Part shown: piece after piece, positions 1 to 42,482 of the stretch | How the letters are laid out: every line of letters starts with the position of its first letter | Numbering within the stretch: position 1 is the first letter of the stretch | Assembly (NCBI GenBank): GCA_002773395.1 | Contig: PFBI01000003.1 | Location: 1,027 to 43,508 of the forward strand | Direction: 5' to 3' | DNA from: Candidatus Kaiserbacteria bacterium CG10_big_fil_rev_8_21_14_0_10_47_16 | GTDB lineage: Bacteria; Patescibacteriota; Minisyncoccia; Phycocordibacterales; UBA918 | Length of the DNA stretch: 42,482 bases | Notes under the pieces: model-generated | What the model saw: the letters and a program-made list of their open reading frames with translations, nothing else | Told to the model about the DNA's origin: nothing | The model's database searches: none | Made by a program: the position numbers and the translations under genes

Positions 1-1620
<1,620 letters not shown>

Positions 1621-2112
1621 TATACATCGCTTTCGCAAATATTTAGATTCCTTACGTAAATGCTGTACACCGCTGTACAATTTTTGCGTATCACAAACTC
1701 TACAATCTGTGATACATGAGTGTTTGTTCACTCCACATAAAATACGTAATGTGGAAATGAACGGTTGCACTGTTCTCTATCGATTTGCGTGTGCAAACTA
1801 GATGAACAGCACATGTGTGTTTGTTCGTTTGTCGGGGACGAAAAGACCCTGCCGAAGCATAAATCTAAACCCGACAAACGTACCTGTTGTTTCTAATTCC
1901 AAAGAATTAGAAACCCACCTATGTGCGTCGAACACATAGGATTTTTCGAGACGGGACCTTATCAATCCCGTCTCTAAGATATGCGATTATCAAAGTTCGC
2001 ATGTTCCCCTGAATATGAAGTCTAAAAAAACCGCGATTTCGCGGCACAGAAATTCGCAATGCGAGGATCTGATCCGCTACGATTTCTTTTGATTCATACT
2101 CATAAACACGTG
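1621..2112 (-). other. 23S rRNA precursor leader with serial hairpins
   Basis: Perfect inverted repeats at 1688-1695/1708-1715, 1732-1738/1749-1755, 1826-1836/1870-1880, 1889-1899/1904-1914, 1918-1925/1933-1940 and 1948-1956/1966-1974. No convincing ORF, 16S or tRNA. Confidence 0.7.
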
Positions 2113-2118
2113 CCCGCC

Positions 2119-2146
2119 ATTCTATAGGAAACCAAAATAAAGTCAA
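2119..2146 (-). promoter_or_regulatory. Predicted promoter for the 23S rRNA gene
   Basis: On the minus strand, TTGACT (2141-2146), 16 nt, TAGAAT (2119-2124), upstream of the leader. Confidence 0.65.
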
Positions 2147-2243
2147 GCATTTTAGTGAGGGTTTGAGCGAGTACTTATGCCCATATTCTTCCCCGCGCTA
2201 TCCACCCGCTTTTCCCCTTACTTTTCCCCATATTTATACACAG

Positions 2244-2280
2244 AAAGGCCTGCCAGAAGCTTCGCTTCTGGCAGGCCTTT
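2244..2280 (-). terminator. Rho-independent-type hairpin after the MscS-like gene
   Basis: Perfect 17-bp stem AAAGGCCTGCCAGAAGC / GCTTCTGGCAGGCCTTT. Confidence 0.7.
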
Positions 2281-2311
2281 CCCTCGTCTGTTCTACCCAC
2301 TAATCGTGGTG

Positions 2312-3004
2312 TTAACCGTGATGATGATCTACTACCTCTCGTTCCACCTTTGAGAGATATTTGCTCGCCATATCCCGACCCCCAAGACCGAATGCTAACC
2401 CGAATGCAAGTGAGGTAGCAAATACAAATCCTGCAAAGAGAATCTGTACAAGCATTGGTGCAATTTCAAGCTGACTCAAGGCCGCAAGTACTGCGAAAAC
2501 AATAATTGCGTACCGCGCAATCGCTCCCAGCATTTCTGCTGCACGGAAACCTGCTGCACGCGCACCCGCCTCCACACTCGCGCTTACCACTTGTGCAATA
2601 ATCATTGCGCCAAAAATAATAAGTACCGCAACAATAACGCGTGGCAAGTAATTGAGCACGACGTCTCTGAAGAAGACCGTGATTTCACCAAGATTGAGAA
2701 TGTCGAGTGCTGCGACAATAAACACAATGATGACAAACCACTTTACCAATGAACCGACAAACTGACCGGGTTTAAAGTTGTACCCAGCACGCTTTGAGAT
2801 CACACCGATACCCGCTGCGGCAAGTGCTTCATTTGCTCTCGAAACTACAAAAAGTTTTTCAATGAGTCGTTTGAGCACATCGGCGATAATCCAACCAATG
2901 ATGACCACTAAGAGTGCGATGATCATCTGCGGAAGGAAGAGAATAATGTCGCTCCATAGATTTCGAAAGGACATCTCCAGCACAGTAATTAAATTTTGTT
3001 CCAT
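2312..3004 (-). CDS. Membrane protein with conserved TM helices, small mechanosensitive channel-like
   Basis: 230-aa ORF with several hydrophobic helices and Gly-rich LAFGLAFGLGGRDMASKYL. TATAAT lies 6 nt upstream of ATG. Confidence 0.8.
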   Translation of the reverse strand: MEQNLITVLEMSFRNLWSDIILFLPQMIIALLVVIIGWIIADVLKRLIEKLFVVSRANEALAAAGIGVISKRAGYNFKPGQFVGSLVKWFVIIVFIVAALDILNLGEITVFFRDVVLNYLPRVIVAVLIIFGAMIIAQVVSASVEAGARAAGFRAAEMLGAIARYAIIVFAVLAALSQLEIAPMLVQILFAGFVFATSLAFGLAFGLGGRDMASKYLSKVEREVVDHHHG

Positions 3005-3100
3005 ATTTTCATTATATTATTTAATAAATCGTCATAATATAATAATAACATTTCTCCCCTTTCTTCGTTATTATGAAATAGGATACCTCTCCGTCAAGAG

Positions 3101-3727
3101 TTACGGCTTATGAAGCTCGTCTCGCACGCCCACTTTGTCGACGAGAATCTTGTGCGGATAATCGAACACATCGCGCGTGAGTTTGTCGTACATACCGACA
3201 CGGTAAAGGAGGTCTTCTGTCTCAAGTGCAGCAAAGCGAATTTCAATTCCAATTTCTGATTCCAAACCTCGAATCGCAGTCTGAATTTTATTCGTATTCA
3301 ACTTCTTCATCGCAAGCAGTACATCGAGTCGTTGATCAAATTCTTTTACAAATACCCCTGCCGCAACAATGAGATCAATAGCTCCTGCTTTTCGCAAGTG
3401 CTTCACGAGTGTCTTGCCGTCAATCGGTGCAGTTTCAAAGAAAAACTTTTGCAGCGAATCGAGCTGAGGAAAATCTTTATTCAGGACAAATCCTTGAATG
3501 CGTTTCTTCCCTTTTCCACTTTCTTTCTCTACCGTGATTTGCTTTCGCAAAATAACACCCGCTCGTTCAAGTGCATTCATCTCCGTACGCGCAGTGCGAC
3601 GCACGAGTCGTGCACGCCGAGAAATCTCATCAAAAGAAAATTCTTTTGTAGGGTTAAAGAGAAAAAAGCGAAGGAGTTTAACCCGAGCCACGCTTCCAAA
3701 CAGAATTGCAAGTGAATCAGCTGCCAT
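3101..3727 (-). CDS. Winged-helix/HTH transcriptional regulator-like protein
   Basis: ORF with an N-terminal HTH-like region (LAILFGSVARVKLLRFFLFNPTKEFSFDEISRRARLVRRTARTEMNALERAGVI). Start taken at MAADSL. Confidence 0.65.
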   Translation of the reverse strand: MAADSLAILFGSVARVKLLRFFLFNPTKEFSFDEISRRARLVRRTARTEMNALERAGVILRKQITVEKESGKGKKRIQGFVLNKDFPQLDSLQKFFFETAPIDGKTLVKHLRKAGAIDLIVAAGVFVKEFDQRLDVLLAMKKLNTNKIQTAIRGLESEIGIEIRFAALETEDLLYRVGMYDKLTRDVFDYPHKILVDKVGVRDELHKP

Positions 3728-3846
3728 ATCAATCAAATCAGTATTGCGATTATAGCACGCACGACCAATCCACATCTCTGGACAAATGGCAGAATCGTGC
3801 CAAAGGAAAATCTCCTCTGTTTAAGACATGCTACAGGTCTTTCACC

Positions 3847-3880
3847 AAAACAAAAACGCCCATTCGGGCGTTTTTGTTTT
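3847..3880 (-). terminator. Rho-independent terminator of rplJ-rplL / bidirectional
   Basis: 15-bp perfect stem AAAACAAAAACGCCC-ATTC-GGGCGTTTTTGTTTT. Confidence 0.85.
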
Positions 3881-3889
3881 GTATGGAGG

Positions 3890-4369
3890 TTATTTGAGTG
3901 TAACCTTTGCTCCAGCTTCTTCGAGCTTTGCCTTGAGGGCATCAGCATCTTCTTTCTTCATACCTTCCTTCACCATTGCTGGTGCTCCGTCTACCATGTC
4001 TTTCGCTTCCTTAAGACCGAGACCGAGTACTTCCTTTACTACCTTGATCACTGCAATCTTCTGCGCACCTGCTTCAGTAAGCTCTACGTTGAACGCAGAC
4101 TGTGCTTCACCAGCATCGCCGCCAGCCGGAGCTGCAACTGCAACTGCTGATGCAGAAACGCCGAAACGCTTCTCAAGTACTTTCACAAGCTCGTTGAGCT
4201 CAAGTACTGACATCTTTTCAACTTGTTCAACAAGCGCCTTAAACGCTGCTGGTACTTCTACTGTTTCATCAACATCAGATGTAGCCGCTGCCGCTGCCTT
4301 CACTTCTTCTGCAGCCGGTGCAGCCTCTGGAGTAGTTTCCACTACGTCGTTTTGTGTTTCTTCACTCAT
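3890..4369 (-). CDS. rplL: Ribosomal protein L7/L12 (bL12) with N-terminal extension
   Basis: C-terminal [56 protein letters not shown] and N-domain [28 protein letters not shown]. About 40 extra acidic/Ala-rich N-terminal residues. Confidence 0.97.
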
Positions 4370-4389
4370 AGTAATTAATTAGTTATTAG

Positions 4390-4875
4390 TTATGCTCGTT
4401 TCTGTGCGATAGCATTGAGTCCAAGTACAAGTCCCTGAATCGGAGCGTTAATAACGTTGACGAACATTCCACGAAGCACTGGAAGTGCTGGGATAGATGC
4501 GATCTCTGTCATTTCTACCTGATTCTTGTATGCGCCTTCAAAGACACCTCCAAGGATTGCGAGACTTTCTTTGTGCTTCTTCGCGAACGCAAGTACGTTT
4601 TGTGCTGGTGCGATTGCATCAGTACTCCACGCAACCGCAACTTCACCTTCGAGTGCTGGGGCATCACCTTGATACGCTCCGTCAAATGCACGTCCGATGA
4701 GAGTCTTCTTTGCAACAAAGTACCCAACGCCTTCTTCTCGGAGCTTTGCGCGCATTGCTGTGGTATCAGCCACACCAATCCCCTTAAACCCGACGAAGAC
4801 AACTGAGTTTGCCTCATTCTTGATTGACTCAAGCTTTGCAAGAATGTCTTGCTTCTTTGCTTTTGTAATTGCCAT
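4390..4875 (-). CDS. rplJ: Ribosomal protein L10 (uL10)
   Basis: MAITKAKKQDILAKLESIKNEANSVVFVGFKGIGVADTTAMRAKLREEGVGYFVAKKTLIGRA; adjacent to rplL. Confidence 0.96.
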   Translation of the reverse strand: MAITKAKKQDILAKLESIKNEANSVVFVGFKGIGVADTTAMRAKLREEGVGYFVAKKTLIGRAFDGAYQGDAPALEGEVAVAWSTDAIAPAQNVLAFAKKHKESLAILGGVFEGAYKNQVEMTEIASIPALPVLRGMFVNVINAPIQGLVLGLNAIAQKRA

Positions 4876-4879
4876 TTTG

Positions 4880-5212
4880 ATTTTTAATCAATGGATATAA
4901 AACAGGCCAGACCGAATCGATTTCACAATCTGCCGCGATTCAAAATTCGATTCAATTCGCGAAAAAAATCATGCGGAGGTGCGAGGCATAGCTGCCTCTG
5001 TCGAGTGCCGACAAATAATTTTTTACCGAATTGTATCGAATGACTACGCGGAACAAAATCTTATGAAAACACAACTTTGTGTCAGATTTTGAAATCGGTT
5101 CGATAAGGCTTCGACCTCCCTGCACTATATATAAATAGTAGTGGGACCTCGGCCGGCTAATCCATGTGGATCAATTACCCTCTCTCGAGGACCAGCTGTC
5201 ATGAGCCTGTAT
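4880..5212 (-). promoter_or_regulatory. Structured 5' leader of rplJ-rplL (candidate L10-type leader)
   Basis: About 330 nt between a TATAGT -10 candidate (5220-5225) and rplJ. Contains complementary segments such as CAAAATCT/AGATTTTG and a long-range pairing CGAATCGATTTC / GAAATCGGTTCG. Motif match to the L10 leader class is only suggestive. Confidence 0.45.
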
Positions 5213-5241
5213 GCGAGACACTATACCAAAGATTTATAAAA

Positions 5242-5274
5242 AGAAAAGGCCGGCGCAAAGCGCTGGCCTTTTCT
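5242..5274. terminator. Rho-independent-type hairpin
   Basis: AGAAAAGGCCGGCGC-AAA-GCGCTGGCCTTTTCT. Confidence 0.75.
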
Positions 5275-5287
5275 ACCCCTACCCCTC

Positions 5288-5761
5288 CTACAAATTCTCT
5301 ACGTCCTTTTTCAGCTGTTCTGCCTTCCATCCCACCACGTTGCTCACAAGCTGCAAGAATGTTGCAACCGCTGCAATCGAGAGGAAGAGTACCGGATAAA
5401 ATGCGTACGGTGTAAGGAAGTAAAAGAAGATCACCATTGCTGATGCCCAGATACCGAAGCACCACGGGCAGGTGATGAGATCCCCCAATGTACGTCGTGG
5501 CCCCTTCTCTGGCTTCATGAGTATCGTCACTCCTTCAACTTCAACAACATCAAAGAATTGTTCACGGAAGAATGCTGTGATCTTGTCATACACAAAGAGT
5601 CGGATAAGACGATACGTCGCAAGTGTAATAAGAAGAATATCTGCCCCACTCACTGAATACAACGGGCGGTATGAATGAACATTGAGCACCTCAATCCCTG
5701 CAACTACAAGCACAATAAAGAAAAGGGTAAAAATGATATTCCACGCGTACTGATTAGTCAT
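5288..5761 (-). CDS. DUF1360-like membrane protein
   Basis: LITLATYRLIRLFVYDKITAFFRE...GPRRTLGDLITCPWCFGIWASAM. The second Met (5761) is preferred because TATACT lies 8 nt upstream. Confidence 0.8.
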   Translation of the reverse strand: MTNQYAWNIIFTLFFIVLVVAGIEVLNVHSYRPLYSVSGADILLITLATYRLIRLFVYDKITAFFREQFFDVVEVEGVTILMKPEKGPRRTLGDLITCPWCFGIWASAMVIFFYFLTPYAFYPVLFLSIAAVATFLQLVSNVVGWKAEQLKKDVENL

Positions 5762-5909
5762 TCGCATATAGTATAGAGAGCTTACGCGCCTGCGGCGCTT
5801 ACAACAATAATAAATAAAAGTGTTCCCGCGATAATCGCCAGAAACCCAAAAAAGAACTTATAGAAATTCCTATTGAACATCGAGATTATTATATCAGATT
5901 CAAAAGCTG

Positions 5910-5933
5910 GTCGTCTGGGACGAAGTTGGAACT
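5910..5933 (+). repeat. 24-bp direct repeat, copy 1
   Basis: gtcgtctgggacgaagttggaact; one mismatch to 6893-6916. Confidence 0.85.
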
Positions 5934-5963
5934 ATTGTTTCTATGTTATGGTAATATTCAGTT

Positions 5964-6140
5964 ATGAAGAGGGCTTACCCTATTAGTTTTATAATTGTCG
6001 GAATACTTTTTTTAATGACCGCTTATATTAATTTAAGTTATGAGGATACTAGTTTCGGCACGCTTATATTCTTTGGATTTGGTGGGATAGCCTTGATACT
6101 AGAGGGAATAAAACGTCTTAAGGCAAAAAATAAACCGTAG
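5964..6140 (+). CDS. Small hydrophobic protein (58 aa), below the ORF-track cutoff
   Basis: MKRAYPISFIIVGILFLMTAYINLSYEDTSFGTLIFFGFGGIALILEGIKRLKAKNKP*; two predicted TM segments and a basic tail. Confidence 0.6.
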   Translation: MKRAYPISFIIVGILFLMTAYINLSYEDTSFGTLIFFGFGGIALILEGIKRLKAKNKP

Positions 6141-6155
6141 GCCGACGCTAAAATT

Positions 6156-6866
6156 TTACTGAATTCTATCAGACTTAAATAAATTATGCTTTGCGCAAAG
6201 TAGCTGTACATTCCTTATATCTCTACTAGAACCACCTTTTGAAAAAGGAATTATGTGATCGAAATGTAAATCCTTTGTTGATCCACAATCTACACACTTA
6301 CCCTGATCTCGCTCCCAGACTCTCTGCTTAATAATTGTCGGAATTCTTCTTGAAAATTCAAACTCCTCTTGTTCAGTTGGTGTTACCGACTCCGTACCCT
6401 TCGGAAGTAATTTGTATTTAAATACTTTCCGCTTCTCGATTTCCGAATATACGAAGTCTACATCTACAAGATCAAACCATCCCTTATCTGACCAGACATT
6501 AGGACTAATCTTTTCATAAACTCTGACAGATTCTGCTTTCTCTCTCCTTTTAAACTTATAGTCTTCTGCAGAGATAAATAACTTTCCGTTATTAGTTAGG
6601 TTACCTTTCTTTGTGAACATTGGTTGGTCTAGATCTTTTGGTTTTAGATTATGATCATCTCTAACATCTCTTCTTGTATTAATGTCCTCCCCTTCGTAAC
6701 TAAGTATCTCACCCGATTCATCAAAACCATCATTGTACGGTGAGTTTTCACTAACTGACATCAAAAGTACCGTATATGGTTTATTTTTAGGATGAACATT
6801 AATTCCTTTTTGAATTCGGAAGCCCTCTATCAGAACAATGTCGTCGTATGAGAGTATATCTTGCAT
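6156..6866 (-). CDS. HNH endonuclease with an N-terminal SRA/YDG-like domain; candidate modification-dependent restriction enzyme
   Basis: C-terminal HNH: RVWERDQGKCVDCGSTKDLHFDHIIPFSKGGSSRDIRNVQLLCAKHNLFKSD. The N-terminal EILSYEGEDI...LTNNGKLFISA...AESVRVYEK...KGWFDLVDVDFVYSEIEKRKVFKYKLLP resembles an SRA fold. Confidence 0.75.
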   Translation of the reverse strand: MQDILSYDDIVLIEGFRIQKGINVHPKNKPYTVLLMSVSENSPYNDGFDESGEILSYEGEDINTRRDVRDDHNLKPKDLDQPMFTKKGNLTNNGKLFISAEDYKFKRREKAESVRVYEKISPNVWSDKGWFDLVDVDFVYSEIEKRKVFKYKLLPKGTESVTPTEQEEFEFSRRIPTIIKQRVWERDQGKCVDCGSTKDLHFDHIIPFSKGGSSRDIRNVQLLCAKHNLFKSDRIQ

Positions 6867-6892
6867 AATTTTGAGTATATCAAAAAATATTA

Positions 6893-6916
6893 GTCGTCTG
6901 GTACGAAGTTGGAACT
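6893..6916 (+). repeat. 24-bp direct repeat, copy 2
   Basis: gtcgtctggtacgaagttggaact. Confidence 0.85.
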
Positions 6917-6923
6917 TTTCTAG

Positions 6924-7265
6924 TTAACTTATAACCAAACCAGCTCTCTCAAGCTCCTCTATTGCTTCTAATTTAATACAGTGAGCAACTAGGTCGACGT
7001 TACTCATTTTTTTCAGTTTTCTTTGCTTAATATCAAATCTGGTTTGTATTAAGAATTTAAGCCGCTTCTCACTTTCTTCTTTTAAGAGAAATGACTGTGT
7101 TTCAAAAAAATAAATCCTTGCATAACAAATTGCGACTTCATATATTTCCTCCTCAATAGAAGGAAATTCCAGCTCGATGTCGTCATATTTGCAAGCAATT
7201 AGAATACGGCCAATACTCCTGCCTTTCTCCTTGATATATTCCTCAATGTTGTCATTGGATGCCAT
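6924..7265 (-). CDS. Hypothetical protein, helical, AT-rich gene
   Basis: 113-aa ORF; extended -10 TGGTATACT with 6 nt to ATG. Confidence 0.65.
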   Translation of the reverse strand: MASNDNIEEYIKEKGRSIGRILIACKYDDIELEFPSIEEEIYEVAICYARIYFFETQSFLLKEESEKRLKFLIQTRFDIKQRKLKKMSNVDLVAHCIKLEAIEELERAGLVIS

Positions 7266-7448
7266 TTCTCAAGTATACCAAAAGTTCTATAGTCTTTTTA
7301 GGTCGTTAAAAATGAATCGACCGCTGCGCCAAAGCAGAGGCTCCATGACACCTTCTGAGGCATGGAGTAAACGGGCACGCCAATCTGGCGCGTCCGTTGT
7401 AATTAAAGATTGGCCAGCTAGTTGTCTGGGACTTGCCCTGGGCTTATC

Positions 7449-7976
7449 TCAAACAGAATTAGAGATTGTAAATAAATCTGGTTTGTTAAGCACTTGGCTT
7501 TCAATTGGGAATGCGGTAATACACACAATATTGAAATGGGATGTAAACTTAGTAATGCCGTCTCTGATTTCGGGCCCTCCACCCAATTCTTGAGCAGAAC
7601 AAAACGATGGGTGAGCAATGCCTATATTTTCCGTCAGCGGGATACTTGATGAGATGACTGCATTAAAAATTGTCTTAAATTGACCACTTCCAGTAGATAT
7701 ATTTATGGGTTGAGTCGCATCATATCTGAGAGTCGGTTCTGGCAGAGGAGGATTATTTTGAATAGTAATAGTAGTATTGTTACCAATTTGATCAATAGTT
7801 TGTATAGAACCAGGAGAATCTATGGTTTCTATCTCCTTGTTTGAAGTATTAGGTAATAGAAATAGTGCACTAATAACTGCTGCTATAAGTACGCCAACAA
7901 CTGTTACCGTATACGGATTATAAAGGAATCTGTAAAAATCAGATTTTTGAGTCTGTGTACCATTTAAAAAAGACAT
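7449..7976 (-). CDS. Hypothetical membrane-anchored protein
   Basis: 175-aa ORF with one N-terminal TM segment (YTVTVVGVLIAAVISALFLL). Confidence 0.65.
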   Translation of the reverse strand: MSFLNGTQTQKSDFYRFLYNPYTVTVVGVLIAAVISALFLLPNTSNKEIETIDSPGSIQTIDQIGNNTTITIQNNPPLPEPTLRYDATQPINISTGSGQFKTIFNAVISSSIPLTENIGIAHPSFCSAQELGGGPEIRDGITKFTSHFNIVCITAFPIESQVLNKPDLFTISNSV

Positions 7977-7997
7977 GCTCTTATTTCTAATTTAGAC

Positions 7998-8177
7998 TCA
8001 TTTCTTCCAGTCTTCAATGATGAATTTTGAGCCGCTCTTGCGGACAGTCACCTTCTGACGGTCACGCCACTTGAGTTCTCGTACAAATTCTATTGGTAAT
8101 GTAAGGGAAATACTTTTACCACCACCAGTACGTGTGAGCTTACGGATATTGCGCTCTTCAAGAGATTTACGAGCCAT
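7998..8177 (-). CDS. AbrB/SpoVT-like DNA-binding protein (59 aa), below the ORF-track cutoff
   Basis: MARKSLEERNIRKLTRTGGGKSISLTLPIEFVRELKWRDRQKVTVRKSGSKFIIEDWKK*, swapped-hairpin AbrB pattern. Confidence 0.75.
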   Translation of the reverse strand: MARKSLEERNIRKLTRTGGGKSISLTLPIEFVRELKWRDRQKVTVRKSGSKFIIEDWKK

Positions 8178-8202
8178 AATATATTTATATTATCACAAAG
8201 AA

Positions 8203-8238
8203 AACTCTTGAATTAACTCTAGAGTTAATTCAAGAGTT
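8203..8238. repeat. 36-bp perfect palindrome
   Basis: AACTCTTGAATTAACTCT|AGAGTTAATTCAAGAGTT, self-complementary with no spacer. Confidence 0.95.
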
Positions 8239-8247
8239 AACTATTCT

Positions 8248-10269
8248 CTAAATATACCGGAAGAAGTAGAGTTCGACGTTCGGGAAGGTTTGGATTGATT
8301 TCTCAATGTAATCTGCCACCTCGTGTCCCATTTCAATATCTGGGTTTACATCAATTCCCTTCTGAGCCCAGAGACGTGCGTTCTCAAAGTCCTTTTGGTA
8401 GAGGAATGCGACTGCTTTCATCCAGTATCCTTGCGGGACGTCCGGGTTAAGTGCGATGGCGGTATCGAGCGTATCGTGCGCTTCTTGGAGATGGTCGACA
8501 CCAAAGAGCTGGTCATACATGTAGAGGTCAGCGAGACTAAAGAGTGCACGAATGTCATGTGGGTGCGCATCAAGATACTCCTGATACCGCGCTTCGAATA
8601 TAGTGAGTTCTTTCACAAAGAGTTCTCGCTGTCCTGCTTTATCAAGAATACTTGGATCTTCACCAATACCGCGCTGGAAGTCTGTTGATGTTCGCCAGAG
8701 GAATGCTTGTTGGTCCATCGGTGAGCCGAAGAGATCGTCGTAGAGTGGAAGTCGCTTTTCGCTTGAGCCGATCGTGCGTATTTGGCCGTTTGCGTGTTCT
8801 GCTTTCATGATTGGCCATGTGCCGGCGATAAACGCCCATCCGAAGTAGAGGATGAGAACAGCGCCCGCTGCGCGACGAATGTCTATCGGGAGTACATATT
8901 CTGTTTTCTCTTTCCCGACTGCTTCTGTGTACGTGCGGTGGAAGAGTACCGTCGCAAGTGCTGCCATGATGGTGACGGCCATGAGTGAAATGGATGTATC
9001 AAACGCAGTCTGGAGCTCTGCAAAGTGAAATATGAAATACACCATGAGCAGCTGCGCGAGCGTACGGTCGTCTTCATCTTTTGTGCGGAGTATCACGTAT
9101 ACCAACGAACAGATGGTGACAATGTACATGAGGAGGTATACCAAGAGCCCGAGGTATCCCGAATCAACGGTTTGATCGATGAGGACATTGTGGGCACGGT
9201 CGAACCACGCCTCTTTACCTCCTTCATTGGTGAGGAGCTTATTGTCGTAGTGGGTAACGAAGGCTGTTTCAAAGTTGTCAGTCCCCCATCCGAGCACTGG
9301 TCGCTCTGCGATCATATCGCTTGAAAGTTGCCACACGAGTGGTCGCGCATTGGTACCTTGCGAGAGGTACGCATCACGTACGAAGCCATTCGGTGACATG
9401 AGAGATACTGCCGCTGCAGCTATCAGTACGAATCCAAGAATCGTACCTCCCCACATAATCTTGGAACGGAGCTGCGTGTTCTGCACTTTCGCAACAGCGC
9501 GGAGAATGAGGAAGAGTATGACCGCACCGACGAGTGCATACGTGGTTGAGCGGGCTTCTCCAACAAGTGAGAACGGGTTGTGGATGATGTCTACCTTCCG
9601 GAACCACAGTTCCTTACTAATGATGTATGGGTTAATAAGGAAGACAAGCGGCGTGACGTATTTCCACCAGATATGTTTGGTTGTGGGTGACGTGATGACG
9701 TAGTACAGAGAGAGGAGGAATGCTGCGAAGAGGTACATCGCTGCGAAGGTTGAGTTGCCGAAGTAGAAACCGTCCCACGGAACCCATGAGAATGTGAGGC
9801 CGAGTCCTTCAGGACCGAGGAATGAACCAAGTGAAAAGAGACCAGTACTCACAAGGAGTACTTTGAGGAGGGTACGCATATCCTCTCTCTTTTGAAAGAG
9901 CGTGGTGAGGAAGAGGTAGATAAGAGCCAAGTGTATGAAGAAGAATAGCCCCGTGACACGTGTTGCCTTTGACCAAAAAGAAATGAGTGGATCAATACCG
10001 AGGAGCGATGCAGCTGCGAGAACTGCGAGATAGAGTCCGAGTACGACGGTGATTGGTGATTTGAGAATAGTAACCGTTTGCTTCTTTTGGAGAAGTGCAG
10101 CACCAACAATGAGTGCGAGAAGTTCAACGACGAACATCAATGCAACAGAGCGTGATGACGTACCGTTGTATAAGTACCCGCGGTACATAATGAAGGGAAA
10201 CAGAGCAATAAATATATAGAGTGCGTATTTGAGCGTCGCGCGAAGCATGCCCTTGGTATCTAAAAACAT
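8248..10269 (-). CDS. O-antigen ligase/Wzy-like polytopic membrane protein with C-terminal TPR-like repeats
   Basis: Many TM helices, GWGTDNFETAF and WFDRAHNVLIDQTVDSGYLGLLVYLLM, then DIRALFSLADLYMYDQLFG... repeats. Confidence 0.85.
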   Translation of the reverse strand: MFLDTKGMLRATLKYALYIFIALFPFIMYRGYLYNGTSSRSVALMFVVELLALIVGAALLQKKQTVTILKSPITVVLGLYLAVLAAASLLGIDPLISFWSKATRVTGLFFFIHLALIYLFLTTLFQKREDMRTLLKVLLVSTGLFSLGSFLGPEGLGLTFSWVPWDGFYFGNSTFAAMYLFAAFLLSLYYVITSPTTKHIWWKYVTPLVFLINPYIISKELWFRKVDIIHNPFSLVGEARSTTYALVGAVILFLILRAVAKVQNTQLRSKIMWGGTILGFVLIAAAAVSLMSPNGFVRDAYLSQGTNARPLVWQLSSDMIAERPVLGWGTDNFETAFVTHYDNKLLTNEGGKEAWFDRAHNVLIDQTVDSGYLGLLVYLLMYIVTICSLVYVILRTKDEDDRTLAQLLMVYFIFHFAELQTAFDTSISLMAVTIMAALATVLFHRTYTEAVGKEKTEYVLPIDIRRAAGAVLILYFGWAFIAGTWPIMKAEHANGQIRTIGSSEKRLPLYDDLFGSPMDQQAFLWRTSTDFQRGIGEDPSILDKAGQRELFVKELTIFEARYQEYLDAHPHDIRALFSLADLYMYDQLFGVDHLQEAHDTLDTAIALNPDVPQGYWMKAVAFLYQKDFENARLWAQKGIDVNPDIEMGHEVADYIEKSIQTFPNVELYFFRYI

Positions 10270-10323
10270 ATGGGAGTAGTATACCGCGCACGGGATTCAT
10301 CGCAAAACAAGGACTGGATATAC

Positions 10324-10351
10324 AAAAAGCCGCCCTTTCGGGCGGCTTTTT
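10324..10351 (-). terminator. Rho-independent terminator of the S-layer-like gene
   Basis: AAAAAGCCGCCC-TTTC-GGGCGGCTTTTT. Confidence 0.85.
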
Positions 10352-10393
10352 GCCGTTTGTAACAATTAGATTGTTACAACCTTCTAACTAAGA

Positions 10394-12343
10394 CTAGTTA
10401 AGACCAAGGTATGAGGTCTTGAACGTATCGAGGTCTGAAGTGTACGCGTTGTCTGGAGTTGGGTCTGTTGAATCAGTGTCCCATGATACTCCTCCGAGCG
10501 CTACGCGGAATGAACCTGCTTGTCCAGCTGTTGGAAGCTGTACAGTCGTTGTAAGTTCAAACGTTTCTGTTGAACCTTCCTCGATCTGGTAGAGACCAAC
10601 ACTTGTAAGTGTTGCATCTGTTACGTTTACGAGAACTGTACTTACACCACCTACAGTCGCTGTACCGGCACGATCAGCGTGAGCTGTTGTGTAACCAGTC
10701 GTTACGCCTGTGAGCTGTGCATCAGCAAGTGATGAGACGTAAGCAGTATCGCCAATCGCAGTAACTGAGTACTTGATTGTGAATGTGCCGAGGTCGTCAC
10801 TAGCTGAGTTACCAGCAGTTGAGCTTGTTGTAGCTGAGATAAGCTTGAGCTGGATTCCCGATGTTCGGAATTCCTGCGCTTCTCCCGTTGCTGTACCTGA
10901 CTTCTCTGTTGAGTCAGAAAGCTGATCGCCTTCTTCGTTCTCAGCATCGATGTAATCACGGTTAGTAGATGTTACTGAAGCCGTAAGTGTATCTCCTTCG
11001 TCGAGGTTACCAGCATCAATATCATTGATGTCAGCAAGCACTTCGAATTCAATTGTGTCACCTGCTGACATATCGAAGTCGAGGTTATCGAAGGTTACTG
11101 TACCTACGAGAGTACTGCCAGTGATAGATACACTTTCTGTGTATTCCTCACCGTCAAGAACGAGCTTGAGTGACCCAGTTACCGCTGTAACGTTGGCACC
11201 GCCAACAGTTGTAAGTGTTACTGGGAATTCATCGATAGTTACATCAGATGAACCATCGAGCTTGATCTTACCCTTCAAGAGTACAACGTCGTCAGTGTTT
11301 GATGAATCATCAATCACTACTACTCCAGCGTTTGGAGTATCAGATGCTGTTGAGATCTTGAGTTCAGTATCAGCTGAAGTAGAGAATGAAACAAAGTTCA
11401 TTGCTACATCCGCGCCGTTACTTGTTGTATCGTTGATTGTTACACCTGATCCATCAAGGACTCGGATAGAATCAACGTCTACAGTGATCGCATCACCTGC
11501 GATATCTGTTGAATCAAGGTTACTCTTCGCTGTTACAGTAACATAGAACTTTTCTGTGTCACCTGCACGAACGACAGCACTCTTAAGTGCAGCTGTCTTA
11601 GTGTATACGTTGTTGTTACCCTTTGTGAAATCATCCACATCGATAGTCGCAACTTCCGTACTTCCTTGCCAAACTGACACAGAGTCAACGTATCGGTTAA
11701 GACGTGTTGAACCTGAGTTGCTATTAGTGTTGAAGCTAATAGACATTGCAGTAAGCTGGATGTCTCCATCATCAGCTGCTTCAACGTCCATACCGAGTAC
11801 CTTTACATCTGACTCATCTTCACCAACTTCTTCGTTGTTGTATTGTGAAAGATTTGTTACTGATGCAATAGTACCGAATTTACCGTTGAGTGTAACTGAA
11901 CCTGTTGATCCAGTACCAGTACCGCCAGTTGTTCCTGCAACCATTGCATACTTAGCCTGTGAAATCGGGCCAAAGTATCCAACTGCTGGTGCTACTCCGT
12001 TCGCTGCTTGCCATGCTGCAACTGCAGCCTGTGTAAGCGGACCAAAGTAACCGTAAGAAACGCCTGTAGGCATTGTTAGGTGATTTGCTGCAACAAGGTA
12101 TTGTTGAAGACAAGTAACCTGAGCTCCCTGTGAACCAACCGTTAGACTGCCTGTGAATGTACATTCGGCAGCTGACGCTCCTCCTGAACCTGTAAGAGCA
12201 GAGATCTGCGCTTGTAGTTGCGCGATCAATGCTTGTAGCTCATCAACTGTTGCGGCCTTTGCAGGCATCGCAAGCGTTGCGAGCATTGAAACTGCTACAA
12301 AAGCTACTGCTAGCTTTGCAACAAGTGTATTTGTAATACTCAT
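10394..12343 (-). CDS. Secreted protein with peptidoglycan-binding domain, putative S-layer/surface protein
   Basis: Signal peptide (MSITNTLVAKLAVAFVAVSMLATLAMPAKAA), PG-binding pattern VGSQGAQVTCLQQYL...YGYFGPLTQAAVAAWQ, long Thr/Ser/Asp-rich beta region. Confidence 0.8.
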   Translation of the reverse strand: MSITNTLVAKLAVAFVAVSMLATLAMPAKAATVDELQALIAQLQAQISALTGSGGASAAECTFTGSLTVGSQGAQVTCLQQYLVAANHLTMPTGVSYGYFGPLTQAAVAAWQAANGVAPAVGYFGPISQAKYAMVAGTTGGTGTGSTGSVTLNGKFGTIASVTNLSQYNNEEVGEDESDVKVLGMDVEAADDGDIQLTAMSISFNTNSNSGSTRLNRYVDSVSVWQGSTEVATIDVDDFTKGNNNVYTKTAALKSAVVRAGDTEKFYVTVTAKSNLDSTDIAGDAITVDVDSIRVLDGSGVTINDTTSNGADVAMNFVSFSTSADTELKISTASDTPNAGVVVIDDSSNTDDVVLLKGKIKLDGSSDVTIDEFPVTLTTVGGANVTAVTGSLKLVLDGEEYTESVSITGSTLVGTVTFDNLDFDMSAGDTIEFEVLADINDIDAGNLDEGDTLTASVTSTNRDYIDAENEEGDQLSDSTEKSGTATGEAQEFRTSGIQLKLISATTSSTAGNSASDDLGTFTIKYSVTAIGDTAYVSSLADAQLTGVTTGYTTAHADRAGTATVGGVSTVLVNVTDATLTSVGLYQIEEGSTETFELTTTVQLPTAGQAGSFRVALGGVSWDTDSTDPTPDNAYTSDLDTFKTSYLGLN

Positions 12344-12434
12344 AACAATATTCTTCGTTATTTGTAATAACTAACTAATAAGAATTAATTCTCATTTGCG
12401 AATCCGTGTGTCGAGCACGTATTCACGAATAACC

Positions 12435-12487
12435 GAGCGAGCTCGGAAACTGCACATGGATACCCCATGCAGTTTCCGAGCTCGCTC
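12435..12487. repeat. 20-bp perfect inverted repeat upstream of the surface-protein gene
   Basis: GAGCGAGCTCGGAAACTGCA / TGCAGTTTCCGAGCTCGCTC separated by 13 nt. Confidence 0.9.
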
Positions 12488-13052
12488 TTTGCTTCACTAC
12501 CTCTATACATTTATATATGGTATCGACATCATAAACATGTAGAGGGTAGCTTCGTAAGTAAGTCTGAGTGTCTTTCGTAATTGCAACCGTCGTAGGGAAA
12601 AAGAATGCAGAAAATGAGACTGTTTGTATGTGGTACTTCGTTATTACTCGAAGCACACCGTACAAACAAAGAAACTCCGCACGAACAAAATGTTCGAGGG
12701 AAATAGTTGTGTCTATTCAGTTTTCAAATAACCGGTTTCATCCCGTCGCAACTCTTAAAAAAAGAGCGCGTAGAAACGCACAATCACAGTATACGTTATG
12801 CCGTGAAACTTATGCTTTTCTTTCTGTGGATTACAGCCATTACTCTCTGTAATGGTGTGGATTCCTTTCGAAATGCGTCTCGAGAGAATACGTGTTTTTG
12901 ACCTAAAAGTCAATGAAATCAACACCTATTCGCCCTGTCTGTTTAATGAAGACGCCCATCATACGGCCCTCTTACATCCCAAAAAACTATGTAACACATA
13001 CTCACTTTATGCAAATAATACGGCCTGAAGTATGGTTTTCTTACGACCGGCT

Positions 13053-13088
13053 AAAATGTCCTACAGAGGGTCCTCTAACGGACATTTT
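13053..13088 (-). terminator. Terminator-like hairpin after the HTH gene
   Basis: AAAATGTCC / GGACATTTT outer stem with inner AGAGG/CCTCT. Confidence 0.65.
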
Positions 13089-13100
13089 TGGTTACGACGC

Positions 13101-13814
13101 TTATTGTCCTATATATGAATATGTACTCCATCTACGCTCACCTTCCCTTAATACAAGGCCGTCTTTTATCATGGTCGTTAGTTCACGCTGTATGGTCTTT
13201 TCACTGCAGTCCTTTATGGTATCGGTGATGTCTTTTATAGACGCTTTTTGCTCCGCAATGAGAACGGCTTTTATACGATCACGGCGGTCTCCATTTTGTG
13301 CTGAGTCGGTCTTTGCCACTTTTGCACGCCCCTCTGAAACGCGGCGTTGCGCGGGTGCTGTGTGACGCGCCTTTGATGAAGTCTCTTCACGAAATAAACT
13401 GGTCATCGATTCTTCAGTATTGTTCATATCAAAATCACGTAATGAACGCAGGACCGTATCAATCTCTGCAACAAACACATTGAGGTGTTCGACCTGCATA
13501 CCGCCGATGGTGTAAAACACACGGAGCTTACTTTCAAGGAGGACCATCTTGCTTGCAAGTTGGTGTGCGACTGATCCAAACGCTTCGCGTGACAGCAGTA
13601 GCATCTCCCCCGTTGCGGACAGTGTCTCAAGGGCCCACATATCAAGGTCACGAGCTTGGACGCTTTCTCGAACCTGTTCGTCACTTTTATGTACGATATA
13701 AGAGACAGCACAGACTATTTTTTCTGTCTTTTTAAAAATAGATTTAAAATACTGCTCGTCTGATATAAGACGCTTTCCTGTTGATCCGGTTATATTCATA
13801 CTTGTGTCTTTCAT
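13101..13814 (-). CDS. Protein with C-terminal HTH domain (DeoR-like), probable regulator
   Basis: C-term RRDRIKAVLIAEQKASIKDITDTIKDCSEKTIQRELTTMIKDGLVLREGERRWSTYSY. Confidence 0.75.
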   Translation of the reverse strand: MKDTSMNITGSTGKRLISDEQYFKSIFKKTEKIVCAVSYIVHKSDEQVRESVQARDLDMWALETLSATGEMLLLSREAFGSVAHQLASKMVLLESKLRVFYTIGGMQVEHLNVFVAEIDTVLRSLRDFDMNNTEESMTSLFREETSSKARHTAPAQRRVSEGRAKVAKTDSAQNGDRRDRIKAVLIAEQKASIKDITDTIKDCSEKTIQRELTTMIKDGLVLREGERRWSTYSYIGQ

Positions 13815-14029
13815 AATTGTCTCTTACGTCGTATAGATGTCTCTAATAGACTTTTATAAATGTACTATACGACTTTTTCGTGTCCCTTACAACTAGTCCT
13901 TGATGGTTCTTCGTGTCGCAACCACATTTGTGCACTTCCGTGTTTATACACATAAAATTATCGCTCACCTGCGTGGTATTATGGGTATACCAGAATGTAA
14001 TTTTGGAGGTTTACACGATACGTATTTTC

Positions 14030-16198
14030 ATGGCACGAACTCGAAAGCATAAAAAACAAGATCGGCCATTTTTTGACGATCTTTCCCCACACACCAAGCA
14101 AGCAATTGGTGCTGTTTTATTTGCTGTACTGGGGACCTTCTTCATTCTTTCTTCTCTTGGCTACGCGGGACCAGCAGGTAACCTCACGCACAGGGCGCTC
14201 AACTACCTCTTCGGATACGGATTCGTGCTCGCACCTGTTATCTGTCTTTTATATGTATACGTACTGATGCGTCCACGAGATGATGAGCGAGTCAGCTTGG
14301 CGAAGATTATCGGCGTTGCACTTCTCTTCTTTTCATCACTCGGCCTCTTCTCACTCGCAGGTGAGCAGGCAGGAGGAATTGCAGGTATGGCACTCGAAGC
14401 GCCGCTGACGTTTCTTCTCGGTGGTATTACGACCGGCATCATCCTCGCTGCGTTTGCCCTCATTGCAATATTCCTTACATTTGATATTGGGCTTGGAAGT
14501 CCGTTTGCATTCTTGAAGCGAGAGGATGCTACTGAAGAAGATGACGATGATATTGCTGCACTCGAGTCTGAACTCTCACAAGTAGTAGATGACGCATCAG
14601 ACTCTGAAGCGGAGGAACCTGAGGAGGAAGTAACCCCACGCAAAAAACTCGGTGAACGTATGGGGCTCCGCAAGTCGGGAGACTTCATGGTTACGAGTTT
14701 CGTAGGATCATACGCACCACCTCCTCTTTCACTCCTTAAAAAGGATCGGGGGAAAGCGCAGGTTGGAGATGTGAAAGCAAACGCAAACATTATCAAGCGT
14801 ACGCTGAAGAACTTTGGTATTGATGTTGAGATGGATGAAGTATCTATTGGACCGACTGTCACGCGCTACGCGCTGAAACCAGCAGAAGGTGTCCGCATCT
14901 CAAAGATCGTTGGCCTGCAGAACAATCTCGAGCTTGCGCTTGCTGCAAGCCCCGTTCGTATTGAAGCCCCAATCCCCGGGAAATCACTCGTTGGTATTGA
15001 AGTTCCAAACATCACAAAAGCAACAGTTGGACTCGCTCCGTTGCTCACCTCTCCTGATTACACCGATTCACCGAAGCCACTTCTGGTCGCACTTGGCCGC
15101 GACATTACGGGACGTGCTCACTTCGCAAACGTTGCAAAGATGCCACACGTTCTTATTGCAGGTACAACCGGCTCTGGTAAGTCAGCAACGATTCACGCGC
15201 TCGTGGTCTCACTCCTCTTCCGCAACTCTCCCGAGCAACTTCGATTTATTATGATCGACCCGAAGCGTGTGGAACTCACACTCTACAACGATATTCCCCA
15301 CCTCCTCACACCAGTGATTACTGAAGCGAAGAAGGCTATCCTTTCACTCAAGTGGGCTATCAAAGAGATGGAACGACGTTATGACATCCTGCAAGCGGAC
15401 AAGGTCCGTGACATTGGTTCGTACCATGAAAATATCTATAATCCAGCAAAAGCAAAGTTTGAAAAGAATGGTTCACCGGAAGAAGATAAAGACGCCCTCC
15501 CTGAACCATTGCCACACATCGTCATCGTGATGGACGAACTTGCTGACCTCATGCAGGCATACCCTCGTGAGCTCGAGGCATCGATTGTGCGCCTTGCGCA
15601 GATGAGTCGTGCTGTCGGTATCCACCTTATCCTTGCAACACAGCGTCCGTCAGTAAACGTCATCACTGGACTCATTAAAGCGAACGTACCGTCACGTATT
15701 GCACTCCAAGTAGCGTCGCAAGTTGACTCACGCACAATCCTCGACCAAGTAGGGGCTGAGAAGCTTCTCGGTGCCGGTGACATGCTCTTCCTCTCAGGCG
15801 AGCTCGCGAAGCCACAACGTCTCCAGTCTGCATTCATCTCTGAAGAAGAACTCAAAGATGTGGTGAACTACCTCAAAGATCAATCCGAAGCACAGGTACT
15901 CGATGCAATCGACCTTGATGCCGACAACAAACACGGCGGTGACGCATTCTTCGGTGCAATGGTTGATGATGAAGATGGTGATGATCTCTACGAAGATGCT
16001 CGTATCGCAGTGATCGAAGCGGGCAAGGCATCGACCTCATACATCCAGCGTAAACTCCGCGTCGGGTATTCTCGCGCTGCCCGTCTCATGGATCTCCTTG
16101 AGGAGCGTGGCGTCATCGGCCCTGCCGATGGATCGAAACCTCGCGAGATCATTGACCAAGGGTCGAGTGACGGCATGAGTAATGACGACGACGAATAA
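14030..16198 (+). CDS. ftsK: FtsK/SpoIIIE DNA translocase
   Basis: N-terminal TM helices, Walker A HVLIAGTTGSGKSATIHALVVSLLF, IVIVMDELADLM, C-terminal gamma-like winged helix YIQRKLRVGYSRAARLMDLLEERGVIGP. Start taken at MARTRKHKK. Confidence 0.95.
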   Translation: MARTRKHKKQDRPFFDDLSPHTKQAIGAVLFAVLGTFFILSSLGYAGPAGNLTHRALNYLFGYGFVLAPVICLLYVYVLMRPRDDERVSLAKIIGVALLFFSSLGLFSLAGEQAGGIAGMALEAPLTFLLGGITTGIILAAFALIAIFLTFDIGLGSPFAFLKREDATEEDDDDIAALESELSQVVDDASDSEAEEPEEEVTPRKKLGERMGLRKSGDFMVTSFVGSYAPPPLSLLKKDRGKAQVGDVKANANIIKRTLKNFGIDVEMDEVSIGPTVTRYALKPAEGVRISKIVGLQNNLELALAASPVRIEAPIPGKSLVGIEVPNITKATVGLAPLLTSPDYTDSPKPLLVALGRDITGRAHFANVAKMPHVLIAGTTGSGKSATIHALVVSLLFRNSPEQLRFIMIDPKRVELTLYNDIPHLLTPVITEAKKAILSLKWAIKEMERRYDILQADKVRDIGSYHENIYNPAKAKFEKNGSPEEDKDALPEPLPHIVIVMDELADLMQAYPRELEASIVRLAQMSRAVGIHLILATQRPSVNVITGLIKANVPSRIALQVASQVDSRTILDQVGAEKLLGAGDMLFLSGELAKPQRLQSAFISEEELKDVVNYLKDQSEAQVLDAIDLDADNKHGGDAFFGAMVDDEDGDDLYEDARIAVIEAGKASTSYIQRKLRVGYSRAARLMDLLEERGVIGPADGSKPREIIDQGSSDGMSNDDDE

Positions 16199-16203
16199 CC
16201 ACT

Positions 16204-16572
16204 ATGACACCAATTCGCATGCGTTCAGTACACCTCTCAAAATACATCCGCATTGGCGGCATTATCCTTCTTATTGGACTTGCTATTTGGTATGCGCACT
16301 TCCAAGCGCGGAGCCTGCTCGCAGGTCCGCAAATCTTCCTCGATACGCCGGTCCAGACCGTTCAGGGTAACCAAATCATTCCGGTACGAGGACACGCTGA
16401 AAACATCACCAAAATAACCCTCAACGGTACCACTATCCACACCGACGAGTCGGGGTACTTTAATACCCTCCTTACACTTCCGGCTGGATATACTATAATG
16501 ACTATACACGCAGAGGATCGCTACGGTCGTGAGACATCTTTCTCACAATCACTGGTATACAATCCAACGTAG
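16204..16572 (+). CDS. Hypothetical membrane-anchored Ig-like protein
   Basis: One TM helix followed by [50 protein letters not shown]. Confidence 0.7.
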
Positions 16573-16606
16573 TTGGTTCCCTATTATTTATATTTATCAC
16601 ATTCCT

Positions 16607-17713
16607 ATGGCTGCAAAGAAAAAAACTACTCCGAAGAAAGTTGTCGACGCAACACCTGAAACACCAGAAACGGTACCTGAAGCAAAAGCTGCGGGTAAAC
16701 ACAGCATGTCTGATATTGCAGAGACGATTCGTGGTATCAAAACAAAGTTTGGTGACGATGCCATCATGACACTCGGTGAGAGTAAGAAAGTGGATATCGA
16801 TGTCATCCAAACAGGTTCAATCGGCCTCGATGACGCACTCGGTATCGGCGGCTTCCCTCGCGGACGTATTGTTGAAATTTTTGGGCCGGAATCTTCTGGT
16901 AAGACAACGCTTGCACTCCACGCTGTCGCCGAAGCACAGAAGACGGGTGGTATCTGTGCATTCGTCGACGCTGAACACGCAATGGATCCTGAGTACGCAC
17001 GCAACATCGGTGTGAACCTCGATGAACTTCTCATCTCACAGCCTGACACCGGAGAACAAGCGCTTGAAATCGTTGAGTCACTCGTACGTTCAGGAAAGAT
17101 CGATATCATTGTTATCGACTCCGTTGCTGCGCTCACTCCGAAAGATGAAATCGAGGGTGAAATGGGAGCGCACCATGTTGGAAAGCAAGCACGACTCATG
17201 AGTCAGGCACTTCGTAAGTTGACTGCAATTGTTGGACACAGTAAGACGGTTGTTATCTTCATCAACCAGATTCGTATGCAAATTGGTGTGATGTTTGGAA
17301 ACCCAGAGACAACTCCCGGTGGAAAGGCGCTTAAATTCTACACGTCAGTTCGTCTCGATATTCGTCGTATTGCACAGATCAAAAAAGGTGAAGAAGTGGT
17401 CGGCGGTCGCCACCGCGTGAAGGTGGTAAAGAACAAAGTTGCCGCTCCATTCCGTAGTACGGAATTTGACCTTATTTATGGAGAAGGAATCAGTCGTGAA
17501 GGCGAACTCCTCGCACTCGGTGAGAAATATGGTTTTGTAAAGAAATCAGGCGCTTCGTACACCTATACCCCACCGGGAGGTGACGAGAGCAGCGAAGTAA
17601 AGCTTGGTCGTGGATACGACGCGGCGCGTACAACGCTTCGCGGAGAAAAGAAGCTCTCAACAGAACTTCTCAAACATATTCGAAAAGCGCTCAAGGAAGG
17701 CGCAGCGAAGTAG
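16607..17713 (+). CDS. recA: Recombinase RecA
   Basis: [46 protein letters not shown]; start at [11 protein letters not shown]. Confidence 0.98.
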
Positions 17714-17760
17714 GTAATACAAAAAGCCGCGGACGAATGTCCGCGGCTTTTTGTATTACC
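17713..17760. terminator. Bidirectional terminator between recA and the convergent gene
   Basis: 22-bp perfect stem GGTAATACAAAAAGCCGCGGAC-GAAT-GTCCGCGGCTTTTTGTATTACC. Confidence 0.9.
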
Positions 17761-18088
17761 CTTGCATCATCTCAGTGTGTACCGTATGTACTCGAAATGA
17801 TTTGAGTTGAATGCGGAATGAGAGCGCCGTATAGATAAGTGCTGCTGCAAGGAAGAGTGTCCAGACTTCTGTATGCGTCACCGCGTCATACGCATAGTGC
17901 CCAAGTTGCCCTACGCGTACGCCCGATAGATTCTGCATAACATGTGCCGCTGAAACGAAGCGTGTCAGTACAAGAAGAAGCCCGAACATCACAAGACCGT
18001 GAAGAAGTGTAGGGTTTGAAAGTACGCGAATGCCGTACGTGTAGTACACGCGCCGCATAATATGTTTTTGTAGTGTTTCTCTTTTCAT
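17756..18088 (-). CDS. Hypothetical 2-TM membrane protein next to an ECF sigma factor
   Basis: 110-aa ORF with two hydrophobic helices. Confidence 0.7.
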   Translation of the reverse strand: MKRETLQKHIMRRVYYTYGIRVLSNPTLLHGLVMFGLLLVLTRFVSAAHVMQNLSGVRVGQLGHYAYDAVTHTEVWTLFLAAALIYTALSFRIQLKSFRVHTVHTEMMQG

Positions 18089-18126
18089 ACTGTTTTCTCT
18101 ATATATATTCTATAACTATCCCGATG

Positions 18127-18771
18127 TTATAAAAGTGACGCTTCCCCAGCTTCCTTTCGAAATGCTTCTTTTGCTCTATGGATACGCGCCTTCACTGCGC
18201 CCGCAGTCTCCCCAGACTCGCGTGCAATATCTTTATGTGACCACCGCTCAAGGTAGTGAAGTCTGAGCACGTACGCAAAGTGTCCCGGCAACTTCTCCAA
18301 GACCCGTTCAATACCATCTTTATCTTCCTCAAATCCTGAATGAAGAGTCACATCTCCTTGTAACTCCCAGAGTTCAGGATCGAGTTGGAGTGTACGCTTC
18401 CCTTCCTTTACCAACTTCTGATACCGCGTGAAGGCGGTATTCATAAGAATGGTGTACGCCCACGAGGTAAACTTCGCACCTTCACGCACTTCAAACCGAG
18501 ATGCGTTCATGTATATCTTTGTGAACGTATCTTGTACTATTTCTTCTGCATCTTGTTCATTATGAAGCACTGTCTTTGCCTTACGGAGAAACGCATCTTG
18601 GTAGCGTTCGAGGAGAACCGCGAAAAGCCACGGCTCACTCTGCGAGCGCATTAAAATTTCCTCATCTGAGTAATCTCGTGCTTCTCCTCGTGCTGTGTAG
18701 CCAAACATATGTGGTTCTGGTACTATTGCTCGCGTCCATAGACCTCGAGACAGACCGTATTTACTTATCAT
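18127..18771 (-). CDS. RNA polymerase sigma factor, sigma-70/ECF family
   Basis: DAEEIVQDTFTKIYMNASRF...FTSWAYTILMNTAFTRYQ...LPGHFAYVLRLHYLERWSHKDIARESGETAGAVKARIHRAKEAFR. Confidence 0.92.
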   Translation of the reverse strand: MISKYGLSRGLWTRAIVPEPHMFGYTARGEARDYSDEEILMRSQSEPWLFAVLLERYQDAFLRKAKTVLHNEQDAEEIVQDTFTKIYMNASRFEVREGAKFTSWAYTILMNTAFTRYQKLVKEGKRTLQLDPELWELQGDVTLHSGFEEDKDGIERVLEKLPGHFAYVLRLHYLERWSHKDIARESGETAGAVKARIHRAKEAFRKEAGEASLL

Positions 18772-18789
18772 ACACTAAACCATATTCCT

Positions 18790-19365
18790 ATGGCAGTACT
18801 CGCATATAACGAAATTACACTTAAAAAGTTCATTGTTTTTAACAATGAACCATGTCTCGTGGTTGCATCTCACGTCTTTCGGAAACAACAACGAAAGCCC
18901 GTCAACATCACCAAACTCAAAGGGTTTGTATCAGGACGTACCTACGAACAAACATTTCACCAAAATGAAACTGCGAACGAAGCCGATCTTGAACGCACGA
19001 CCATTGAGTATATCTATGAAAATCGTGGCGAGTATTGGTTCTGCCCTATCGGGAAGCCCGCTGAACGATTTGCGCTTTCTCCTGAACTTGTTGGTGATCA
19101 AGGACACTTCCTAAAGCCAAAGAGCGAGATTGAAGCGCTCGTGTATGATGAAAAAATTATTGGAGTCACCATCCCTATTAAAGTTGACCTCGTCGTGAAG
19201 CATGCCGATCCTGCCGTGAAAGGAAACACTTCATCAAGTGCCACAAAAGAAGTGACGCTTGAAACGGGGGCCCACATTCACGTACCGATGTTCATCAATG
19301 AAGGTGACGTCATCCGTGTGAATACTGAACTTGGCGAATACACTGAACGCGTCGATAAGGCGTAA
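18790..19365 (+). CDS. efp: Elongation factor P
   Basis: NEITLKKFIVFNNEPCLVVASHVFRKQQRKPVNITKLKGFVSGRTYEQTF... and GDVIRVNTELGEYTERV. Confidence 0.93.
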   Translation: MAVLAYNEITLKKFIVFNNEPCLVVASHVFRKQQRKPVNITKLKGFVSGRTYEQTFHQNETANEADLERTTIEYIYENRGEYWFCPIGKPAERFALSPELVGDQGHFLKPKSEIEALVYDEKIIGVTIPIKVDLVVKHADPAVKGNTSSSATKEVTLETGAHIHVPMFINEGDVIRVNTELGEYTERVDKA

Positions 19366-19386
19366 CGTCTATATAAAAATATAAAG

Positions 19387-19416
19387 AGGGGCCGGAACGC
19401 GTACGTTCCGGCCCCT
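19387..19416. terminator. Bidirectional terminator
   Basis: AGGGGCCGGAACG-CGTA-CGTTCCGGCCCCT followed by TTT. Confidence 0.85.
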
Positions 19417-19420
19417 TTTG

Positions 19421-19492
19421 TCACCAGCATTTCGAGATGACCCCAGCCACCGCTACAGCGAACAAGATGATTGCGGGAATCCAGCTAGCCAT
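19421..19492 (-). CDS. Mini hydrophobic protein (23 aa)
   Basis: MASWIPAIILFAVAVAGVISKCW*, overlaps the end of the upstream mini-gene. GGAAAGG lies upstream. Confidence 0.45.
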   Translation of the reverse strand: MASWIPAIILFAVAVAGVISKCW

Positions 19493-19652
19493 GTCCGGTA
19501 CCTTTCCAGAAAAGATGGAACATCCCTGCCACCGTGACTGCAATCGCTACCAAGGCGACAGCGATCCCGACGAGTGTGACCCTACGTCGAGACTTCTTCT
19601 CAGGAGGTTTCGGACGAAGCCGACTGGGACGTGGACTCGTGAGTTTAACCAT
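19485..19652 (-). CDS. Mini membrane protein (55 aa), basic N-terminus + one TM
   Basis: MVKLTSPRPSRLRPKPPEKKSRRRVTLVGIAVALVAIAVTVAGMFHLFWKGTGHG*; SD GGGGAGA. Confidence 0.65.
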   Translation of the reverse strand: MVKLTSPRPSRLRPKPPEKKSRRRVTLVGIAVALVAIAVTVAGMFHLFWKGTGHG

Positions 19653-19712
19653 TCTCTATCTCCCCTTTTAGTGTGCCAGCTTGGACGATACCACTGTATA
19701 TATAAAAAAGCA

Positions 19713-19736
19713 AAAGGCCGCACGAGTGCGGCCTTT
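19713..19736 (-). terminator. Rho-independent terminator inside the mini-gene cluster
   Basis: Minus strand AAAGGCCGCA-CTCG-TGCGGCCTTTTGCTTTTTTA. Confidence 0.85.
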
Positions 19737-19747
19737 GAGGGGAGGTA

Positions 19748-19912
19748 TCATTGTTTTAGTTGCACAATAGATCCAATGATGGACCCGAGTGCAAAGACTA
19801 CAATGACGCCCAAGAGAACGTAGTGGCGATTATTTCTCCACCACATTGTGATGCGCGGGACCTTTTTTCGACTACGTCTTCGTGCATCTCGGACAGGTTT
19901 CCTATCGTACAT
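19748..19912 (-). CDS. Mini membrane protein (54 aa), basic N-terminus + one TM
   Basis: MYDRKPVRDARRRSRKKVPRITMWWRNNRHYVLLGVIVVFALGSIIGSIVQLKQ*; SD GGGAGG. Confidence 0.7.
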   Translation of the reverse strand: MYDRKPVRDARRRSRKKVPRITMWWRNNRHYVLLGVIVVFALGSIIGSIVQLKQ

Positions 19913-19927
19913 GTTACCTCCCACGAG

Positions 19928-20086
19928 TTACAGTGCTACTAGGACTAGTCCTAGTAGCATAACGGCGGCGATGATCAGTGCGGCAAGAAGCCCTTCTCCT
20001 GACTTTCGAGATTCTTGATTGCTTTTTACCATGCATTCTTGAAACTCTGTATTCGTCAGCGGTGGGCTGGTCTCGATTTCATCCAT
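19928..20086 (-). CDS. Mini membrane protein (52 aa), C-terminal TM
   Basis: MDEIETSPPLTNTEFQECMVKSNQESRKSGEGLLAALIIAAVMLLGLVLVAL*. The start overlaps the previous stop; GGAG upstream. Confidence 0.7.
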   Translation of the reverse strand: MDEIETSPPLTNTEFQECMVKSNQESRKSGEGLLAALIIAAVMLLGLVLVAL

Positions 20087-20204
20087 AGTAGATTCTCCAC
20101 GAGTTTGCAAGAATCGGCCAGAAATGCTGACCGTACATAAGCTGTGTGAACGGCTCGATGACACCAACTGCAATGAGGTTGGTTTCGAAGAAATTTACTC
20201 TCAT
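20079..20204 (-). CDS. Mini protein (41 aa)
   Basis: MRVNFFETNLIAVGVIEPFTQLMYGQHFWPILANSWRIYYG*; ATGA overlap with the upstream gene, GAGG SD. Confidence 0.65.
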   Translation of the reverse strand: MRVNFFETNLIAVGVIEPFTQLMYGQHFWPILANSWRIYYG

Positions 20205-20413
20205 TGATTTTCCTCAGTGATTTCATACTCCTTTGTGAGGAGGAGTTCGTCATCAGAAAGATTAATCAGGAAGGCCGTCTTTGGCGAAGGTCGTACCTGC
20301 GACCACACCTTGAGGCCCCACATGACTATGCCAAAGATTATGACCAGTAGGAATTCGAGCCATGTCAGATCATCATCCGTGACATCTTCTTCACGTTTTG
20401 ATACTTGTGACAT
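20201..20413 (-). CDS. Small membrane protein (70 aa)
   Basis: MSQVSKREEDVTDDDLTWLEFLLVIIFGIVMWGLKVWSQVRPSPKTAFLINLSDDELLLTKEYEITEENQ*; SD AAGGAGAG. Confidence 0.75.
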   Translation of the reverse strand: MSQVSKREEDVTDDDLTWLEFLLVIIFGIVMWGLKVWSQVRPSPKTAFLINLSDDELLLTKEYEITEENQ

Positions 20414-20432
20414 GTGGTCTCTCCTTTCCGAG

Positions 20433-20597
20433 CTAGGCTCCTGCCGTCAAAATGGCGAACAGGAGCATGAAGAAAAGTAGAATCACCCCGAACGCATTCT
20501 GGGATGATAATTCCTCGAAAAAACGAGTTCGCTCCTTCCCATCCTCAATACGGAGCCTGATCCTCGCTTCCACGTCCGAAGCCTGTAATGAACTCAT
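20433..20597 (-). CDS. Mini membrane protein (54 aa), C-terminal TM
   Basis: MSSLQASDVEARIRLRIEDGKERTRFFEELSSQNAFGVILLFFMLLFAILTAGA*; SD GGGGAG. The longer ORF-track start lacks an SD. Confidence 0.7.
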   Translation of the reverse strand: MSSLQASDVEARIRLRIEDGKERTRFFEELSSQNAFGVILLFFMLLFAILTAGA

Positions 20598-20687
20598 CAC
20601 GTACTCCCCATTCCATAAAATGTTAAAGATCTCCAGCACCTATACCGGCTGGTCTGGCGTAAAAGTATCACTTCTTTGGAAAAAAGC

Positions 20688-20718
20688 AAAACCCCGCGGC
20701 CAAAGGCCGCGGGGTTTT
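20688..20718. terminator. Rho-independent-type hairpin downstream of rpsR / upstream of the mini-gene cluster
   Basis: AAAACCCCGCGGCC-AAA-GGCCGCGGGGTTTT. Confidence 0.85.
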
Positions 20719-20829
20719 GTGTTTTATTTTCTAGGCAGGACGCTATCGCATGTTCGCACTCTGTCGTGCTCACGTGCTGAGCGTCTGCACAAGAAAATCA
20801 TAGTCGCACCGTTGGTGCTCGTTGCTTTT

Positions 20830-21009
20830 CTAGTATGAGATGTACGGCACAAGCGCCATAAATCGTGCTCGCTTCACTGCTCGCGCAAAGTCACGCTGTT
20901 CCTTTGCTGCAAGGTGTGTACGACGACGATTGTTCATACGCGCGTGTGGATTGAGGTTTGCGAGTAAACTCTCAGTATCCTTATAGTCGAAATGTTGTTT
21001 TTCAGTCAT
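20830..21009 (-). CDS. rpsR: Ribosomal protein S18 (bS18), 59 aa, below the ORF-track cutoff
   Basis: MTEKQHFDYKDTESLLANLNPHARMNNRRRTHLAAKEQRDFARAVKRARFMALVPYISY*; follows ssb as expected. Confidence 0.9.
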   Translation of the reverse strand: MTEKQHFDYKDTESLLANLNPHARMNNRRRTHLAAKEQRDFARAVKRARFMALVPYISY

Positions 21010-21167
21010 ATGTAGGTTGTTAATAATTTTTCAAATTCTTCTTCAATTTCTAAGAGCATGGGTGCTGTAGGTGCGAGGCGTGCGAGGAAAATAATGTGAG
21101 GCGTACACGATGTACGATGAACATTATTTTACCGATGCACAACGCCGCAAATGCAGTGCTCAGGTTC

Positions 21168-21608
21168 TTAAAATGGGATGTCTTCTGGATTGATGTCTTC
21201 CTCCGGATAATCTGGAGCACTTCCGCCACTCGTATCTTCATTCTTTCCGGCTGGAACAGTGCTTCCTCCTTCTGAAGGACCACCTGTTCGTGGCCCAAAC
21301 TGTACCCTATCTGCAATGATCTCTGTTCGGTACTGCTTCACGCCATCTTTATCCCAACTTCGTGTCTGGATGCGTCCCTCCACAAATGCTCCAGCTCCTT
21401 TCTTGAGATACTGCGCACTTGTTTCAGCCTGACGACCAAATACAACAATGTTGTGATAATCAGCAGATTCCTGCCAGTTGCCATCTCGGTCTTTATAGCG
21501 ACGGTTCGTCGCAAGACTAAATGAACATACCTGCATGCCACTTGGGAGTGACTTTAGTTCAGGATCTCGTGTGAGATTTCCGTAGATCAATGCTTTGTTA
21601 AGGTACAT
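21168..21608 (-). CDS. ssb: Single-stranded DNA-binding protein
   Basis: MYLNKALIYGNLTRDPELKSLPSGMQVCSFSLATNRRYKDRDGNWQESADYHNIVVFGRQAE...; C-terminal EDIPF. Confidence 0.96.
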   Translation of the reverse strand: MYLNKALIYGNLTRDPELKSLPSGMQVCSFSLATNRRYKDRDGNWQESADYHNIVVFGRQAETSAQYLKKGAGAFVEGRIQTRSWDKDGVKQYRTEIIADRVQFGPRTGGPSEGGSTVPAGKNEDTSGGSAPDYPEEDINPEDIPF

Positions 21609-21627
21609 AGTATTTCTTGGTTAGGTG

Positions 21628-22161
21628 TTAATCCTTTTCCTCGACAACCTCTTCTGCTTTCGCTTCTTCTGTCGCTTCCGCTACTTCTGCAACTGCAGGA
21701 GTGTCTTCTCCAAGAGATTCTCCTTCGTCAACAACCTTTACCTTACTCTCTTTGTGCGCCTCGTGGTATCGAAACGGACTTTCTTCCTCAATACGAGTAA
21801 GTCGAAGCATGAGCGCTCGAAGGATATTTGCATCACCTTCAAGTTCTTCATCGAGTGCTTCTATCGCCTCACTTGCGAGCTTAAACCGAGTCCAACCGAA
21901 GTATGCGCTGTGGAATTTTCGGTTCTTACCTTCGATATGCTTTACGATATCGTACGCAAGATCAATGCGTTGCGGTGCTTCTTCATCAAGAATTTCACCA
22001 CCTGCTTTTGTAATGTGGGCTTTGATTTTATCAAAGACCCCTGCTACTTCCCCTTCAGCAACCGTTGGAAGTACGTGGAAAGCGAACTCATAGCTATTTC
22101 GCTCATCATCGTGAGCTACTGCTACCGCCGCTTCGGCTGCTGGCATTTTTGTTTCTGACAT
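21628..22161 (-). CDS. rpsF: Ribosomal protein S6 (bS6) with long terminal extensions
   Basis: YEFAFHVLPTVAEGEVAGVFDKIKAHITKAGGEILDEEAPQRIDLAYDIVKHIEGKNRKFHSAYFGWTRF in rpsF-ssb-rpsR order. Start taken at MSETKMP. Confidence 0.88.
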   Translation of the reverse strand: MSETKMPAAEAAVAVAHDDERNSYEFAFHVLPTVAEGEVAGVFDKIKAHITKAGGEILDEEAPQRIDLAYDIVKHIEGKNRKFHSAYFGWTRFKLASEAIEALDEELEGDANILRALMLRLTRIEEESPFRYHEAHKESKVKVVDEGESLGEDTPAVAEVAEATEEAKAEEVVEEKD

Positions 22162-22254
22162 GTTTTTGTCATTAACCTGATAATGTGTGGCCACAGTACC
22201 ACAAAGAATACCTTTTTTCAATGCGCGGTCATGATACAATCAGAGCACTGTTAT

Positions 22255-23154
22255 ATGTCTAAAGTAAGCCCTGAAACCGTTCGAAATCTCCTTATAGGAC
22301 TTATTGTCGTCCTCTCTGCGAGCGCAGCAACTCTGGGCTACTTTTTATACACCACGACGCAGACGCTCGAGACAACCCTTGCGACCACCTCAGCACGGAT
22401 CACAGAGCTTGAGGGGACCCTTTTAGACACACAAGAGCGGCTTGCGATAGCGACAAGTACCAACAACGAGCTTGAGAACAACCTCGTTGCAGAGAAAGAC
22501 CGGAATGACGGCTTTGCTGACCAAATTGATAAAATCACCGGTACGGTACAGGTTCTCGACAAACTCTCAAAAACCGACAAAGAGCTCCTTCAAAAATATT
22601 CAAAAGTGTACTTCCTCAATGAACACTACGTTCCTGACTCACTCTCCAGTATTGATAAAGAGTGGCTCTATAACGAAGCTATCAAAAAACAAATTCATAC
22701 GAAGGTAAATCCATTCCTCGAAGATATGCTCCAAGCGGCGCTCGACGATGGAGTAAAAATTTGGATTGTCTCTGCGTATCGCTCGTGGGATGAGCAAGCA
22801 AACCTAAAAGGTTCATACTCAATAACGTACGGTTCCGGAGCAAACACGTTCTCTGCTGATCAAGGCTACTCAGAACACCAACTCGGAACAACGCTCGACT
22901 TCACCACAGAGGGTATTGGTGGCGGCCTCGATGGTTTTGGAAACACGAAAGCATACCAATGGCTTCTTAATAATGCGTATAAATACGGTTTTGTTCTCTC
23001 CTACCCTGAAAATAATGGCTACTACATATTCGAACCATGGCACTGGCGATTTGTTGGTGAAGACCTCGCAAAGTATCTCGATAAAAATGACTTCAACTTC
23101 TACGACGTCGAGCAACGTAAAATCGATGAGTACCTTGTGAGTATCTTTGATTAA
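22255..23154 (+). CDS. D-alanyl-D-alanine carboxypeptidase, VanY family
   Basis: N-terminal TM + coiled coil, then VSAYRSWDEQANLKGSY...SEHQLGTTLDFT...WLLNNAYKYGFVLSYPEN...EPWHWRFVG. Confidence 0.92.
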   Translation: MSKVSPETVRNLLIGLIVVLSASAATLGYFLYTTTQTLETTLATTSARITELEGTLLDTQERLAIATSTNNELENNLVAEKDRNDGFADQIDKITGTVQVLDKLSKTDKELLQKYSKVYFLNEHYVPDSLSSIDKEWLYNEAIKKQIHTKVNPFLEDMLQAALDDGVKIWIVSAYRSWDEQANLKGSYSITYGSGANTFSADQGYSEHQLGTTLDFTTEGIGGGLDGFGNTKAYQWLLNNAYKYGFVLSYPENNGYYIFEPWHWRFVGEDLAKYLDKNDFNFYDVEQRKIDEYLVSIFD

Positions 23155-23163
23155 AAATTTTTT

Positions 23164-23191
23164 AAACCCGTGATCTTGCGATCACGGGTTT
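23164..23191. terminator. Bidirectional terminator
   Basis: AAACCCGTGATC-TTGC-GATCACGGGTTT. Confidence 0.8.
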
Positions 23192-23457
23192 TCCTTTTCT
23201 CCTCTGTCATCAGAGTACAGAAGTCTTCTTGCTTCTTGGTCGCTTACTTCCCAATAAGTACCACACCAGTCCGCAGGATCTTCTGATTCACAGTCCTCAC
23301 AAGTCCCTGGAGGGCACAGCTCATTTCTCCACACCACGTACCCGTGACGTGTAAAAATAAGATGCGGGCCGAGGTGTCGCGCAGGTCTAAGGCACTCTTT
23401 GGCGTGATCACTTTGCGTAATGTCCTGTCGAGTTGTGACAATCCCACATTGAGCCAT
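23182..23457 (-). CDS. Small Cys-containing hypothetical protein
   Basis: 91-aa ORF with strong SD AAGGAG before ATG; CPPGTCEDCESEDPADWCGTYWEVSDQEARRLLYSD. Confidence 0.6.
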   Translation of the reverse strand: MAQCGIVTTRQDITQSDHAKECLRPARHLGPHLIFTRHGYVVWRNELCPPGTCEDCESEDPADWCGTYWEVSDQEARRLLYSDDRGEKENP

Positions 23458-23486
23458 GGACTTTCTCCTTCCTAAGATGAACCTTA

Positions 23487-24335
23487 CTACAGGAGAGAAA
23501 TCTTGTACATGTCCTCTGCATTTTTAAGAAGCTGGAGACGTACCACTTCCTCATCTTCGCCGCGAAGCTCGGCGATTTTTTTATACACTTCCCGTACATG
23601 CATCGGTTCATTGCGCGAACCACGAAACGGCTTTGGCGCCACGTACGGTGCGTCGGTCTCAGCGTGGATCATTTCTATCGGTGCATTCTTTACCACTTCA
23701 TCATAATCGTGAGTGAAGGTAATGACGCCGGTAAATGAGGTCGTAAATCCGATCTCCCAAAATTGTTTTGCAATTTCATGTGTTCCGGCAAAAAAGTGCA
23801 CGTTCCCTTTCACCTTCGCATACTTCTTGAGTAGTACGAGCGCGTCCTCGTAGGCATCCATACTCTTGTCGCTCGCACGGATGTGGAGCATAAGCGGCTT
23901 CCCCACACTGTTCGCAAGTTCAATGTGCTCAATAAAGACCTTCTCTTGTTTTGAGATTGCTTCTGCATTATCTGGTCGATAATAATCGAGCCCGCATTCT
24001 CCAATCGCAACTACCTTCTCGTGCTCTGCGAGCTTTCGGTATTCTTCCTCACTAAATTCTTCACCGCGACTGGTGAACGCCTTTCCTTCTGGTCCAAGCT
24101 CCGCTTCATCGTGATATGACTTATGCGTATGTACGGGATGAATGCCGACAGTCGCATAAAAGCCTTCACCGAGCTCTTCGGCAAGTTCTACTGCACGCAA
24201 GCTCGTATCTTTTTGCGTACCGATATTAATCACCGCAACTCCCGCCTCACGAGCGCGCTCTGCAGCTTCGCGGTAGTCATCATTGAATACCGCAAGATTG
24301 AGGTGTGTGTGAATATCTATGTATTTGAAACTCAT
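23487..24335 (-). CDS. tatD: TatD-family metal-dependent hydrolase
   Basis: YIDIHTHLNLAVFNDD..., GECGLDYYR, MLHIRASDKSMDAYEDAL, HAETDAPYVAPKPFRGSRNEPMHV. Confidence 0.95.
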   Translation of the reverse strand: MSFKYIDIHTHLNLAVFNDDYREAAERAREAGVAVINIGTQKDTSLRAVELAEELGEGFYATVGIHPVHTHKSYHDEAELGPEGKAFTSRGEEFSEEEYRKLAEHEKVVAIGECGLDYYRPDNAEAISKQEKVFIEHIELANSVGKPLMLHIRASDKSMDAYEDALVLLKKYAKVKGNVHFFAGTHEIAKQFWEIGFTTSFTGVITFTHDYDEVVKNAPIEMIHAETDAPYVAPKPFRGSRNEPMHVREVYKKIAELRGEDEEVVRLQLLKNAEDMYKISLL

Positions 24336-24337
24336 GA

Positions 24338-25774
24338 CTAATCAATACGTACAAAGAGGTTTTCTGGCTTTTTGTTTTCGCGAACCGCTTCTTTTATTTT
24401 CTCTGCAGTTTCTGGCATAAACACAACAAGATGTTCCGCAATTCGGTAGATATGCTTTACCAGTTTTTCAATAACTTCCTTCCCCTCCGCAACTTCTGTT
24501 GGATTATCTGATTTCACTTTCTTAAACGGTGTGGTCTCCTGAATGAGTTCGTCACCTTTTTGAATATGGAAATATATAAGATCAAAAGCTGCATCAAGAC
24601 GGTACGCATCAAGCTGCGTTCTGAAGTCCTTTTCAATTGGTGTATCCTCGACACTAACCGGCCCTTCAAGATTATCCTCTGCCATCTTCATCACGCGTGA
24701 GACGAGGTTCCCAAGACCGTTCACAAGGTTTGCGGTGTACGCTTCATGGACTTTCTCCATCGTTACATCAGTGTCTTCAAACGGATGTACGTGACGCGCA
24801 AGGAAGTAGCGGAGCGCTTCAGTGCCGTACTTCTCTTTTACCGTAAGCGGATCAATTACGTTCCCGAGTGACTTGCTCATCTTCGCGCCACCTGAGGTAA
24901 TGAATCCGTGAATCACAATCTGCTTTGGCAGCGGGAGCCCTGCAGAAAGAAGCATCGCGGCCCAAATAGCGCTCTGCTGACGAAGATTGTCCTTCCCTGC
25001 AAACTGAATCCCTGGCCAATAGCCACCAAAATCTTCCTTCTCTGGCCAGCCGGTTGTACTGATGTAGTTGGTAAGTGCATCAAACCACACGTACATGACA
25101 TGATCATCATCTCCTGGCACGGGTACCCCCCATGACATTTTTTCTTTGAGGCGTGAGACAGAAAAGTCTTGCAATCCTCCTTCTACAAACTTTTTGATTT
25201 CATTGAATCGATAGTCTGGCACCACGAAGTCTGGATGCTCTGCGTAAAACGCAAGGAGTTTTTCTCCATACTTTGAAAATCGAAAAAAGTAATTTTCTTC
25301 TTCGCGGATTTCTATCTCAAGGTTTGGGTGCAGGTGGCACTTCCCATCAATAAGTTCTGAGTCTGTTTTCTCCAGTTCACATCCTTTGCAGTATTTAATA
25401 ATCTGCTTCGCTTTATAAATATCACCGTTTGCGTCACACCGCCTCCACATTTCTTGTGCAGCTTCTTTGTGGTGAGGATTGGTCGTACGAATAAAGTGAA
25501 TCTCTGGGAGTACACCAAGTTCACCGAGAAGGTTTTTAAAATCGAGCGAGAGTTCATCTGTGTATCGTTGTGTATCAGTTCCGGCTTCGAGAGCCTTTTC
25601 ATATACTTTCTGACCATGTTCGTCTGTACCCGTGTTGAAAAACACATCCTTCCCCACAAGCGTCTGGTATCGGGCGATAACGTCCGCCTGCACAATTTCA
25701 AGCGCAAAGCCGATGTGCGGCTTTGCGTTTACGTATGGGAGCGTTGTGGTGAGATAGAATTTTTCCTTTTCCAT
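24338..25774 (-). CDS. metG: Methionyl-tRNA synthetase
   Basis: FYLTTTLPYVNAKPHIGFALEIVQADVIARY...VFFNTGTDEHGQKV...HGFITSGGAKMSKSLGNVIDP. Confidence 0.97.
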   Translation of the reverse strand: MEKEKFYLTTTLPYVNAKPHIGFALEIVQADVIARYQTLVGKDVFFNTGTDEHGQKVYEKALEAGTDTQRYTDELSLDFKNLLGELGVLPEIHFIRTTNPHHKEAAQEMWRRCDANGDIYKAKQIIKYCKGCELEKTDSELIDGKCHLHPNLEIEIREEENYFFRFSKYGEKLLAFYAEHPDFVVPDYRFNEIKKFVEGGLQDFSVSRLKEKMSWGVPVPGDDDHVMYVWFDALTNYISTTGWPEKEDFGGYWPGIQFAGKDNLRQQSAIWAAMLLSAGLPLPKQIVIHGFITSGGAKMSKSLGNVIDPLTVKEKYGTEALRYFLARHVHPFEDTDVTMEKVHEAYTANLVNGLGNLVSRVMKMAEDNLEGPVSVEDTPIEKDFRTQLDAYRLDAAFDLIYFHIQKGDELIQETTPFKKVKSDNPTEVAEGKEVIEKLVKHIYRIAEHLVVFMPETAEKIKEAVRENKKPENLFVRID

Positions 25775-25784
25775 GAGATAGGTA

Positions 25785-27113
25785 TTAGCTCTGCATCAAT
25801 ACTGATACAAGGTCGGAGATTGCGACGCGCTGCTGCTCGCCAGTGTCGCGGTCACGGACAGTAACGGTGTCTTTGAGTTCTGGCTTTTCTTCGCCAAGTG
25901 TCTCGAAGTCGATGGTGACGCAGTGTGGCGTACCAATTTCATCTTGTCTTCGGTATCGCTTCCCTACGTTGCCGTTGTCATCCCACGCAACGTTACCAAA
26001 CTGCTTCTTCAGCATCGTGAATACTTCGCGTGCTTTTTCTACAAGTTCTGGCTTGTTCTTAAGGAGTGGTGAGACCGCAACACGATTTGGCGCAAGGTAC
26101 GTAGGGAGCTTTAGGTATGTGCGTGTTTCGCCACCCATTTCATCTTCTGTGTATGCTTCTGAAAGAATTGCAATAAATGCACGTCCGACTCCAAAAGAAG
26201 GCTCGAGCACGTGCGGAATAAATCGTGATCCATCTGCATCAATGTATTCGAGTGATGTACCACTCGCTTCCATATGATTCTTTAAATCATGATCAGTACG
26301 GTACGCAAAACCAGCAAGCTCATCAAAGCCCTTTCCTGGGAAGTTGTATTCAAAATCAATCGTACGCTTGCTGTAGTGTGCAAGATCACTCTCTTCAACT
26401 TCAAGTTCCTTGAGGTTTTCCTCTTTAAGACCAATATGTGCAAACCATGCAAGGATGTTTTCTCTCCATACTTCAAACTGTGCCTTCCACTCTTCTTCAC
26501 GAACAAAGTATTCGATTTCCATTTGTTCAAACTCACGTACGCGGAAAAGAAATTCCCGCGGTGCAATTTCATTTCGAAACGCTTTCCCAATCTGCGCGAT
26601 ACCAAACGGCATCTTCGGGCTCATTGAGTCGACTACGTTCTTGAAGTTCACAAAAATACCCTGTGCGGTCTCTGGACGAAGGTATGATTTCTGTGAACCA
26701 TCCGCTCCAACCTTGGTTTCAAACATAAGGTTAAAGTTACGCACTTCACCAAGCTCCCCCTTGCAGTCGGGGCATACTTCCGTGTTTTCAAGATGGTCTG
26801 CACGAAAACGGTGATTGCACTTTGTACATTCGGTAATTGGATCTGAGAACCCTGCGCCTGTATGCCCTGACGCTTCCCACACTTTTTCATTCATTAAAAT
26901 AGCGGCGTCGAGTCCATACATGTCTTCACGGCCTTCGACAAACATCTTCCACCACTCGCGCTTGATGTTGTTATTGAGCGCGACACCGAGTGGACCTAAG
27001 TCCCACGTACCGGCAAGACCTCCGTAAATATCTGAGCCTTGGAATACAAAACCACGACGTTTACACAGTGATACGATTTTTTCCATCTTGTTTTCGTCCT
27101 TTTTTTCAGCCAT
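25785..27113 (-). CDS. glyS: Glycyl-tRNA synthetase (single-chain type)
   Basis: CKRRGFVFQGSDIYGGLAGTWDLGPLGVALNNNIKREWW...; SYLRPETAQGIFVNFKNV; RREFLFRVREFEQMEIEYFV-type motifs. Confidence 0.96.
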   Translation of the reverse strand: MAEKKDENKMEKIVSLCKRRGFVFQGSDIYGGLAGTWDLGPLGVALNNNIKREWWKMFVEGREDMYGLDAAILMNEKVWEASGHTGAGFSDPITECTKCNHRFRADHLENTEVCPDCKGELGEVRNFNLMFETKVGADGSQKSYLRPETAQGIFVNFKNVVDSMSPKMPFGIAQIGKAFRNEIAPREFLFRVREFEQMEIEYFVREEEWKAQFEVWRENILAWFAHIGLKEENLKELEVEESDLAHYSKRTIDFEYNFPGKGFDELAGFAYRTDHDLKNHMEASGTSLEYIDADGSRFIPHVLEPSFGVGRAFIAILSEAYTEDEMGGETRTYLKLPTYLAPNRVAVSPLLKNKPELVEKAREVFTMLKKQFGNVAWDDNGNVGKRYRRQDEIGTPHCVTIDFETLGEEKPELKDTVTVRDRDTGEQQRVAISDLVSVLMQS

Positions 27114-27139
27114 AGAATGAGTTCAGAGTACCACCTTTT

Positions 27140-29266
27140 TTACTCAGATGCACGTACGGTTCCGGAGTCACTTCCTTCGCCCTTTTCAAGGAGGACGGTA
27201 TTAACTGCGCCCGATGTTGAGCGTGTTGTAGCGCTCGTAAAGCTATCAGTTGCCTTGAATTGCTGTGATTCTACCAATGTTGGGATCTTCCCAACCTGCG
27301 CCGTACTCGGCGTCAGCCCCAGTTGAACGGAGGCGCTTGTCGATCCTTTGGCAGGGATACTGCCAATATTCCAAATGAGTGTTCGGCTCCCTTGATCGAA
27401 GGAAATATCATCACCGGAAGTAACTTTATTCTTCCATGCAACGTACGACGGAAGTGTTGCGGTGAGTGTTGCACCGGTGAGTGCATTACCCCCGTTTTGT
27501 ACAAAGAATGTTACTGAGTAGGTAGTGGTGTCTCCCGCAACTGGTGGAACCGGACCGCTGTTTGAAAATATTTTATCGCCATAGCTAACCTCTGTTGAAA
27601 CACTCGCTGAACCTGCGACACGAATCGTGCGCGTCTTGGTATCTTTCAAAGATTCTGGAACACGGTTACTCACATGAGTACCCGAAACAGAAACAGAGAG
27701 TGTGAGTTCTGGAGACTGCACACCATCTGGAATAGTAACGAAGAATGAAACGTTGCTCTTCTTCCCCGGACCTATTTCACCAAGCGATGAAACCCCACCG
27801 CTGTCCCATGTAATGGTATGGGCGGATGCATTATAAGAACCGTTCCCGGCGTTCACTACCACTCCATTTGCCGCACTCCCCCCGAATGTAACGACGACTT
27901 CCCCATCGTAGATTGCTTCATCGAGTGTATTGAGTACATCGATGCGTACACTGCCTTCTTCCCCTTTTCCGAGGGTGATATCTTCATCGCTTGAACCATT
28001 GATCGTCACCGCAACATCAAGAAAGGCGGAGCCCACACGTATATCAAATGTATTTGTACTATAGAGCGACGCGAGTGAAAATCGGTCACTGCTACTTGAG
28101 ACACCGGTCGACGCGGTAAATGTTGCTTTATCACCTTGCGCACCATTCATCGTACCGTGAATAGTGATGGTTGTTTTACTCTCTGGATCGAGCGTATTGA
28201 TGCGCCATGTATCACTCCCTGACACCGGCGCGGGGTCAGCTGAGGTAAAAGTGAATCCGCTTGGATAATCGACGGTGACCAAAACGTTATCGAGTGACGT
28301 TGGTGAGTTTGATCCAACGGTCATGACGATAGTCGTGTCTTGTCCTACCGTGACTGTTTGTGGTGCATCAATGAGAATAACGACGGGTGACGAACTAATT
28401 TTAAATCGGTACGGATCAGCTTCTTTGTAGAAAGTCGAGTTGGAACCACTGATACGATACTCAACGGCAACGCTGATGCTCTTTTCACTGTTTTCTTCCC
28501 CAAACACCACGGCCTTCGTTTCGATATTCCTAACCTCTCCTGATTTCAGACTTTCGAGTGGCAACCGCTCTGTATATAATTCCTTTCCTGAACCGTCTGC
28601 TTTTTGCGTACCTGATGGATACCCAATGACGAGCGTCGCTGAGTCAATATTTACGTCGTTATCATTAGAGATGGCGATATGGATAGTCATTTCCTCTCCT
28701 GCACTTACTGCGAAATCTCCCGTTACGGCAACATTGATATTCGCTCCCGAAATAGTGTTGTTTCCGAATACGAAGAAGAGGCCGGAGAGGATGAGCATGA
28801 CTGCGAAAAATATCACTCCTCCGAGCAATAACTTGGTGCGGTACTTACGACTACGTGTTGGATATGTCATAAACTCTTCTGACATAGTAACAGAGTCCTC
28901 CAAGCGAGCGGCGCTGCGTTTTACCCGCTCTATTTGTGTAGCAGCAACGGTCGCAGCCTGCTGGAACAACGGCTGCTTTGGCTTTGGCGCTGGCTGTTGC
29001 GTTATAGGGCGAGGGCGTGCAATATTCCCCGCTTCGATACTTCGAATAGCGCGTTGGCGCTCTGCATTCTTACGTACACCAGACTCGTTCCAGTCGCGTG
29101 CAACGGGTGCGGTCTTTCGTTCCAGTTTTGTTCTTCGGACCACTTGTGAATTTTGTGCCCCTCGCGCATACAGGCGCTCAGAAAGCGCGTCAATCTTTGA
29201 CGCTTCACCCGCTTCGGGTTTCACCTTTCTTGTCGTTGCCGACTTTTTCTTTGGGGTCTCTGCCAT
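27140..29266 (-). CDS. Large membrane-anchored surface protein with DUF11-like beta repeats
   Basis: Basic cytoplasmic N-terminus, one TM (LLLGGVIFFAVMLILSGLFFVF), then repeated Ig/DUF11-like segments. Confidence 0.75.
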   Translation of the reverse strand: MAETPKKKSATTRKVKPEAGEASKIDALSERLYARGAQNSQVVRRTKLERKTAPVARDWNESGVRKNAERQRAIRSIEAGNIARPRPITQQPAPKPKQPLFQQAATVAATQIERVKRSAARLEDSVTMSEEFMTYPTRSRKYRTKLLLGGVIFFAVMLILSGLFFVFGNNTISGANINVAVTGDFAVSAGEEMTIHIAISNDNDVNIDSATLVIGYPSGTQKADGSGKELYTERLPLESLKSGEVRNIETKAVVFGEENSEKSISVAVEYRISGSNSTFYKEADPYRFKISSSPVVILIDAPQTVTVGQDTTIVMTVGSNSPTSLDNVLVTVDYPSGFTFTSADPAPVSGSDTWRINTLDPESKTTITIHGTMNGAQGDKATFTASTGVSSSSDRFSLASLYSTNTFDIRVGSAFLDVAVTINGSSDEDITLGKGEEGSVRIDVLNTLDEAIYDGEVVVTFGGSAANGVVVNAGNGSYNASAHTITWDSGGVSSLGEIGPGKKSNVSFFVTIPDGVQSPELTLSVSVSGTHVSNRVPESLKDTKTRTIRVAGSASVSTEVSYGDKIFSNSGPVPPVAGDTTTYSVTFFVQNGGNALTGATLTATLPSYVAWKNKVTSGDDISFDQGSRTLIWNIGSIPAKGSTSASVQLGLTPSTAQVGKIPTLVESQQFKATDSFTSATTRSTSGAVNTVLLEKGEGSDSGTVRASE

Positions 29267-29294
29267 AGATAACGCTCATTTTACCACATCTCTT

Positions 29295-29870
29295 TTAGAG
29301 CTGGCTGGCAGTGAGTGCACGTTCAATTGCCTTTCGGCCATGCGCAGCGCTTTCTGGAGAAAGCGCTGCGCATGCCTCATGTGCGTTCGCAGTCTCAATC
29401 AATACACGGTACACGTCTTTTGGCGCAATGTACCCGAGTGCATGGAGAATCCGAAGCGCGAGGACAAATTCAATATCTTCTTTTGCATTATCAGACAGTG
29501 CCTGCAGGGTGCCGACGACATCATCATAGAGTGCAGGTGCTGATGATTCTCCGTGCAGAAATCTTCGCAGCAGTCGCACAGTGTTTCGAAGGAGTGTACG
29601 GGCTTCGCGAGACGGGCTCCTAAAATATAAATTCTCAAGTGATTCTGCACCCGTGACGCGCCATCCTCCCTTTCCTCGCACAAGTGACATACGCGCAAGC
29701 GAAAAATCCTGCAGTGCGTATCGATGTTTTGATCGCTCTTCACGAGCACTCTTCGCACTCGCCCAAATCATTCCCGCCTCTCGGGTAAAGAGAAGGTATG
29801 ACATGTCGGACGTGTTATTTTGTCGCGATCCACATACGAGTGCTTCAGTAATGTATATTGCGTACGCCAT
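29295..29870 (-). CDS. recO: DNA repair protein RecO-like
   Basis: AIYITEALVCGSRQNNTSDMSYLLFTREAGMIWASAKSAREERSKHRYALQDFSLARMSLVRGKGGWRVTGAE, OB-fold N-domain pattern. Start at MAYAIY. Confidence 0.75.
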   Translation of the reverse strand: MAYAIYITEALVCGSRQNNTSDMSYLLFTREAGMIWASAKSAREERSKHRYALQDFSLARMSLVRGKGGWRVTGAESLENLYFRSPSREARTLLRNTVRLLRRFLHGESSAPALYDDVVGTLQALSDNAKEDIEFVLALRILHALGYIAPKDVYRVLIETANAHEACAALSPESAAHGRKAIERALTASQL

Positions 29871-29880
29871 ACGTATATTC

Positions 29881-32800
29881 TTAGTTTCGCTTCGTGAGTT
29901 CAACCGTCAGCGAATGCTCACCCGCAGTTATTTCATTTCCTTCCGCATTTCCAAACGAAATGCTGTCTGCCCCGACCGTTGCCGTAACTTCCTTTTCGAA
30001 TGTTCGAATGACGGCCTCCCCACTATCTGATGTCTGCACCATGAGGGTAATGCGGTCACTCGGTTCGAGCCCCGCTTGCTTGCGCATCTCTTGAATAGCA
30101 CGAATAAATTCGCGTGCGTCACCCTCCATCTGGAGTTCTGGAGTAATGGTTGTATCAAGCGCAACTTCTCCTTCACCAAGACTTCCTTCGTGCACAATCT
30201 CTTTCACATTCACTTCATCACGAATGAGCGCGAGATACTCGTCTCTGAGTTTATGTACGACATGCGTCACCTTGAGTGCTTGTAGTGGCTGACGTACTTT
30301 TATATTCGCGCGTGAACGAGCTTCGAGTCCGAGTGTTACCACATCACGTACAATTTGCATCTCCTCCATTACTCCAGCATCTACCTTTTTCACCTTTGGC
30401 CAGTTTGCAAGATGTACACTCTCGGGATCCTTTCCTTCTTTTACTTGCCCATACAGATACTCAGCATAGAACGGCATCGATGGCGCCATCACGAGCGAAA
30501 GTGTTTTCAATACGTGCCGCAGTGTTGCGAGTGCAAGCGCTTTATCTTTTACCAAATCCTCAGAATCTGAAGTTTCGGTTTCAGATGCAAGGCGTGGGAA
30601 TGCTGACGACAGAGCCGTACGGTTTTGTACGGTGTCGGAGACAGCAGGGTCCCGCAACAAAGCAGATGAGCCGAAAGGCAGATTCTGCTTAAAGCGATCG
30701 CGTGAGCGGCGCATATACCACACTGAAAGATCGTCGATAAAATCGGTAATCGGTCGTGTTGCTTTATCGAGTTCGTAGTTCTTAAATCCATCTGTCACAC
30801 ACGCCGTGAGGTCGTTGAGTCGCGCGATAATCCATCGGTCAAGGACGTTCTTTGAATCATCATCTGCCTTCGTACCGTCGGCGTACATTTCATACATGGC
30901 AAGTACGTTATGCAGACGTCCGATATTTTTCCGATGGAGTTCAAGTACATCCTTTTCAGAGAAATTAAGATCTTCTCCTTTCATTGTTGGAGACGCGAGG
31001 AGATAGAAACGAATTGCATCTGCACCAACGCGATCAGCAAGCTGGGCGGGGTCCGGATAGTTCTGTAGCTTCTTACTCATTTTCTTACCATCTTCTGCAA
31101 GAACGAGTCCGTTTACAATCACATTTTCGTACGGAGATTTTCCAAAGAGCGCCGTCCCGAGTACAAGAAGTGAATAGAACCATCCACGTGTTTGATCGAG
31201 CCCTTCCGCAATAAATTGTGCGGGATATCCCTTCCCTTTCTTCGGGTTGAAGGTATCGAGGTTTTCAAATGGATAGTGATTCTGTCCATACGGCATTGAG
31301 CCCGACTCAAACCAACAATCGAATACATCCGGTACACGTTCGAGTTTTACCTCACCTTCATAGAGATCGATGTTGTCGATGTATGGTCGATGATAATCGA
31401 GTTCAAAGTTATCGTTGTGTGGCATTGGTGTGAACGGTAACTCTCGTATTTCTGCGTTTTTAAAATCACGTAAATACCCTTCTTCGCGAAGTGTAATTGA
31501 AGCAGCGATCCCACCACCCTCAGTAACAGCTTTCAGTGCATACAACGAACTTCCGTGACCTACAATAAGAATTTTTTTATCTTGATACTTTGCATCAACT
31601 TCATAAAGAAACTCTCCAGACCGTTTTTGTACACTCTGTCGACTTTCAACACCTTCAATGTCCTTCGTAAACTCTTCCTTACGGTCTGCATACAAGGCTT
31701 TGTGGTCGGCCCATGTTTTACCTTCTAGCGCATCACCCGCATCAAGCTCTCCAATTCGTGGGTCCTCAATAAGATTTTCAGATGGAACTCCGAGTATTTC
31801 AGCAATAGCTTCTGCCGTCTGCTTCGTACGAAGGAAACCTGAATGGAAAATATATTCAATTCCTTTCGGCAAGTCCTTTGCTGCTTTCTGAACTTGGTCA
31901 ATCCCTTTTTCTGTAAGTGGGTCGTTATTTTCTTTTTGAGCACTGATGATTCCCTGCACATTCGACTCACTCTCCCCATGACGCATGAGGAAATACTGAT
32001 TGCCTGACTTTGGCACGTACTCCTGCATTTCTGCAAGCGAGCCGAATATTTTGTATTCTTTCGTCACCGAATTCTTCCAGATCGGAAGTGGCGCACCCCA
32101 GTATCGCTGGCGACTAATTGCCCAATCGCGCGCACCTTCAAGCCACTTACCGAAACGCGACGTTCCTACATGCTCGGGCACCCACTTCACCTTTTTGTTT
32201 TCAGCGACAAGCTTATCTTTGATATCAGTCACTTTCACAAACCATGACGTTGTAGCGTAGTTGAGAAGCGGTGTATCGCAGCGCCAACAGTGCGGGTAGC
32301 TATGCGTAATATTTTCTTTCTGCAAGAGCAGGTTTCGTGCTTTCAGATTACGCACTACTTCAATATCACTATCGAGGTGTGTCACCTCGCTCGCCTCGTC
32401 ATCCTTCGGCTTCACGAGAAGCCCCGCGAAGTCAGTCACGAAGTCCATAAAATGTCCTGCGGTATTAACGTGATGCACAATCGGCACACCGTTCTCTTTC
32501 GCAAGATTCATGTCGTCCTCACCGTATGCGGGAGCAATGTGTACTGCGCCCGTTCCCTCTTCGCCAATTTCTACGTAATCAGCATGATAAATCTTCCATG
32601 CGTTTTCTTTGTTTTCTATATCCTGCTTTTGCAGGTAATTAAACGGTGGTACGTATGATTTACCTACAAGATCTTTCCCTTTCACGGTCTCAAGCACTTC
32701 GTACTCATCAGTACCAAGTTGCGAGAGACGCTCCTTCGCGAGGATTACAGTTTCTTCTCCTTCTTCAGTTTTTACGCGCACCTTCACATATTCAATATCC

Positions 32801-33537
32801 TTGTTCACCGCTGCGGCCATATTTCCCGGCAGCGTCCACGGTGTTGTCGTCCACACGAGAAGCGATGTGTCTGGCTCATCTACAAGCGGAAGCTTCACCG
32901 TTACGGCAATATCTTTGATATCTTTGTACCCCTGATTCACTTCAAAGTTTGAGAGCGTCGTACCGCATCGTGGGCAGAGGTGCATACTCTTAAATCCTTC
33001 ATACACCAACCCTTTTTTATTGAGTTCGCTAAAGACGTGCCACACACTCTCGGTGTAGGTTGGATCCATCGTCTTGTAGTCGTTGTCCATGTCCACGAAG
33101 CGACCCATGCGTGGGATGATTCGTTTCCAATCATCGGCATACTCGAGCACTGCCTCGCGCGCCGTTTCATTGAATGTTTGTACACCAAGTTCTTCAATGT
33201 CACGCTTCGTCGCAAGACCAAGACGTTTCTCGATAAGGTTTTCAAGTGGGAGTCCGTGACAATCCCATCCCCACCGTCGCTTCACGCGGTAGCCGTTCAT
33301 CGTCCAAAATCGTGGGATAGCATCCTTAATTGTCCCCGCAAGAATGTGTCCGTAGTGTGGAAGTCCGGTCGCAAACGGCGGCCCATCATAAAATACAAAA
33401 TCCCCATGTGGGGCATCTTTTTCTACACTCTTATTAAAAATCTCCTCAGCCTTCCAAAAAGCGAGCGTTTCTTCTTCGCGGAGCGCAACATCACTCTTTT
33501 CTACAGCGTCTGCTGTATTATTTTTTTCTTTATTCAT
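29881..33537 (-). CDS. ileS: Isoleucyl-tRNA synthetase with an inserted histidine phosphatase domain
   Basis: DGPPFATGLPHYGHILAGTIKD, WTTTPWTLPGNM, GKKMSKKLQNYPDP. Insert QYFLMRHGESESNVQG...IVGHGSSLYAL between WGAPLPIW and HRPYIDNIDL. Confidence 0.97.
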   Translation of the reverse strand: MNKEKNNTADAVEKSDVALREEETLAFWKAEEIFNKSVEKDAPHGDFVFYDGPPFATGLPHYGHILAGTIKDAIPRFWTMNGYRVKRRWGWDCHGLPLENLIEKRLGLATKRDIEELGVQTFNETAREAVLEYADDWKRIIPRMGRFVDMDNDYKTMDPTYTESVWHVFSELNKKGLVYEGFKSMHLCPRCGTTLSNFEVNQGYKDIKDIAVTVKLPLVDEPDTSLLVWTTTPWTLPGNMAAAVNKDIEYVKVRVKTEEGEETVILAKERLSQLGTDEYEVLETVKGKDLVGKSYVPPFNYLQKQDIENKENAWKIYHADYVEIGEEGTGAVHIAPAYGEDDMNLAKENGVPIVHHVNTAGHFMDFVTDFAGLLVKPKDDEASEVTHLDSDIEVVRNLKARNLLLQKENITHSYPHCWRCDTPLLNYATTSWFVKVTDIKDKLVAENKKVKWVPEHVGTSRFGKWLEGARDWAISRQRYWGAPLPIWKNSVTKEYKIFGSLAEMQEYVPKSGNQYFLMRHGESESNVQGIISAQKENNDPLTEKGIDQVQKAAKDLPKGIEYIFHSGFLRTKQTAEAIAEILGVPSENLIEDPRIGELDAGDALEGKTWADHKALYADRKEEFTKDIEGVESRQSVQKRSGEFLYEVDAKYQDKKILIVGHGSSLYALKAVTEGGGIAASITLREEGYLRDFKNAEIRELPFTPMPHNDNFELDYHRPYIDNIDLYEGEVKLERVPDVFDCWFESGSMPYGQNHYPFENLDTFNPKKGKGYPAQFIAEGLDQTRGWFYSLLVLGTALFGKSPYENVIVNGLVLAEDGKKMSKKLQNYPDPAQLADRVGADAIRFYLLASPTMKGEDLNFSEKDVLELHRKNIGRLHNVLAMYEMYADGTKADDDSKNVLDRWIIARLNDLTACVTDGFKNYELDKATRPITDFIDDLSVWYMRRSRDRFKQNLPFGSSALLRDPAVSDTVQNRTALSSAFPRLASETETSDSEDLVKDKALALATLRHVLKTLSLVMAPSMPFYAEYLYGQVKEGKDPESVHLANWPKVKKVDAGVMEEMQIVRDVVTLGLEARSRANIKVRQPLQALKVTHVVHKLRDEYLALIRDEVNVKEIVHEGSLGEGEVALDTTITPELQMEGDAREFIRAIQEMRKQAGLEPSDRITLMVQTSDSGEAVIRTFEKEVTATVGADSISFGNAEGNEITAGEHSLTVELTKRN

Positions 33538-33658
33538 AGACTTGAATTATGTATATCAGACATAGTTATGAGCTATACAGCCCATAACGCATACGTATAT
33601 CAGACGTACATTCTCATCGTACCATGAATTATATATACAGAAAGGGCCATGATATTCA

Positions 33659-33901
33659 TCATGGCCCCAGGCATTGATTGGTATTCCAGAACTCTTTGGG
33701 GACACGGTCCCCAACCTCAATGATGACGAGGTTCCCATCATAACTTTCTTCAACGGCGTCACCGAAAATAAAAGCAAGGTTCTCTCGGTCGGTAACGGTC
33801 CAGCGCGAACCTGATGTATCACCGACCCCTGCCGACACAATCAGTACGGGGTACTGAAGATTGTTACATTCCTCAACTGAGGAAACGAGCGTCGTTGCCA
33901 T
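33659..33901 (-). CDS. Small hypothetical protein
   Basis: MATTLVSSVEECNNLQYPVLIVSAGVGDTSGSRWTVTDRENLAFIFGDAVEESYDGNLVIIEVGDRVPKEFWNTNQCLGP; SD AAGGAGG. Confidence 0.65.
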   Translation of the reverse strand: MATTLVSSVEECNNLQYPVLIVSAGVGDTSGSRWTVTDRENLAFIFGDAVEESYDGNLVIIEVGDRVPKEFWNTNQCLGP

Positions 33902-33976
33902 TTCGGCCTCCTTGAAAAATTTAAGAAAGGAATCGGGCACCTGCCGAAGCAGATGCCCGAGTCTGAGGAACTTGAA

Positions 33977-34573
33977 TCAGTGAATGGTAGCAAGCTTGTA
34001 CGCCGGCACCCATGCCTTGGCGAGCTGATCGGCGATGTCTTCGCCCTTTTTCTCGTTCTTGGTACAGGTGCCTGCCGTCATACCGCCACGTCCACAGCCG
34101 GGTGCCCCGAGCGTGACATGCCCGAGGTACTCATGCGCGAACACCGCTTGGCAGGCAATGCTCTTTGCGTTGCCTGCCTGAAAGCAGGAGGTCGACATGA
34201 TTATCGCCGGCTGTGAACCTTCCTGAGGGCCGAGACATGCGAACATGACAACCCTCTTGCCGTTCGGCATAGTGAGGTCCATGCTGGTTTTCGCCCTGCC
34301 GACATTGTCGGTGTCGACTCCGTTCGCGCAGGTTGAGGCATGGCCAGCCTGAAGCGCCGGCGAGAAGGCGATCGTGGGTTCCCCGAGCGACTTCCACTCG
34401 GGGTGCTTTTCCCGCGCCTTCTCAAGCAGGCGCGGGATGTCCCCATAAGAGAGCATCTCTTTGCCCGCCTCGATGCTGATCGGGTGATGCGGAGCATCAC
34501 CCGCCTGCGCAAAAGCGGGCGCGAGGAAGGCACAGAAAAGCCCAAACGCCGCGAAGAGCCGTGTCATCATCAT
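33977..34573 (-). CDS. Secreted hypothetical protein with Cys/His motifs
   Basis: Signal peptide MMMTRLFAAFGLFCAFLAPAFAQA; ACQAVFAHEYLGHVTLGAPGCGRGG; SD AGGAG. Start taken at the SD-proximal Met. Confidence 0.7.
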   Translation of the reverse strand: MMMTRLFAAFGLFCAFLAPAFAQAGDAPHHPISIEAGKEMLSYGDIPRLLEKAREKHPEWKSLGEPTIAFSPALQAGHASTCANGVDTDNVGRAKTSMDLTMPNGKRVVMFACLGPQEGSQPAIIMSTSCFQAGNAKSIACQAVFAHEYLGHVTLGAPGCGRGGMTAGTCTKNEKKGEDIADQLAKAWVPAYKLATIH

Positions 34574-34647
34574 CTTTCTCCTGTTAAAGTACACCCTGGT
34601 CTTCCAAGGCTTGTCCGGAGAGTACAATATAAGAATTAGTATGTCAA

Positions 34648-36330
34648 CTACATTTTCTCAGGAGCTTTGATGCCCAGCACCCAAAGTCCATTTGCAAGCG
34701 TCTGCCCTACCACCGCAGCTACCGCTGCTTTGTATGGCGCGAATTCATCATTCTCGTCAGCAATTTTTTCTTCTGCGTAAAAACTATTGAAACTTCCTGC
34801 AAGTTCAGTGAGGTACGTAACGACCTGATGCGGCGCGCGATCCAACAGCGCCTGTTCGATTACTTCAGGAAATTGGTAGATGACTTTCTCTACGGTATAC
34901 GGAGTTTCTGGCGGATTCTTAATATCAGCAGCTACGCCAACGCCTGCTGCTTTTTCGAGGAGTGAATTGATACGCGCGTACGTGTACTGCAAGTACGGGC
35001 CAGAGTCACCTTCAAATGAAAGAGCCCGTTCTTTATCAAAAATAATATCGCTTCCGAGACTCTGTCGGAGAATTTGATACTTCAGCGCGGCAACCGCAAT
35101 CATCTCTGCGAGTGCTTCAACATCTTCTGCACGACTTTCTACCGCACGCTCCTTTGCCGCTGTCTCCATCTCTTCTAACATTGACTCCCCTGTGAGGACG
35201 TTCCCCTTTCGTGACGACATCTTTCCTGTATTGAGTGTGAGAAACCCTGTTGCGATATGTTCAAGATCTTTCTCCTGAGCTTCCGTGAAGACCTCACGAA
35301 TTGCAGCGATGATGACTTTGAAGTATTCACGCTGTTCGCTTCCGGTTACGACAACTGACTTCGTCCACTCTGGATATTGCTTTTGCTTCAGTGCAAAGTT
35401 CCCCAGATCTTTTGCTTCGTAAGTTGGAAGACCTTGTGAGTTAAGAAATACTCGCGTATGGAGACCGTGTTTCTCCCCCGCAAAAATAATAGCGTCGTCG
35501 CTCTCTTCAAAAATTCCGTCTTGTATATGCTCACGCACAAGCGCAGTCCCGAGTGGACTTGCTTCGCTTTCAAAGATTTCAAGATTAAACTCAGTGCCAA
35601 GCATACGACACAGTTCTGCAAGACGAGCTTTGGATGTACTTATGCCTTTTGCACGAAGTGTATTTAATTCCTCACTGTCTCCTGCATACAAACTTCGATT
35701 CACGGTTTCAATTTCTTCTTTTGCCGTTGGGTCATTTTCATACGCTTCATTCCCCGCGCGGTATGCTTCACCCAGTGCTGCAATATCCTCAGGATTACCT
35801 CCTGTCTTGGTAAGGCCCCACACTCCTTTCGCTACGGTAAGACCAATGTCTGACGGATAGTTGATACGCTCCACTTCTGCACCGTTTGCAGTAAAGAGTC
35901 GCGCAATTGATTCACCAACAATATTCCCTACCAAATTACCGACGTGGAGTGGTTTAAATAAGTTCGGACTCGTGTATTCGATAAGCACATGCTCTCCTGC
36001 TTCTGTATCATTTCCTCCCCAACGGTTACCGAGCGTGAGCGCGCGCGTGAGTTCTTCCGTGAAGAACTCACGCGCGAGGAAGAAGTTGATGAATCCTGGA
36101 CCGGCAATTTCAATCTTTTCAACATACTCAATTTGGCCCTCGAGCGCCGCGAGGAATTGCTCCGCAATTTCTCGCGGCGACTTCCCTGCCTCTCTTGCCA
36201 GCACCATGGCAACGTTCGACGCGTAATCACCATGAGTAAAGTCGGATGGATGCTCAACGCTAAAATCCACCTCGCCAAATCCGAGTTCTTCTGCCGTTTC
36301 TGCAATTGCTGTGCGAATGACTGATTCCAT
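34648..36330 (-). CDS. argS: Arginyl-tRNA synthetase
   Basis: HVLIEYTSPNLFKPLHVGNLVGNIVGESIARLF; SSRKGNVLTGESML; ALLDRAPHQVVTYLTELAGSFNSFY. Confidence 0.97.
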   Translation of the reverse strand: MESVIRTAIAETAEELGFGEVDFSVEHPSDFTHGDYASNVAMVLAREAGKSPREIAEQFLAALEGQIEYVEKIEIAGPGFINFFLAREFFTEELTRALTLGNRWGGNDTEAGEHVLIEYTSPNLFKPLHVGNLVGNIVGESIARLFTANGAEVERINYPSDIGLTVAKGVWGLTKTGGNPEDIAALGEAYRAGNEAYENDPTAKEEIETVNRSLYAGDSEELNTLRAKGISTSKARLAELCRMLGTEFNLEIFESEASPLGTALVREHIQDGIFEESDDAIIFAGEKHGLHTRVFLNSQGLPTYEAKDLGNFALKQKQYPEWTKSVVVTGSEQREYFKVIIAAIREVFTEAQEKDLEHIATGFLTLNTGKMSSRKGNVLTGESMLEEMETAAKERAVESRAEDVEALAEMIAVAALKYQILRQSLGSDIIFDKERALSFEGDSGPYLQYTYARINSLLEKAAGVGVAADIKNPPETPYTVEKVIYQFPEVIEQALLDRAPHQVVTYLTELAGSFNSFYAEEKIADENDEFAPYKAAVAAVVGQTLANGLWVLGIKAPEKM

Positions 36331-36355
36331 AATATAGTCCCGTTACAATACCCGA

Positions 36356-37444
36356 CTATTCTGTTCGTGTCACCAATTCTCCTGGAACGCCTGGTTCAAT
36401 GACGAACTTCTCCGCGCCAAGCACCTGCCCGCGTGCTGTCTCCACCTGACAGCGCCACGTTCCCGGCTGCGAATTCTTAATAAAGGTATACCCGCGGAAT
36501 CCCGCGCCACGTCCCCCACTAATTGGATACGAGAGTCTTGAGTACTCTACCCACTCGCCGGTCGCGTCATTGTATTTATCCCAACTGTGATAGATGTCGG
36601 TCGAGAGGCGTGTTGGCGCGAAGACCGATGCGAAGCAGTACACGTTACTTCCTGGTGTGTAGTGAAATGTGGTATCTGAATTACGGAAAAACTCCCACCA
36701 CTTTGTGTCTTCATAGGTAAGTTGATACGTACCATCACCGAACCGGATCACACTATGGTAGATACCGACATCTTTGAGAGAGAGTGGAATCGGTGGAATG
36801 ATATTTGTAAAATATAAAAAGTTAAACAACGCAAAAATAATTCCAATGGTGAAAATGATTGCCCGCTGATGCAGTGAGAAAAAGTTGGGAATAATCATGC
36901 GAAGAATGCGCATGAATATCAACATAATGACGAGTGCCAGAATCCCACTTCCCACAAAAACCATTGCCCCCATTTTTCCAATAAAGACCGGCACTATGAG
37001 TACCACATACGAGAAGAGCCCAACAAAGAGCATCGCGAGTGTAAAAATGAGGCGCCCGGTACGATCTTTGATTGTTTCATTTCCGAAAATAACCCCAAGA
37101 ATAATAAGGAGATACGGCCAACTTTCATACCATGAACCACTGCGGCCATAAAAGATAAGCATCCCTGAAAACAATCCTCCGAAGGCATACTGCGCAAAAA
37201 GCGGTGTGTATTTTTTTGCCCAGCGAGAAAACCCTTCAGATAACCGATCTGCTGTTGCTGCGTAGAGCAATAGCATGCTCCCCATAGCAAGAACGACGTA
37301 GAATGCGAGAATCGAAATATCAAATATTTGATCCACACGGTTGAGCGTGAGGTTATCGAGCAAAAATCCAAAAAAGAACGCTACCGTAAGCCAGTGCTCC
37401 CTGTGTTTTTCAAAGGTCTTCTTAACTGATTGAATAATCGCCAT
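36356..37444 (-). CDS. Polytopic membrane protein with C-terminal DUF2914-like domain
   Basis: Many TM helices, then YCFASVFAPTRLSTDIYHSWDKYNDATGEWVEYSRLSYPISGGRGAGFRGYTFIKNSQPGTWRCQVETARGQVLG. Confidence 0.82.
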   Translation of the reverse strand: MAIIQSVKKTFEKHREHWLTVAFFFGFLLDNLTLNRVDQIFDISILAFYVVLAMGSMLLLYAATADRLSEGFSRWAKKYTPLFAQYAFGGLFSGMLIFYGRSGSWYESWPYLLIILGVIFGNETIKDRTGRLIFTLAMLFVGLFSYVVLIVPVFIGKMGAMVFVGSGILALVIMLIFMRILRMIIPNFFSLHQRAIIFTIGIIFALFNFLYFTNIIPPIPLSLKDVGIYHSVIRFGDGTYQLTYEDTKWWEFFRNSDTTFHYTPGSNVYCFASVFAPTRLSTDIYHSWDKYNDATGEWVEYSRLSYPISGGRGAGFRGYTFIKNSQPGTWRCQVETARGQVLGAEKFVIEPGVPGELVTRTE

Positions 37445-37492
37445 GCGTACTTTATTGTAACGTGACGCACCCCACTCACCAAGAAAAGAAAA

Positions 37493-37511
37493 AGCCGTGC
37501 GGGGCACGGCT
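37493..37511 (-). terminator. Terminator-like hairpin
   Basis: AGCCGTGC-GGG-GCACGGCT. Confidence 0.55.
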
Positions 37512-37544
37512 CTCTTGAGTCAGCGTTTGTTTGGAAGCTCTTCC

Positions 37545-37847
37545 TTATAGCGGAAGGGCGAGTTGTCTCGATTCTCCGACGTCGCGACGTATTTTCCACA
37601 TCTCCTTGCAGTCACTACCGCAGAAGAAATGATCTTCGTATTGATAGTTACCCCCTTCCTTGCCGACGATTACGTCGTGACCGCATCCATTCGCGCAAAG
37701 CTCGCTGTGGATGCCGCGCGCCGCTGCCTTATCGCAAGGCTTCGTACACGCATGCACGTCGCCGAACATTGTATGGAGGAGGAGTGTCTGCCCAGTGCCA
37801 TCCACACGTACTTCCGTATCACAAAACTTACACGTAACCTGTACCAT
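37545..37847 (-). CDS. Cys-rich zinc-ribbon-like small protein
   Basis: VTCKFCDTEV...HACTKPCDKA...CANGCGHDVIVGKEGGNYQYEDHFFCGSDCKEMWKIRRD, several CxxC-type pairs. Confidence 0.65.
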   Translation of the reverse strand: MVQVTCKFCDTEVRVDGTGQTLLLHTMFGDVHACTKPCDKAAARGIHSELCANGCGHDVIVGKEGGNYQYEDHFFCGSDCKEMWKIRRDVGESRQLALPL

Positions 37848-37897
37848 TTCCTTGCCCTCTTGTTACTACCTCTCGGAGTATATCCTGCCCCCAAGGT

Positions 37898-39163
37898 TTA
37901 AACAAATGATTCCGGTACGGGGAATTTCTGAGAAAGCACTTCAACCTCTTCTCGGAGCGCTTTTTTCTTTGCTTCGTCGTCTTTATTGCGGAGTGTTTCA
38001 ATCATAATTTCTGCAATACGCGTAGCCTCCCCTTCCATCATCTTCCGCGTTGTGAGTGCTGGCGTACCAAAGCGAATACCTGACGGGTCCATCGCGCTGC
38101 GCGTTTCGTCTGCAATCATATTTTTATTGAGTGTAATACCGATTTCATCGAGTACTGTTTCTGCTTCTTGCCCTGTAACACCGAGCGATCCATACACGTC
38201 GGCAAGAATAAGGTGATTGTCGGTACCACCTCCAAGCATTCGGATTCCTTCGAGGTGGAAGACTGCTTCCATCGCTTTTGCATTTTTCAGAATCTGCGCG
38301 GCGTATTCCTTAAAGGCCGGTGTGAGCGCTTCACCAAAGGCAACCGCTTTTGCCGCGATCACATTCATATGTGGACCTCCTTGAAGACCTGGGAAGACTG
38401 TTTTATTTATTTTCTTCGCAATTTCTTCGCTCTCACGAACGAGAATCATACCGCCGCGGGGACCGCGAAGTGTTTTGTGTGTAGTAGTTGTAATGACGTC
38501 AAAACCGTAATCGAACGGATTCTTAGCAACACCACCGGCAATAAGACCTGCGATATGCGCCATGTCCGCAACCGTGTACGCGCCGACTTCACGCGCAATC
38601 TCCACAAACTTTGCGTAATCAAGCTCACGACTGTATGCAGAAAATCCTGCAAGAATAATCTTTGGCTTCTCGCGAAGCGCGACTTCGCGGAGTGCATCGT
38701 AATCGATTTCTCCCGTCTCGGTATCCTTCATCTTGTAACGGACGAAGTTGAAAATTTTATTGATCCACGTTGTTGGGTGTCCGTGCGTTAAGTGACCTCC
38801 GTGAGAGAGATCCATGCCGAGGACAGTGTCCCCCGGTTCCATGAGTGCAAAATACATTGCCACGTTTGCAGGGGCTCCTGAGAGTGGCTGCACATTTGCA
38901 AACTTGCAATTGAAAAGTTTCTTCGCACGTTCAATCGCAATCATTTCAACAATATCTGTGTACTCTTGTCCGCCGTAGTATCGTTTTCCTGGGTAGCCTT
39001 CTGAGTATTTGTTGGTCAGGACAGAGCCGTTCGCTTCGCGAACGGCTCGCGACACATAGTTTTCACTTGGAATTAGTTCAAGTCCTCGCACCTCCCGTGC
39101 TTCTTCTCCAACGAGTGCGTTAAATATTTCTTCGTCTTGTTTTTTGATGTAATCGTAGTTCAT
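37898..39163 (-). CDS. glyA: Serine hydroxymethyltransferase
   Basis: ELIPSENYVSRAVREANGSVLTNKYSEGYPGKRYYGG; TTTTHKTLRGPRGGMIL. Confidence 0.98.
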   Translation of the reverse strand: MNYDYIKKQDEEIFNALVGEEAREVRGLELIPSENYVSRAVREANGSVLTNKYSEGYPGKRYYGGQEYTDIVEMIAIERAKKLFNCKFANVQPLSGAPANVAMYFALMEPGDTVLGMDLSHGGHLTHGHPTTWINKIFNFVRYKMKDTETGEIDYDALREVALREKPKIILAGFSAYSRELDYAKFVEIAREVGAYTVADMAHIAGLIAGGVAKNPFDYGFDVITTTTHKTLRGPRGGMILVRESEEIAKKINKTVFPGLQGGPHMNVIAAKAVAFGEALTPAFKEYAAQILKNAKAMEAVFHLEGIRMLGGGTDNHLILADVYGSLGVTGQEAETVLDEIGITLNKNMIADETRSAMDPSGIRFGTPALTTRKMMEGEATRIAEIMIETLRNKDDEAKKKALREEVEVLSQKFPVPESFV

Positions 39164-39224
39164 AGATAAAAATCCGTTAGTTGTGTAAAGTCTTCGGTTT
39201 GAACTACGCTAAATCATATTTGGG

Positions 39225-39566
39225 TTACCGGTTATCTCCTTCACTATGGAGCATACCACGTTCTTTTCGTGAGAGAATCTTCTCAATATTCTGCTCTGCA
39301 ACATCACCAAAATCAATATCAAGCTCCGTGGCAAGCTGCGCAAGGTACCAGAGTACATCTCCCATTTCTTTTTCAATCTCTTCTTTCTTCTCGACAGGAA
39401 TTTGGCTCGCTTCGGTCACTTCATGATTGCGTAAGAGCTTTTTTACTTTCTCTACAACCTCCCCTGTTTCACCCGCAAGCCCAAGTGCTGGGTACACAAA
39501 GTTCGATCCGTTTCCAGGATACATTGCAGTTTCTCTCGACTTTTTTTGGTACTCCCGAAAATCCAT
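39225..39566 (-). CDS. MazG-like nucleotide pyrophosphohydrolase
   Basis: YPALGLAGETGEVVEKVKKLLRNHE...KEEIEKEMGDVLWYLAQLATELDIDFGDVAEQNIEKILSRKERG. Confidence 0.9.
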   Translation of the reverse strand: MDFREYQKKSRETAMYPGNGSNFVYPALGLAGETGEVVEKVKKLLRNHEVTEASQIPVEKKEEIEKEMGDVLWYLAQLATELDIDFGDVAEQNIEKILSRKERGMLHSEGDNR

Positions 39567-39568
39567 AA

Positions 39569-40585
39569 TTATGTTTTCTTTTTATCGTCAAAGCCACCTA
39601 TATTTGCAATCTCTGCTTTGAGACTTGGGTGGGCTTTGTAATTCTCGAGCATGATATCTTCCGCAGTAAATCCGTTGATATCAGTAATGTCTGGATTTAG
39701 CGTTACCGTCGGGAATGGGAACGGCTCACGTTTCAGTTGTTCTTTTACTTGATCGAAATGATTTGAATAAAGGTGCACATCGCCGAACGTATGCACAAAT
39801 TCTCCCGGAGGAATCTTGGTTACTTGTGACACCATGAGAAGAAGAAGTGCATAGCTTGCAATATTAAACGGTACTCCAAGAAAAAGATCCGCTGACCGCT
39901 GATAGAGACCGAGATTGAGTTTTCCATTAGCTACCTGAAATTGAAACATCGTGTGGCAAAATGGTGGCACCTGTGACTTTTGTCCTTCTGAAGCCATCTC
40001 ATAAATGAAATCTGGGTTCCATGCAGAAACCACGTATGACTTTCGATCGGGTTTTTTCTTAAGCCCATCAATCACCCACTGGAGTTGGTCAATTTCCCGA
40101 CCGTCTTTTGCTGGCCAACGACGCCACATGCGTCCATAGATAGTAATAAGGTCTCCCCATTTTTGTACAAAAGGATCATTATCTGGAAGCTCTGTGAGTT
40201 TTTGGATAAAAGCCTCCTGTTCCATATCTTCCTCGGGAGAGTGTTCGAGGGCCCACATGTGATACATCTTCCATGCCCACTCATCCCAAATATGGTTATT
40301 CATACCCAACAACGGTTTGATATTTGAACTTCCTGAAAGGAACCACTGCAGTTCACTAACAATGCCACGCCAAAATGTTTTCTTGGTTGTAAGGAGCGGA
40401 AAGCCGTCTACAAGATCAAATCGAATTTGCCGACCAAAGACCGAACGGATAGTTGGCGGATTCTCTCCTTTTTTCTTATATTCTTCTAAAATAACGTCAT
40501 TAAAAAACAGTTCTTTGTCTGCACCATTTTCAAGCACATCCTTACAGAGATCGAGATATTGATATTCTGGATGTCGTTTTTCCAT
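39569..40585 (-). CDS. thyA: Thymidylate synthase
   Basis: GFPLLTTKKTFWRGIVSELQWFLSGSSNIKPL...QVPPFCHTMFQFQVANGKLNLGLYQRSADLFLGVPFNIASYALLL. Confidence 0.97.
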   Translation of the reverse strand: MEKRHPEYQYLDLCKDVLENGADKELFFNDVILEEYKKKGENPPTIRSVFGRQIRFDLVDGFPLLTTKKTFWRGIVSELQWFLSGSSNIKPLLGMNNHIWDEWAWKMYHMWALEHSPEEDMEQEAFIQKLTELPDNDPFVQKWGDLITIYGRMWRRWPAKDGREIDQLQWVIDGLKKKPDRKSYVVSAWNPDFIYEMASEGQKSQVPPFCHTMFQFQVANGKLNLGLYQRSADLFLGVPFNIASYALLLLMVSQVTKIPPGEFVHTFGDVHLYSNHFDQVKEQLKREPFPFPTVTLNPDITDINGFTAEDIMLENYKAHPSLKAEIANIGGFDDKKKT

Positions 40586-40587
40586 GG

Positions 40588-41184
40588 TTATTTTTTCTTA
40601 GCCTTGGTAACTTTTTTTCTCGTGTTTTTGCGCGCAAGTGGACCGGTCTTTGGTGGCACATAGCCAACAATATTGTTTTTGTGATAGCGGCCCGTCTGCT
40701 TATAGTTACGCTTTGTATGTGACGAAAGTGTAGTAAATGAGAGCTGCGCAATTTCCATTCCAGGACGAAGAATGATCGGCACATTGTTGAGATTACAAAG
40801 TTCAAGCGCAATATTGAGGTAGTGGCCTGGATTTACGATACTTGCCGAATTGTGCACAATAAGTCCAATACGCGCGAGTGAGGATTTTCCGTTTACTTCC
40901 ACCAAGTACTCGTCTGATCCGAATCTTTCCTTTGAGTAGCCGAGAATACTCACTCCAGGATGGAGCACAAATTCATCACCATCTTTCACTTCAATTGTCT
41001 GTGTCTTTGGAAAAATTCCTTTTACAGGATCTATCGCCACAGTTGTATGTGGGTCATTTACAATAAACGTATTCGCAAGACGAATATCGTATGTCGCTGG
41101 CTGCATTCGTTTAATATCAAACGGTTCGATGGTGATCTTTCCCTCTTTTACTGCCGCGTGAATATCTTTATCTGAAAGAAACAT
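40588..41184 (-). CDS. dcd: dCTP deaminase
   Basis: MFLSDKDIHAAVKEGKITIEPFDIKRMQPATYDIRLAN...VEVNGKSSLARIGLIVHNSASIVNPGHYLNIALELCN. Confidence 0.93.
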   Translation of the reverse strand: MFLSDKDIHAAVKEGKITIEPFDIKRMQPATYDIRLANTFIVNDPHTTVAIDPVKGIFPKTQTIEVKDGDEFVLHPGVSILGYSKERFGSDEYLVEVNGKSSLARIGLIVHNSASIVNPGHYLNIALELCNLNNVPIILRPGMEIAQLSFTTLSSHTKRNYKQTGRYHKNNIVGYVPPKTGPLARKNTRKKVTKAKKK

Positions 41185-41193
41185 AAAAATTAC

Positions 41194-41868
41194 TTATTCA
41201 ATATTAAAGGTCTTCTCGGTTCCGTAGTACTCTGGCCAGTTTGCTTTGTAGTGTGCGTACATGCGGTCGTGTCGATCGTGCGGCAATTCTTCAAGACCAA
41301 GTTCATCGAGGAGTACCTGCATTTCATTACGCACTACATCAAGCTGATCCTGCTCATCCGTCATTTTTTCAAACTCGGCAAGATACCCATACCCGGCGTT
41401 GCGGTCAATGCATACATTCGCTCCTTTGTAGGTGTACTCTTCACGTTCGCGTGACCATTTTGAATCGTAGACAAAACCTGTTTCTAGAATGAGCGCATCG
41501 AGCTCATCGAGTGATGCGTTGACCGGTTCTTCAAATTCCATACGAGACACGCCGTTGATGGCGTTGCCTTCATCCATTGCCGCCTTCACCACAAAGAGCA
41601 CCTTGTCATCCTTCTGTCGTGTACGGACAGAGAACGTACTCCCCTTTTCTACTATGTGTTTGAGCTTCTCTTTTTGCTCACTATCGAGAAGGTGTTCAAC
41701 TTTTGTATACAATTCATTCACATCACCTTCACCAAAATAGTGATTGAGTTGCTTGTTTGTAGCAACGCAGGCACAGGCTGGATCAAGTTCACACATCTTT
41801 TCCTTGAGCGCAATCGCGTTCTTTTCTTCACCGAGAAGGCTCTTTATTTCAATTTCATAGTGTGCCAT
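41194..41868 (-). CDS. CYTH-domain protein (class IV adenylate cyclase/thiamine triphosphatase-like)
   Basis: MAHYEIEIKSLLGEEKNA...FSVRTRQKDDKVLFVVKAA...SKWSREREEYTYKGANVCIDRNAGYGYLAEFEKM. The ORF-track start is far too early. Confidence 0.85.
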   Translation of the reverse strand: MAHYEIEIKSLLGEEKNAIALKEKMCELDPACACVATNKQLNHYFGEGDVNELYTKVEHLLDSEQKEKLKHIVEKGSTFSVRTRQKDDKVLFVVKAAMDEGNAINGVSRMEFEEPVNASLDELDALILETGFVYDSKWSREREEYTYKGANVCIDRNAGYGYLAEFEKMTDEQDQLDVVRNEMQVLLDELGLEELPHDRHDRMYAHYKANWPEYYGTEKTFNIE

Positions 41869-41943
41869 ATGAGCATTATTATACCGTCCAAAGGAGCTAT
41901 CCACCAAAAGACAATAGGGTTCCTTCATGGCATAATCAGCGGA

Positions 41944-42459
41944 ATGAATGAGAAAACCAATAAAGCAAAGGTATGTATCGTTGTTGCAGTGAGCAAGGAG
42001 AAGCACGCTATTGGAAACGGAGACAAACTCTTGTGGCATATTCCTGAGGATATGAAGCGTTTCAAAACGCTTACACTTGGACATCCAGTTATTATGGGGC
42101 GCAAGACATTCGAGTCGATTCTTGGATACCTCGGGAAACCGCTTCCCGACCGCACCAACATCGTGGTGACTCGTGACGAGTCCTACACGCACGAAGGCGT
42201 GGAAGTATGCACTTCCCTTGAAAGCGCTCTCGCCCTCGCACACGAACTCGACAGCGAAGAGATTCATATTGGCGGGGGTGCTGAGATATATCGGCAAGTA
42301 CTCCCCTTCATTGACCGGCTTTATCTCACGATCGTGGATGACGAACCTAATGCAGATACCTTCTTCCCCGACTACAGTGAATTCACAAAGGTTATTGAAA
42401 CAGAAAAAAGAGACCATGACGGTCTCACATACACGTGGCTCACACTTGAGCGCGAGTAG
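41944..42459 (+). CDS. folA: Dihydrofolate reductase
   Basis: VCIVVAVSKEKHAIGNGDKLLWHIPEDMKRFKTLTLGHPVIMGRKTFESI...IHIGGGAEIYRQVLPFIDRLYLTIV. Start taken at MNEKTNK. Confidence 0.95.
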   Translation: MNEKTNKAKVCIVVAVSKEKHAIGNGDKLLWHIPEDMKRFKTLTLGHPVIMGRKTFESILGYLGKPLPDRTNIVVTRDESYTHEGVEVCTSLESALALAHELDSEEIHIGGGAEIYRQVLPFIDRLYLTIVDDEPNADTFFPDYSEFTKVIETEKRDHDGLTYTWLTLERE

Positions 42460-42482
42460 AAAATAAAAAGAAAGCGGCGGGT

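Follow-up and report, generated by a model that had tools for sequence, protein, structure and literature searches.

The junction between the convergent genes efp and rpsR of Candidatus Kaiserbacteria bacterium CG10_big_fil_rev_8_21_14_0_10_47_16 contains seven consecutive minus-strand ORFs (o1-o7), which we regard, with a probability of about 60%, as genuine genes for small membrane proteins, likely modulators, that form an island at species or genus level in a junction with fast gene turnover across the family. What this adds to the first reading is a conserved family-wide and strand-specific address for tiny membrane-protein genes, without conservation of their sequences. The window, i.e. 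the whole stretch of DNA analyzed here (42,482 nucleotides), belongs to a genome of 680,655 bases in 6 contigs, which is 99.7% complete and is the sole member of its genus among the genomes compared. The named EF-P matches are from the Parcubacteria/Paceibacteria side of the Patescibacteria, namely Nomurabacteria, Vogelbacteria, Adlerbacteria and Paceibacterota. Very small genomes are typical of Patescibacteria, many of which rely on host cells, and little is understood of their membrane biology. The features considered below, with positions in the window, are:

22258-23154, opposite strand to the cluster: vanY-like gene, syntenic in most of the family
20830..21009, minus strand: rpsR, the upstream anchor together with ssb and rpsF, based on synteny in relatives
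20687..20719, minus strand: terminator of 15 bp after rpsR and before the cluster, with a T-rich tail on the other strand too
20433..20597, minus strand: o1, 54 aa, ATG, SD GGAG; C-terminal TM at residues 36-54 (peak 2.59), a tail-anchored shape
20201..20413, minus strand: o2, 70 aa, ATG, SD AAGGAG; TM at 16-34 (peak 2.19), acidic N and C parts, net charge -8
20079..20204, minus strand: o3, 41 aa, ATG, SD match, ATGA overlap with o2; hydropathy peak 1.04, TM not clear
19928..20086, minus strand: o4, 52 aa, ATG, SD GGAG; acidic N part, C-terminal TM at 34-52 (peak 3.09)
19748..19912, minus strand: o5, 54 aa, ATG, SD GGAGGT; very basic N part (+10), TM at 32-50 near the C-terminus (peak 2.75)
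19713..19736, minus strand: internal terminator between o5 and o6
19485..19652, minus strand: o6, 55 aa, ATG, SD match; very basic N part (+9), TM at 27-45 (peak 2.62)
19421..19492, minus strand: o7, 23 aa, ATG, weakest SD; almost wholly TM (peak 2.34), a candidate coding ORF
19387..19416, minus strand: terminator that follows o7 and separates the cluster from the convergent efp
18790..19365, plus strand: efp, the downstream convergent anchor, based on synteny in relatives

A sequence-only reading of this DNA had described a row of seven minus-strand ORFs of 54, 70, 41, 52, 54, 55 and 23 aa, and all of them were recovered at the same places, each with an ATG start. The same holds for the ATGA overlap of o2 and o3 (20201-20204), the 8-nt overlap of o3 and o4 (20079-20086) and the overlap of o6 and o7 (19485-19492), which is likewise of 8 nt, and for the terminators that it had placed at 20688, 19713 (internal) and 19387, which we find at 20719-20687, 19736-19713 and 19416-19387. 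Elsewhere the ORFs are separated by 19 nt (o1-o2), 15 nt (o4-o5) and 95 nt (o5-o6), the last gap containing the internal terminator. Clear SD motifs had been noted on six ORFs; we find that all seven are preceded, at a permitted distance, by 4 nt or more matching the complement of the anti-SD, as against 21% of all ATGs genome-wide. Only those of o2 (AAGGAG) and o5 (GGAGGT) are strong, the others being modest to weak. That the products are mostly single-TM proteins is borne out by the 19-residue Kyte-Doolittle peak, which is at least 2.19 in six of the seven, o3 being the exception. Thus o1, o2 and o4-o7 each conform to the definition of an ORF of no more than ~100 aa with one membrane-spanning hydrophobic helix; o3 falls outside it and is not clearly a membrane protein. 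As a consensus scan for promoters at the cluster yielded no more than it does in shuffled sequence, transcription units can be drawn from the terminators only.

The coding potential of the ORFs was assessed with a codon model trained on genes of at least 200 aa and compared with 4977 shadow ORFs, i.e. wrong frames inside genes. The score of o2 is the best of the seven and is unmatched by any matched shadow ORF, while o6 (98.8%), o3 (98%), o4 (97.7%), o1 (97%), o5 (91%) and o7 (75%) occupy the indicated percentiles of the shadow distribution; taken singly, o1 and o5 are borderline and o7 resembles shadow ORFs. The joint codon log-odds of the seven (+0.049 per codon) stands well apart from that of length-matched shadow ORF sets (-0.343 +/- 0.077) and of TM-containing ones (-0.283 +/- 0.080), and none of 20,000 sets of either type reached the score of the cluster. 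Synonymous codon choice alone gives a weaker signal (P 0.002-0.008), above that of shadow ORFs but short of that of established genes, a level that would fit genes that are young, foreign or weakly expressed. No coding signal or family match was detected in the other minus-strand frames or in the two plus-strand ORFs of 128 aa at 19437-19823 and 20452-20838. These statistics suggest that o1-o6, as a set, are probably genes. The arrangement itself is also beyond what chance yields: no more than one SD-led TM ORF was found on any of 2000 dinucleotide-shuffled strands, against the six observed, a chain of seven ORFs has a probability of 0.0005 in such shuffles, and among 13,462 strand-windows of equal length across the whole genome the cluster alone reaches seven ORFs or more than three TM ORFs. 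The second-densest small-ORF run of the host genome is a gap at C6:235655-236571 of this genome (G000, locus L091), with three tandem SD-led, soluble-looking small ORFs of 115, 92 and 87 aa.

The genomic setting of the cluster is otherwise conservative. The local order recA> <TM protein <ECF sigma efp> <rpsR <ssb <rpsF vanY-like> <tatD <metG is kept in most family members, and the convergent pair efp> <rpsR is also seen in nearly all sampled loci from other families of the order, so that the seven ORFs constitute an insert splitting a junction conserved across family and order. They take up 1068 nt of a 1299-nt stretch between rpsR and efp; the two genes lie 1464 nt apart here, against a family median of ~300 nt. 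On the other side of efp, an ECF sigma factor gene (18127-18771, minus strand; TIGR02937) is followed by one for a 110-aa membrane protein (17756-18088, minus strand) that matches no family; most family members have this pair between recA and efp, and the membrane protein may be an anti-sigma factor. Two isolated minus-strand ORFs with strong SDs, of 91 aa at 23182-23457 (AAGGAG) and of 80 aa at 33659-33901 (AAGGAGG), do not encode TM proteins.

Other family members have either a short rpsR-efp gap (~50-130 nt) or one occupied by other, mostly tiny, ORFs. The junction is too short for genes in about one third of the family members, so nothing encoded there can be essential to the family. We counted ORFs of 23-110 aa with an ATG, an SD and a TM peak of at least 1.8 in 35 family genomes, the window being excluded, and in their junctions (11.4 kb) found 13 on the rpsR strand as against one on the opposite strand (strand test P 9e-4), a count made in the same loci where the enrichment had first been noticed. 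In 232 other gaps of these loci, which served as control, the corresponding numbers are 7 and 4 in 69.7 kb. The rate on the rpsR strand is therefore about tenfold higher at the junction (1.14 versus 0.10 per kb; P 2.4e-7), and this enrichment persists whichever of nine combinations of SD and TM thresholds is applied (P 2e-5 to 0.02). In 40 loci from other families, this junction has two such ORFs on each strand in 16.5 kb (0.12 per kb), and the contrast with the family is weaker, P ranging from 0.007 to 0.07 over the threshold combinations. In two loci of other families (L109, L110) the gap holds, instead of tiny genes, a 171-aa ORF on the efp strand with a GGPCAGKTT P-loop (kinase/AAA-like).

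The peptides encoded at the junction in relatives are mostly unrelated in sequence. The nearest relative by RecA (G008, 88%) has two SD-led single-TM peptides of 37 and 30 aa there, G028 has ORFs of 50, 69 and 42 aa, and even two loci with RecA proteins 96% identical (L039 and L046) have no detectable tiny junction ORF in common. Judged from these comparisons, the gene content of the junction is turning over fast. One tiny TM protein is common to the junctions of G028 and G030 (L037, L049), with 33% identity over 40 aa and different neighbors; it displays the pattern PxEI..IE..ER..D..R..xFGW, belongs to no known family and is found in only 2 of 49 genomes. The junction membrane proteins of L034, L054 and L067, with a T(G/H)S..xA..xY pattern, are only suggestive of a small family, the grouping having been made after the pattern was seen, which renders its profile hits circular.

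Relatives of o1-o7 themselves were sought with phmmer, tblastn and pattern scans. None was recovered in 40 syntenic family loci or in phages, pattern scans of viral contigs and of 84,980 genomes likewise gave none, and for o1 none was detected in 99 genomes; 397 genomes of the order returned only generic TM matches (E 1e-4 to 0.05). Shuffled Smith-Waterman comparisons of the seven among themselves and with the junction peptides of relatives gave a best z of 3.7 in 266 comparisons, which is unconvincing. The ORFs are so far confined to one genome. The statement that they belong to no known family stands, as Pfam, NCBIfam, PHROGs and PADLOC profiles gave nothing above cut-off. The suggestion of holins is not supported, and neither are phage or defense genes: PHROGs, PADLOC, phages and viral contigs gave no match. 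The sequence-only reading had also counted a lack of conserved ORFs in relatives against itself, and in the genomes searched this is literally the case for o1-o7; what favors genes is their codon usage, together with the one-strand excess of other tiny TM ORFs that the family shows at this site. The one notable sub-threshold hit is that of o5 to synaptobrevin (PF00957), at 23 bits (E 7e-5; curated cut-off 26.4). Since only profile positions 58-88 are matched and positions 1-57, i.e. the SNARE core, are not, o5 was rejected as a SNARE, and the likeness is best read as a probable convergence on a WW-basic membrane border. An anti-phage defense role was likewise searched for in the PADLOC models, without a match to the cluster. 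Cargo of a mobile element was rejected in view of the lack of terminal repeats, an integrase, a tRNA target or foreign composition at the insert, and a phage holin/lysis module in view of the empty phage searches and the lack of an endolysin in the insert; the vanY-like gene nearby lies on the opposite strand and is syntenic across most of the family.

The tight overlaps, the common strand and the complementary charges (+10/+9 versus -4/-8) could be taken to mean that all seven proteins, or o1-o5, form one membrane complex, with acidic tails pairing with basic ones in the cytoplasm, the helices bundling and the overlapping starts setting the stoichiometry. We consider this unlikely, because the set recurs in no relative, relatives having one to three different genes at the junction, and the internal terminator divides it. 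Even the gene common to G028 and G030 has different neighbors, and the quick replacement of such genes one by one is not expected of a conserved complex. An envelope-stress operon, which the sequence-only reading had also put forward, is conceivable. Their orphan status, fast turnover and weak synonymous codon bias would also fit young proto-genes, i.e. recently born, expressed and largely functionless ORFs kept since a site between two convergent operons tolerates insertions. This appears quite unlikely, as the joint coding signal is strong, SD-led TM ORFs almost never arise in shuffled sequence, and T makes up 25.3% of the coding strand, as in genes, in contrast to the T-rich non-genic start of the TM-first route (PMC7005711).

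It is very unlikely that the cluster encodes toxin-like or holin-like peptides, such as a type I toxin, a lysis or phage remnant or a bacteriocin. The small size, hydrophobicity and basic tails of the peptides would agree with such systems; the peptides also fit a type I toxin-antitoxin, for which the cluster showed no Rfam match and no more promoter hits than shuffles. Against the reading, neither the profiles of PHROGs, PADLOC, Pfam and NCBIfam nor phages and viral contigs gave a match, and the insert, which has the composition of the host, contains neither repeats nor an integrase or lysin. Confinement to a single genome without homologs might finally point to a decayed multi-pass membrane protein gene read in pieces, or to chance ORFs. 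Of all the readings this is the least credible, and we regard it as extremely improbable: the pieces each start from a separate ATG behind an SD, and most of them include a soluble part as well, the alternative frames match no family, and many relatives have only a short, empty gap without a donor gene. Chance ORFs are excluded at the levels of the shuffle and genome-window tests.

The island of genuine small membrane-protein genes hence remains our preferred reading. Under it, o1-o5 and o6-o7 would form two short transcription units, as delimited by the terminators, with translation probably coupled through the overlaps o2/o3, o3/o4 and o6/o7. The products would mostly be tail-anchored, each with a charged cytoplasmic N part, predicted to be acidic in o1, o2 and o4 and strongly basic in o5 and o6, and one membrane helix; as the helix lies at or near the C-terminus in o1, o4, o5 and o6, following charged N parts, an N-in, tail-anchored topology is the simplest guess. 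By analogy, they may bind and modulate larger membrane proteins or the membrane itself, and would most likely act individually or a few together; neither a fixed machine of seven parts nor a role as holins or toxins is supported. It is conceivable, although we hold this only tentatively and as less probable than not being so, that the efp-rpsR junction is a dedicated diversification locus, where every lineage places tiny membrane proteins of its own in one position and on one strand. If so, these might constitute a fast-evolving interface to host cells, to phages or to the cell's own transport machinery, and the present genome, with seven genes in two operons, would have the largest set. The conserved address offers a position-based route to tiny membrane-protein genes where sequence search fails, and the junction allows the rapid turnover of small proteins in reduced genomes to be put to the test.

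YohP, AcrZ, KdpF and CydX are named examples of bacterial small membrane proteins. Proteins of this kind are described (PMC7549839, PMC12719787 and PMC11539335) as often linked to stress and as binding and adjusting larger membrane proteins or affecting the membrane under stress. The cluster ORFs resemble them in being under ~70 aa, SD-led and with a single TM; unlike them, for they are mostly single genes beside or acting on a known partner, the cluster ORFs are seven in a row, with no partner in the cluster and no sequence kin. Among CPR-enriched families, 76 of 106 have at least one predicted TM helix and most are poorly annotated functionally (PMC6744442); these families are widespread, in contrast to o1-o7, seen thus far in a single genome. 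In both synaptobrevin (PF00957) and o5, a C-terminal TM comes after a juxtamembrane WW(R/K)N, but o5 is devoid of the SNARE core and scores below the curated cut-off. Finally, in yeast small TM ORFs emerge from T-rich non-genic DNA by a TM-first route (PMC7005711), and these too are orphan, intergenic and subject to fast turnover at a syntenic site; the cluster differs from them in that it is not T-rich, has an SD-led, operon-like order with terminators, and displays a clear coding signal.
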